From positions 1 to 60,261 of the forward strand of contig CAJXYT010000004.1 in assembly GCA_913063505.1 (NCBI GenBank): 60,261 nucleotides of DNA, written 5' to 3'. Positions within the stretch are counted from its first letter, which is position 1, and each line of letters opens with the position of its first letter. Below are positions 1 through 60,261 of this stretch, piece by piece. Made by a program: the position numbers and the translations under genes. The DNA comes from an uncultured Gammaproteobacteria bacterium. GTDB taxonomy: Bacteria > Pseudomonadota > Gammaproteobacteria > Steroidobacterales > Woeseiaceae. The notes under the pieces were generated by a model that had not been told where the DNA came from, ran no database searches, and was given only the letters and a program-made list of their open reading frames with translations.

Positions 1-222
1 TTGCCATCGGGTACATTCGACATTCAAGATAACGTGTTGTTGTCGAAAATTGTGACTAGCGCATTCATGAAGCGTCGGAAAACCATACGCAACTCCCTTA
101 AAGATATCGCTGAGGTCGCTGATCTTGAAGCCGTTGATATCGATTCCGGACTGCGACCCGAGCAAATCAGCATTTTGAAATACGTCGAACTCAGTAACCA
201 TCTCGCCGGTCGCTTAAGTTAG
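1..222 (+). CDS. rsmA: 16S rRNA (adenine1518/1519-N6)-dimethyltransferase RsmA/KsgA, C-terminal fragment (5' truncated by contig start)
   Basis: C-terminal segment 'AFMKRRKTIRNSLK...EQISILKYVELSNHL' typical of KsgA, followed directly by apaG and apaH as in enterobacteria. Confidence 0.88.
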   Translation: MPSGTFDIQDNVLLSKIVTSAFMKRRKTIRNSLKDIAEVADLEAVDIDSGLRPEQISILKYVELSNHLAGRLS

Positions 223-231
223 AATATCGCG

Positions 232-612
232 ATGCAAGAAACTCAATGTGATATCAGAATTCAGGTAGCGACCAGCTATATCGATGATCAATCCGAGCCG
301 AACGCCGATCGCTATGTATTCGCGTACACCATCACGATATCGAACAGTGGCGATGTGGCAGCACAGTTGATTAGTCGTCATTGGATCATCACCGATGCCA
401 ACGGCAAGGTACAAGAGGTTAGCGGCGACGGCGTCGTCGGCGAACAACCACACCTCAGCCCCGGTGAAGAATTTCGCTACTCCAGTGGCGCAGTGCTGGA
501 GACGCCAGTCGGTGCTATGCAGGGCATGTATCGTATGGAAGCGGACGGTGGAGTTGCATTTGACGCGCCTATCGCGCCGTTTACGCTTGCCGTACCCGGA
601 CTGCTGAACTAG
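232..612 (+). CDS. apaG: ApaG domain protein
   Basis: 126 aa ApaG fold signature 'YVFAYTITISNSGDVAAQLISRHWIITDANG...VGEQPHLSPGEEFRYSSGAVLETPVGAMQGMY'; between rsmA and apaH. Confidence 0.95.
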   Translation: MQETQCDIRIQVATSYIDDQSEPNADRYVFAYTITISNSGDVAAQLISRHWIITDANGKVQEVSGDGVVGEQPHLSPGEEFRYSSGAVLETPVGAMQGMYRMEADGGVAFDAPIAPFTLAVPGLLN

Positions 613-622
613 GTCAAGCCAC

Positions 623-1474
623 ATGGCCGTATACGCGATCGGCGACATTCAGGGATGCTATGACCCGCTTCGACGGCTCCTTGATACATTGGAATTCGAT
701 CCGTCCCGCGACACACTTTGGTTTGTCGGTGACCTCGTAAATCGAGGCCCTAAGTCCCTAGAAACATTACGCTATATAAAGGACCTGGGCGAGTCCGCGA
801 TTACCATACTGGGCAACCATGACCTGCACTTATTGGCACTTGAGGCTGATGCTGTTGAGGGTGGTAAGTATTCTGAATCCCTCCAAAAACTACTCAACGC
901 ACCTGATGCCGGTGAGCTTTGCGAGTGGCTAAGACACCGCCCATTGGCACACTATGACGAAGACCTGGATACGATGATGGTTCATGCTGGAACTCATCCA
1001 ACGTGGTCCGTAAGAAAGACAATGGCGTGCGCTGCTGAAGTTGAAGACGAACTTCGGGCTGGTGATTTTCGAATATTGCTGGAGAAAATGTACGGCAACA
1101 CACCGACTAGCTGGTCCGGAAAATTGCGTGGTTACAAACGGCTGCGATTCATAATCAATTGCCTGACTCGTATGCGTATGATCACAACGAACGACCGATT
1201 GAATTTCTCACATAACGGAGCACCGTGGCACGCACGAAAAAATCTGCTGCCCTGGTACATGGCCGAAGGCCGGGCTACCGCCGAAACACGAGTAGTCTTC
1301 GGGCACTGGTCGCAGCTCGGCTTAGTCGTGACGCCGGACCTCATCAGCATTGACACTGGCTGCGTCTGGGGCCGACAACTCACCGCCGTCAAATTAGATC
1401 AGCGCATTCCACGAGTGATTCAAGTCGCCGGGCAATCTATCCGTTCGTACGTCCTGAACTCGAAGGAAAATTGA
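623..1474 (+). CDS. apaH: Symmetrical bis(5'-nucleosyl)-tetraphosphatase ApaH
   Basis: MAVYAIGDIQGCYDPLRRLL..., metallophosphatase motifs GDLVNRGP, GNHDLH; synteny. Confidence 0.95.
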   Translation: MAVYAIGDIQGCYDPLRRLLDTLEFDPSRDTLWFVGDLVNRGPKSLETLRYIKDLGESAITILGNHDLHLLALEADAVEGGKYSESLQKLLNAPDAGELCEWLRHRPLAHYDEDLDTMMVHAGTHPTWSVRKTMACAAEVEDELRAGDFRILLEKMYGNTPTSWSGKLRGYKRLRFIINCLTRMRMITTNDRLNFSHNGAPWHARKNLLPWYMAEGRATAETRVVFGHWSQLGLVVTPDLISIDTGCVWGRQLTAVKLDQRIPRVIQVAGQSIRSYVLNSKEN

Positions 1475-1917
1475 TTCAACTCGGTCGCGGCGTGCTCTTC
1501 TAAATCAACAATTTTCCAGATATCTTCAGCGATGTCCGGAAAAAATGCATCGCCTTCTACGTCTATATGAACGCGGGTCAAATACAGCCGTCCAGCCTTC
1601 GGTAGAAACAGATCGTAAATCTGGCTACCACCGATAACCATGATTTCTTCAGCGTCGCCCGCGGCGGCGAGCGCTGCTGTCGGCGAAGCAACGACGTCGC
1701 ATCCATCGGCAGAGAGGTCTGACTGCCGAGTAACCACAATGTTCTGACGTCCCGGCAACGGTCGCCCAATAGACTCCCACGTCAAACGACCCATCACGAT
1801 GGGCTTGCCCATCGTTAGTGCTTTGAATCGTTTCAGGTCATCCGATATTTTCCAGGGTAACCCACCCTGCATGCCGATCACGTTGTTCGTCGACGCGGCG
1901 ACAATAATACTGATCAT
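1420..1917 (-). CDS. folA: Dihydrofolate reductase
   Basis: MISIIVAASTNNVIGMQGGLPWKISDDLKRFK...GKPIVMGRLTWESIGRPLPGRQNIVV; next to thyA. Confidence 0.95.
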   Translation of the reverse strand: MISIIVAASTNNVIGMQGGLPWKISDDLKRFKALTMGKPIVMGRLTWESIGRPLPGRQNIVVTRQSDLSADGCDVVASPTAALAAAGDAEEIMVIGGSQIYDLFLPKAGRLYLTRVHIDVEGDAFFPDIAEDIWKIVDLEEHAATELNQFSFEFRTYERIDCPAT

Positions 1918-1928
1918 GAACGTTCCTG

Positions 1929-2723
1929 CTAGACCGCGACCGCGGCTTTGATGTGTGGGTGGGACTCGTAATTTACGATTTCAAAGTCCTCGTACTGATA
2001 GTCGAAGATACTGTTCGGCCTGCGTTTGATCGCTAATTGCGGCAACGCTAACAACTCGCGACTGAGCTGTTCATCCGCCTGCTCCAGGTGATTGGAATAC
2101 AGATGACAGTCGCCGCCCGTCCAGACAAAGTCACCAACATCAAGATCCGCCTGTTGGGCGAGCATGTGTGTGAGCAGTGCATAGGACGCGATATTGAACG
2201 GTACGCCGAGAAAAATATCGCAGCTTCGTTGGTACAACTGGCAGGATAACTTGCCATCAGCAACGTAGAACTGAAACAAACAATGGCACGGTGGCAATGC
2301 CATGTTCTCAATTTCCCCAACGTTCCATGCGCTTAGCATGATGCGTCGGGAATGCGGTGATTCGCGGAGCTGCTGCATTATCTGCGATATCTGATCAATA
2401 GAACGTCCATCGGGTGTTGGCCAGTTGCGCCATTGCACGCCATAAACCGGTCCCAGATCGCCATTGTCATCCGCCCAATCGTCCCAGATCGAAACGCCAT
2501 TGTCCTTCAGGTATTTGATGTTGCTGTCACCCGTTAAGAACCACAGCAACTCATGGATAATCGAACGCAGGTGAAGTTTCTTGGTGGTAACAAGGGGAAA
2601 ACCCTCGCTAAGATCGAAGCGCATCTGGTGGCCAAATACGCTGACCGTACCGGTACCCGTGCGATCTTCCTTGACCGTGCCGTTGTCCCGCACATGACGC
2701 ATGAGATCAAGATATTGACGCAT
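1929..2723 (-). CDS. thyA: Thymidylate synthase
   Basis: [15 protein letters not shown]...[12 protein letters not shown]...[12 protein letters not shown]...[20 protein letters not shown]; start set at internal Met immediately after the lgt stop. Confidence 0.95.
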
Positions 2724-2724
2724 C

Positions 2725-3507
2725 TTAGGCTTTCGCCTCCGCCGACCGATAAGCCATGACGACGAGCACAAGTCCGGCCAAAACCATTGGCACGCTCAGA
2801 ATTTGTCCCATCGTGACCCAACCTAAGGCCAGATAATCGAGATGGGCATCCGGAATGCGGTAAAACTCGACTGCAAAACGGAAAATACCGTAGAGCAGTA
2901 AGAACATTCCTGAAGCAGCTAGATATGGCCTCGGTTTGGACGAGTAGAGCCACAAGATAAAAAACAACAGGAAGCCCTCAAGAATGGCCTCATAGAGTTG
3001 CGATGCGTGCACGGATACGCCGTTTACGATGAATGACCAGGCAACATCTGTGGGCTTTCCCCAGAGCTCACCGTTGATGAAATTTCCTATGCGGCCGAAA
3101 CCGAGACCGAGCGGCACGATGGGTGCGACGAAATCTGTCATCCTCCAGATAGAGTGACCCAGCTTTCGGCCGTACAGCCACATGGCCGTCATAACTCCGG
3201 CGAGTCCACCGTGGAATGACATACCGCCTTGCGTAATCTTGAACAGGTACAACGGATCGCTGGTGAGTTGATCCCAGCCGTAGACAATTGCATAGCCAAC
3301 ACGGCCGCCGACAATTACGCCGAGCATGCCGTAGAAAAGAAGATCGTCAACCTGATCGGAGTTAACCGGAGAATCGGCGCGTTGGCAGCGACGCTTTGCC
3401 AGCCACCAAGCGAGCAGGAAAGCCATGACGTACATCAAGCCGTACCAGCGAACTTTGAGTGGTCCGAGCGCAAATATGATCGGATCGATCTCGGGATATG
3501 TCAGCAT
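2725..3507 (-). CDS. lgt: Prolipoprotein diacylglyceryl transferase
   Basis: Multi-TM protein with '[16 protein letters not shown]' and '[12 protein letters not shown]' Lgt signatures. Confidence 0.95.
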
Positions 3508-3595
3508 GAAATCCTGTCAGTCATCGAGTTAAGATACGTATCATAGTCAGTTTCCAGACCGCGTCATAGTGGCTGCCACCACAGGAACCGAATAA

Positions 3596-5632
3596 ATGCC
3601 AAATCACCTCGCTGATGAGTCCAGTCCGTACCTGCAGCAGCACGCTGAAAATCCTGTGGACTGGTTTCCATGGGGAAACGAGGCCTTTGAGGAGGCCCGG
3701 AAAACAGGAAAGCCGATATTACTGTCGGTGGGCTATTCTGCATGCCACTGGTGTCATGTCATGGCGCATGAGTCTTTTGAGGATGATTCGATAGCAGCGG
3801 TGATGAATCGCTTGTTCGTCAACGTGAAAGTCGATCGCGAGGAGCGACCCGACGTCGATAAAATCTATCAAACTGCTCATCAGCTGCTAACCCAACGTGG
3901 TGGTGGCTGGCCCCTGACCATGTTCCTCGACGGAGAAAACCAGCGGCCGTTTTTTGGCGGCACCTACTTCCCGAATGAAGCTCGTCATGGCATGCCCGCG
4001 TTTGCGGACTTACTGGAAAAAGTCGCGATGTACTTTGAGGAACAGCGAGACGAGGTACGTGCGCAGAGCGAACAGTTGCTGGGTGTATTCAAGAAAATCG
4101 AACCAAGCCGCAGTGACGAAGACGTTATTCTCGACGCCACACCACTGCAAAGAGCTCGAGATACTTTCGCGCAAAACTTCGATCGGGACTTTGGCGGCTT
4201 TGGCCCAGCACCCAAGTTCCCCCACGCAACGACGATAGACAGGCTTCTGCGCCAATGGCGCACCACCGCCAACGATGCTGAACCGGATCTTGACGCGCTG
4301 CTGATGTCAACATTGACACTGACTCGCATGGCCGACGGCGGCATTTTTGATCATGTCGGTGGTGGCTTTTGTCGTTACTCGGTCGATAAGTATTGGCAGA
4401 TTCCGCATTTCGAGAAAATGTTGTACGACAACGGCCCGTTGCTGGCCCTATACGCGCAAGCGGCGATCGCGACCGGCGAGTCATCGTTCTTCGACACAGC
4501 AAATGCGACAGCTGACTGGATGCTCGCTGATATGCAGGCGGACAATGGCGGATTCTTCTCGTCACGTGATGCGGACTCGGAAGGTGAAGAAGGCGTGTAC
4601 TACTTATGGACGCCCGAACAGGCTCAAAAACTGCTGGGTGACGACTACACCGTATTTGCCAATCGCTTTGGTCTCGATATGGATACGAATTTTGAAGGGC
4701 AATGGCACCTCACTGTGCGTGCGCCAATCGCCAATGACGATGACTTTGCTGCGATCGAACGCTCGAAGAAGATTTTGCTGACTGAACGTGAGACTCGCAT
4801 CGCACCCGGGCGTGACGAGAAACAACTGACATCATGGAACGCGCTGGCTATCCGCGGTCTGGCGATTTCGGGTCGCGCGCTGAACAGACCAGAGCTCACT
4901 TTAGCAGCTGTAAGAGCTGTTGATTTTATCCGAGAAAACCTGATAAAGAACGATCGATTGCTGGCCAGCTACAAGGATGCGCAAGTTCGTTTTCCGGCTT
5001 ACCTCGATGACCATGCATTCCTGCTCGATGCAATTTTGGAGTTACTACAGTCAAACTGGAGCACAAAGCATCTGTCGTTCGCTATGCAGCTGGCCGATCT
5101 CATACTCGAACACTTCGAGGATCTCGAGCGCGGTGCTTTCTACTTCACCGCGAACGATCATGAAACGCTAATTCATCGGCCCAAATCAATAGCGGATGAA
5201 GCTGTGCCATCCGGCAACGGAATCGCTGCATTCGCATTGCAACGGCTAGGCTTTCTGCTCGGCGAAACGCGTTACCTGGATGCCGCCGAACGGACACTTA
5301 AGGGTGCATGGCAGGGTATCGAAGAATATCCGCACGGACATGTCAGCTTGATAACTGCGCTGGAGGAATACCTGCATCACCCAGAGATTATCGTAATTCG
5401 CGGTGAGTCTGAGGAAATTGAGCGCTGGCGCGACTCAGCAGCCAAGTTATACGCGCCACAACGGATGATTTTCGCGATCGATGCGAACGAGGAAAACCTA
5501 CCGGGTGCATTAGCCGATAAAGTGGCGCGTGAAGGTGAATCGGTTGCTTACAGGTGTGTTGGCACCCACTGCGAACTACCCATAACCACATGGGAAGCAC
5601 TCGCCGCAGAACTCAGTGAGGCTACTGACTGA
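3596..5632 (+). CDS. DUF255/thioredoxin-domain protein (YyaL / SPATA20-like)
   Basis: [35 protein letters not shown]...[18 protein letters not shown], long glycoside-hydrolase-like C-terminus. Confidence 0.9.
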
Positions 5633-5658
5633 CCCGGCGCACTATGAGATGAGAGCCC

Positions 5659-6093
5659 TCACCCCAACTCGTCTTCAAGCGTGTAGCGCTCGCTGCGCCG
5701 CTGCATAGCCGCACCTAGCTCCGGCATCACCCACAGCTCAATCGGTTTTTTCCCTCGTATCTGAAAATTCTGTCTGCCTCGTTTTTCCTGTCTATAACGC
5801 ACGCAGTCCCAGGGCACCTGAATGCAGGCTGGCACTTTCTGCGGACCGGGGCCACCATAGAGTATCCAAAACCCATCGTCATCCAATACAATATCGACTT
5901 GCGAATAATTGAACGACCCGACCTCAATGCTCTCGCCTTTGAAGGCGGCAGATATTGGCCGTTTATCGGTTTCGTAAAGCTTGGCTAGCTCTCGCCAAAC
6001 ACCAACATATTTAGCCGGCTGATACATAACAGCTGCGATAGCAACAATCGCAAGAATGGCGATGACGCCGATAGGTGAGGCAAGAAAGTTCAT
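5659..6093 (-). CDS. Hypothetical protein with N-terminal TM segment
   Basis: 144 aa ORF, hydrophobic N-terminus 'GVIAILAIVAIAAVMY'; no family recognised. Confidence 0.6.
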   Translation of the reverse strand: MNFLASPIGVIAILAIVAIAAVMYQPAKYVGVWRELAKLYETDKRPISAAFKGESIEVGSFNYSQVDIVLDDDGFWILYGGPGPQKVPACIQVPWDCVRYRQEKRGRQNFQIRGKKPIELWVMPELGAAMQRRSERYTLEDELG

Positions 6094-6221
6094 GTCGGTA
6101 TTTTAGAAAAATAAAAAATAGGCCTAATGACCTCTTTCTATCATTATTTTACTCTTAGTATTTCGTCTGGACAATCTAGATGATCCTCAGTCAGATTTTA
6201 ATTTAACTGCAGTGTGATCCA

Positions 6222-6554
6222 TCAATCATCGTCAAGACAACGTCTTGTAAATTCGTCCTGCATAGCGATAATTTTACCTTTACTTTGAGCTATTTCATCT
6301 TCCTGATTATCTGTCAAAGCGTCAATCCTAGGTATGATGAGTAAGCTCAATGCAAGGACCCAATTTCTAGATGCGCGCTGCTCGCCTGACAATCTCTCCA
6401 GGTTACTCATTTCTTGCGTAAGAAGCATTTCTACATTTCTACAAGCCATAGTTGTATAGGGAATTCTTGATACAGATGCCGGCTGAATACTAGATGGAGC
6501 TGCAGCACATCCCACTAACGTAGCTAGCGTAATTACTATTATTCCCTTTTTCAT
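6222..6554 (-). CDS. Putative small lipoprotein, hypothetical
   Basis: Internal Met start gives MKKGIIVITLATLVGCAAAPSS with a lipobox (LVGC); low-GC surroundings. Confidence 0.6.
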   Translation of the reverse strand: MKKGIIVITLATLVGCAAAPSSIQPASVSRIPYTTMACRNVEMLLTQEMSNLERLSGEQRASRNWVLALSLLIIPRIDALTDNQEDEIAQSKGKIIAMQDEFTRRCLDDD

Positions 6555-6739
6555 AATGACTCTCTCTAAATTAATCTGCGACATAGGAATACGCCTAAAT
6601 CTTTGATATTGCAAAGATTTAGAATGATTGAAGTTTAATTTAGTTAATCAGACACAAATGGACGAAAAGGAGATTTGGTGCATGTGTGGCCATTGAGGTG
6701 ATAACTGATTGATTAAAGAAAGTATTACTCTATGCGGCC

Positions 6740-9538
6740 TTAAGAGCCAAAAGCAGTGCGTCTCCAACCATCATCACTACGACGAATCTCGTAAGCCGGC
6801 CAGTATTGGTTGTCGAGCTTCAAGGTGATGACTTCTGCCGTACCATTCCAGGTAACGGTTTTCAGTCGAACTGATTCTCGATGCTCGGTATTTTTCACGG
6901 CATTGATAAACGCCTGCAAGTTTGGTGTTGCAACCTCATTCACTTCAACAACTCGGCGTCCAGCCCAAAGACCGTAACGTGTCGCTGGAGACCCATAGCT
7001 AAAATAGGCAACATAAACGCCGTCAGTCGCGATACCGCGTTGAGCCGCCATGGCCCGATGCGGGTCTTGCAACAACGCGCCCGCCCAAGAAACAGCCCTA
7101 TCTATACCGCGGCCGCTCAATTTAGCTGTTTCAACTGATAATTCGCGGACCCCATCATTCCGCCATACGGTTACCAGCACTTCCGGTTTTTGCACGGCGT
7201 TTTCCAGCGCTCGATAAGACGTCACAACGTCGCCATCGATCGCTAAAACGATGTCACCATTCTTGAGTAATCTCGCAGCAGCAGTATCTGCAACCAGTCG
7301 CGTAATGCTCAGAGCGCGGCGGCGCACCGGATTGTTTTTCTCCAGTCGAGCGATCCACTCTTCGTCAACGCCCATCTTGCGCGCCGCAAACAACGGCGCA
7401 TAGACGAACTCGGCTTCCAATGAATAGAACGGTCGGCCATTACGAACTATGTCCAGAAACTGTGAAATCACCTCGCTACCGATACCTCGATTAAATTGCG
7501 TTGCTTCGCCGCCCGACTGCAGTACAAAGCTCGACCAACTCGCCGACACACGGCCTTTGTTATCAACCAATACACCATCGAAGTCCGTCGGCGCTGTAAC
7601 GAGGTCGATTCCCTCAATATTCGAATCACGGAAACGCAATGTTTTCGATAACGGCAGTACCAATGGATCTACTGATGAAACTTTACTTTCCTGATGCACG
7701 AGCTGATGATCAGGCTTGATGCCTACGACCAGAACATCGTCACCTGGCGTAAGAGGTGTCGTATTGAATTCGGCACTTTCGATGGGTGTATCACCGATGC
7801 TCTTTGGGTCGTAAGAAACGATTGCGAAGTTATGCAATGGATGTAGCTGCACGATCTTCGCGTCAACCTCAAGAGAGCCGGCAAATGTAATCTTCACATC
7901 ACCGATGGCTATTGGAACTGTGTTGCGGTCGACTACAACGTAGCCACGCTCTTTGTCGACGATCAATCCTGTGCCGTAGTAGTGCCGTTCCGAGACACCC
8001 GATAGCGTATACGGAAGATCGAACGTTATAACGACCAATGACGGTGCAATCTTTTGTAGGCGCGGATCGTCATAGTCGTTCAGTTTTGTGCTTCCGACTT
8101 CGACGGGCGGCGACTCCGGACCAGCCGCAAGCGTGCGACATGGCCATGCGCCTGTATCATCATCCCGAATGCATCGCTTTACGGGGAACCAAACACGATC
8201 CATTTCCAGAAGGCGTACTACGGAGTTCTGTGGATTCTCCATGTTGACATAACGAACCGTGGCACGTTCGCCGTCGGCAAGTTCATTCAGTGCCGCCTCA
8301 AAATCATCCAGATTTTCCATCGGCTCGCCGTCCATCTCGACAATAACGGCTCCACGAGGAATTGCTGCCTTCGACAGTAGATAACCAGGATTGGCTACAT
8401 AAACGCCACTCGCCTGTCGGTTGTAGTATCGAGCTTGTTGATAGGACAAGGTATTGACAATGCCGTCACCGAACTCCAGATATTCATCCGGCGTTATCGC
8501 ATGTAAGTCGTCGACCGTAATCATTTGTACGATATGCCTGCCACCGCGTTCAATCTCGATCTCGATCTCTTCACCGACTTTACTGTCGAGCACGGCACCG
8601 AGCGGCACGAATTCAGTAATCATGTGACCATTTATACGGATCAGAATATCACCAGGTGCTATCTTGCCGGCCGCCGATGAATTCGGAATAACCTGGTCAA
8701 CCGCTAACATACTGGTTTGCTCTTCGCCCTTCAGTCGGGCAAGACGTTCGGATTCTGGTGTTAGACCCAAACGCCGCAGCTCATCAAACGGTTTACTTTG
8801 AAAGGTCGTTTGCAGCGTGCCTCGAGTCACTTCGCGGCCAGATCGTATCTCCTGCAAGGCTCGGTCAATACGATCCAGTGGCAGGAAAAAGCTGCTTGCG
8901 GCGGAGCGGGCTGCGCCAGCGTTTAGTGCAACCACCTCACCATCAATATTGACAACAGGCGAGCCGGAAGAGCCGCCCGAGGTGCCGGATGCAGCCTGAT
9001 AATAGAAGGTATTAAAATCGTTGTATTTACCACGACCGTACAACGGTGCTTGTCGATCAAGCCTCGCAATCGTACCCGCCAAGATCGAAAGTTGCTCACC
9101 AGCATCGTTACCGATAACGCGAATTTCCTTGCCGATACCTGCGCCGCCGGGCACCAGCGGCAATTCGGCGGGCTTAATGTATTGCAGCTCGGCGGGATCA
9201 TAACGATAGAACCCAAAATCGTGGACTGGGTCCCTATAGATCGGTGTCAGTCGCACTTCTTCGTTATTCTTGAAGACTGCCTCAGCAGTGACTGGCCCGG
9301 GCGTCACAACATGGCGATTTGTGAGGATAATACCGCGCTCGGCGTCGACGACGAAACCAGTCGCCTGGGACGAAGCGTTCCACTCGGTATCGAAAGCGCG
9401 AGTGCTATCAACACGAATCGACACCACGCCTGAGGATATGCGCTCAAGCGTTTCTGTCCAGACAGTATCTTCTGCGGCCGTAACCGTCATACTTGAAAGC
9501 AGCGACGAAGCTGCGATCAGAATCCTGACCTTTGTCAT
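6740..9538 (-). CDS. Tandem HtrA/Deg-like trypsin-PDZ protein (two protease-like halves, about four PDZ-like segments)
   Basis: Signal peptide; first triad ILTNRHVV / PVHDFGFYRYD / GTSGGSSGSPVV; second degenerate copy VVVDRNTVP / PLHNFAIVSYD / TAPTDFDGVLVD; PDZ-like segments such as 'VIPNSSAAGKIAPGDILIRINGHMI'. Confidence 0.85.
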   Translation of the reverse strand: MTKVRILIAASSLLSSMTVTAAEDTVWTETLERISSGVVSIRVDSTRAFDTEWNASSQATGFVVDAERGIILTNRHVVTPGPVTAEAVFKNNEEVRLTPIYRDPVHDFGFYRYDPAELQYIKPAELPLVPGGAGIGKEIRVIGNDAGEQLSILAGTIARLDRQAPLYGRGKYNDFNTFYYQAASGTSGGSSGSPVVNIDGEVVALNAGAARSAASSFFLPLDRIDRALQEIRSGREVTRGTLQTTFQSKPFDELRRLGLTPESERLARLKGEEQTSMLAVDQVIPNSSAAGKIAPGDILIRINGHMITEFVPLGAVLDSKVGEEIEIEIERGGRHIVQMITVDDLHAITPDEYLEFGDGIVNTLSYQQARYYNRQASGVYVANPGYLLSKAAIPRGAVIVEMDGEPMENLDDFEAALNELADGERATVRYVNMENPQNSVVRLLEMDRVWFPVKRCIRDDDTGAWPCRTLAAGPESPPVEVGSTKLNDYDDPRLQKIAPSLVVITFDLPYTLSGVSERHYYGTGLIVDKERGYVVVDRNTVPIAIGDVKITFAGSLEVDAKIVQLHPLHNFAIVSYDPKSIGDTPIESAEFNTTPLTPGDDVLVVGIKPDHQLVHQESKVSSVDPLVLPLSKTLRFRDSNIEGIDLVTAPTDFDGVLVDNKGRVSASWSSFVLQSGGEATQFNRGIGSEVISQFLDIVRNGRPFYSLEAEFVYAPLFAARKMGVDEEWIARLEKNNPVRRRALSITRLVADTAAARLLKNGDIVLAIDGDVVTSYRALENAVQKPEVLVTVWRNDGVRELSVETAKLSGRGIDRAVSWAGALLQDPHRAMAAQRGIATDGVYVAYFSYGSPATRYGLWAGRRVVEVNEVATPNLQAFINAVKNTEHRESVRLKTVTWNGTAEVITLKLDNQYWPAYEIRRSDDGWRRTAFGS

Positions 9539-9682
9539 AGTTTTCCTGAATTAGTTACTAGGCCAATTATGCGGCCATATGCACGCCCCTACTACTCCCG
9601 ACTAATTGGGGCGCAGCGGTTCCCTATTTCAACAAAATCAGACCGCCAACGCGACTACCAAGATCACGCTTCCTGAGCGCGC

Positions 9683-11158
9683 CTACTCAGGCCGATAGGC
9701 TAGATCCAGTTGCCGGGCTGCTTTCACGTCGTCCAGTCGTCGCACTGGCATGGTGTACGGCGCATCCTTGAACTCGGTGCCCTCCTTGGCTGCCGTCGCG
9801 ATTGCGATCATTGCGGTAACAAAATTATCCAGGGTTTCCTTGCTTTCCGTTTCGGTTGGCTCGATGAGTAGGCACTCAGGCACCAGCAGTGGGAAATAAG
9901 TAGTCGGGGCATGATAATTCTTGTCCAGCAGCGCTTTGGCGAGGTCCATCGCCGTCAGATTCAATGATCGCGCCTCGCGTTTCAGCGTGACAATGAACTC
10001 ATGACTCGCCCGCCGCGTCGGGAACGCCAGTTCGAAGCCAGCCTCCTGTAGTCTTGAGGAAAGATAGTTCGCATTGAGCGTGGCGTATTCAGAAACGCGC
10101 TCCATACCGTCACGCCCCAGCATCCGCATGTACACATAAGCTCGAAACAAAACGCCTGCATTGCCCATAAAGCCGGACAGTCGGCCGATGCTTTGCGGCA
10201 GATCGTCCTCGGAAAGCCAGTCGTACACAGTCTCTCCATCGACCTGCTTACTACCAACAACCGGTATCGGCATGAACGGTAGTAACCGATCATTTACGCC
10301 AACAGCGCCCGAGCCTGGCCCGCCGCCGCCATGTGGTGTCGAGAACGTCTTGTGTAGATTCATGTGGATCACGTCAAAGTCCATATCGCCCGGTCGAACT
10401 TTGCCAAGAATTGCATTGAGGTTGGCACCGTCGTAATACAGCAGTCCACCAGCGTCATGAACGAGATCCGCAACCTCTTTGATGCGGCGCTCGAAAACAC
10501 CCAGCGTTGACGGATTCGTGAGCATGATACCGGCCGTCTTCGGGCCGACCGCTGATTTCAACGCATCAAAATCGATATCGCCTTCCGTACCCGTTGGCAC
10601 TTCGACCACCTGGCAGCCACACATCATCGCGGTCGCTGGGTTTGTTCCATGGGCCGCATCGGGACATATGATTTCGGTACGTTCATGATCGCCGCGAGCT
10701 TCGTGATATGCCTTGATCATTGCAACGCCCGCAAACTCGCCTTGCGCGCCGGCCATCGGCGTCAGCGAAACGCCTTTCATTCCCGTGACGTCTTTCAGCA
10801 TTTCTTGCAACTCGAACATGCAGGTCAGAAAGCCCTGTCCATGGGATACGGGACCCAAGGGATGTCGCCCAGAAAATTCAGGCAGCAATGCCAGCGCATT
10901 ACACGCTCGCGGGTTGTACTTCATTGTGCACGAGCCCAATGGATAGAATTGCGTGTCGATCGAGAAATTCATCTGCGATAAGCGTGTAAAATGGCGCACG
11001 GTCTGCAGCTCGGATGCCTCCGGCAAGCGCGGCTTGTCGTTTCGCATCAAGTTCGACGGGATATTCGACGCTTCTGCGTCAGCCGGTGCCTGTGCGAAAG
11101 CTCGACGCCCACTGCGGGACTTGTCAAATATCAGTTCACTACTCATACGACTATTCAT
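9683..11158 (-). CDS. gcvPB: Glycine dehydrogenase (decarboxylating) subunit 2
   Basis: PLP-lysine region [18 protein letters not shown]; order in gcv operon. Confidence 0.95.
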
Positions 11159-11666
11159 TTATTTCAATTCCCAGCGCGCGGAATGCCGCGCGATAATCAG
11201 GTTCTTTGGAGATATCTTGGATCTGCTCCCTGTGCACGACCGTATTATTCTCGTCTAAGACGACAACCCCACATGCGAACATGCCAGCGTATGGTCCTTC
11301 TATAATCCGCACGCCGTAATTCTCGCCAAATCCATCGTGACGAATCGCTGACAAACCAATTGCGTGCTCGAGCCCATGCTCATCTTTAAATCGTTTATGA
11401 GCGAATGGTAAGTCGTAGGAAACCATCAGCATCGCGACGTCATCGGCCTCACCAGCAAGACGATCAAATTCGATAACCGATTTGGCGCACACACTGGTGT
11501 CGACGCTGATAAAGATGTTCAGCACTTTTCTCACGCCCATGAAACTTGCAAAGGACACGTTTTGCAGTGACGTGTTAACCAGAGAAATGTCCGGCGCGTG
11601 GCTACCAATGGTTGGCAAATCGCCGTATATGCGATAGCTCGCGTTTTCGTATTGAATTTTGGCCAC
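11151..11666 (-). CDS. tpx: Thiol peroxidase (Tpx-type peroxiredoxin)
   Basis: '[28 protein letters not shown]' and '[11 protein letters not shown]...[12 protein letters not shown]' align with Tpx; overlaps gcvPB start by 8 nt. Confidence 0.9.
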
Positions 11667-11677
11667 TTGATTCCCCG

Positions 11678-13045
11678 CTATACGCTATTCGTATTTGCTG
11701 AAGCCAGCACGTCGGAAAATGCCGCGATGCACGCTTCGATATCACCTTGGGTCTTTGTTTCAGTCGCGCAAACAAGCAACGCGTCCGTGCCGACGAAGGG
11801 CGTTATATCTAAGCCGGCCAGAATGTCGCGGTCTGCAAGCGTCTCCAGCAGCGGTGTAACCGGTTGATCCAGCTTTAAGGCAACCTCGTGGAAGAACGGC
11901 CCGTCGAATAAACGTTCGACTCCGTCCAATGCCGACAGACCATCGACGAGCAGTGCGGTATTGTGATGGCAGGTATTCGCTACGTTCACGAGCCCTTCAT
12001 GGCCAAGCAAAGACATATAAATCGTCGCGGCTGTGACCATAAGTCCCTGATTCGTACAGATATTCGAGGTCGCTTTTGAGCGTCTGATATGCTGCTCGCG
12101 CGCCTGCAACGTCAGTGCAAAGCCGGGCTTGTCATCGAGATCTGTTGTACGTCCAACGATTCGTCCCGGCATCTGTCGCACATGCTTTTTTTTGCACGTC
12201 ATGAAACCGAAGTACGGCCCGCCGGATGACATTGGGATACCCAAAGGCTGCCCTTCACCTATCGCGATATCAGCGCCCTCTGCGCCCCAGCGTCCTGGCG
12301 CCTTTAGTAGCGCCAACGATGTTGGGTTGACGACACCGATCATCAATGCGCCGTTGGCGTGCGCCCAATCCGTTATGCGATCAACATCATCCAATGTTCC
12401 GGTAAATGATGGCTGCTGAAGAACCACTGCAACCGGATCGCCGCCCTCCGGTAATGCATTAAAATCGACATTGCCGGTTGTCATATCCTCGGGAAGTCGT
12501 TCGAACGTCAATCCCTGTGCGCCGGCGATTGCCGCTGCGACCTGCTCATAAACTGGATTCACGCCCGGTGCCAATAGCACGCGACCGCTCTTAACGCGAC
12601 GGTTAATCCGCACTGCCATAAGTGATGCTTCGGCCAGCGCTGACGCACCGTCGTACAGTGATGCATTGCTAACGTCGAGCCCAGTGAGCTCAGTGATCAT
12701 CGTTTGGTACTCGTAGATCACTTGCAGCGTGCCCTGGCTCGCTTCCGCCTGATACGGCGTGTAGGCGCTGTAGAACTCACCACGCGTTGCGATATCCCAC
12801 ACGGCGGTCGGAATGTGATGCTCGTAAGCACCAGCACCGATGAAGCACATTGGCGAGCCATCCATCTTGGCGCGTTGCCTCATGAGTCGCGAAATTTCCA
12901 TCTCGCTAAGCGCCTCTGGAACATGCTCTAATTGCTCTATCTTCAGTTCGGTGGGAATCTCGTCAAAAAGATCGGCGATAGAATCGACACCAATTTTTTT
13001 CAACATTTCACGCGTGTCTTTTTCTGTATGCGGTATGAAAGGCAT
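11678..13045 (-). CDS. gcvPA: Glycine dehydrogenase (decarboxylating) subunit 1
   Basis: [31 protein letters not shown]..., '[15 protein letters not shown]'. Confidence 0.95.
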
Positions 13046-13053
13046 TGCTCTTC

Positions 13054-13449
13054 TCAGTCGTCCAGATCGTCGATGAATTGCTGATAGTCATCGGGAGACA
13101 TCAACGTACTTTCGTCAAAAGCATCCGTAGGCTGCATGCGCACTATCCAACCATCGCCGTACGGATCAGAATTGATTTTCTCAGGAACATCGGCCAACTC
13201 TTCGTTAATGGCTACGATGCTCCCACCGATAGGTGCGTAAACATCTGAGGCTGCTTTGACTGACTCAACTACGGCCATCTCGTCAGCCTCATCAACGTCT
13301 TGCCCTACCTCGGGGAGCTCTACGTAAACCAGATCGCCTAATGCACCTTGTGCATGATCTGTAATACCTATAGTTACTGAACCGTCATCTTCGCGACGCA
13401 GCCACTCATGATCTTTAGTGTACAAAAGGTCTCCGGGTAATTCATTCAT
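13054..13449 (-). CDS. gcvH: Glycine cleavage system H protein
   Basis: [41 protein letters not shown]; lipoyl motif '[13 protein letters not shown]'. Confidence 0.97.
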
Positions 13450-14552
13450 AATGTCTCTCCCTCAATGTTAATTCGAATCTTTCCGCTGCAAACGAACGGC
13501 GTCTTAACGATGCGAACGTTCAGCATTTTTCCTCTGACTTCGACCATTGCACGATCGTAGTCACCCGCCGGCACCCGTGCCAGGGCAATAGATTTTCCGA
13601 TGCTAGGCGAGAATCCGCCGCTTGTAATCTCGCCTTCGCCAATTCCCTCAACGACGACCTTTTGATGATTCCTCAGTACACCTTTGTCTTCCAGTAACAA
13701 GCCGACGAATCGTCGTCTGTCCGGAGAATGACGTAATTCTTCAAGCGCGCCACGACCGATAAAGTCCCGTTCTGCTGGCTCCCAGCCGATGGTCCAGTTA
13801 AGACCGGCCTCAAGTGGCGAAATAGATTCGTCCATGTCGGTCCCATAGAGATTCATCGCAGCTTCCAGACGAAGAGTATCTCGGGCACCAAGACCACAAG
13901 GCGCGGCGCCTCTGGACAACAATTGATCCCAAATTTCTGGAGCGTCGGCAGCCGGCATGCAAAGCTCCCAACCATCTTCGCCCGTGTAGCCTGTTCGGGC
14001 GATGAACATCTCACCTGCTTGAAGGCTATAGAAAGGCTTCAGCGCCAATGCGGCATCTCTGTGTTCGGCGGCTATGCTGTCGGCTGCAAGTTGCCGCGCA
14101 TTCGGTCCCTGAACCGCGATCATCGCCAGATCCGCACGTTCGTTGACTGCGACATCGAAAGGTCCAGCTTGCTCTCGAATCCAGGCCAGATCCTTGTCAC
14201 GAGTCGCTGCATTGACCACGAGCCGGTAGTCGGTGTCGGATATGTAGTAGATGATGAGGTCGTCGATAACGCCACCGTCGGCGTTCAGCATGGCAGTATA
14301 AAGCGCTTTGCCGTAATCCTTTAGTTTCGCGACATCGTTCGCGACCAGGTACTGCAGAAACACTCGAGAGCGCTCACCGGACAAATCAACGATTGTCATG
14401 TGCGAGACATCAAAGGCACCGGCGTTCTGGCGCACAGCGTGATGCTCTTGCTTCTGCGATCCGTAATGCAGAGGCATGTCCCAGCCGCCAAAATCGACGA
14501 TACGAGCGCCGGCTTCGTTGTGCTTTTCAAAAAGTGCTGTTTTCGATCCCAT
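13446..14552 (-). CDS. gcvT: Aminomethyltransferase (glycine cleavage T protein)
   Basis: VDFGGWDMPLHYGSQKQEHHAVRQNAGAFDVSHM...RTGYTGEDGWELCMPA. Confidence 0.97.
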   Translation of the reverse strand: MGSKTALFEKHNEAGARIVDFGGWDMPLHYGSQKQEHHAVRQNAGAFDVSHMTIVDLSGERSRVFLQYLVANDVAKLKDYGKALYTAMLNADGGVIDDLIIYYISDTDYRLVVNAATRDKDLAWIREQAGPFDVAVNERADLAMIAVQGPNARQLAADSIAAEHRDAALALKPFYSLQAGEMFIARTGYTGEDGWELCMPAADAPEIWDQLLSRGAAPCGLGARDTLRLEAAMNLYGTDMDESISPLEAGLNWTIGWEPAERDFIGRGALEELRHSPDRRRFVGLLLEDKGVLRNHQKVVVEGIGEGEITSGGFSPSIGKSIALARVPAGDYDRAMVEVRGKMLNVRIVKTPFVCSGKIRINIEGETL

Positions 14553-14571
14553 TAGCTCTTATCCGCCAGAT

Positions 14572-14612
14572 TTTGCAAAATAAAGGGCGGCAGACGCATC
14601 GGTCTGCCGCCC
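14572..14612 (-). terminator. Rho-independent terminator, likely expression platform of the glycine riboswitch
   Basis: Perfect 11-bp stem GGGCGGCAGAC/GTCTGCCGCCC, 6-nt loop, followed on the minus strand by TTTATTTT, immediately upstream of gcvT. Confidence 0.85.
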
Positions 14613-14790
14613 CTCTGTCCTTTGCTACCTGAGAGATCAATGGCTCGTTGAGCCACATACCCCTTCGGTGGGCCGTGTCGGCCGCTCTCCAGAGCTAATC
14701 AGCGTACTCAGTCCTTTTGCCTGAGCGTTTCCGGGCGTGTTGCGCCTTCGGCGCCTCGATTGAACGAGGTCTCTTCTGTGCACGCTATCG
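14610..14790 (-). ncRNA. Tandem glycine riboswitch (two aptamers)
   Basis: Minus strand has two aptamer-like blocks with conserved segments 'CTCAGGCAAAAGGACTGAG' and 'CTCTCAGGTAGCAAAGGACAGAGGGG', plus GGAGAGC; upstream of gcvT. Confidence 0.9.
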
Positions 14791-14872
14791 ATTAGTGCGG
14801 GCATCATAGCCAAGTGCGCCGCCGGTTGCCAGTAGACTGATGGGTAGGTAACACTTGCCTCCCTTGCGGGCG

Positions 14873-16027
14873 TTACTTGACGCCCAGCGCGACCTTAACG
14901 GCGCATTCTCGGACCGGCCCGCTGCGATTAAACATTCGCATACCGGCCATTCTTATGTCTCCCACCAAGCCTGAGTCTGTCGTAAACAGTCGATTGAGGC
15001 CGGTCATGAAGTGCAACATCGTTAAATTAGCCCCCTTCCGGGCGCGCTCATAACGACGTAAAACGGGGCGGTCGCCGGGATGTAAGCCGTTACCGATAGC
15101 GGCGTCGATCACGCCAGCGAGCTCCGCTGCATCCTGCAGCCCCAGATTTGCGCCTTGACCCGCTAACGGATGAATGGCGTGAGCGGCATCACCGATCAAG
15201 GCGAGACCAGCCTTGACGTAATTTTCCGCATGCTGAGCACAAAGAGGAAATGCGCCCTTCGGGCCCGCCACAGTCAACCTGCCAAGAACGCCATCGGAGA
15301 CATCCGTCAGTATTTGACCAAGTTCATCGTCCGGCAATTCCACAACCCGTGCTGCCTCGTCAGGGGTCGTTGACCAGACAACAGAAATTCGGCCGTCAGC
15401 CAGCGGCAACATACCGATCGGCCCATCGTGCAAGAATCGCTGCCGTGCAATTCCCCTGTGCTCATGTTCCGCCTTGAGGTGGGTCACCACTGCGGTTTGG
15501 TCGTATGGCCACTGATTGGTCTTGATGCCTGCCAGCTCGCGAACAAATGAACGAGCGCCATCGGCGCCAACAACAAGGTCTGCCTCCGGCATTGCTGTAA
15601 TTTTGGTATCGAAGCTGAGCACTACATTGCTGTCGTCGAGAACTCGTAGCAGCGCATCCTGGATAAGGACGTTTTCGACGATGTGCCCCAACTGCGGAAC
15701 AGCAAATTCGGCCGCGTCGAAATACAATGCCGCAGCACCATCGGGATCGTCATTTTCATCCCAAACACGCATGGCCTGATACGGCGAAACGCGCATATCT
15801 TTGATGAGTGGCCAGGCCCCGACCGAATCCAGCATTTCGATCGACCCATTCGCCATGGCCGACACGCGGAGTGAAACTTCGTTAGCCGAAGAAAAAACAG
15901 GTCGAGAAACAGCATCGATTACGCTTATTTTCAATGACGCAGCATGCCGCCCTTTGGTCAATAAAGCCGCAAACATCAGACCAGTAATCCCCGCGCCAAT
16001 AATTGTAATGTTGAACTGGCCCCTCAT
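14873..16027 (-). CDS. UbiH/UbiF/VisC-family FAD-dependent hydroxylase
   Basis: FNITIIGAGITGLMFAALL; 'ALIGDAAHAIHPLAGQGANLGLQDAAEL'; last gene of pepP-ubiH-visC-like operon. Confidence 0.88.
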   Translation of the reverse strand: MRGQFNITIIGAGITGLMFAALLTKGRHAASLKISVIDAVSRPVFSSANEVSLRVSAMANGSIEMLDSVGAWPLIKDMRVSPYQAMRVWDENDDPDGAAALYFDAAEFAVPQLGHIVENVLIQDALLRVLDDSNVVLSFDTKITAMPEADLVVGADGARSFVRELAGIKTNQWPYDQTAVVTHLKAEHEHRGIARQRFLHDGPIGMLPLADGRISVVWSTTPDEAARVVELPDDELGQILTDVSDGVLGRLTVAGPKGAFPLCAQHAENYVKAGLALIGDAAHAIHPLAGQGANLGLQDAAELAGVIDAAIGNGLHPGDRPVLRRYERARKGANLTMLHFMTGLNRLFTTDSGLVGDIRMAGMRMFNRSGPVRECAVKVALGVK

Positions 16028-17256
16028 CGCAACGGCACGCCACGGGACAAACGCGGTAACTCGCCGGCGAGTCCCATTGTGTGTTTTGCGAACATTGGCC
16101 GCACCCCTGGGATCAGATCGAAACCGATCATTCCAATATTGCGCAGCGTTCGTAGTCCAGGGCGAGTGCTACCGAAAAGCCGTACGAGATTGTCCGTGAA
16201 GTGCACCAGTTTTTTCTGATCCGCACGACGCCACCCGGCATAGCGATCAAGAATATTCGAATCGCCCGGGTCGATGATCCCGGATGGGGTATCCGCTATG
16301 CAATCACACAGCGCAGCGACATCGCGCATACCGAGGTTGAATCCTTGTGCCGAAACGGGGTGCAATCCGTGTGCTGAGTTACCGACCAATACACTTCTCG
16401 TAGCGGTCAGCCGGACGGCTTTGCTCAACATCAACGGATAGGCCACCCGAGCGCTGACGCGCGAGAACTTTCCAAGCCGGTATCCGAACTCTTCCTGAAT
16501 TTCAGCCAGGAACGCATCGTCGCCGAGAGAAAGAATACGGTCTGCATCATCCTCAGAAACTGTCCAGATAAATCCTGCTCGCCCATCTACCACTGGTAAT
16601 ATCGCCAGTGGTCCTTGCGGCGTGAACCTTTCGAACGCGCGGTTACAAAGTTCTTTTTCCGGCAACAAATTACCGACTACAGCACGTTGAGCATAGGCGC
16701 GTTTTTGCACCGATACACCCATCATCTCACGGACGCTGGATTTTGCTCCATCTGCAGCGATTAGTAGCTTGCACGATAATGAACGCTCACCTTTATCAGA
16801 TGCGATTGTCGCAACAGCCTGATCGGGACCGAGCTCGATGCTTTCAATGCGGGCCGGACAGATCATGTCGACGTTGTTCATTGTCAACAGCGCAGATTGC
16901 AAGACTTCGCCCAAGACCCGGTTGATCACAACGTAACCAAGCGCCTCCACCCCTCTCTCTTTCGCATCGATATGCGAAAAACCGAAGCGACCCTTATCGG
17001 ATACGTGGATGTTGGAAATGGGCGTAGATGCGGCAACGACGTCATCCCAAAGCTGCATCGCTTCGAACATGCGCTGTGTGCTTCGAGACAATGCAGTCGA
17101 ACGATCGTCAAAACTTGGTTGCTGGCTTTCCTTGCGCGCGATCGCCTCGACAACGGCAACGCGTAGTCCAAGCGGAGCGAGCGCCAACGCAAGACTCGTA
17201 CCGATCATGCCGCCACCTGCGATGATAATATCGTAGTTGTCAGTCTCGCTGTTCAT
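16024..17256 (-). CDS. ubiH: Ubiquinone-biosynthesis FAD-dependent hydroxylase, UbiH-like
   Basis: DIIIAGGGMIGTSLALALAPLGLRVAVVEA; 'VLVGNSAHGLHPVSAQGFNLGMRDVAAL'; follows pepP. Confidence 0.85.
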   Translation of the reverse strand: MNSETDNYDIIIAGGGMIGTSLALALAPLGLRVAVVEAIARKESQQPSFDDRSTALSRSTQRMFEAMQLWDDVVAASTPISNIHVSDKGRFGFSHIDAKERGVEALGYVVINRVLGEVLQSALLTMNNVDMICPARIESIELGPDQAVATIASDKGERSLSCKLLIAADGAKSSVREMMGVSVQKRAYAQRAVVGNLLPEKELCNRAFERFTPQGPLAILPVVDGRAGFIWTVSEDDADRILSLGDDAFLAEIQEEFGYRLGKFSRVSARVAYPLMLSKAVRLTATRSVLVGNSAHGLHPVSAQGFNLGMRDVAALCDCIADTPSGIIDPGDSNILDRYAGWRRADQKKLVHFTDNLVRLFGSTRPGLRTLRNIGMIGFDLIPGVRPMFAKHTMGLAGELPRLSRGVPLR

Positions 17257-17259
17257 TGG

Positions 17260-18564
17260 CTATGCACCATTCATCAGCGACTCAATTGCATCTGGCTCTT
17301 TAGCTAGACCCTTACTCAGAACGTCCGGCCCTTTATTGCATATCGCGACGTCATCCTCGATGCGGATACCGATATTGCGAAACGCTTTCGGGACCTTGCG
17401 ACTGTTCCCGATGTAAATTCCTGGCTCCACTGTCGTAACCATTCCCGCCTCGAGCATTCGCCACTCATTGCCGACTTTGTAATCGCCGACATCATGTACA
17501 TCCATTCCAATCCAATGACCGGTACGGTGCATATAATACGACTGATAGGCTGCAGTCTTAATCAAGCTCGTCAATGAACCTTCAAGCAAACCAAGTTTCT
17601 TAAGTCCTTTTGTGATCACCCTGACAGCTGCGTCGTGTGGATCGTTCCAATGATTGCCCACCACAGTTTTCTCGATTGCCGCTTTCTGCGCCGCAAGTAC
17701 AATTTCGTACACAGCCAGCTGTTCCGAACTGAACCTTCCATTGACTGGAAATGTCCGCGTAATGTCCGAGGCATAGTAGTCGAGCTCGCAACCTGCATCG
17801 ATCAATAACAGGTCGCCATCCTTCAGTTCTGCGTTATTCTCGACATAGTGCAGGATGCATGCGTTCTGGCCACCACCAACAATTGGGCTATAGGAGTTCG
17901 AAGCATCATTCTGGCGAAACTCGTGAATGAACTCAGCTTCAACTTCGTATTCGAACAATCCTGGCCGGGTCACTCGCATAGCTCGTTTGTGTGCCTCAAC
18001 GGCGACTTTGGCGGACTTGCGTAAGGCCGATATCTCGCCGCGGCTTTTATAAAGACGCATGTCATGCAGTAGGTGATCGAGTGCAACGAACTCATGCGGC
18101 GTCTGTACACCTCGACGCAATCGCGAGCGCAGCATATTGACCCACTCGGCCATGCGCGAATCAAATTCTGAGTACATGCCCATCGTGTAGTAGACCCGGC
18201 TGCAGGATTCCATAATCCCAGGCAAAATATCGTCGAGATCTTCAATCGGAAAAGCGTCATCCGCGCCGTATTGATCTACCGCGCCTTCTTGCCCCGCGCG
18301 CAAACCATCCCACTGCTCTCGCTTCTGGTCCTTTTCGCGACAAAACAACAAGTATTCACCGTTCGCGCGGCCTGGTACCAGCACTGCGACCGCCTCAGGC
18401 TCCGAAAATCCCGTCATATAAAAGAAGTCGCTGTCTTGGCGGAAGCGGTATTCAACGTCCCTGCTGCGCGTTCTGACGGACGCTGCTGGCAATATAACGA
18501 TGCCGCCCCGCCCAACCATGCGCATCAGTTGTCGACGGCGCTTCTTGAATTCTTCGCTATTCAT
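17260..18564 (-). CDS. pepP: Xaa-Pro aminopeptidase P
   Basis: MNSEEFKKRRRQLMRMVG...'YRFRQDSDFFYMTGFSEPEAV', 'HRTGHWIGMDVHDVGDY', 'MVTTVEPGIYI'. Confidence 0.95.
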   Translation of the reverse strand: MNSEEFKKRRRQLMRMVGRGGIVILPAASVRTRSRDVEYRFRQDSDFFYMTGFSEPEAVAVLVPGRANGEYLLFCREKDQKREQWDGLRAGQEGAVDQYGADDAFPIEDLDDILPGIMESCSRVYYTMGMYSEFDSRMAEWVNMLRSRLRRGVQTPHEFVALDHLLHDMRLYKSRGEISALRKSAKVAVEAHKRAMRVTRPGLFEYEVEAEFIHEFRQNDASNSYSPIVGGGQNACILHYVENNAELKDGDLLLIDAGCELDYYASDITRTFPVNGRFSSEQLAVYEIVLAAQKAAIEKTVVGNHWNDPHDAAVRVITKGLKKLGLLEGSLTSLIKTAAYQSYYMHRTGHWIGMDVHDVGDYKVGNEWRMLEAGMVTTVEPGIYIGNSRKVPKAFRNIGIRIEDDVAICNKGPDVLSKGLAKEPDAIESLMNGA

Positions 18565-19130
18565 TTCGTCTCACTCTTGGCATTACGGATATCGGCCAGC
18601 TCTTCGTAGCACAATTGGGCGGCTACCCGCACGTATTCGACAAGCTCAAAATAGGCCGCATCGTTTTCCTCTTCATCGATTTCACCATCCAGCTCCACTT
18701 GGGTGATCTGCAACATATCCTTGATGATCTCTGACAGCGGCTCGGCGCCCAGCCTCTCCTTTAAAACGTCACCGTGCTTGGCAGACACCAAGCCATGTAA
18801 GAATCCTTCTGACCAATGCGCCAATGCCTCTGTTCTGGCGCCAACGTCATCCGCATCGTCTGGCAACAGTGGCACGAATTCTGACAGGCGCTCCGATAGT
18901 TGCCAAAAAGTCGATTGATACAGAGTATCAAGTTGCTTTTCGCACTCTTTGCGCAATGCATTGCTCTCGTCGACATTCTCGAGGACTTGCAGCAACCAAT
19001 CCGGTCCCGCCGGCGCTCCGCCGATCGCCAGTCGACCCGTCAAAAGCCCGTGAGTTTGCGCAGCATCCCAACTTGCGCCGCATCGATATAGCGATTCTTC
19101 AAGAACATCGTATTCGACTTTTTCATCCAT
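18561..19130 (-). CDS. UPF0149 family protein YgfB
   Basis: 189 aa acidic protein; position upstream of pepP as in E. coli ygfB-pepP; 'HGLLTGRLA', 'WSEGFLHGL'. Confidence 0.85.
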   Translation of the reverse strand: MDEKVEYDVLEESLYRCGASWDAAQTHGLLTGRLAIGGAPAGPDWLLQVLENVDESNALRKECEKQLDTLYQSTFWQLSERLSEFVPLLPDDADDVGARTEALAHWSEGFLHGLVSAKHGDVLKERLGAEPLSEIIKDMLQITQVELDGEIDEEENDAAYFELVEYVRVAAQLCYEELADIRNAKSETK

Positions 19131-19258
19131 TCGGATGCCAACCTTTGCTTTGCCAACAATCCCTTATGATCCCACGGACCGCCCTTTCTGACCATGTCGG
19201 CGTGCTTCTCCATCAAACGACGATTGCTTCTCCAGAGAGGCCTGATTATATTGGCGGC

Positions 19259-19489
19259 ATGGTTGACAATATTAATTCGACATTCGAACGCGAGCTAAAG
19301 CGACTTGAGAAGCGTGTCGATGCGCTGGTAAGCGTATGCGATCAACTTCAGGACGAAAATCGCTCCTTGAAGCAACGCCAGGATATATTGACGACTGAGC
19401 GTGCTGGTCTGCTACAGAAAAACGAGCAGGTACGGGCGCGAGTTGAAGCGATGATCGGCCGACTAAAGGCGATGGAGCAAGGCTCTTGA
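19259..19489 (+). CDS. Small coiled-coil ZapB-like (TIGR02449-type) protein
   Basis: MVDNINSTFERELKRLEKRVDALVSVCDQLQDENRSLKQRQDILTTERAGLLQKNEQVRARVEAMIGRLKAMEQGS; immediately upstream of zapA. Confidence 0.8.
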   Translation: MVDNINSTFERELKRLEKRVDALVSVCDQLQDENRSLKQRQDILTTERAGLLQKNEQVRARVEAMIGRLKAMEQGS

Positions 19490-19511
19490 TTCACAGCACG
19501 GAGTAAGCTGA

Positions 19512-19826
19512 ATGACCGAAAAGAACGCTCAGGTAAGTGTCAGAATTCTGGATAAAGAATACCAAGTCGCTTGCCCTGCAAACGAGCGCACCAATTTGCT
19601 CGATTCCGCCGAAATACTAAACGACAAAATGCGCGAGATTCACGACAGCGGCAGAATCGTCGGTCTTGATCGCATCGCCGTCATGGCGGCTCTAAATATG
19701 GCGAACGATCTGATCCACGCTAGCGCGCGCGATCAAGAGCTCGAGGGCAGTATAAGTGACCGGCTGAAAACAATATCCGACCGTGTTGATCACGTCTTGA
19801 GTGGCACACAGCAACTCGACCTCTAA
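19512..19826 (+). CDS. zapA: Cell division protein ZapA
   Basis: VSVRILDKEYQVACPANERTNLLDSAEILNDKMREI...RIAVMAALNMANDL. Confidence 0.92.
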   Translation: MTEKNAQVSVRILDKEYQVACPANERTNLLDSAEILNDKMREIHDSGRIVGLDRIAVMAALNMANDLIHASARDQELEGSISDRLKTISDRVDHVLSGTQQLDL

Positions 19827-19854
19827 TCAGCGCGTGTTCAAAATACGTGAAAAT

Positions 19855-20055
19855 CAGATTGGCGCCTCCTGTGGTGTTCGATACCGACCTGGATCCTCCC
19901 GACCCTAATTTTTCATTTCGGGGTCACTGCCTGTCGGTTGCATGTGTGCAAAACCGTTCCGACGGTTAGCCTGTTGTAACCACGGTCGACCCCACCTTTA
20001 GCTCCGGTTCGAGAGCAATGGTCTGTGACGGCACAGGCGGGAGGCGCCTCCTTTT
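19855..20055 (+). ncRNA. ssrS: 6S RNA
   Basis: About 190-nt non-coding segment between zapA and fau (the canonical ssrS position); closing stem GGCGCCTCCTGT (19861) with ACAGGCGGGAGGCGCC (ending 20048), long imperfect hairpin interior. Confidence 0.82.
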
Positions 20056-20083
20056 TCTGAGCGCATTCATAGCAATTAATTTG

Positions 20084-20644
20084 ATGCATAAAATTCGCAA
20101 AAAAGCGTTACTTGCACGACGTGAAATGAACGTCGAAGAGCGCAGCATTGCGTCGCAAATAATCTGCAAAAAGCTCATAGCTTCGCACAACTTTTTGTCG
20201 GCAAACCTCATCGCGTGTTACCTGCCGATGCGCGACGAAGTCGACACGCGATTTATCATCGAGCGAGCGTGGCGCGCAAATAAGCGCATTTTTGTACCCA
20301 TTACGCGCAACGATGGTGAAATGTTGTTCCGCGAAATTAGACCAGATACGACGTTGCACAAAAACAAAATGGCGATCTGGGAACCATTATCGGGAGATTT
20401 TATTTCCCCTCGCGAGCTGCAGTTGGTTGTCACGCCCATGGTCGCATTTGATAATTTCAATAACCGAATCGGAATGGGTGGCGGCTACTATGATCGATGC
20501 TTTTCTTTCCTCAGACACCGACGAAAGTGGTTGAAACCTAAATTACTTGGAGTCGCGTTCCAATGTCAGAAAGTCGAGAAAATATCGCCAAACACTTGGG
20601 ATGTACGGCTTTATCAGACTTTCAGCGAGTTAAAAAAATGCTGA
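20084..20644 (+). CDS. 5-formyltetrahydrofolate cyclo-ligase
   Basis: MHKIRKKALLARREM...'CYLPMRDEVDTRFIIERAWRANKRIFVPI...'; 'NRIGMGGGYYDRCFSFL'. Confidence 0.92.
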   Translation: MHKIRKKALLARREMNVEERSIASQIICKKLIASHNFLSANLIACYLPMRDEVDTRFIIERAWRANKRIFVPITRNDGEMLFREIRPDTTLHKNKMAIWEPLSGDFISPRELQLVVTPMVAFDNFNNRIGMGGGYYDRCFSFLRHRRKWLKPKLLGVAFQCQKVEKISPNTWDVRLYQTFSELKKC

Positions 20645-20939
20645 AATTCCAGCGAAATTTTTTCTGCATAAGAAATTCATATTCGTGCGTCACGCAAATA
20701 TTCTACAAGCACTAAATGTATAGTTTCAATTCATAACTTTTAGTCTTATCGATCGTAATTTTTTTTTCAAAATATTTTTTTCATTCGACAATTTTTTAAT
20801 CTGACGAATACCGCAGTAATCCGACGAATACCATAGGTTGAACTGCAAATTATTAGCTCATTCGCAAGCTATAGGCTCACTGGTGTTTTTTGTCTTGTTG
20901 TATATACTCAGCCCCGGGTACCCGACACGGAGAACTAGC

Positions 20940-21248
20940 ATGGCTACCAAAAAGAAAACTCGTAAAAAAGCTTCGAAGCGAAAAGTCGTGAAGAAGCAGA
21001 AAGTTGTTGCAAAGAAAAAAGTAGCGAAGAAGAAAGTTGTTAAGAAGAAAGCTAAAAAGAAAGTAGCTAAAAAGAAAGTAGCGAAGAAGAAAGTCGCTAA
21101 GAAGAAAGCTAAAAAGAAAGTAGCGAAGAAGAAAGTCGCTAAGAAGAAAGCTAAAAAGACAGTAGCGAAGAAGAAAGTCGCTAAGAAGAAAGTTGTTAAG
21201 AAGAAAGCTAAAAAGAAAGCTACGAAGCGGAAAGCTAAGAAAAAGTAG
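20940..21248 (+). CDS. Lysine-rich histone H1-like repeat protein (KKVAKKK repeats)
   Basis: MATKKKTRKKASKRKVV... then repeated KKVAKKKVAKKKAKK; ATG preceded by GGAG Shine-Dalgarno-like sequence. Confidence 0.85.
   Translation: MATKKKTRKKASKRKVVKKQKVVAKKKVAKKKVVKKKAKKKVAKKKVAKKKVAKKKAKKKVAKKKVAKKKAKKTVAKKKVAKKKVVKKKAKKKATKRKAKKK
21000..21235 (+). repeat. Short tandem coding repeats, near-pure purine (A/G) on the + strand
   Basis: Repeated units such as AAGAAAGTAGCGAAGAAGAAAGTCGCTAAGAAGAAAGCTAAA. Confidence 0.85.
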
Positions 21249-21290
21249 CTGACTGACCACTTCGGAAGAGCGTTCTTCCAAGGCAAAAGT

Positions 21291-21318
21291 AAAAGAGCTC
21301 GCTTCGGCGGGCTCTTTT
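21291..21318 (+). terminator. Rho-independent terminator of the histone-like gene
   Basis: AAAAGAGCTCGCTTCGGCGGGCTCTTTT hairpin ending in a T run. Confidence 0.8.
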
Positions 21319-21350
21319 CATTTGTGCTGGATCAATTATAGTAAGCAACT

Positions 21351-22010
21351 ATGGACGCATCTAATAAGAAGCGAAGTGCTGCGAAAGCGGCGATGAAATT
21401 TATCGAGCCCGGCATGACAGTCGGAGTCGGGACTGGTTCAACCGTCAATTTCTTGATCGAAATGTTGCCTGAGATACGAAACAAGATTAATCGCGTCGTT
21501 TCAAGCTCGAAAGCATCAACTTCCTTACTCGAGGCGCACGGGTTTACCGTTTCGACCCTCAATGAGGTCGGTGACTATGACATCTACATCGATGGAGCTG
21601 ACGAGAGCAATAAGCGATTGCAACTCATCAAGGGCGGCGGCGGCGCTTTAACACGCGAAAAGGTTTTGGCCTGTGCGGCGCGTAGATTTATTTGCATCAT
21701 TGATGACACTAAGTTGGTCAGGATGCTCGGGGGTTTCCCGCTACCGATAGAAGTATTGCCGATGGCCCAAGCGATGATTGCACGACACATGCTCAAAATG
21801 CGCGGGCAACCAATCTGGCGCGAAGGATTTATCACGGACAATGGCAACCACATCCTTGACATTCATGATCTGCAGATCTCCAACCCACTCGAGATGGAAG
21901 CCCGTATTAACAAAATACCAGGTGTAGTTACAGTCGGCATATTTGCTGATCAAGCTGCTGATATTCTCTTGATCGGTGGTGATGATGGCGTCAAAGAGAT
22001 TCGCACCTAG
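21351..22010 (+). CDS. rpiA: Ribose-5-phosphate isomerase A
   Basis: 'TVGVGTGSTVNFLIEML', 'DIYIDGADESNKRLQLIKGGGGALTREKVLA'. Confidence 0.96.
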   Translation: MDASNKKRSAAKAAMKFIEPGMTVGVGTGSTVNFLIEMLPEIRNKINRVVSSSKASTSLLEAHGFTVSTLNEVGDYDIYIDGADESNKRLQLIKGGGGALTREKVLACAARRFICIIDDTKLVRMLGGFPLPIEVLPMAQAMIARHMLKMRGQPIWREGFITDNGNHILDIHDLQISNPLEMEARINKIPGVVTVGIFADQAADILLIGGDDGVKEIRT

Positions 22011-22038
22011 GGGTCAGACAAATTCTTAGAATTTCGCC

Positions 22039-23316
22039 CTAATATTGAACTCGCTCGCAACGCGCACCCGGTCGCACGATGAGCATCTGCACGTCGCCAA
22101 TGACGCGCTCAGTAAAGGCGCTCTCGCAATAGCACAGATAGAACTCCCACATGCGTATGAACGCATCTGAATAACCAAGTTCACGCACTTCCCCGATGTG
22201 CGCAAAGAACCGGTCGTGCCAGTGCCGCAGAGTCGTCGCGTAATGCGGACCAATATCTTCAAGGTGTATGACACGCATATCAGTATTTTTGGTCATGCTA
22301 CGGGTCATATCAGTCACCGACGTCAAGCAACCACCAGGGAAAATGTAGCGCTTTATGAAATCGACGCTGGTCTTGTACTGATCGTAGCGCTGGTCAGCTA
22401 TCGTTATCGCCTGCAATAACATCTGTCCATCAGGCTTCAACAGCTCACAACATTTCTTGAAATAGGTGTCGTGATACTCGTGCCCGACCGCCTCAATCAT
22501 TTCGATCGATACGAGTTTGTCGAAGCGACCCTTGAGGTCGCGATAATCCTCGAAAAGAAGAGTAATCTTGTCCTGCAGCCCAGCATCACTGATCGCCTGT
22601 TTCGCATAGCTGTACTGCTGCTCGGAAATTGTGGTCGTCGTCACATGGCATCCGTATTTCCTAGCCGCGTGAATAGCGAATCCGCCCCACCCAGTGCCTA
22701 CCTCCAGAACAGAATCGGTCGTTGAAAGATCCAGCTTCCTGCAGATTCGATCGATTTTCTCGACCGCCGCTTCGTCGAGTGACGTATCTCGCGTACCGAA
22801 GTACGCACTTGAATACATCATCGTCGGATCGAGCCAAAGCTGATAGAACTCATTGCCAAGATCGTAGTGCGCAGCGATGTTTTTACTGCTGCCCTGCCGG
22901 GTATTCTTATTCAATGCATGAAATATCTTCTGCAGCGGCCTGCTGAGGCGCGCGAGACCTGAATCAATCTGCTCGAGAACATCCCGATTTCGAATCAAGA
23001 TACGCAGCGTTTCAGCGAGATCCTCAGAGGACCAATAACCGTTGATGTACGCCTCACCAGCGCCAATCGAACCTCCAAATGCAACATCACTGTAGAACTT
23101 TGGGTCAAGTACTCTTAGTTCCATGGGCAGCGGAAACTCTTCAGTCAAGTATCCGAACTTTGTTTCGCCTTCATCTTCGCTGACAACAATTTGGCCCGAC
23201 TGAAGATTGAGAAGCCGAGAAAGTACAAGGTTGCGCGCGATTTTATCGAGCCAGCCTCCTCGAACTGCCCGCATAGCAAACTTAGGTGAGTCCAGCGAAG
23301 CATTTCGTGTATTCAT
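22039..23316 (-). CDS. Cyclopropane-fatty-acyl-phospholipid synthase family SAM methyltransferase
   Basis: '[27 protein letters not shown]', '[33 protein letters not shown]'; start set at internal Met overlapping the DUF1365 stop. Confidence 0.93.
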
Positions 23317-24083
23317 CGAGCGATAGCCTCTTTCTTCTTTCTGGGATGCATATGAAGGGGCACACGCTTTACCCAAAGGCGCAGTGCTTCCCAGTAAATT
23401 GCGCCTGTAATCTTGAGCGTCATCAACGGAAACCTGACGAGTACACTGGTCAGCGACCAACCGTTGATGGCCTTTCGATGCAAAGACATGGAGGCGCTGA
23501 AAAAGCGCTCACCATGTTTCGAATTTGTCATGAAAACCGACAGCCGCTCGCCGGGCTCAGACAATACCCAGTGGTATTCGACTTCCATCGGGATAAAGGG
23601 CGATACATGCATTTTCTTTTTTGGTCGAAATTGCCAGGACTTCGATAACTTCGCAGCAGGCCTGCAGTCAAGCACATAGGTGTCGAGCTCGCCCCACGGT
23701 GTGTTGCTCACCTCCGATACGATATATGCGAGTGTCTCGCCGTCGGCAGAAAAACAATAGTAGAAGCTCACGGGATTAAAGCAGTAGCCAAAGTACGACA
23801 TGTTGGTTAGCAATCGAATCGGGCCGATCGGACGTTTTCCGATATCATTTTCAACAACATCGCGAACAGCATCCGCAAGCGGTTTATCGATCGACCCCAG
23901 GTGATTACGGCGCCGAAACCGCGCGAGAGCGGGCCGCACGGATGACCAAAAAAAGTGCTTTTCGAAAAGCGTCGGGAGCTCGTCGAGATCGAGATACATC
24001 ATGAACAGGCGGTACTTGAACCTGTGCATAGCTGGCGTTCTCCGGGTGTGTCTAACTCGCCCTTCGTATATGCAGCTTTCCAT
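23313..24083 (-). CDS. DUF1365 domain protein
   Basis: '[33 protein letters not shown]', '[15 protein letters not shown]', '[11 protein letters not shown]'. Confidence 0.93.
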
Positions 24084-25326
24084 AAGATAGCCTCTCCTCA
24101 AAATGATTAAGCGCGTCAAGTGCGCTTACAACGCCATCTTCATGAAAACCGTTACGCCAATAGGCGCCGCAGTAAAACGTCCGCTCGCAGTTTATATTCA
24201 CCTGGCGGCTCTGCGCCGCGACCGACTTGCGTGAGTAAATTGGGTGCTCGTACTGCACGCGTCGGATGATCTTTGAGGGATCGATTTGCCGATCATCGTT
24301 CAATGTCAGCAAATACTGCCGCCGAGTTCTTAGCCTCTGCAGGATATTCATATTGTAAGTCACGGCAACATGACGCGACTGGTCTTGAGGAAAATGGTAG
24401 TTCCATGCAGCCCACGCCCGGCGTCGTCGCGGCATGAGAGAAACGTCGGTATGTAGAATTGCTTCGTTGGCTTGATAGCTAATATCACCAAGCACGCTGC
24501 GCTCATCGTACGAAGCGTCTTTGAGAAGGGAGAGCGCCTGATCGCTATGGCATGCAACGAAGACGCAGTCGAACGTCTCTGTGCCGCCGGCAGCCGTAGA
24601 TACTTGAACATGACCGTCGCTTCGACGTAGCGCCGTCACGGGGCAATTCAAGCGAATACGGTCCTTGTGACCTGCGACCAGCTTGCTTACATATTCCCGC
24701 GAGCCTCCCCTGATTACACGCCATTGTGGGCGGTCCTTTGTCTGCAGCAAACCATGATTAGCAAAGAATCGAGCCAGAAACCGGACGGGCATATCGAGAA
24801 CAGACAGCGGTTCCGCTGACCATATCGCCGCAGCCATGGGAACCAGATAATTGTCGATAAATTCGCGACTGTAGTCGTTCTTAAACAAATATCTGCCGAG
24901 TGTCTCCGATTCATCAAGATCCTCGACGTTCGGCAGCAATGTGCGATTGAATCGCAGTATATCGCTAATCATCCGATAGAAGCGCGGGCGCAGCAGGTTG
25001 CTACGCTGCGCGAACAGAGCGTTGAGGGTGGTTCCACAATACTCCAGCCCGCCATTATCGGCCTGGACGCTAAAACTCATTTCACTTGGCTGCGAATCCT
25101 GCCCAATTTCATCAAGTAACCCAATAAAATTGGGGTAAGTACGATCGTTAAAGACTATGAAGCCAGTGTCGATAGCGATGTTTCGGTCACCCTCCTGAAC
25201 GTCAACGGTATTCGTATGACCACCTACGTAAGACCCCGACTCAAACACCGTAATATCGTGCTCTTGACGCAGCGCATAGGCAGCGACATTACCCGCGATT
25301 CCGGTACCAATGATTGCTATATTCAT
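24052..25326 (-). CDS. FAD-dependent amine-oxidase-like oxidoreductase
   Basis: [43 protein letters not shown]; '[15 protein letters not shown]'. Confidence 0.92.
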
Positions 25327-25330
25327 GGCA

Positions 25331-25861
25331 TCACCAAAGCTGCGGAACACGCACTAGTTTTGACGTGTCATAGCCGATCGATTCAACAAATGACACGAGG
25401 CTCTCGTAATTAAGATCGGAGATCGTTGGTGTACGCGCCATAATCCAAACGAAATCACGGCTCTGCCGGCCGATAACTGTCGTTATATAATCTTCATCAA
25501 GGTAAACAATTCGATAGTCCGCCTTTACGGGCCACACGAAACGCATTCCCCAGCGAGCGTTTGACGGATCGTCCAGAACAAAGGCTTTCGGGTTGTACTC
25601 CTTAAGTTTTCCGTCGAAGCCGCCTTTTCTATAGGTAAAGTTCGTGGCGATCGTTCCATCGTCATTCAAACTGTAGGTCTCGACGGCGTTATGTGCACCT
25701 TTCTCGAGGAATGTCGGAATATTTGCGATGACGTACCACGGGCCCATGAAGCGCTCAATATCCACGTGCTCCACTGTCTTCATTTCAGGTCCTTTGACTG
25801 CACATCCAAAAAGGATGATGGCGGTAAATACAAGGAATAAAGTTCTCCGCCAAGCACGCAT
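25331..25861 (-). CDS. Lipocalin family outer-membrane lipoprotein (Blc-like)
   Basis: Lipobox IILFGCA; 'FMGPWYVIANIPTFLEKGAHNAVETYSL', 'WIMARTPTISDLNYESL'; start near 25861-25879 uncertain. Confidence 0.88.
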   Translation of the reverse strand: MRAWRRTLFLVFTAIILFGCAVKGPEMKTVEHVDIERFMGPWYVIANIPTFLEKGAHNAVETYSLNDDGTIATNFTYRKGGFDGKLKEYNPKAFVLDDPSNARWGMRFVWPVKADYRIVYLDEDYITTVIGRQSRDFVWIMARTPTISDLNYESLVSFVESIGYDTSKLVRVPQLW

Positions 25862-25961
25862 GTCAGGACAACTCATAGCGGATAATTTGTCCGCCCTTGG
25901 CAACTGATTTAAGCACCAACCATTCGTCATCTAACGAGTACCAGAGTGAGAAACCTGTACC

Positions 25962-26759
25962 TCATGACTCAGTACCCTTAACTGCATCCGAAGAGCGTCT
26001 CGGGCCGGGAAAGAATGCGTTCGTGCGGTGAATATACTCAGCGTACTTTGGGCGCCGATTGTTTATCGTCCTCTCAAGCATAGCCACTCCGGAAACCTTG
26101 AGTAGCAGTAGACTCATCAAGAGCGGCGATGTGATGCTCCACCAGCCGCCGGCTGCAACAGAAAACAGGAAGAAAGACCACCAAATACAGAAATCACCAA
26201 AGTAGTTGGGATGACGCGTATACCGCCACAGACCCGTGTCGAGGACTTTACCTACGCTATCTTTACGCGCTTTGAATCGTGAGAGTTGGTAGTCGCCGCC
26301 CGCCTCAAAGATAAAACCCACGAACCAAAAAGTCGCGGCAATAAGGTCAATCCAATTCAGTGCAGAGTCCGACGAAATAGCGGGAAGAAGCGGCAGCGCG
26401 ACCAACCACGCCAGCACACCCTGCAAACCGAACACGATATACAAGCTCTTAATGGCGAAACCGGGCTCGTTGTTGGCACGAATCGACTGGTAACGATGAT
26501 CTTCTTGTGCACCCCAGTTTCGCGCGGTGATATAGATCGACAATCGCAGTGCCCAGATCGTGACCAACGCCAGAACCATTAAGCCTCTAGCTGATAACGG
26601 CTGCGCTTGGATTGCAAAAATTACAGCGGCAATCAGGAAAAAAAGTGACCATAAACTGTCAACGAAGCTGACGTCCTTCTTGATTACACTAAGCAGCCAG
26701 CTGGCAGCGCTGACAGCGAGGATAGCAAGCAACGCAATAATATAAGGATGCTGAATCAT
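25962..26759 (-). CDS. DUF1295 membrane protein (steroid 5-alpha-reductase-like)
   Basis: Multi-TM; 'FVDSLWSLFF', 'LDTGLWRYTRHPNYFGDFCIWWSFF'. Confidence 0.9.
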   Translation of the reverse strand: MIQHPYIIALLAILAVSAASWLLSVIKKDVSFVDSLWSLFFLIAAVIFAIQAQPLSARGLMVLALVTIWALRLSIYITARNWGAQEDHRYQSIRANNEPGFAIKSLYIVFGLQGVLAWLVALPLLPAISSDSALNWIDLIAATFWFVGFIFEAGGDYQLSRFKARKDSVGKVLDTGLWRYTRHPNYFGDFCIWWSFFLFSVAAGGWWSITSPLLMSLLLLKVSGVAMLERTINNRRPKYAEYIHRTNAFFPGPRRSSDAVKGTES

Positions 26760-27304
26760 CGACTGCTCTCCGCAATCCAAACGCGACGTGGCCCCGGCAT
26801 GCCATCCAGACTCTGCGACAAACGCATAAGCAACGGCATGATTACTGCCCAACCGATCGCAAGCGCAATTAATGCGGCGATCTCGTCAATGAGAATGACG
26901 CTGCCGACCGCCTGCCCGCCAAGATAAGAAGCAGGGCCACCAATAAACCCGATCAGGACCGCGAGCCTTGTCTTGCCGCGCAGCCAACGCATGGATACGT
27001 TTAAGGTCGTCGCAAACAACATCCACATTGTAATTATCCAGTACGGCGCGAGATAGTCGCTAAAGACTCCGGCCGTGTAGCTAACCCAACCCGAGGCAAC
27101 GAGAAAACTATCGAAACTTGCCCCAATTAGCGCGCAGCTGAGAACCAGTAGGACTTCCTCAAACGGTCTTCGCGCGGCGCGCAGGTGCAGTGCCAATGCA
27201 ACCGAGACCGCGATCGGTCCGAGCCATGGCATTTGTGTGGCAGCACCAACAACAGACACTACCCAAGCAATCTTGAAGGCTAACAAATTGGCTAGAAGTA
27301 ACAT
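26756..27304 (-). CDS. DUF2878 family membrane protein
   Basis: 182 aa multi-TM protein in lipid cluster; 'LLANLLAFKIAWVVSVVGAA', 'APYWIITMWMLFATTLNVSMRWL'. Confidence 0.75.
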   Translation of the reverse strand: MLLLANLLAFKIAWVVSVVGAATQMPWLGPIAVSVALALHLRAARRPFEEVLLVLSCALIGASFDSFLVASGWVSYTAGVFSDYLAPYWIITMWMLFATTLNVSMRWLRGKTRLAVLIGFIGGPASYLGGQAVGSVILIDEIAALIALAIGWAVIMPLLMRLSQSLDGMPGPRRVWIAESSR

Positions 27305-27305
27305 G

Positions 27306-28355
27306 TCAGGTAGTCACTCTGTCGAACAGATAGTGTCCGACATACCACTCGCGACCTTCGTCGTAATCGAACAGCTCAGCACACGCCATGAAGAAAATTC
27401 GCCAGCGCTGCCACCACAGTGAAGCATTGGCGTCGCCATAACAGCCAACTAGGACCGACATAATCGCATCTTTACTCTGATCCATGTTGTGCAGCCAAGC
27501 GTTGCATGTCTTGGCGTAATGTTGGCCGTTCCAATGCCAGCGTTCCGCGATGCTCAGATTTTCGGCGAAGCGTAATGGCAAATCGGCACTCGGCATGATT
27601 CCACCACTAAAAAAGTAACGGCTCATCCAGTCACCCGGCCCCTTGTCGATGTACTCATAGGGCGTCGTGCGGTGACAAAAAACATGCATGAAAAAGTGGC
27701 CGTCAGGCAGCAACCAATCATTAATACGCCGAAACAGTTCGCCATAGTTATGCATATGCTCGAACATTTCGATCGAGACTACGCGATCGAATTGTTTGTC
27801 AGTTTTGAAGTCGTTCATGTCGCAGACTATGACTTCGATATTTTGAATTGATCGCTCACTTGCTTTTTTTAGAATAAAATCGCGTTGGGAAGCGGAGTTG
27901 GAAACTGACGTAACAAATCCGTTGGGGAAATGCTCTGCGATCCAAAGTGACAACGATCCCCAACCGCAACCAAGATCCAGAACCTGCATACCGTCCTCGA
28001 TGCCTGCTCGTTTCACGCTCAATTCAAGAGCGGCTACTTCGGCCTCCGAAAGGTTGCTGGCATTATCTGGCCAATAGCAGCAGCTGTATTTCAGGTGGTC
28101 TCCCATCACATGGGCGAAAAACTCCGCAGGTACTTCGTAGTGCTGTTCATTAGCGATTTCAGACAACAGCGCGATAGGCGACTTGTTCATCATTGCGACA
28201 AAACGATTTGTCGCCTTAGCGGCGTACTCGACATCACCCGAATGGATTTCTTTGCGTTTGGTTTCGAGTAGGCGTCGGATTCCGGCACGAATCACGATGT
28301 CGGGTACAAGGCCCGATTCAGTCCAGCTGACGGCTTTTGCAGTTATGGCGTTCAT
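27306..28355 (-). CDS. Second cyclopropane-synthase/coclaurine-N-methyltransferase-like SAM methyltransferase
   Basis: 'HLKYSCCYWPDNASNLSEAE', 'MQVLDLGCGWGSLSLWIAEHFP', 'FDRVVSIEMFEHMHNYGELF'. Confidence 0.9.
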   Translation of the reverse strand: MNAITAKAVSWTESGLVPDIVIRAGIRRLLETKRKEIHSGDVEYAAKATNRFVAMMNKSPIALLSEIANEQHYEVPAEFFAHVMGDHLKYSCCYWPDNASNLSEAEVAALELSVKRAGIEDGMQVLDLGCGWGSLSLWIAEHFPNGFVTSVSNSASQRDFILKKASERSIQNIEVIVCDMNDFKTDKQFDRVVSIEMFEHMHNYGELFRRINDWLLPDGHFFMHVFCHRTTPYEYIDKGPGDWMSRYFFSGGIMPSADLPLRFAENLSIAERWHWNGQHYAKTCNAWLHNMDQSKDAIMSVLVGCYGDANASLWWQRWRIFFMACAELFDYDEGREWYVGHYLFDRVTT

Positions 28356-28423
28356 GGCGTCCTCGAAAATTCTTCAGGAGGCAATATAGGGGCTGCATTT
28401 GCGGCCAACAATGGTATGTAGTG

Positions 28424-28446
28424 CTTTGTTACATTTGCTTACAAAG
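28424..28446 (-). promoter_or_regulatory. Candidate response-regulator binding site upstream of the methyltransferase operon
   Basis: Minus strand CTTTGTAAGCAAATGTAACAAAG: TGTAA repeated with 10-bp spacing, within CTTTGT/ACAAAG dyad; 70-90 bp upstream of the 28355 ATG. Confidence 0.4.
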
Positions 28447-28510
28447 TGTCAAAATTCAGTAAACTATAACCACGCCATTACTGGGCTTGAGCCATTTTCG
28501 ATATGGTCGG

Positions 28511-29860
28511 TCAACCTTCTCGATCAATCAGAGGTATGCGAATCTCAAAACTCGCGCCTTGATTATCGCTATCGAGCAATATCAGCGAACCACCATGCGC
28601 CGTAGCCACCAAGGTAGCTAAATACAAACCAAGGCCAGTACCACCGGACTCACGCGCACGCGATCCATCGCTCCTGTAGAACGGCTCGCCGATATGCTCA
28701 GCTTGATTCTGCGACAAACCGGAGCCGTAATCCCTGATTACCATTACCAGGTCCTGGCCTATCGTTGAAATCGTCAGCTCTATCAAACCGTCTTCCGGTT
28801 TTGAGTATCGCAACGCGTTACTGATCAGATTCTTCAGGAGCAATGTAATCCGTGCTTCATCGATATAAGCGCAGATCGGTTCAGTTGGCATTGTGACGCT
28901 TATGCGGTCAGTCTCTCTGGCAAAAAAATCATCGAGTAGTTCGTTGATTAGATCACTAACAACTACATCCGTTCTAGATAATTGTGCGTGCCGGCTATTA
29001 AGTCGCTCAGCTTCGAGCAGCGAAACTACGATCTTCTCCATCTCGACGATTTCAGCTTTCAGACTCTCAACATTTTTCTCATCATCGACAAATTCGAGGG
29101 TTAAGCGCATCCTTGAGAGCGGAGTGCGTAATTCGTGGCTGATACCAAGCAAGAGCGCTCGTTTCGCGTCAAGCATTCTCTCTACATCGCCAGCCATCTT
29201 ATTAATATCCGTTGCCAGATCACCAAGTTGATCGGGACGAGTTTTCAAAATACGAAAATCAAAATTACCCTGGCCGATGTGTTCGGCTCCCCGACCAATC
29301 GTTTGGATTGGCCGAAATAACCACGTAATGGCGGCGTAGGCCAGCAGTAAAAAGGACAGGCCCATGCCCAGAATCAACGGTATAAGGGCTGGTCCATTGG
29401 GCACGTCCGAAATTCTTGGCGTCGAGACAACGATTTCGTAACCGCCCTGTCGCATACGAAGAAAATCGTGGTCGTCCAAGTTCGAAAAATCAACGCCCTG
29501 AAGCTCATCAACCCAAGCGCGGCGATCGTCACTAAACCAGGGACTGGACGCGAATTCGAGTTGCTCTAGTCTTGGAAATGCCGGATCGGATGCCCAATCG
29601 ATATCCGGACCCAGAATTCGAATGTCCACCGGGACTTTTTTTGTAATAGCTATCGCACGGTCAATGCGCGGTGGAACACCGATATCTTCGCGGACATAAC
29701 TAACGTGCAACGACAGGTGCCCACTGATCAGTCCACGAATCTCATCACTATTGTAAAAACGCTGTATTGCCTTAAACGTGCCAAATACAAACAATCCGCC
29801 CAATACGATGAATATTATCAAAAGGCGAAATGACAGTGAGCGCGAAAGACGGTTAAACAT
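28511..29860 (-). CDS. Sensor histidine kinase (EnvZ-like, HAMP + HisKA + HATPase)
   Basis: 'LLLGISHELRTPLSRMRLTLEFV' H-box; 'LLKNLISNALRYSKP' N-box; 'GTGLGLYLATLVATAHGG' G-box. Confidence 0.95.
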   Translation of the reverse strand: MFNRLSRSLSFRLLIIFIVLGGLFVFGTFKAIQRFYNSDEIRGLISGHLSLHVSYVREDIGVPPRIDRAIAITKKVPVDIRILGPDIDWASDPAFPRLEQLEFASSPWFSDDRRAWVDELQGVDFSNLDDHDFLRMRQGGYEIVVSTPRISDVPNGPALIPLILGMGLSFLLLAYAAITWLFRPIQTIGRGAEHIGQGNFDFRILKTRPDQLGDLATDINKMAGDVERMLDAKRALLLGISHELRTPLSRMRLTLEFVDDEKNVESLKAEIVEMEKIVVSLLEAERLNSRHAQLSRTDVVVSDLINELLDDFFARETDRISVTMPTEPICAYIDEARITLLLKNLISNALRYSKPEDGLIELTISTIGQDLVMVIRDYGSGLSQNQAEHIGEPFYRSDGSRARESGGTGLGLYLATLVATAHGGSLILLDSDNQGASFEIRIPLIDREG

Positions 29861-30548
29861 CTGTCAGTGGCGCGCACACAAACGAGTAGCCTCGGCCCCA
29901 CACCGTCTGAATGAAGCGGGCCGGTTTAATCGAATCGCCGAGCTTCTGGCGCAGGCGGCTCACCATGATGTCAACGGATCTCGTCAGGATCGCTGCATCG
30001 ATTCCCCGCAGTTCGCTCAAAATATCGTCTCGTGAAAGCTTTCGTCCATGCCTTCGAGCCAGAATCAGCAATAGTTCATACTCCATCGAGGTCAAGTCGA
30101 TAGAGCTTTCGTCAACACAAACAGTCCGGGATTCAGTATCGATTGACAAGCCCTCAAAGTTCAACTCCCCTGTCATTGAGTCTGTAAGCGCAGCTCGGCG
30201 CAGTGTCGCTTGCACCCGCGCGACCAGTTCTCGCGGCTCGAATGGCTTGCCAATATAATCATCAGCTCCCAGCTCCAGGCCCGTCACGCGGTCGATTACA
30301 TCTCCACGTGCAGTGAGCATGATAATCGGAATATTATTCGTCTTGCGTACCTCGCGGCAGATCTCGAAGCCGTCTTTGCCTGGCAACATGACATCCAGCA
30401 ATAGCAAATCCGGCTCTTCCCGGAACAGCTTTTTGAATCCATCAACGGAGTTATACGCACAAACAAGATTGATCCCGAAGCGCTTGAAATAAGCCCGCAT
30501 CAAGTCTGAGTGTTTCCGATCGTCGTCTATTAAGAGAACCTTGACCAT
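29853..30548 (-). CDS. OmpR/PhoB-family response regulator
   Basis: MVKVLLIDDDRKHSDLMRAYF...'LLLLDVMLPGKDGFEICREVR'; C-terminal winged helix. Confidence 0.95.
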   Translation of the reverse strand: MVKVLLIDDDRKHSDLMRAYFKRFGINLVCAYNSVDGFKKLFREEPDLLLLDVMLPGKDGFEICREVRKTNNIPIIMLTARGDVIDRVTGLELGADDYIGKPFEPRELVARVQATLRRAALTDSMTGELNFEGLSIDTESRTVCVDESSIDLTSMEYELLLILARRHGRKLSRDDILSELRGIDAAILTRSVDIMVSRLRQKLGDSIKPARFIQTVWGRGYSFVCAPLTDV

Positions 30549-30602
30549 GGCGCGATGATAGCGCTTGTCAGGCAGATAATCGCGATGCATCGTCCATTCG
30601 AT

Positions 30603-30638
30603 ACAAGAAGAGGGCCCCTTCAGGGGCCCTCTTCTTGT
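30603..30638. terminator. Strong hairpin terminator downstream of tRNA-Gln (potentially bidirectional)
   Basis: Perfect 16-bp stem: ACAAGAAGAGGGCCCC-TTCA-GGGGCCCTCTTCTTGT. Confidence 0.8.
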
Positions 30639-30639
30639 T

Positions 30640-30713
30640 TGGCTGGGGGAGAGGGATTCGAACCCCCGTTGGCGGAGTCAGAGTCCGCAGTCCTACCACT
30701 AGACGATCCCCCA
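30640..30713 (-). tRNA. tRNA-Gln (CTG anticodon), CCA encoded
   Basis: Minus strand TGGGGGATCGTCTAGTGGTAGGACTGCGGACTCTGACTCCGCCAACGGGGGTTCGAATCCCTCTCCCCCAGCCA; anticodon loop CTCTGAC. Confidence 0.93.
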
Positions 30714-30736
30714 ATAAAGGATCGCAGTAAGCGCGT

Positions 30737-31126
30737 TTAGCGTTTCGAGAACTGCGTTGCGCGTCGTGCTTTGCGCAGACCAACTTTCTTACGTTCAACT
30801 TCACGTGCGTCGCGAGTTACAAAACCTGCTTTGCGCAAGGAACCACGCAGCGACTCGTCATACTTCATCAGTGCGCGAGTCAGGCCATGGCGAATAGCGC
30901 CAGCTTGTCCTGTCGTGCCGCCACCTTTAACAGTAACGTTTACATCAAAAGTTTCGACGTGCTGCGTCAGCTCTAACGGCTGACGAACAATCATCCGTGC
31001 CGTCTCGCGACCGAAGAAAACATCCAGCGCACGATTGTTAACCGTGATGTTACCTTTGCCAGGCTTCATGAACACTCGAGCCGTTGACGATTTGCGACGG
31101 CCGGTACCGTAATAAGTATCACTCAT
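30737..31126 (-). CDS. rpsI: 30S ribosomal protein S9
   Basis: '[15 protein letters not shown]...', C-term '[24 protein letters not shown]'. Confidence 0.97.
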
Positions 31127-31156
31127 AATATTGTCTCAATGCTGTAAGGCCAGGCC

Positions 31157-31591
31157 TTAAGCATTTACTTCCAAAGGAATGGGTTGCTGTGCTGTGTGCG
31201 TGTGCTCAGGTCCGGCAAATACTTTCAGTTTCAAAAACATTTGGCGGCCCAAAGGACCTCGCGGCAGCATACCCTTGACCGATTTCTCGATCACACGCTC
31301 AGGTGCTTTAACGAGCAGCTTCTCAAGCGAAATAGACTTGAGGTTGCCGATGTAGCCAGTGTGATGATAGTAGATTTTATCTTTCAATTTATTGCCTGTC
31401 ACGCGAATTTTCTCAGCGTTAACGACAACAATGTAATCACCGGTATCAACATGCGGTGTGTATTCTGGTTTGTGCTTACCGCGTAAACGTCGGGCAATTT
31501 CAGTCGACAGGCGACCCAGCGTCTTGCCTGCTGCATCAACCACGAACCAATCGCGGCGAACATCTGCTGTTTTTGCAGAAAAAGTACTCAT
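31157..31591 (-). CDS. rplM: 50S ribosomal protein L13
   Basis: [59 protein letters not shown]. Confidence 0.97.
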
Positions 31592-31814
31592 AATTCTAGT
31601 TTCCGTAGGGGAAAGTCTTGCAAAATGTCTGTTCAGGAGGCCCAAATGCGGAAGGCCTTACCCGGTCTGCCCTCCAAGCACGTAAGTTCGTTCGCTGGAG
31701 CGGCGAAAGGCGCGAAATAATACTGTAGGCCCAGCCCCAATGCAAACAATCCTGAGATTCATTTTTCTATATACCGATCAATAAGTTAGGAGCGGCATCT
31801 GCGCCGAAAAGCGT

Positions 31815-32543
31815 TCAGAACAAGTACTCGATCGACAAAGCCGTGTAAGTATCGGTTTTTTCGGTCAACAGCGGCACCTCCGAATTGTTCTTAATTGTGT
31901 AGGAGGCAACCAATGCGAGATCCCCAACCAGTTTGGCTGAAATCGACGTCACTGACTCCGAATAGGTGTTTGTTTCGCCCACTTCAGTCGTCAGATCTTG
32001 CCGAAATGCCGCAGTCTCACTGAATTGCCAACTATAGTAGAAGCCTACGCGCCCGACCGTCTCATCATCTTTGAGGTCCAGTTGCGTTTCGGACTGCCGC
32101 GCACCGGCGCCGATCTCCGTATTCAACTTATGTTTGTCGTTCTCTATCAGCCGACGACCGTAGCCAATAGTCTGAGAGAACTGCGTCGCATAGCCGCCGA
32201 ATCGGTCCTTGCGCCATTGCAGGCGACCGAATAAGAAATCGTGGTCAGTCAGCTTGCGCTCACTCTTCCAGCGAAGTTCGTAGGCTTCGGCCGACGTACT
32301 CTCACTTTCCGACGCTTTGATCGCAAATGCCTCAGCCAAATGTGTCAACGTGTCAGCGGTATACCCGAGTTCAAACCCTGTATTCAGGGTCGTATTCTCA
32401 GTATTGCCTGATGTCGCCAGGTAGCCAAGCGAGGTCTTACCTGCCCATGGGCCCGTCTCTTCTTCAGCATCTTGCGCAAGAGTTAATAGTGGCAACATTA
32501 GCGACACAGCAAAAAATGATATCGATATAAAACGAATACTCAT
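31815..32543 (-). CDS. DUF481 family outer-membrane beta-barrel protein (YdiY-like)
   Basis: Signal peptide; 'WAGKTSLGYLATSGNTENTTLNTGFELGY', C-terminal aromatic 'YLF'. Confidence 0.85.
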   Translation of the reverse strand: MSIRFISISFFAVSLMLPLLTLAQDAEEETGPWAGKTSLGYLATSGNTENTTLNTGFELGYTADTLTHLAEAFAIKASESESTSAEAYELRWKSERKLTDHDFLFGRLQWRKDRFGGYATQFSQTIGYGRRLIENDKHKLNTEIGAGARQSETQLDLKDDETVGRVGFYYSWQFSETAAFRQDLTTEVGETNTYSESVTSISAKLVGDLALVASYTIKNNSEVPLLTEKTDTYTALSIEYLF

Positions 32544-32631
32544 TCGCGACCTCCTTAGTCTGAATCTTAACTCCGCGAAAATTGGCCGCGGAGTATACCG
32601 CCGGACGACCGCATAGCGCTATACTGCTGAA

Positions 32632-33276
32632 ATGCAACCACGTCTATTTTCCCAACTGGATAAATTACTGATCAGCGCCAACAACGCACTGCGAACCGTC
32701 GCAGCACCGGCTGGGCGACCATCGCGAAAAAATCCGGCAGAAAATATGATTGATGCCGAGATGGACGCGAAGCAAAAAGCGCATGCGGCAGGTCTCATGC
32801 GAGTCAACCACGCGGGAGAAGTTGCCGCCCAGGCCCTTTATCAAGGACACGCGAGCGTTGCGCGTGACAAGAATATCGAGGCACAAATGAAACATGCGGC
32901 TGACGAAGAGTTCGATCATCTCGCTTGGTGCGAGCAGCGTATTCACGAACTCGGTTACGAGACGAGTCGATTGAGTCCGATTTGGTATGGCGGCGCATTT
33001 GCTATCGGCGCAGTGAGTGGCGCACTTGGAGATAAGTGGGGTCTCGGCTTCATAGCTGAGACGGAGAAGCAAGTTTGCTCGCATCTCGACAGTCACCTCC
33101 ATCAACTGCCCGAAACGGACGCTAAGAGCCGGGCGATCGTTACGCAAATGCGTGATGAGGAAGAAGAACATAGAGAGAACGCGGTCGACGCAGGCGCGGC
33201 AGAGCTGCCACGCCCTTTGGCTCGACTGATGCGCGCGACGGCCAGAGTTATGACAAAAACAGCGTATTGGGTTTAG
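32632..33276 (+). CDS. coq7: Demethoxyubiquinone monooxygenase Coq7-type
   Basis: 'LMRVNHAGEVAAQALYQGHASVAR', 'DEEFDHLAWCEQRI', 'DEEEHRENAVDAGAAELP'. Confidence 0.95.
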   Translation: MQPRLFSQLDKLLISANNALRTVAAPAGRPSRKNPAENMIDAEMDAKQKAHAAGLMRVNHAGEVAAQALYQGHASVARDKNIEAQMKHAADEEFDHLAWCEQRIHELGYETSRLSPIWYGGAFAIGAVSGALGDKWGLGFIAETEKQVCSHLDSHLHQLPETDAKSRAIVTQMRDEEEEHRENAVDAGAAELPRPLARLMRATARVMTKTAYWV

Positions 33277-33361
33277 TCACGGCCTATTCGACGAAAAATA
33301 TATAAAAAACAAGGATTTAGATGGATCTCTAGCACCTTCTGTAGTATCGGAGCCACCCCAA

Positions 33362-34081
33362 TTAGCAGGCGCTATCTATTTCAGCTCTCATAGAAGTAAT
33401 CGTTGAGGCATAGTCATCCGACCCAAAAATCGCCGACCCAGCTACAAATGTATCGGCGCCCGCTGCTGCGATTTCGCCAATATTATCGACCTTCACGCCA
33501 CCGTCTATTTCCAGACGAATTTCCCTGCCGCTCGCCTCAATCATTTCTCTTGCCTGACGAAGTTTGGCTAGTGATAACGGAATGAAACTTTGACCACCAA
33601 AGCCCGGATTTACTGACATTAGAAGAATCATGTCCACTTTATCGATAACATGATTTAGCAAATCCAGAGGAGTTGTCGGGCTAAAGGCCAAACCGGATTT
33701 GCAGCCTTTTTCACGAATGAGTTCGAGTGAGCGGTCAACATGACGGCTAGCCTCTGGGTGAAAGGTAATATAACTCGCACCCGCTTTTACGAAGTCCGGA
33801 ATGATTGCGTCCACCGGTTCGACCATCAGGTGAACATCGATGGGCGCTTCGATACCGTATGTCCTGAGCGCGTCGCAGATCATTGGACCGATGGTGAGAT
33901 TCGGGACAAAGTGATTGTCCATTACATCAAAGTGGACAATGTCAGCACCGGCATCGAGTACGTCTTTAACATCGTCACCAAGACGTGCGAAATCGGCAGA
34001 AAGAATTGATGGCGCAATTAATGGCGTCAAAGATCGCTCCTCTTTTTCTGAACTGTACATCAGGGTCAATCCAACCGGCAA
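33362..34081 (-). CDS. rpe: Ribulose-phosphate 3-epimerase
   Basis: '[45 protein letters not shown]', '[14 protein letters not shown]'. Confidence 0.96.
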
Positions 34082-34082
34082 C

Positions 34083-34877
34083 TTAACGTATCGATCGGCG
34101 GGCTTTCAGTAATTCATAGGCGCCGCGCACCTCTCGTGTGCGGCGCTCTGCTTCCGAAATCACCTCTTTACCGGGGTTGCTTGGCGATATTTTATCGGGA
34201 TGGGTTTTATTCATAAGACGACGATACGCCTTCTTCACTTCGTCGTTGGTCGCTTCCACTGATACGCCGAGCGTCTCATAGGCACCGCGGACCCTCACTG
34301 CATCCACATCGCCCGCTGGAGAGCGCTTGAATCCTTTCTGAGCGCGTATCATGGCTTCGAGCTGCGCCAAGTCAACTCGTCTGATTTCAAGCTCAGTACA
34401 TATTTTCCAGATTAGTCCACGCTCTTCTTTCTTGAGGTTGCGCTTCGCCAACACCACTTCCAGAAGCAGTCGCACAAACGTCAGTCGATTCTGAGGGCTA
34501 CGCGCACTAACGCGGCGCAGCTCGCGAATTTCATTAATGAGTGGGTATCCAGGTTCTTTGCCCTCATCGAACCAATCAATCGCATGACGAACTTGCGACG
34601 GATTCAAGCTCAGGCGGTGCATAACCATGCGAGCAGATCGAATTTCGTCCTCACTAACACGGCCGTCGATCTTCGCCAAATGCCCCATCACCTCGAACAG
34701 CGTGCGGATAAAGCCTTCTGAGACACGCGGAATATTCGCACCTTGCTTCTCAAACAAGTGGTATCGGTCAGCGAAGCCGCGGTCGAACTGATGTCCGAGA
34801 ACGAGTCCGGCCAGCACAGCCCAAGGGTTGCGCATCGCGAGACCGGCTAGAATGCCGATGATCTTGCCCCAGTACAA
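34083..34877 (-). CDS. djlA: DjlA-like co-chaperone (TerB + J domain)
   Basis: N-terminal TM with '[11 protein letters not shown]'; C-terminal J domain '[13 protein letters not shown]'. Confidence 0.88.
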
Positions 34878-34988
34878 TCGAGATTCCAGCCGTTGGGCGA
34901 TAAAAAGATACGCAATCCTAACGTGTGTCAGCGGGCATTCCTATTGTGGAGGCTTGCCTGTCCCGGCCGGAACGGCGATCATCGCAGA

Positions 34989-35882
34989 ATGAGCAGCAGC
35001 AACGCCCTATTTGAAACTTCCATTCCGAGTTTAGAGATGATCGCGCGTGGCAAGGTCAGGGACATTTATAGTGTCGATGATGATCATTTGTTGATCGTCA
35101 CATCTGATCGCCTGTCCGCCTATGACGTCGTTTTGCCTGACCCAATTCCCGGCAAGGGCGAGGTGCTTACGAAGATTTCACTTTTCTGGTTCGATTTGAT
35201 GGCCGACATCATCGACAATCAGTTGACTGAACTTCGGATAGAAGACGTCGTCGATGACGCTGATATTTGCGATGCACTTCGAGATCAAGCTCTGGTAGTC
35301 AAACGCTTGAGGCCACTACCGATTGAGGCGGTTGTCCGCGGTTACCTGATCGGGTCCGGTTGGAGAGATTATCTCGATACCGGTCAAATCTGCGGCATCG
35401 CTTTGCCTGCCGAGATGCAGCAAGCCGAGAAGTTACCGACAACTTTGTTCACCCCAGCCAGTAAGGCCGAGTCTGGCGATCACGACGAAAACATCAGCTT
35501 TGAGCAGGTTATCGAGCTCATCGGCGATGAACTCGCGACTCGCGTCCGCGATGTCTCAATTCAAATTTACGAGCGTGCTGCCGCTTTCGCTTTGAAACGC
35601 GGGATTATCATTGCTGATACGAAGTTCGAGTTTGGGTTGGATGACGACGGCCGACTGCACATTATCGATGAAGTGCTAACGCCGGATTCATCCCGTTTCT
35701 GGCCAATCGATAAATACGAAATTGGAACGAGTCCGCCGAGCTTCGACAAACAGTTCGTTCGCGACTATCTCGATACACTCGATTGGGACAAGACCGCGCC
35801 AGGGCCGAAGCTGCCACCTGAGCTTCTCGAGCAAACAGCTACCAAGTACAGAGAAGCGCTCACACGAATGACAGCTGACTAG
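34989..35882 (+). CDS. purC: Phosphoribosylaminoimidazole-succinocarboxamide synthase
   Basis: '[47 protein letters not shown]', 'SSRFWP'. Confidence 0.95.
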
Positions 35883-36023
35883 CCCCCCACTTCGGCGATG
35901 GACAGTCGTCGTTTTTCAAACCCAGCTCCCAATGTGTGACCCGCAAATCGTTGTATTAAGGGTTGACTCTGAATGATCGATCTCTCGTCGAGCCATTGGA
36001 TAAGTCTGAGAAATTGATGCGCC

Positions 36024-37370
36024 TTACGCGCCGGCTATCGTCATATCCTCGATGAGCAAAGAGCCGCATCGCATTCCGCTGCGCAAATCCTGATCATTAC
36101 CTATCGCAATGATACGTTGATAGAGGTCTAGTAGGTTTCCAGCAATCGTGACTTCATGCACTGGAAATTGAATTTCCCCATTCTCCACCCAATGGCCAAC
36201 GGCACCGCGCGAGTAGTCACCAGTAACACCGTTTACGCCCTGACCAATCAATTCCTCAACCACCAGACCCGTGCCCATTTCCCTGATCAGCGTGTCCTTA
36301 TTAGTATCGCTGCCGGGTATCAGAAGATTCTGTGTTCCGCCTGAATTCGCTGTCGTTCTCAGGCCCAGACGTCGTGCCGAGTAGCTACTGAGAATGTAGC
36401 CATTCAAACAGCCATCGATAATGATATCCCGATCGTAGGTAGCAACTCCCTCACCATCATACGCACGACTCGACATGCCCCGTGCAATATGCGGCCGCTC
36501 CTGGACCTGCATGAAGTCAGGGAATATTTTTTGACCAATGGCATCGAGCAAGAATGAGGATCGACGGTACTGCGCGCCACCGGTGATAGCGCCCATCGCG
36601 TGTCCTATGAATCCACGTGCGAGGTCTGGGATATAAAGAACCGGCGCGTTCGTCGTCTTTATCTTGCGAGCTCCAAGTCGCGCAACAGTCTTGCGACCAG
36701 CCTCCACGCCTACAGACTCAACTTCGTCCAACTCACTGGGAACGCGAGAAGAGGTGTAGTGGTAGTCGCGCTGCATCGCACCATTTTCTTCCGCCAAGAC
36801 GACACAAGTCACGCTATGACTCGTTCGCGAGTCGCTACCGATGAAGCCGTGGCTATTGCCGTAAGCCTGGGTTCCTCGATTTGTACCAATTGTCACTCCC
36901 TCAGAATTACTGATGCGCTTGTCATATGCCATTGCCGCGCTTTCACATTCGATCGCCATCGCGATGGCCTGCTCAGCGTCGATATCCCAAGGGTGATCTA
37001 GATCGAGATCGAACATATCCGTCGCCATCAATTCTGCATCCGCAAGACCGGAATGTGGATCTTGTGCTGTAAAGTTAGCAAACGAATATGCTTTGCCAAC
37101 GGCCTCGCGAATCGCCGCTGGTGAAATATCGGAGGTACTCGCGTTGCCTTTACAAGAATCTTTGTACACGGTAATACCGATGCCACGGTCGTTCGTGAAT
37201 TCTAGATTCTCAACGTCACCCAGACGCGCCGTTGCCGATAGGCCAGTATCCTGACTTGCCGCGACTTCAGCCTGATCGGCCCCCAGACTCCTAGCTTCAT
37301 CCAATGCCAGAGCGACGAGGTTCTCAAGTTCCTGCCTGCCCAGCGATTCGCGTTTCGATATTTCAGCCAT
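36024..37370 (-). CDS. pmbA: Metalloprotease PmbA (TldE)
   Basis: 'GITVYKDSCKGNASTSDISPAAIREAVGKAYSFA', 'GVNGVTGDYSRGAVGHWVENGEIQFPVHEVTIAGNL'. Confidence 0.94.
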   Translation of the reverse strand: MAEISKRESLGRQELENLVALALDEARSLGADQAEVAASQDTGLSATARLGDVENLEFTNDRGIGITVYKDSCKGNASTSDISPAAIREAVGKAYSFANFTAQDPHSGLADAELMATDMFDLDLDHPWDIDAEQAIAMAIECESAAMAYDKRISNSEGVTIGTNRGTQAYGNSHGFIGSDSRTSHSVTCVVLAEENGAMQRDYHYTSSRVPSELDEVESVGVEAGRKTVARLGARKIKTTNAPVLYIPDLARGFIGHAMGAITGGAQYRRSSFLLDAIGQKIFPDFMQVQERPHIARGMSSRAYDGEGVATYDRDIIIDGCLNGYILSSYSARRLGLRTTANSGGTQNLLIPGSDTNKDTLIREMGTGLVVEELIGQGVNGVTGDYSRGAVGHWVENGEIQFPVHEVTIAGNLLDLYQRIIAIGNDQDLRSGMRCGSLLIEDMTIAGA

Positions 37371-37444
37371 AGTTGGAACAATCCTTGCGCGTGTTAAACT
37401 CCCGCCGTTAATCGGTGGAGTGATCGCGAGGAGTACTGTAACCA

Positions 37445-37705
37445 GTGGATGAATTAAAGCCCAGCAAAAGCGCAAGAAAACGCGAGCACATCGCACTGCA
37501 GAAACTGGGTGAGGAACTCATTACTCTGAAACGATCAGATATCGACAGCCTGCCGCTGGAAGACAATCTTCGTGATGCCATTCTGGAGGCGCAGAAAATC
37601 AAATCGCACGGCGCATTGCGCCGGCAGAAACAATACATCGGCAAGCTAATGCGATACATCGATCCGGAACCACTCCGTAGCGAAATCGAAAAGCTCCGTC
37701 GTTAA
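37445..37705 (+). CDS. DarP/YjgA (DUF615) family protein, half length
   Basis: 'SKSARKREHIALQKLGEELITL...LPLEDNLRDAILEAQKIKSHGALRRQKQYIGKLMRYIDPEPLRSEIEKLRR*'; divergent from pmbA as in E. coli yjgA-pmbA. Confidence 0.85.
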   Translation: MDELKPSKSARKREHIALQKLGEELITLKRSDIDSLPLEDNLRDAILEAQKIKSHGALRRQKQYIGKLMRYIDPEPLRSEIEKLRR

Positions 37706-37726
37706 CTATAGTGGTAGTATTTCTCG

Positions 37727-38215
37727 ATGAAAATTGATGTCGGCATAATTATGGGCTCCCGATCTGATTGGGATACGATGCAGCACACAACCGAAACACT
37801 TGATGCGCTGGGAGTGAGTTACGAAGTCAAAGTCGTCTCTGCACACCGAACGCCCGACCTCTTATTTGAATACGCCGGATCGGCTATTGAACGAGGCTTG
37901 CAGGTAATTATTGCGGGAGCCGGCGGAGCGGCGCATTTACCCGGCATGGCAGCGTCAAAGACTCGCATACCGGTCCTCGGCGTACCTGTGCAATCAAAAG
38001 CTCTCAATGGCATGGACTCCTTGCTGTCGATAGCGCAGATGCCCGCGGGCATTCCCGTCGGTTGTATGGCGATAGGGCGCGCCGGCGCAGTGAATGCCGC
38101 CCTGCTCGCGGCAGCTATCCTCGCGAATCACGACAAAGCAATTGCTACGTCACTGGATACATTCCGCGAGAACCAGACCAACAAGGTTCTGGGCGACAGC
38201 GACCCTACAAGCTAA
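37727..38215 (+). CDS. purE: 5-(carboxyamino)imidazole ribonucleotide mutase
   Basis: '[40 protein letters not shown]', '[17 protein letters not shown]'. Confidence 0.97.
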
Positions 38216-38219
38216 CGTC

Positions 38220-39305
38220 ATGCGAATCGGCATAATCGGCGCCGGGCAACTTGGCCAGATGCTTGGCTTCGCCGCCAATGAGCTCGGCATTGAGTGTCAA
38301 TTTATTGATCCGTCACAAGATCCACCCGCAGCCAGATGCGGCAAAGTTATTCAAAGCGCATTTGATGACCCGGTCGCTTTGGTAGCACTCGCCGATACTT
38401 GCGACGTTATCACCTATGAATTCGAGAATGTCCCGGTCGCCGTGCTACACAGTATCGAGGGGATTGCGCCAGTTTACCCACCAGCGGATGCACTAAGACA
38501 TTCGCAAGACCGTCTTGACGAGAAGCGGCTGTTCGCCGCGCTCGATATTCCGTTGCCTAATTATTATGCAATCGAAAGTCGCGATGACATGGATAATGCC
38601 GCTAGCTCACTGGGTACGCCGATGATCATCAAGACCCGCCGCTTTGGCTATGACGGTAAAGGACAGTTCATCATCAAGAAGGCCACCAATCTCGATGCCG
38701 CTTGGGAGGAATTAGGCGGCCAGCCTCTGATCGCCGAACAATTTGTGACTTTTGACTACGAAGTGTCTTGCATAGGCGTGCGTGGCATAGGCGGAGAAAT
38801 TGCTATATACCCGCTTAGCCGCAACGTTCACGTTGACGGTATATTGCGAACATCCCGATCGCCGGTGAACAACCCGAAGCTGGCCGACAAGGCATCCGAG
38901 TACGTTCATCAGTTGCTCGACCATCTGAATTATGTCGGCGTTCTCGCGTTGGAGCTCTTCGTAACAGGCGATACATTGCTCGCCAATGAGTTTGCGCCGC
39001 GCGTGCACAACTCCGGTCATTGGAGTATCGAGGGAACAGAAACTAGTCAGTTCGAGAACCATATACGCGCTATAGCTGGCCTACCGCTGGGCTCGACGGC
39101 CAGTACAGGCTGTGCCGGCATGGTCAACCTGATAGAACAAATCACTGGCGCTACACGAAAGCTTGAAGTTGGCCAATTGCACGATTATGGAAAGGCCCCG
39201 CGACCAGGCCGCAAGCTCGGTCACGTGACCGTTGTCGCCGACACGCCGGAGCAACGTGATGTACTGGTCGAAATTATTAACAAGAGTGTGATCAAGGCCT
39301 CCTGA
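38220..39305 (+). CDS. purK: 5-(carboxyamino)imidazole ribonucleotide synthase
   Basis: MRIGIIGAGQLGQMLGFAANELGIECQFIDPS; ATP-grasp; 'NEFAPRVHNSGHWSIEG'. Confidence 0.96.
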   Translation: MRIGIIGAGQLGQMLGFAANELGIECQFIDPSQDPPAARCGKVIQSAFDDPVALVALADTCDVITYEFENVPVAVLHSIEGIAPVYPPADALRHSQDRLDEKRLFAALDIPLPNYYAIESRDDMDNAASSLGTPMIIKTRRFGYDGKGQFIIKKATNLDAAWEELGGQPLIAEQFVTFDYEVSCIGVRGIGGEIAIYPLSRNVHVDGILRTSRSPVNNPKLADKASEYVHQLLDHLNYVGVLALELFVTGDTLLANEFAPRVHNSGHWSIEGTETSQFENHIRAIAGLPLGSTASTGCAGMVNLIEQITGATRKLEVGQLHDYGKAPRPGRKLGHVTVVADTPEQRDVLVEIINKSVIKAS

Positions 39306-39325
39306 TCTATTGAGAGCTCGGCATA

Positions 39326-39388
39326 GCCCAACGACAGGACTCCGCAGTAGACGAAGCAACAGTACTCAGTAGTCCTGTCGTTGGGCTG
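39326..39388. repeat. Perfect 17-bp inverted repeat (29-bp spacer)
   Basis: AGCCCAACGACAGGACT (39326-39342) and AGTCCTGTCGTTGGGCT (39372-39388). Confidence 0.95.
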
Positions 39389-39584
39389 CGCGTCGGCCGG
39401 TGACCCGATGATCACGCCGCTTCAATAGAACAACCATTCCCGCAACCAGACACACGAGGCCCACAACGAAACAAATCGTCGGCCAGTGCCAGTGATTGAC
39501 ATACATTGAAGCGCCCAGACAAAGTGCTCCTATCATCAGATAGAAGTAGGGCAAGCTTTCATAAATTGGTTTCGAGACCCACAT
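39366..39584 (-). CDS. Hypothetical small two-TM membrane protein
   Basis: MWVSKPIYESLPYFYLMIGALCLGASMYVNHWHWPTICFVVGLVCLVAGMVVLLKRRDHR...; start uncertain (ORF opens at 39638). Confidence 0.55.
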   Translation of the reverse strand: MWVSKPIYESLPYFYLMIGALCLGASMYVNHWHWPTICFVVGLVCLVAGMVVLLKRRDHRVTGRRAAQRQDY

Positions 39585-39767
39585 GATGCTGAAGTAATCT
39601 CCCCCGGGGCCGATGCATTCTCCATAGCGGGGAGTCAATGTCCAGCGGGAATCACGTTTTCTATCGGGATTCCTTATTCCCGAAGAATCTAATAATTCGC
39701 GAAATTATTAATTCTGATAGGTCATCAACAGATAGGTAAAAATCGACTTATGTAAAAATTTTTTCGC

Positions 39768-41216
39768 CTAACCCGTACCGCCAACCGTAATCTCATCGAT
39801 CTTGAGTGTCGGCTGACCAACCCCAACTGGTACCGATTGTCCCTCTTTTCCGCAGGTTCCGACGCCCGAGTCGAATTCGAGGTCATTACCAACCATGGAT
39901 ATTTTGTTGAGGGCCTCGGGTCCGTCGCCGATCAGCATGGCGCCCTTGATCGGCCGTGTAACTTTGCCTTTCTCGATCAGATACGCCTCGCTCGCCGAAA
40001 ATACGAATTTCCCCGAGGTGATATCGACCTGACCGCCACCAAAATTGGGTGCATAAATGCCCTTATCGACCGAGGCGATGATCTCTTCCGGATCGTGTGG
40101 ACCGGCCAACATGTAAGTATTGGTCATTCGCGGCATCGGTATGTGGGCGAAAGATTCGCGGCGGCCGTTGCCCGTCGATTCGACACCCATCAGACGCGCG
40201 TTTAGCTTGTCCTGCATATAGCCTTTCAAGACGCCATCTTCGACCAACACTGAGTACTTGCCGGGTGTTCCTTCGTCGTCAACCGTGAGTGATCCGCGAC
40301 GATCTGCAAGCGTTCCGTCATCTACGATTGTGCACAGCGGCGAGGCAACCTTCTGTCCGAGCTTGCCACTGAACGCTGACGTACCTTTACGATTGAAATC
40401 ACCTTCGAGCCCATGACCAACTGCTTCATGCAGCAGTATTCCCGGCCACCCCGGGCCCAAAACGATCGGCATCGAACCCGCTGGTGCCGCTTCGGCTTCA
40501 AATTGCACCAGCGCTTGTCGAACAGCTTCCCGAGCGTAGTCCATCGAAATGTCGCCATCCAGAAAATAGTTAAGAGTCGTTCGCGCGCCACCGCCTGCAT
40601 AGCCCTGCTCACGGCGACCGTCCTGCTCTAGGATCACGCTGACATTCAAGCGGATCAGTGGGCGAATATCTGCCGCCATCGTGCCGTCCGATGCAGCTAC
40701 TAGAATTAGATCCTGACTGCTTGCAAGGCTGACAATGACCTGCTCCACACGTTTGTCGAGATCGCGAGTTGCTGTATCAATGTCACTCAGCAGCTTTGTT
40801 TTTTGTGTGTCGTCAATGCTGGTCGTCGGGTCGTCGGCCGAATATAACGCTGTGAGGTTGGTTCGATTCCACGCTTGTACCGATTTATCCTGTCCCTGAC
40901 GTGCGATGGCGCGGGCTGCGCCTGCCGCTTGCTGAAGTGCTGGCATTAGCAGTTCATCCGAGTAGGCGAATCCGGTCTTCTCGTCGCTTACAGCACGCAC
41001 TCCAACGCCTTGATCGATATTAAAGCAGCCCTCGCGGATGATGCCATCCTCGAGCGTCCAGCTTTCATGGCGACTCACCTGAAAGTACAGATCGGCATAA
41101 TCAACGCCGCCCTTCATGATGCCGCCGAGTGTCGTATTGAGGCTCTTTTCGTCGAGACCCGCTGGTTCCAATATGCGCGACATCATCGAGTCGATTGAAT
41201 TACCGTTCTTATCCAA
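39768..41216 (-). CDS. tldD: Metalloprotease TldD
   Basis: '[20 protein letters not shown]', '[27 protein letters not shown]'. Confidence 0.96.
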
Positions 41217-41233
41217 ATGTGTATTCCGAGTAT

Positions 41234-42046
41234 TTATAAACGGCGGTTTGCAAGCGCTGGAAACTCACTGCGCAATTGCGTAGGAAGCAACGGGTCAATA
41301 TCCGCAGCAATAAAGCAATTTCCATCGTCCGCTTCGGCCAAAATTCGGCCCCAAGGATCGATGATCAGTGAGTGCCCATACGTCGATCGACCGTCAGGGT
41401 GTTCGCCATACTGCCCGGCTGCGACCACATACGCCAGATTTTCAATTGCGCGGGCGCGAAGCAACGTGTGCCAATGCGCCTCGCCTGTCGTGCTGGTGAA
41501 TGCTGCTGGCACCGTAAACATGTTCGCGCCGGCGTCGACAAGCTGCCGAAACAACTCCGGAAACCTAAGATCGTAGCAGATGGTCAAACCAACCCTGCCA
41601 CACGGAGTCATCACAGAGATGACATCATCTCCTGGGTACATTGACCGCGACTCCCGATACGACTCCTGCTTGTCGACTAGATCAACATCGAATAAATGGA
41701 TTTTTCGATAGACCGCCTGCTCAACGCCATTAGCATCATAAACAGGACACGCGCCGTAAACGCGATTAGCGCCGATCTCTGGCGAATTGAGCGGCATGCT
41801 GCCCGCGATAAGCCAAAGCCCATGCCTACGTGACACATCCGATAGAAACGCTTGAATGGGACCCTCTCCGGGCGCCTCAGAGGCTCTTGCCTTATCCCTG
41901 CCGCATACTGGCATCAACGCGAAGTTTTCAGGCAGGACTGCCATCTCGCAGCCATCTTTGGCGGCCTCTCCCAGCAGTTCGTCCGCGACCTTTAGGTTCG
42001 CGGGCACGTCCGCGCCACTGTTCATCTGAATTGCCGCAACACGCAT
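41234..42046 (-). CDS. Carbon-nitrogen hydrolase (Nit family)
   Basis: '[11 protein letters not shown]', '[11 protein letters not shown]', '[16 protein letters not shown]'. Confidence 0.93.
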
Positions 42047-42050
42047 TGGT

Positions 42051-45000
42051 TTATCTTAATTCTTCGCCTGATAAGCATTCTGCCAATTCACCGCTGGCAA
42101 TAAATGCCGCCGAGTTGGTCGACTCTACAGACGGCTCATCCCATGAGCCATCAATCGCATAATAAACCTCCCCAACTTCCTGTAGCGGTTTTTTGAATAT
42201 TTGCGAAAAAATTAGCAATGCGGCCATAACCTGCGGACCAGCGACCACGGCACCAACGATTGGTAAAGTATTTCCTACATTTGCGGAAACTATCGCGGTT
42301 TGCTCATAGGTACGATTGGCAATGTCGGCCGCGCCCACGATACCAATATCGGCCGCAGGCCCATCGAGCGATAAGTCACAGGTATAGGTGATGCCATCTT
42401 CAATTATGAATGTTCCAGCGATTTCATCGAAACCGAAACCTTTGCTAAAAACATCCCGAAAATCGAGCGATAAGCGACGTGGCAGCGCAACGATACTCAT
42501 GAGTCCGAACACACGCCCAGCACCCGGTTCAATTTCTTTCAGCTGACCATTACCCAGCCGGACCTGAACCTCACCATCAAGCACCTCGAAAAAATCAGGC
42601 CGAGGGCTACCCGACCAATCCAGTTCAAAACTCATAGACATTTTTTTGCTATCGATTCCGGGTGTGTAGCTCAGTCTGGACATCGTTTGTTCAACATCGG
42701 TGCTTGTCAGGATCGCGCTGACAAAACTGTGACTTCCCAGTGGATCGGCATCATCAGTAAGCCAGCGACCGGTGCCGTCGATTTTAAAACTCGCATCGCT
42801 GGTGGAAATCTTGGTTGCTATAAGACCCTGCTCGGTTTTCTCGAGCGTTGCCTCCACAGCACCAAGGTAACGGTCGCCGAAGGCAAACTCAGCGGCTGTC
42901 AGTTGAATCGCTGGCAACTTGCGAGGATCAAGTTCCCATGCCAACTCGGTTTGTGTCTCGTCACCCGGCAGCCGGAGTTTCTCCATATCGAAGACCATCT
43001 TGCGGTCGCCATTAAAGTCGTACGGCACGAACACCGAACCAACGACGTCTTCTCCATCAAGTTGCACTAGCCAGTCTGCCGCACTTCGATCAACTCGAAC
43101 GCGATGTCCTTTTAAGTGCTGGCCGATGAGATACAGGTTATCAACTGTTAGGTCGATGGAGTGAATTAGTTCCGCAGCGCTGGTTTTCTTCTCACCGCTA
43201 CGCGAAAGACTCAACCAGTCCTGTAATCGCACCTCACTTGTCGAACCGCGAATGTGCAGACCTCGCGTATCGGCCGCCTGCACGGCGGCGCCGCCCATCG
43301 TGATGACACCGCGGTCGAGGTCCCAACTGCCCTCAGGTTTATTAAACGCCAATTGCCAAGCGATGTGATTCTCAGCAAAGAAAGCGCTCTCAATAAATTC
43401 TCCGCCTGGCATGAAACGAATATCACCTGATATTTGCAATGAGGAATCAGCTGGCTTTCCGATCGGCACCGGCAAGAGTAATTCGAGTCCATTGAGGTCG
43501 CTTTCGATCTGCACGGTCAGTGGTGATTTAGTCTCCATCTTGCCACTGGGAAATAGAATGCGTGCCTGGTACACAGCGGCACCCTTAATGAGCCCGTCCA
43601 TCGGCACACCCAGCTCGTTGACAATACCATCCGCAGTCGCTGTGCCAAGCGCGGTTGCGATCACGCTGAATTGTGGATCCTTGGAGCGTTGCATTGAAAT
43701 GCTAATGCCTTCGCCCAGAAATGTTCCAGCGAGCCCCTTACTCTCGATTCGATCTCGCTCAATTGTCACTTCACCGATCAGATCCGTGATCGGTGAATTA
43801 AGACCTGCTACCGCCAACGTTCCATTATTACTTCGCACCCGCACCTGAAACTCGAACTCTTGAATACGCTCTCTTTTAAGTGGCACCATCAGATCGAGGG
43901 CGAAAGACGCTTCCCCATCAACGGTAATGCGATCCAATTGCCCGCCAAATACATTTTTGATGGGGCTTTGCATCGAAAATTCGCGAATCGATTCCAGCGA
44001 TCCTGTTGAGAAAGACTCGATATTTAGTACGGGGTCTCTGAGGTCTGGAATATTCACCTTGGCGTTGATGGCAGAAATACCGGCATTTATCGACTGATTT
44101 TCAGTCGAATAGAGCCGAGCATTATCGAGTATCACTTCAGTGTCCAACCCTTCTGCTGCTGGCCACAGCTTGTGATATTTGAAAGTCATGTTGCGAACCG
44201 AGGCCTTCATCAATAGGCGCCCTTCCCCACCGTCGAACGGAAACTTGTCGAGCGGTCCATGGAGAGTGGTTGTACCGTGGGTTATCGATCCGCTGACCAA
44301 TGCCATTTGAAACCATTCATACAAAATCGGCTTTAGTGCTTTTTCTGGAATGTAGCGTTTCGCCTCTTCGATATTTGAAATGCTCCAAGTACTGGCAAGA
44401 TCGATTTCAGGTGATAGTCCGTCTTTGTAAAGAACCAGCTGAACGTTGCTTTGACTGTTGATGATCTCACTACTTATGACGATGCTGTCAGAGAGGATGG
44501 TCGTTCGGTTATTGTTGTTCTTCCAAATGACAGTTCCATCTGCTTGATCAACCGCGATGACTTGGGGTAGATACTCAGGTACGTGAATCTCAAGCTCAGT
44601 GGATTCGATCTCGAGACGGCCGCCGGTGTGATTAGCCCTCACCAGTCCGGAGAACCCGCGGACACCGGGGCGCGACGAAGCGCCGGCGATGCCTACTCGA
44701 TCCAGCTCCACAGAAACATTGAATCGTGGCGCATCACTATCAATCTCAGAGACCGTCGCAACTAGGTTTCGTACAACCCCGGACGGTTGAAAATCAAGCA
44801 ATAAGCCTTTTAGCTCTTCGCTGAGCCAGGGCCTCATTATCCGCAGATCATCCAAATTCAGATGGGAAGCTCTGGCATCCAACATCACAATAGTGCCGGC
44901 GTCATCCACACTGGCCTCGACTTGAAGCGATGATTCTGGCCAATCGTGACCCTCAACCGAGAGTCGAAATTCATTTGCAGCGATCAGCCAATCGAAGTCC

Positions 45001-45890
45001 GATACATCAACCTCGATCCGGCCACTGATATCGAATAATTCGTCGGCTGCAAGAGCAACGTCAACGAAATCAAGTTCTGCTGTGAAATTGGATACCCGCC
45101 CATTGCTAACTGCGAGCGCCAACTCCATATCGCCAATGCCAGATTGAAATTGGCGGCTGCCATCCGTCAGACTCGACCAGCCGAGCAGGCTCACATCATC
45201 AGCATCGACGGTGATATCCCAGTTTCGCTCCTCTTCGCTTCCAAGGCTTAGTTGGCTGGCTGACACACTTAATTGTCGGCCCAGATTGTCGGGCAAGCGA
45301 ATATCCATATCAGCAGCAATACGTTTATCGTCGATGCTGACTCGCATACTTGGGACGTTGAAGAAATGTGGACGGTCATCGCCGGGTTGCAAGAAGCGCA
45401 ATTCGATGTCCTCGCCGATTATTTCGATACTCGTTGGCGTTGCCTGGCTTCCAAGTTCGGAGCCGAAAAGCTCGTCCAGCGAAAAGCCTTGAATTCGAAA
45501 ACTCCCATCGTCCTGCTGGCGCACATCAATACTCGCCTTAAGAATGATAAGCCGATCGACGACAAATGCTTGTTCAAACATCAAACGCAGCAATCCGACA
45601 CCGACCCGCACTTCTTCAGCAGCGATGATGCGATTGCCACTGCCGGGATGAATTAATTCTGCGTCGTAGAACTCTAGCTCTGGCCCACTGAGTCCCCAGC
45701 GCGCGTCCATTCCAGAAAATTCGACCTGCATTCCGATCGCGGCGCTTGCCTGAGTCTTAATCTCATCCTGGTATTGCGGCACTTGCGGTAGGAATAGCCG
45801 GAACAATCCCACCACTATCGCCAACAGGATAACGACCGTCGCTGCGGTATAGGCGAGGAATTTCATCAGCCGGCGGAAAACGTTTTTCAT
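42051..45890 (-). CDS. YhdP/AsmA-like large envelope protein (DUF3971)
   Basis: 1279 aa, N-terminal TM, 'GMQVEFSGMDARWGLSGPELEFYDAEL', C-terminal AsmA-like region; between rng and nit/tldD. Confidence 0.9.
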   Translation of the reverse strand: MKNVFRRLMKFLAYTAATVVILLAIVVGLFRLFLPQVPQYQDEIKTQASAAIGMQVEFSGMDARWGLSGPELEFYDAELIHPGSGNRIIAAEEVRVGVGLLRLMFEQAFVVDRLIILKASIDVRQQDDGSFRIQGFSLDELFGSELGSQATPTSIEIIGEDIELRFLQPGDDRPHFFNVPSMRVSIDDKRIAADMDIRLPDNLGRQLSVSASQLSLGSEEERNWDITVDADDVSLLGWSSLTDGSRQFQSGIGDMELALAVSNGRVSNFTAELDFVDVALAADELFDISGRIEVDVSDFDWLIAANEFRLSVEGHDWPESSLQVEASVDDAGTIVMLDARASHLNLDDLRIMRPWLSEELKGLLLDFQPSGVVRNLVATVSEIDSDAPRFNVSVELDRVGIAGASSRPGVRGFSGLVRANHTGGRLEIESTELEIHVPEYLPQVIAVDQADGTVIWKNNNNRTTILSDSIVISSEIINSQSNVQLVLYKDGLSPEIDLASTWSISNIEEAKRYIPEKALKPILYEWFQMALVSGSITHGTTTLHGPLDKFPFDGGEGRLLMKASVRNMTFKYHKLWPAAEGLDTEVILDNARLYSTENQSINAGISAINAKVNIPDLRDPVLNIESFSTGSLESIREFSMQSPIKNVFGGQLDRITVDGEASFALDLMVPLKRERIQEFEFQVRVRSNNGTLAVAGLNSPITDLIGEVTIERDRIESKGLAGTFLGEGISISMQRSKDPQFSVIATALGTATADGIVNELGVPMDGLIKGAAVYQARILFPSGKMETKSPLTVQIESDLNGLELLLPVPIGKPADSSLQISGDIRFMPGGEFIESAFFAENHIAWQLAFNKPEGSWDLDRGVITMGGAAVQAADTRGLHIRGSTSEVRLQDWLSLSRSGEKKTSAAELIHSIDLTVDNLYLIGQHLKGHRVRVDRSAADWLVQLDGEDVVGSVFVPYDFNGDRKMVFDMEKLRLPGDETQTELAWELDPRKLPAIQLTAAEFAFGDRYLGAVEATLEKTEQGLIATKISTSDASFKIDGTGRWLTDDADPLGSHSFVSAILTSTDVEQTMSRLSYTPGIDSKKMSMSFELDWSGSPRPDFFEVLDGEVQVRLGNGQLKEIEPGAGRVFGLMSIVALPRRLSLDFRDVFSKGFGFDEIAGTFIIEDGITYTCDLSLDGPAADIGIVGAADIANRTYEQTAIVSANVGNTLPIVGAVVAGPQVMAALLIFSQIFKKPLQEVGEVYYAIDGSWDEPSVESTNSAAFIASGELAECLSGEELR

Positions 45891-45909
45891 TAAGTCACGA
45901 ACCTGAGCA

Positions 45910-47388
45910 TCACATCAGAACCACGTCAAACTGATCCTTAAGATACAGCGACTCGGTTTGCAAGCGGATCGACTTACCTGTTTGTTCCTCGAGTTCTGCC
46001 AGACTCGGCGCCTGCTCGTCGAGCAGCCGCTCAATCACGTCCTGATGGGCGAGTATCAATACTTCTTCAAACTCAAACTGCCGAGACCGTCTAATGATTT
46101 CGCGAAAAACCTCAAAATACACGGTCTCGGCCGTCATGACAAAACCGCGGCCATTACAACCCGTACAGTCTTCGCTCAGAACGTGCTGCAGGCTTTCCCG
46201 CGTTCGTTTGCGGGTCATTTCGACAAGTCCCAGTGGCGATATGGGCGTTATCTGGTGGCGAACATGATCTCGTGAAAGAGAGTTTTCGAGCACCTGCAGT
46301 ACACTGCTGCGGTGCTCCTGTTCTCCCATATCGATGAAGTCAATGATGATGATGCCACCCAAATTACGTAGCCGAAGCTGACGGGCGATAGCAACTGCAG
46401 CCTCGAGATTGGTCCGATAAATTGTTTCTTCAAGATTGCGATGGCCTACGTACCCTCCCGTGTTCACATCGACAGTCGTCATCGCTTCAGTTTGATCAAA
46501 TACTATGTAGCCACCTGATTCTAAAGAGATATTTCGATCCATCGATTTCTTGATTTCGTCTTCTACTCCATACAGATCAAAAATAGGCTGGCGTCTTTTG
46601 TAATGTTCCAGCATCAGCTCAGCGTCCGGAAGATAGGTGCTCGCGAATTCCAGCATCGTAGTAAAATCTGCCTTCGAATCAACCAGTATCCGCTCTACAT
46701 CCGTTGAGACCATGTCGCGCAATACCCGTAAGGGTAGCGACAAGTCTTCATGAACCATCGTTTTTACATTAGCCAGCCTGTATCGCAGCTGAACGACATC
46801 CCATAACTTAAGTGTGTAACGCAAATCGGCCATGATGGCTTCCGGCGCGGCGCCCTCTGCGACAGTTCGCACGATAGCGCCACATTCCAGCCCCTGCTCT
46901 TTGAGCAGAACCTCAACCATGTCGCGCAAGCGTTCTCTTTCGTCGTCGTCTTCGATGCGTGCCGAGATGCCCACAGAATCACTGTGCGGCAACAGCACTA
47001 GGTAGTGGGACGGTAACGTGATGGACGTCGTCAGGCGTGCGCCCTTATTGCCGAGCGGGTCCTTGGCGACCTGAACCATGATGCCATCACCTTCGCGAAC
47101 CAGATCCTTGATATTCGGTACGTCGCCGTTATTTTCGACGGCGTCCGGTGTTGCGATGTCCGAGGCATGTAGGAACGCGGTTCTTTCCAGCCCAATATCG
47201 ATAAATGCTGCCTGCATGCCCGGCAAAACTCTCGAGACCCTGCCCTTGTAAATATTGCTGACTATTCCACGCCGTGCCGCCCGCTCAATATAGACTTCCT
47301 GCAATACGCCGTTCTCAAGCAGGGCAGCGCGCACTTCGGTCGAAGTCACGTTTACAAGAATTTCTTCTTTTGCTAATTCTTTCGTCAT
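45910..47388 (-). CDS. rng: Ribonuclease G
   Basis: 'NIYKGRVSRVLPGMQAAFIDIGLERTAFLHASD', 'GGIIIIDFIDM', 'LGLVEMTRKRTRESL', CTGCNGRG zinc-link motif. Confidence 0.96.
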   Translation of the reverse strand: MTKELAKEEILVNVTSTEVRAALLENGVLQEVYIERAARRGIVSNIYKGRVSRVLPGMQAAFIDIGLERTAFLHASDIATPDAVENNGDVPNIKDLVREGDGIMVQVAKDPLGNKGARLTTSITLPSHYLVLLPHSDSVGISARIEDDDERERLRDMVEVLLKEQGLECGAIVRTVAEGAAPEAIMADLRYTLKLWDVVQLRYRLANVKTMVHEDLSLPLRVLRDMVSTDVERILVDSKADFTTMLEFASTYLPDAELMLEHYKRRQPIFDLYGVEDEIKKSMDRNISLESGGYIVFDQTEAMTTVDVNTGGYVGHRNLEETIYRTNLEAAVAIARQLRLRNLGGIIIIDFIDMGEQEHRSSVLQVLENSLSRDHVRHQITPISPLGLVEMTRKRTRESLQHVLSEDCTGCNGRGFVMTAETVYFEVFREIIRRSRQFEFEEVLILAHQDVIERLLDEQAPSLAELEEQTGKSIRLQTESLYLKDQFDVVLM

Positions 47389-47960
47389 CTCTTTTTTTCA
47401 AATACGTCGATCCCGGCCGACGCTAATAATTCTATGGTCTCGAATACCGGCAGTCCCATGACGCCCGAATAGCTGCCGCTTATGGCTTTCACGAACATGC
47501 CGCCGAGGCCCTGAATACCATACGAACCAGCTTTGTCAGCGGGTTCCCCACTTTGCCAGTAACGCAGCGCCTCGCCCTGACCAATTTCGCGAAACTGAAC
47601 ATCCGTGCTGGACAGCACACTCCGGGTTCCGTTGGGCGTTTTCAGTGCAACGCCAGTCAGTACAGTATGCTTACATCCTGACAGTGAAAGTAGCATGTTG
47701 ACTGCGTCCTCGGCGTCCCGAGGTTTTCCGAACACACGATCCCCAAGCACTACAACGGTATCCGCGCCTAAAACGCAACTGCCACAATTCAGCGCCTCGG
47801 CTTTAGCGATTGCCAACCTCAGCACCAGATCCGAGGGTAATTCACCGTCAAGTGGACGTTCGTCGGTTTCTACCTCGACAACATCGAACCGAAAACCCAG
47901 CGATGCCAGAATTTCCCGACGTCGCGGGGACGTTGAAGCCAGTTGCAGCACGGGAGCCAT
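47385..47960 (-). CDS. maf: Maf-family nucleotide pyrophosphatase
   Basis: MAPVLQLASTSPRRREILASLGFRFDVVEVETDE; 'GADTVVVLG'; start set at internal Met. Confidence 0.94.
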   Translation of the reverse strand: MAPVLQLASTSPRRREILASLGFRFDVVEVETDERPLDGELPSDLVLRLAIAKAEALNCGSCVLGADTVVVLGDRVFGKPRDAEDAVNMLLSLSGCKHTVLTGVALKTPNGTRSVLSSTDVQFREIGQGEALRYWQSGEPADKAGSYGIQGLGGMFVKAISGSYSGVMGLPVFETIELLASAGIDVFEKKR

Positions 47961-47964
47961 CAAT

Positions 47965-48435
47965 TTACTCACGATGATACGGGTGGCCGGTTTGCAGCGA
48001 CCAGGCTCGATAGAGTTGCTCTGCCAGTAGCACTCTGGCCATGCCGTGCGGCAAGGTGAGCTCTGACAACGACCAAAGCATGTCAGCCCGCTGCCGGACC
48101 GCATCAGACACTCCGTCAGGACCGCCGATAATAAGACACAAATCCCGACCATCGGATTGCCAGTCTGCGAGCTTCGATGCCAATGATTTACTGGTCAGCT
48201 GTTTGCCGCGCTCGTCCAGCAACACCGTTTGCTCAGTCGAGGCAAGTTTCGCGAGAATGAGTTCGCCTTCAACTTTCATTGCCTGATGTGACTTGTCGTT
48301 CTTGTTGCGCCTAATTGTCGGAATCGCGTCGAGACGGAATTTCCATTCACGAGGATAGCGAGCGGTGTAGATGCCAAAGGCGTCGTCCACCCACGAGGGT
48401 TGGCGATCACCAACAACTAGAAGACGAATATGCAC
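47965..48435 (-). CDS. rlmH: 23S rRNA pseudouridine1915-N3 methyltransferase
   Basis: 'VLLDERGKQLTSKSLASKL', 'LIIGGPDGVSDAVRQRAD', C-term 'GHPYHRE'. Confidence 0.96.
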   Translation of the reverse strand: MHIRLLVVGDRQPSWVDDAFGIYTARYPREWKFRLDAIPTIRRNKNDKSHQAMKVEGELILAKLASTEQTVLLDERGKQLTSKSLASKLADWQSDGRDLCLIIGGPDGVSDAVRQRADMLWSLSELTLPHGMARVLLAEQLYRAWSLQTGHPYHRE

Positions 48436-48438
48436 GAG

Positions 48439-48801
48439 TTAGCCGTCGGTTGACGTCGCGCCTCCGGCAGGTCTGATTGACCAGAGTTTCTCCAAATTGT
48501 AGAACTCTCGTATCTTGGGCAGCATGACGTGGACCAGCGCATCCTGAAGGTCAAGTAATACCCACTCGCCACCGCTCTCGCCCTCAATCCCAGAGGGCCG
48601 GTGACTCGCCGCCTTGGCTCGATCTGAAACATTCTCAATAAGCGCCTGTACGTGCCGGCTCGAAGTGCCACTTGCCACAATCATCCAATCAGTAACCGTC
48701 GTCATATCGCTGACGTCGAGCTTGATGATATCCAGCCCTTTTATTTCCTCCAGCGCTTCTACAACAAGGTCACTCAATTCTTCGCTATTCATTCGTTTCA
48801 C
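48439..48801 (-). CDS. rsfS: Ribosomal silencing factor RsfS
   Basis: 'VTDWMIVASGTSSRHVQALIENV', 'GEWVLLDLQDALVHVMLPKIREFYNLEKLW'. Confidence 0.95.
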   Translation of the reverse strand: MKRMNSEELSDLVVEALEEIKGLDIIKLDVSDMTTVTDWMIVASGTSSRHVQALIENVSDRAKAASHRPSGIEGESGGEWVLLDLQDALVHVMLPKIREFYNLEKLWSIRPAGGATSTDG

Positions 48802-49441
48802 TCATATATAAATTTGTCTGTTTAATGACATCTCTCACAGCATCCGGCATTAAGAACCGTGGATCCCGACCGGCGGCCACCAGATCCCGTATCTCGGTTG
48901 ACGCGATCTCCAGTTGAGTCACCGCGTGGATATGAATGCGCCCGTGCGTTACCTCATGCAAGTCATTTACTCGATGCGTCCCATTCTCAGCAATCAAGTT
49001 ACCCAATGCACCAATATCCGGTGCCCTCCAACCAGGTCGATGGGCGATGACTATATGGGCGAAATTCAGAATTTCATCCCAGCGATGCCATTTGGGTAGT
49101 TCAAGGAATGCATCCATTCCCACTATCAGACCCAATGAGCGCTCTGGAAATTCTTCGCGCAGGCCCGTTAATGTGTCAATCGAGTAAGACGGCCCCTCGC
49201 GACGCAATTCGCGATCATCACTTAAGAAGCCCTCTTGTCCTTTAATAGCAGCATCGACCATGCGATATCTGAGCTCGGCGTCGGCATATGTGATGCCGCG
49301 GTGCGGTGGATTGCCGCACGGAATAAACCGGACTTCATCAAAACGCAGTGCCTTCAGCATCTCGAATGCTGTTCTCAGGTGACCGTAGTGAATGGGGTCG
49401 AACGTGCCACCGAATATGCCGATTGGGCGGGCGGAATTCAC
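48785..49441 (-). CDS. nadD: Nicotinate-nucleotide adenylyltransferase
   Basis: 'IGIFGGTFDPIHYGHLRTAFEML', 'PPHRG', 'STEIRDLVAAG'. Confidence 0.95.
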   Translation of the reverse strand: MNSARPIGIFGGTFDPIHYGHLRTAFEMLKALRFDEVRFIPCGNPPHRGITYADAELRYRMVDAAIKGQEGFLSDDRELRREGPSYSIDTLTGLREEFPERSLGLIVGMDAFLELPKWHRWDEILNFAHIVIAHRPGWRAPDIGALGNLIAENGTHRVNDLHEVTHGRIHIHAVTQLEIASTEIRDLVAAGRDPRFLMPDAVRDVIKQTNLYMSETNE

Positions 49442-50439
49442 TGTGACAGACTTACGACGACATCGGTCGCCATCTGCCAGGGATTTCCGGCACGCTGTCC
49501 TTTGGCCGCCGCGTCCGCACGCCCGGTTGCTTTGAGCATCTTGTGAAAGTCACCGTGCTGGTGCCGACTGATGCAACTGCGCACCAAGCCTTGCCGATTT
49601 CGCCAGACACCTGACTTTTGCATCGCCCCACCAAGGTCGCCGCCCTGCCTAATAACGTCATCCAGCGTCGCCAACGTTCGCAGTTCACGAGTCAGCGCCC
49701 ACATAACGATGACGGGTTCTATACCTTCTCTGCGCAGCCCACCAAGAATCTTTACAGAGCGACTGGCATCGCCCTCAAGCGCAGCATCAGTCAATTTATA
49801 AACGTCGTAACGGCTGCTGTTAGCAACGGCTTCATTTACAGCTTCTGCACTCACCTTTCCTTCACCGAGCATCAGGCGCAGCTTTTCAATTTCTTGCTGT
49901 GCGGCAAGTAGATTTCCCTCCACCCGATCGGCGATCAGCGTCACTGCATCTCTGTCCGGCTGCAGACCCGCAGATCGCATCCTGCTCGCTATCCAACCCG
50001 GAAGCTCACGAACACCGATCGGCCAAAGCGGCAACGACACGCCCTTCTGATCAATCGTCTTCGCCCACTTGGATGCACTACTACTTCGATCAAGCTTGGG
50101 GCCGGTAACAATGAACAATATTTCCGGGCCCGATTGCTCAACGAGATCGATGATCGCCGCACTGCCGGCCTTTCCAGGCTTCCCGGTGGGTAAGCGCAAC
50201 TCAATGATGCGCTGCTCGGCGAAAAGGGAAAAATTTCCCGTCGATGCTGTTAGCGCGCACCAGTCGTAACCGGCCGTTGCCACGTGCAACTCGCGCGACG
50301 TGAACCCGCATTCGCGTGCTTTCTCGCGAATACTGTCCAGCGCCTCACCAACCAGTAGAAACTCGTCACCAGTGACGAGGTAACAAGAGGCCAGAGATTT
50401 GATGAGATGCGAGGAGAGCTGGTTAGCCTGGATCTTCAA
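49438..50439 (-). CDS. holA: DNA polymerase III subunit delta
   Basis: 'YLVTGDEFLLVGEALDSIREKA', 'LLAAQQEIEKLRLM'; followed by nadD. Confidence 0.92.
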   Translation of the reverse strand: MKIQANQLSSHLIKSLASCYLVTGDEFLLVGEALDSIREKARECGFTSRELHVATAGYDWCALTASTGNFSLFAEQRIIELRLPTGKPGKAGSAAIIDLVEQSGPEILFIVTGPKLDRSSSASKWAKTIDQKGVSLPLWPIGVRELPGWIASRMRSAGLQPDRDAVTLIADRVEGNLLAAQQEIEKLRLMLGEGKVSAEAVNEAVANSSRYDVYKLTDAALEGDASRSVKILGGLRREGIEPVIVMWALTRELRTLATLDDVIRQGGDLGGAMQKSGVWRNRQGLVRSCISRHQHGDFHKMLKATGRADAAAKGQRAGNPWQMATDVVVSLSQ

Positions 50440-50690
50440 GCAAGCTGCTCCATGCTTATCGATTCGCCCTCGAGCAACACCGGAATGCCGTCGTCGACCG
50501 GGTAAATGCGCTTACCGTCATCGGTAATCAGTGCCTCATGCAGCGGATTAGACACTGCCGAGCCTTCGTGATTGACCAGGAGTCCGACATCGATCGCGGC
50601 GTTAACTCGCGCCAAATCATCTTTCTTCAGAAGGGCTAGGCCCTTGTGTGATACCGGGCATCGCAAAATTGTCAGTAAACGCTTATCCAT
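50436..50690 (-). CDS. Trm112/YcaR family protein
   Basis: MDKRLLTILRCPVSHKGLALL...'DDGKRIYPVDDGIPVLLEGESI'. Confidence 0.9.
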   Translation of the reverse strand: MDKRLLTILRCPVSHKGLALLKKDDLARVNAAIDVGLLVNHEGSAVSNPLHEALITDDGKRIYPVDDGIPVLLEGESISMEQLA

Positions 50691-50795
50691 GCGCCTATTG
50701 TAGCGCTTCAAGGGCGTCTCAGAACAGTCGCCAGCTCAATATTACTGCTACTTTCTGCGGGCTCGATGATCGAAAGGAAGGCTGCCCTCAATAGG

Positions 50796-51059
50796 CTAAG
50801 CGGTTTCATTATAGTCTTTTCTGTTCTTGGGCACGGGATCGTATCCAGAGCCGCCCCACGGATGGCAGCGACCAATACGTCGGACCGCCAACCACGTCCC
50901 TTTGAATACGCCATGCCGTTGCAGCGCCTCGATCGCATATTGTGAGCACGTTGGGTCAAAACGACAGTTCGCACCGAACCAGGGAGAAATTGCAAGTCTG
51001 TAAAACCGCACCAACTGAATGAGCGGCCACGCGAGCGCTTTACTCATAGAATTGACCAT
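50796..51059 (-). CDS. yidD: Membrane protein insertion efficiency factor YidD
   Basis: '[65 protein letters not shown]'. Confidence 0.96.
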
Positions 51060-51501
51060 CAGGCAGCCCGCATAGCCTCAGATGCGAAACGTCGAATCGC
51101 TATCAGCATTGACGACAATCCGGTGCTTCGGGTCGGGCTAAGGTGAGCTTCAAGCTGCAGCGCTGTTACGAAATCCGGCGGTGTATCCAATATGTCCTTT
51201 GGCGTGCGGCCACTATAAAGGCGTAGCAACAAGGCAATCAGCCCGGAGACGATTGCAGCATCGCTGATAGCCTCAAAGTGCAGTCGTCCTTCCTGCTCTT
51301 TAGCAACAAACAGACCTGCGACTGACAGCCTCGAATTCGATTCTCGTCGGTCCGATACGATTCGGGAAACTCGGGCAGGCGGCGACCCATATCGATCAGG
51401 TACTGGTAACGGTCCATCCAGTCTTCGAACATCTCGAAGTCCTCGATCAGTTCCTGTTGCGCGATCTGTATCTCATTACTCACAATTAACTCCGGCGCCA
51501 A
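51059..51501 (-). pseudogene. sufE: SufE family protein interrupted by a 1-nt frameshift (true pseudogene or sequencing error)
   Basis: N-terminal frame to 'ENRIRGCQSQV', then the other frame continues '[81 protein letters not shown]'; 443 nt = 148 codons minus 1 nt; stop overlaps yidD ATG. Confidence 0.88.
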
Positions 51502-52862
51502 CTCGTGCCATCATGACCGTCTTGAATGGTGACGCCAGCGTCGAGAAGCTGATCACGAATAGTATCTGCGGTCTCGAAATCACGTGCCGCCTTCGCAGCG
51601 AGGCGCTTCTCGATCAAAGCCTCGATCTCGTCAGACGACATGTCACCCTCGACGTGCCCGGCAAACCACTCGTCCGGATCGTTGCCGAGAAGTCCCATCA
51701 ACTCACCGCCAGCGTACAGTGCAGCAGCAAGGCTCTCTTTTTCTTCATCCTTGGTCGCTTTATTGAGATTCTTTACCAGACCAAATAATGCCGCCATAGC
51801 CCGCGGAGAATTCAGGTCATCTTCCAATGCTGTAAGGACAGCCTTCGGCACATCTGCCGCCGCACGCGCTTCGTCCGAGACAACGACGCCCTGCAGGGCG
51901 CCGTAGAGGCGATCCAACATGCGACGAGCAGACTCAATCGAGTCCGCTGACCAGTCCAGTGGCTGCTTATAGTGGGCACTGAGCAACGCTAGACGAATAA
52001 CCTCACCCGGTATGGTCTTTACCATCTCATGTACGAACAATACATTGCCCAGGGACTTCGACATCTTGGCCTGGTTCATGCTGAGAAAACCGTTGTGTAA
52101 CCAATAACGCGCGAATACCGCACCGTCGTGTGCGCAACAACTCTGCGCCATTTCATTTTCGTGATGCGGGAACACCAAATCACGCCCGCCAGCGTGAATG
52201 TCGATCGTCTCACCGAGGTGCTTTTTAGCCATGGCAGAGCACTCAATATGCCAGCCCGGTCGGCCCCGACCCCAGGGCGAATCCCAACCCGGCAATTCCG
52301 GTGTCGATGGTTTCCACAAGACGAAGTCGTGCGCCGCCCTCTTGTAGGGTGCAACCTCAACTCGAGCGCCCGCGATCATCTCCCGTAAATCGCGCTTTGA
52401 TAATGCACCATAGTTCTCGTTCGACGACACGTCGAATAGAACATGGTTTTCTGCCTCGTACGCAAATTCTTTCTCAATCAGCGTTTCGATCATCGTAATC
52501 ATTTCGCCAATGTGCTGCGTCGCACGCGGCTCGATATCAGGCGCCCGTACGCCCAACGCGCCCATATCATCGTTATAAGCTTTGATGAAGCGCGCTGTAA
52601 TTTCGTCAATGGGTTTACCGGTTTCCACTGAGGCAGCGTTTATCTTGTCGTCAACATCGGTGATATTTCGCGCAAACGTCAATTTATAACTGCGGCGCAA
52701 TAGCCTCGCTAGCAGGTCAAATACGACAGCGGGCCTCGCGTTACCGATGTGCGCGTAGTTATAAACTGTGGGACCACACAGATACATCGTCACCTCGCCT
52801 TCTATAAGTGGTTCAAACGGGACTTTCTTACCCTTAAGGGTGTCGTGTAGCTGTAATGTCAT
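51486..52862 (-). CDS. cysS: Cysteinyl-tRNA synthetase
   Basis: 'YLCGPTVYNYAHIGNARPAVVFDLLARLL', 'HIECSAM', 'KMSKSLGN'. Confidence 0.97.
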   Translation of the reverse strand: MTLQLHDTLKGKKVPFEPLIEGEVTMYLCGPTVYNYAHIGNARPAVVFDLLARLLRRSYKLTFARNITDVDDKINAASVETGKPIDEITARFIKAYNDDMGALGVRAPDIEPRATQHIGEMITMIETLIEKEFAYEAENHVLFDVSSNENYGALSKRDLREMIAGARVEVAPYKRAAHDFVLWKPSTPELPGWDSPWGRGRPGWHIECSAMAKKHLGETIDIHAGGRDLVFPHHENEMAQSCCAHDGAVFARYWLHNGFLSMNQAKMSKSLGNVLFVHEMVKTIPGEVIRLALLSAHYKQPLDWSADSIESARRMLDRLYGALQGVVVSDEARAAADVPKAVLTALEDDLNSPRAMAALFGLVKNLNKATKDEEKESLAAALYAGGELMGLLGNDPDEWFAGHVEGDMSSDEIEALIEKRLAAKAARDFETADTIRDQLLDAGVTIQDGHDGTSWRRS

Positions 52863-52966
52863 AGTCTTAGCGTTCGATCATTCAAAGAACGCAATCATAT
52901 CAACATTGCTGCTGACCGCTACGCCCGGTATTCTTCTGATCTAAAAAAACTCTCCGAGGACTCGCA

Positions 52967-53464
52967 ATGTCGGCCACACCTGTCAAATTCCAAGCCCGCG
53001 ACAGCATCGAACAGGTTGAAGAAGGCAACGACCTCGCACCGAAATTCGATGACCGCGGACTAATCACCGTCGTCACCACCGACGCCACCAGCGGCGAGGT
53101 CCTCATGCAGGGCTACATGAACAAAGAAGCACTGCAGCTGACTATCTCTACTGGCGAAGCCCACTACTTCAGTCGCAGCCGCCAGGCTCTGTGGCACAAA
53201 GGCGCCACTAGCGGCCTCGTTCAAGCGGTCCGAGAATTCTTAATCGACGATGACCAAGATTGTATCTGGCTCCGAGCGGATGTCGCGGGCGGCGCAAGTT
53301 GTCACGTAGGCTACCGCAGCTGCTTCTACCGAAAAGTTCCAGTCGGCAACGATTTTGAGTTGAAACAATCGGACGGCCGCATAGACCTAGAATGGACGGA
53401 ATCGGAGAAAGTATTCGACCCAGAAGAGGTCTACGGAGCCGCTCCGAACCCGACCATCCTGTAA
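52967..53464 (+). CDS. hisI: Phosphoribosyl-AMP cyclohydrolase
   Basis: '[41 protein letters not shown]', '[12 protein letters not shown]'. Confidence 0.93.
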
Positions 53465-53489
53465 CAACACGACCCCCTGACTTTGATCG

Positions 53490-54188
53490 TCAGAATCGTC
53501 CCTCAGCGTCTTGCCGACGTTTGTCGCGACGGCGCCGCGCGGCGGGTTGCGGCTCGGCCATCGTGATGGCCCGTGCTTGAAGTGCATATTCGATCGTTCC
53601 GATCATCCATAGGAAATAACCAATTAGTTCGATAAATTCTTCGACTGCGAGTTTGATGATGCGGCGATAGTCGTCGCCAAGGATTGCCATCCACAGTGGT
53701 TCGTGGCCAACAAATCTTACAAATGCGAAAAGAATTACAGCGCCTGCGAACAGCAGCGTCAATCCAGGTGACGGCCAAATGCGTGCGAAAGTGATTTGAG
53801 TGCGCTTCCTGTGTCGAAATGTATAGGCGATTATGAGTGATCCGACGATTGCGATGATGACTTGCCAGAAATTATCAATAACGTATCGGTCGAGGAAATA
53901 ATCTAGCTCGCGAATCAGAAAGGCCAGAGCCATACCGCCAAACAGGATAGCGACCGTGCGTTGCGACGGGCAATAGAGAGCGACCCACCACATTATGACG
54001 CCGCATACGCCAAGAATGATGGCTTGAATTATTTCCACCGGGGAAAATTCACTGGTGCCGAAGCGGTCAGCCTCGCTGAGCAGGATGTGCAGTTTCAGAC
54101 TGCCAGGGGACGCGAGTTCCATTTGCGTCAGTGCCCACGTTACGAAGGCAATTACTATGAAATACAGGAGTAGGCGTAGCCAGGGCAT
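53490..54188 (-). CDS. Hypothetical polytopic membrane protein
   Basis: 232 aa, about six hydrophobic segments, basic C-terminal tail; no family recognised. Confidence 0.7.
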   Translation of the reverse strand: MPWLRLLLYFIVIAFVTWALTQMELASPGSLKLHILLSEADRFGTSEFSPVEIIQAIILGVCGVIMWWVALYCPSQRTVAILFGGMALAFLIRELDYFLDRYVIDNFWQVIIAIVGSLIIAYTFRHRKRTQITFARIWPSPGLTLLFAGAVILFAFVRFVGHEPLWMAILGDDYRRIIKLAVEEFIELIGYFLWMIGTIEYALQARAITMAEPQPAARRRRDKRRQDAEGRF

Positions 54189-54613
54189 ACCAAACTATAC
54201 ACTGCGATCAAGTTATTGGCGTAGCCGAAAGGTGGCTTCTCTCGCAGCATTCAGAAGTCTATGATTTTTAAGAAACTCTAATGCATCCTCGGCGTCGCTT
54301 TGGAGTCAGTCTAGTGTGTTGCTAATCCGAAAATTGTATCCCCATGCATTCATGTCCGACATGATGCGCTTGCAGCCAACGTCTCGACGTTGTCGGTTAA
54401 CATCGCCTTGTAAATAGCTCACCGCGGGTTCCTCAAGACCTTCACCATCGGCATCTTAGTCGACGCCAGCGCGCCTCCCAAGCGTCATGAAAATGACATG
54501 GCAGGATTCGGAGCAGTGGATGGATGGGAGTATCTGCCTGCACATAGGCCGTATTAGTACAGTAAAAAATCCAAGACACTTCGCGGCAGATCAAAAATGA
54601 GCAATATATTCGC

Positions 54614-57566
<2,953 letters not shown>

Positions 57567-57639
57567 CTATGAAAAAATGCAAGCCTACATGAACAGGCTG
57601 CGATGCGCAGTAGCGGTATACCTCAGACGGCTGAATACA

Positions 57640-59178
57640 CTAGGCTCCGGCACGACTTCGAATCCAGAAGAAACCGAGTATTAAGTAGCAGATTCCCAGA
57701 ATCGTCCAATTACCGCTGTCGGCGTAAATCGTAGTGCCGCGATGGGCGCGGACGCTGGCAGTCATTACCACTGGCTTAAATTGCTTACCGATCTTCAGGA
57801 TATCACCAGTCGGACCGATGAACGCGCTGATGCCGGTATTGGTTGAGCGAATAGAATAGCGACCGACTTCCAGCGCTCGCATTCGAGCGATTTGCAGATG
57901 TTGGTGCGGTGCAATCGAATCGCCAAACCAGCCATCGTTGCTGACATTGATCAGTAAATCGGCGTCGGGAAATGCGTACAACTGCTCCGTGCCGAAGGCA
58001 TCTTCCCAGCAAATAGCTACCGCCAGATTTACACCCTTGGCTGTTTGTAGCAACGCTTGAACATTGCTCCCCGCCGTGAGATCAGCGTAAGGAAGATTCC
58101 GCAACCTCATCCATTCCCGGACGACTTCAGGAACCGGAAAATATTCGCCGAAGGGTACCAGGTGCCGCTTGTGATACGCCTGCCGCTCGTCACTCCCGAG
58201 CATCAGAACGCTGTTAAATATCTGTGCGTCAGCACTGTGCTGCATGTTGCGTTCGAGAATCCCGACCAGCACCGTTTGAGCATTTCGCTTCGCATCGCCG
58301 TCAACAATATTCAGATAATCTGCGACTTGGTCCTGCAAAGCAGGAATCGCGACTTCTGGCCATATGACTAGCTCGCTCTCAGGCACACTCAGCGTCGAGC
58401 TTCGATAAAAGTCGAGCGTCGCTTGGCGTTGTTCAGGGAGCCATTTATGCTCTTGCGGGATACCACCCTGAACGATCGTGGTACGAATCGGATCACCATA
58501 GGGTTCAGTCCAATCCACTATGCTTAGCGCGCTGCCAGCGATCCAGGGTAGGAAAATGAGCGGAACTGCGATCAGGCGTTCCCTGTTCGTAGTCATGATT
58601 GATACAAGAATTGCGGCACTACTGAACAGCAACATCATCGATACGCCGTAAACACCGAGGACAGGTGCCCACCCAGCTAGGGCTGAATCAACCTGTCCGT
58701 AACCTTGAGATAGCCATGGAAACCCAGTCAATACCCAGCCGCGCAGCCACTCCACAAAGACCCATGTTGCAGGGCCAATGAAGTACATACGCCACGGTTT
58801 ACCCTGCGAAAGGCGAGACATGACCCAGCCTGCTAACCATAGGAATGTCGCCAAGATCAACGACAAAGCCCCCATCAAAATAACTGCGATCCACAGAGCC
58901 GCATTGCCATACACATGAACGGATATGTAAATCCAATATGTGCCCGTAAGAAACAGTCCAAAGCCAAACCAGAAAAAATGCGCCGCGGCATCTTTAGGTG
59001 AAGCCGTGAGTGCGACGAACAAAAGTGGGAGTATCAGCAACGGGGCCAATAGTGACCACTCTGCAGGTGCGAATACCAAGGTCGTCGCGCTACCTATGAA
59101 GAACGCGAGCAAGCGACTTAGTCTTGGCTGATCTGAAGTCAGCGAAAACAGAAAGTCCAGATCTTTCTTATTAGCCAA
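57640..59178 (-). CDS. lnt: Apolipoprotein N-acyltransferase
   Basis: 'ELVIWPEVAIPALQD', 'RHLVPFGEYFP', 'AVAICWEDAFG', 'NVSNDGWFGDSIAPHQHLQIARMRALE'. Confidence 0.96.
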   Translation of the reverse strand: MANKKDLDFLFSLTSDQPRLSRLLAFFIGSATTLVFAPAEWSLLAPLLILPLLFVALTASPKDAAAHFFWFGFGLFLTGTYWIYISVHVYGNAALWIAVILMGALSLILATFLWLAGWVMSRLSQGKPWRMYFIGPATWVFVEWLRGWVLTGFPWLSQGYGQVDSALAGWAPVLGVYGVSMMLLFSSAAILVSIMTTNRERLIAVPLIFLPWIAGSALSIVDWTEPYGDPIRTTIVQGGIPQEHKWLPEQRQATLDFYRSSTLSVPESELVIWPEVAIPALQDQVADYLNIVDGDAKRNAQTVLVGILERNMQHSADAQIFNSVLMLGSDERQAYHKRHLVPFGEYFPVPEVVREWMRLRNLPYADLTAGSNVQALLQTAKGVNLAVAICWEDAFGTEQLYAFPDADLLINVSNDGWFGDSIAPHQHLQIARMRALEVGRYSIRSTNTGISAFIGPTGDILKIGKQFKPVVMTASVRAHRGTTIYADSGNWTILGICYLILGFFWIRSRAGA

Positions 59179-59183
59179 TGAGA

Positions 59184-60035
59184 TCAGCCGTTGCTGCGCT
59201 GTACCCGTAACGCATCAATTCGTCGTTCATCTGCTTTGACAACGACAAAACCGAACCCACCAAACTCGACATTTTCGCCACGGCCAGGAAGCCGTCCGAG
59301 CTCATGCATTACGAGGCCGCCGATCGTATCGTATTCCTCATCGTCCAATGCACACTCAAAGTATTCATTAAAATCTTCGATACGAGTCAGCGCACGCACG
59401 GCGAAACATTCTTTGCCGTCTCGATCACCGTCCGGCCGGATGAACTCCGCTTCTTCGTGATCGTGCTCATCGTCAATTTCACCGACTATTTCTTCGAGCA
59501 CGTCTTCAATAGTCAGCAAGCCAGCAACGCCGCCGTATTCGTCGACGACAATTGCCATGTGATTGTGACTCGCACGAAACTCTTTCAAAAGGGCATTGAG
59601 TCTCTTCGATTCAGGAATAACCGACGCGGGTCGCAGTAATTTTTTGATCGTAAGATCTTTTGCCTCATCGCGGCCGTAATAGCGCAGCAAGTCTTTCGCC
59701 AGCAAAATACCAAGAACCTCATCACGATCTTCGCCAATAACGGGGAAACGTGAGTGGCCGGACTCAACGATCAACTTCATTGTCTCGTCAAAGCCATCCT
59801 CTATGTCAATCACGACCATTTGCGAACGCGGCACCATAACTTCTCGCACCTGAGTTTCAGATACTTCAAGCACGCCAGATAGCATGCTTTTCTCTTCGGC
59901 ATCGAGCTCAACATCAGACTGGATAAAGTTTTGAATTTCGTGGCGGCTCCAGGGTTCGCCCCTGATTGCTCGCATAACGCGTGAAATCAGGCCGGGTGTA
60001 CCCGAGCCGCTGGTACTTGGGGGTTTTTCGTTCAT
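59184..60035 (-). CDS. corC: HlyC/CorC family transporter-associated protein (CBS + CorC_HlyC domains)
   Basis: 'VREVMVPRSQMVVID', 'HNHMAIVVDEYGGVAGLLTIEDVLEEIVGEIDDEHD'; next to lnt. Confidence 0.95.
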   Translation of the reverse strand: MNEKPPSTSGSGTPGLISRVMRAIRGEPWSRHEIQNFIQSDVELDAEEKSMLSGVLEVSETQVREVMVPRSQMVVIDIEDGFDETMKLIVESGHSRFPVIGEDRDEVLGILLAKDLLRYYGRDEAKDLTIKKLLRPASVIPESKRLNALLKEFRASHNHMAIVVDEYGGVAGLLTIEDVLEEIVGEIDDEHDHEEAEFIRPDGDRDGKECFAVRALTRIEDFNEYFECALDDEEYDTIGGLVMHELGRLPGRGENVEFGGFGFVVVKADERRIDALRVQRSNG

Positions 60036-60039
60036 AGAT

Positions 60040-60192
60040 TTAAAGTGTATCAGGTCCCCGGGGAGACTCTCTATAGGGATTCGCGATCCCGTGATTGATC
60101 ATTATCTGTATTTCCAGATTTTCCATAACGGCAGTATCGCTATCATTGATATGATCGAAGCCCAATAGATGCAACGTTCCGTGCACCAACAT
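60040..60192 (-). CDS. ybeY: Endoribonuclease YbeY, C-terminal fragment (5' end lost at contig end/adapter)
   Basis: Minus-strand translation MLVHGTLHLLGFDHINDSDTAVMENLEIQIMINHGIANPYRESPRGPDTL*; HGTLHLLGFDH metal motif; upstream of corC. Confidence 0.9.
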   Translation of the reverse strand: MLVHGTLHLLGFDHINDSDTAVMENLEIQIMINHGIANPYRESPRGPDTL

Positions 60193-60261
60193 CTGTCTCT
60201 TATACACATCTCCGAGCCCACGAGACCGTACTAGATCTCGTATGCCGTCTTCTGCTTGAAA
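60193..60261 (+). other. Illumina Nextera transposase adapter + i7 index + P7 sequence (non-biological)
   Basis: CTGTCTCTTATACACATCTCCGAGCCCACGAGAC-CGTACTAG-ATCTCGTATGCCGTCTTCTGCTTG-AAA; matches known Nextera read-through structure. Confidence 0.99.

What the first reader, a model, noticed from the sequence alone, without database searches (positions are those of the whole stretch)
6740..9538. Tandem HtrA-like protein with one intact and one catalytically dead protease domain
The N-terminal half keeps H (TNRHVV), D (VHDFGFY) and S (GTSGGSSGSPVV). The second half keeps the same scaffold but reads VVVDRNTVP, PLHNFAIVSYD and TAPTDFDGVLVD, so all three triad residues are replaced. About four PDZ-like segments follow the two halves. 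This double-protease/degenerate-second-half plan recalls eukaryotic Nma111/DEG7-type HtrA proteins rather than DegP/DegQ/DegS. The protein also has a signal peptide and stands alone between unrelated genes.
Basis: partly seen in the sequence, partly recalled or inferred. Interest (0 to 1): 0.62.

Follow-up and report, generated by a model that had tools for sequence, protein, structure and literature searches.

The report
Bacterial Nma111/DEG7-type double protease
A marine bacterium carries a probably periplasmic quality-control protease made of two fused copies, one working and one dead, the layout known from yeast Nma111 and plant DEG7; it proves to be a conserved core gene of a whole bacterial order, so this "eukaryotic" design exists, and may have arisen, in bacteria.

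Summary
Window 6740-9538 (-) encodes a 932-aa, probably secreted protein: protease, PDZ, PDZ_1, then the same unit again with the catalytic triad gone. Half 1 keeps H76/D107/S191; half 2 has N539/N570/F653. The halves are homologous (hhalign E 2.9e-37). Half 2 folds alone as a DegP-like protease plus two PDZ domains (pLDDT 89.5; best PDB match DegP, E 2.6e-22). It is not decaying: dN/dS is about 0.08 in both halves, and the plan holds in relatives down to 30% identity. The gene is core in its family (45 of 45 good genomes) and order (135 of 146), scattered elsewhere in Gammaproteobacteria, and absent from other Pseudomonadota sampled. It follows the glycine-cleavage operon in most close relatives, so "stands alone" needs amending. 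In a tree of halves, yeast Nma111 and Arabidopsis DEG7 (sequences recalled from memory, so a lead) fall half by half with the bacterial halves and apart from DegP/Q/S. Most likely this is the bacterial branch of the Nma111/DEG7 (clade III) HtrA family: half 1 cuts, the dead half serves assembly and substrate docking. Bacterial members of this layout are not described in the papers searched. Direction of transfer is unresolved.

The parts
6740..9538 (-). Whole gene: 932-aa tandem HtrA with one live and one dead protease domain
9473..9538 (-). Sec-type signal peptide, residues 1-22 (MTKVRILIAASSLLSSMTVTAA|ED); read from the sequence by eye, no predictor run
   Evidence: two distant relatives carry a lipobox-like LTSC/LTAC at this place
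8834..9433 (-). Protease domain 1 (about residues 36-235), triad intact
   Evidence: Trypsin_2 87.9 bits at 8924-9364
9311..9313 (-). Catalytic His76
   Evidence: 80 of 81 close members (the exception is one row misaligned at its start) and invariant in 21 diverse members
9218..9220 (-). Catalytic Asp107
   Evidence: 80 of 81 close members, invariant in 21 diverse members
8966..8968 (-). Catalytic Ser191 (second Ser of GGSSGSP)
   Evidence: invariant while Ser190 and Ser193 vary
8513..8806 (-). PDZ domain a (about residues 245-342)
   Evidence: PDZ_6 37.4 bits
8273..8500 (-). PDZ_1 domain a (residues 347-422)
   Evidence: PF12812 56.7 bits
8138..8173 (-). Linker with invariant Cys456 and Cys467, a possible disulfide (inference)
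   Evidence: invariant in 21 diverse bacterial members; absent from both recalled eukaryotic sequences
7439..8056 (-). Protease-like domain 2 (about residues 495-700), catalytically dead
   Evidence: Trypsin_2 26.7 bits at 7547-7975; half 2 fold, pLDDT 89.5, matches DegP
7922..7924 (-). Asn539 at the His position
   Evidence: 81 of 81 close members Asn; other non-His residues in distant ones
7829..7831 (-). Asn570 at the Asp position
   Evidence: 81 of 81 close members Asn; one distant member has Asp but no His or Ser
7580..7582 (-). Phe653 at the Ser position
   Evidence: F/V/Y/I/L in close members, never Ser
7115..7414 (-). PDZ domain c (about residues 709-808)
   Evidence: PDZ_6 35.6 bits
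6884..7102 (-). PDZ_1 domain d
   Evidence: PF12812 38.9 bits
9683..14552 (-). Conserved neighbours just upstream: gcvT, gcvH, gcvP1, redoxin, gcvP2

Best explanation
This is the bacterial, envelope-located branch of the Nma111/DEG7 (clade III) HtrA family. An HtrA unit (protease + PDZ + PDZ_1) was duplicated in tandem; the second protease lost its triad before the bacterial and eukaryotic members separated, and has been kept under strong selection since. Mechanism: after Sec export the PDZ modules capture exposed ends of misfolded envelope proteins, half 1 cuts them (H76/D107/S191), and the dead half acts as a scaffold for oligomer assembly and as a non-cutting holding site. Shown here: architecture, homology and predicted fold of both halves, loss of the second triad, purifying selection, near-universal presence in the order. 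Inferred: export, proteolysis, substrate class, and the assembly role of the dead half (reported for plant DEG7).
For: Domain plan and triad status. Half 1 versus half 2 homology. Fold of half 2 and of the whole protein. Tree of halves: bacterial plus recalled eukaryotic first halves together 100/99, second halves together 100/98, E. coli DegP/Q/S and the genome's own DegP type outside. Full-length alignment to recalled Nma111 (38% over 912 aa) and to both halves of recalled DEG7 (48% and 36%). PDZ_1 over cut-off here and not in E. coli DegP/DegQ. dN/dS 0.076/0.076 and 0.071/0.078 for half 1/half 2. 45 of 45 good genomes of the family and 135 of 146 of the order carry it. The Deg7 plan PD-PDZ-PDZ-PDia-PDZ-PDZ and the part of the inactive domain in AtDeg7 trimerisation are stated in PMC3473262.
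Against: The eukaryotic sequences were written from memory; their lengths (997 and 1097) agree with what I recall of the entries, but no database record was available. Signal peptide and lipoboxes were read by eye. The model has low confidence at residues 159-189 (pLDDT about 30), next to Ser191, so a formed active site is not shown. No experiment shows proteolysis or oligomer state for a bacterial member.
Confidence: 0.75

Rival explanations
1. Independent tandem duplication of a DegP-type HtrA in Gammaproteobacteria that merely resembles Nma111/DEG7 (convergence).
For: DegP has the same protease-PDZ-PDZ unit, and half 2 best matches DegP by fold. The eukaryotic rows in the tree are recalled.
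Against: The two eukaryotic halves fall with the matching bacterial halves at 100% bootstrap. Linker and C-terminal motifs, and the Asn at the Asp position of half 2, are shared. PDZ_1 is over cut-off in this protein and not in E. coli DegP/DegQ.
Confidence: 0.06
2. The dead half is not mainly a scaffold but an allosteric sensor: its pseudo-active pocket and PDZ domains bind a ligand or peptide and switch half 1 on, in the manner of the DegS PDZ domain.
For: The pseudo-site is itself conserved (VDRNTVP and HPLHN nearly fixed). Low-confidence loops before Ser191 would suit an enzyme that needs activation.
Against: No ligand is known; plant DEG7 data point to trimerisation (PMC3473262). Low pLDDT there may only reflect a shallow alignment.
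Confidence: 0.2
3. The bacterial gene was acquired from a eukaryote.
For: Patchy in the class (25 of 369 genomes), none found in other Pseudomonadota classes sampled. Rooting unresolved: neither bacterial monophyly (p-AU 0.206) nor eukaryotic monophyly (p-AU 0.317) of half 1 is rejected.
Against: Core gene of a whole order, with conserved gene order and deep bacterial divergence down to 30% identity.
Confidence: 0.12
4. The second half is a decaying remnant without function.
For: Triad lost; half 2 is less conserved over long distances (mean column identity 57% against 68%).
Against: dN/dS about 0.08, equal to the active half; half 2 is kept in all doubles compared; fold predicted with high confidence.
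Confidence: 0.02

Closest known systems
Nma111/Ynm3 (yeast HtrA, nuclear)
   Same: One active plus one inactive protease half, PDZ and PDZ_1 domains after each; full-length alignment at 38% identity to a recalled sequence
   Different: The bacterial protein has a signal peptide and an invariant Cys pair in the linker, and lacks the N-terminal extension
Plant DEG7 (clade III Deg)
   Same: PD-PDZ-PDZ-PDia-PDZ-PDZ plan (PMC3473262); 48% and 36% identity in the two halves to a recalled sequence; Asn at the His and Asp positions of the dead half shared
   Different: Recalled DEG7 has a long insert between the halves, and intracellular locations are reported (PMC4130198); here a signal peptide
DegP/DegQ (gammaproteobacterial periplasmic HtrA)
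   Same: Each half has the protease-PDZ-PDZ unit and fold; same compartment inferred
   Different: Single unit, no dead copy, PDZ_1 below cut-off, separate clade at 100/100; this genome also has its own DegP-type gene
HtrA2/Omi and other single-unit eukaryotic HtrAs
   Same: Active HtrA domain; sequence hits in PDB
   Different: One protease domain; [quoted passage not shown]

Membership tests
[quoted passage not shown]
   932 aa; definition from PMC3473262
Nma111/DEG7 (clade III HtrA) | PDZ_1 (PF12812) domain | tested here: met
   two copies, 85.8 bits in all, cut-off 28
Nma111/DEG7 (clade III HtrA) | Each half groups with the corresponding half of Nma111/DEG7 in a tree | tested here: inconclusive
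   clades 100/99 and 100/98, but the eukaryotic sequences were recalled, not fetched
Nma111/DEG7 (clade III HtrA) | Trimerisation through the degenerate protease domain | not testable with these tools
   reported for AtDeg7 (PMC3473262)
Nma111/DEG7 (clade III HtrA) | Protease and chaperone activity | not testable with these tools
   chaperone activity reported for the yeast protein (PMC4877387)
DegP/DegQ/DegS | Single protease domain with one or two PDZ domains | tested here: not met
   two protease units, four PDZ
DegP/DegQ/DegS | Over the NCBIfam cut-off for Do-family, DegP, DegQ or DegS | tested here: not met
   141.6 bits against 416.2 for TIGR02037; DegP 63 against 720; DegQ 57.3 against 756; DegS 38.3 against 408
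HtrA superfamily (Trypsin_2 + PDZ) | Trypsin-like domain with His-Asp-Ser triad plus PDZ | tested here: met
   half 1: Trypsin_2 87.9 bits, triad conserved

The most novel reading that the evidence does not exclude
The fungal and plant Nma111/DEG7 proteases descend from a gammaproteobacterial envelope tandem HtrA acquired by an early eukaryote by gene transfer, separately from the mitochondrial HtrA2 line; the duplication, the inactivation and the scaffold role of the dead half arose in bacteria.
Probability: 0.45. Interest if true: 0.68.

Novelty: new member of a known kind. Interest (0 to 1): 0.47.

Why it matters
Nma111 and DEG7 have been treated as eukaryotic HtrAs, and eukaryotic HtrA has been attributed to the alphaproteobacterial endosymbiont (PMC6411480); one study notes that bacterial relatives of the yeast protein exist but describes none with this plan in the text read (PMC5982838). 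A core-gene family of bacterial members with the same live/dead layout gives a tractable model for what a pseudo-protease half does, an outgroup for dating the inactivation, and a direct test of where the eukaryotic proteins came from.

Tried and rejected
No relative in viral contigs by peptide patterns. In plasmids only one distant partial hit covering 29%. No solved structure of a double HtrA by sequence: phmmer hits are single HtrAs, best E 8.4e-15. Papers printing the GGSSGSPV motif: none. Key papers on Ynm3 and on DEG7 trimerisation are not held. Text searches found no description of bacterial members; papers outside the open library were not searched. PDZ_1 alone is not specific at weak scores: many ordinary 450-560-aa HtrAs reach E 1e-4 to 1e-8, so doubles were counted with the half-2 profile. 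The phylum search at E 1e-15 also picked single HtrAs (463-532 aa), mostly through their PDZ region; these are not members. Position of the eukaryotes in the tree: tested, unresolved. Functional link to glycine cleavage: rejected as mechanism, since that system is cytosolic and the neighbourhood differs in other families. A promoter or terminator between gcvP2 and this gene: the scan is no better than chance.

Full report
What is there. The minus-strand ORF 6740..9538 encodes 932 aa. It starts with a Sec-type signal peptide (read by eye) followed by two copies of one unit. Pfam gives Trypsin_2 over 59-205 (and a second, weaker copy), PDZ_1 twice and PDZ_6 in four stretches. Each half run alone shows protease, PDZ and PDZ_1 in that order. 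Half 2's Trypsin_2 score (24-27 bits) is just under the curated cut-off, as expected for a degenerate domain.

The halves are copies of each other. Profile comparison of the two halves from 21 diverse members gives probability 99.9, E 2.9e-37, over 424 columns, including both PDZ domains. Half 2 predicted alone has mean pLDDT 89.5 and pTM 0.87, and its best PDB matches are DegP structures, E 2.6e-22, over 440 alignment columns of a 448-residue half.

The triad. Half 1: H76 and D107 are present in 80 of 81 close relatives (one row is misaligned at its start), S191 in all 81, and all three are invariant in 21 diverse members. S191 is the second Ser of GGSSGSP; by eye it aligns without gaps with the Ser of the GNSGG motif of DegP-type proteins, and relatives with GGASGSP keep it. 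Half 2: N539, N570 and F653 stand in these places. The first two are fixed in the 81 close members; distant members show other residues, and none examined has all three catalytic residues. The most distant doubles found, at 30% identity (L116, L117), keep the same live/dead plan.

Not decay. Window against its nearest relative L004 gives dN/dS 0.076 for both halves; against L005, 0.071 and 0.078 (most other pairs are saturated at silent sites). The pseudo-active site is itself conserved: D537, R538, T540 and P542, and H566, P567, H569 and N570, are invariant or nearly so in half 2.

Distribution. In the window's family 103 of 107 genomes have it (45 of 45 good ones); in the order 171 of 196 (135 of 146 good ones), with one family of small genomes lacking it in the sample. 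In the class, drawn broadly, 25 of 369 genomes have it, spread over about 14 families (consistent). None was found in 78 genomes of a second class and 190 of a third, large class of the phylum (unnamed, the third probably Alphaproteobacteria), nor outside the window's class in a draw of 399 across the phylum. Other phyla were not searched. Named close relatives are mostly Woeseiaceae, with Povalibacter and Steroidobacter further off.

Context. The gene lies just downstream of gcvT-gcvH-gcvP1-redoxin-gcvP2, same strand. A gcvP2 homologue is on 76 of 80 relative loci, just upstream in those inspected, down to 56% identity of the protease, and the operon is adjacent or near in two other families (L122, L127); elsewhere the gene sits beside a FAD-monooxygenase-like gene (homologue of window 14873-16027 and 16024-17256; L129, L133-L136) or near neither. 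This argues for vertical inheritance. I see no functional link, because the protein is probably exported and glycine cleavage is cytosolic. The only other Trypsin_2 protein found in the assembly is a 451-aa DegP type.

Relation to Nma111/DEG7. No eukaryotic sequence collection was available, so yeast Nma111 and Arabidopsis DEG7 were written from memory; everything resting on them is a lead. The recalled Nma111 scores 191.9 bits for PDZ_1 and 107.2 for Trypsin_2, so it is at least a good family member. It aligns with the window protein over 912 aa at 38%; DEG7 aligns in two pieces at 48% and 36%. Linker and C-terminal motifs are shared. In a tree with E. coli DegP/Q/S as outgroup, all first halves form one clade (100/99) and all second halves another (100/98), each with bacterial and eukaryotic rows. 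The tool warns of long branches, but if the tree and the recalled sequences are right, the duplication and inactivation predate the split. Where the eukaryotes attach is not resolved: p-AU 0.206 for bacterial half 1 as one clade and 0.317 for eukaryotic half 1 as one clade. Evidence free of recall is the PDZ_1 domain (85.8 bits here; 16.3 and 15.2 in E. coli DegP and DegQ) and the published plan of Deg7, PD-PDZ-PDZ-PDia-PDZ-PDZ (PMC3473262).

Difference from the eukaryotic forms. All 21 diverse bacterial members have two Cys in the linker (C456, C467) that both recalled eukaryotic sequences lack. A disulfide in an exported protein, lost in an intracellular one, is a plausible reading. Two distant members have a lipobox-like N-terminus, which again places the family in the envelope.

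How it likely works. Half 1 is the cutting enzyme; PDZ modules recruit substrates; the dead half most likely assembles the oligomer, as reported for AtDeg7 (PMC3473262), and may hold substrates, in line with chaperone activity of the yeast protein (PMC4877387). In the whole-protein model the stretch 159-189 before Ser191 has very low confidence; flexible activation loops would fit, but the alignment is also shallow. Proteolysis, oligomer state and substrates are untested.

Novelty. The kind is known. Papers reachable here treat Nma111/DEG7 as eukaryotic, one remarks that bacterial relatives of the yeast protein exist (PMC5982838), and a 2019 survey places PDZ_1 in a few fungi and archaea and the eukaryotic HtrA origin in the alphaproteobacterial endosymbiont (PMC6411480). 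I file this as a new member of a known kind, with above-average interest for the question of where the eukaryotic proteins came from.

Noticed in passing
window 11151-11666 (-): A redoxin/AhpC-TSA gene sits between gcvP1 and gcvP2 inside the glycine-cleavage operon; a homologue is on 62 of 80 relative loci.
   Followed up: partly
window 8138-8173 (-): Invariant cysteine pair in the linker between the two halves of the bacterial proteins.
   Followed up: partly
L090 and L118, protein N-termini: Members in one distant family have a lipobox-like motif (LTSC, LTAC), suggesting membrane-anchored versions.
   Followed up: no
genomes G730, G743, G754, G765 and others of family f255: A family of small genomes (about 1.4 Mb) in the same order shows no match in the sampled genomes listed, a likely loss.
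   Followed up: no
L081: A contig labelled Actinobacteria carries the gene next to gcvP2 at 71% identity; probably a mislabelled gammaproteobacterial MAG.
   Followed up: no
L061 and L068 (same MAG, N075bin63); G626: Two copies of the tandem HtrA in one assembly, either paralogues or mixed bins.
   Followed up: no
L086 (G040), half 2: One distant member keeps Asp at the second triad position of the dead half while lacking His and Ser.
   Followed up: no
window 5659-6093 and 6222-6614 (-): Two small ORFs without Pfam match lie downstream; the second has a lipobox-like start (LVGC) and was found only on the two loci L004 and L005.
   Followed up: no
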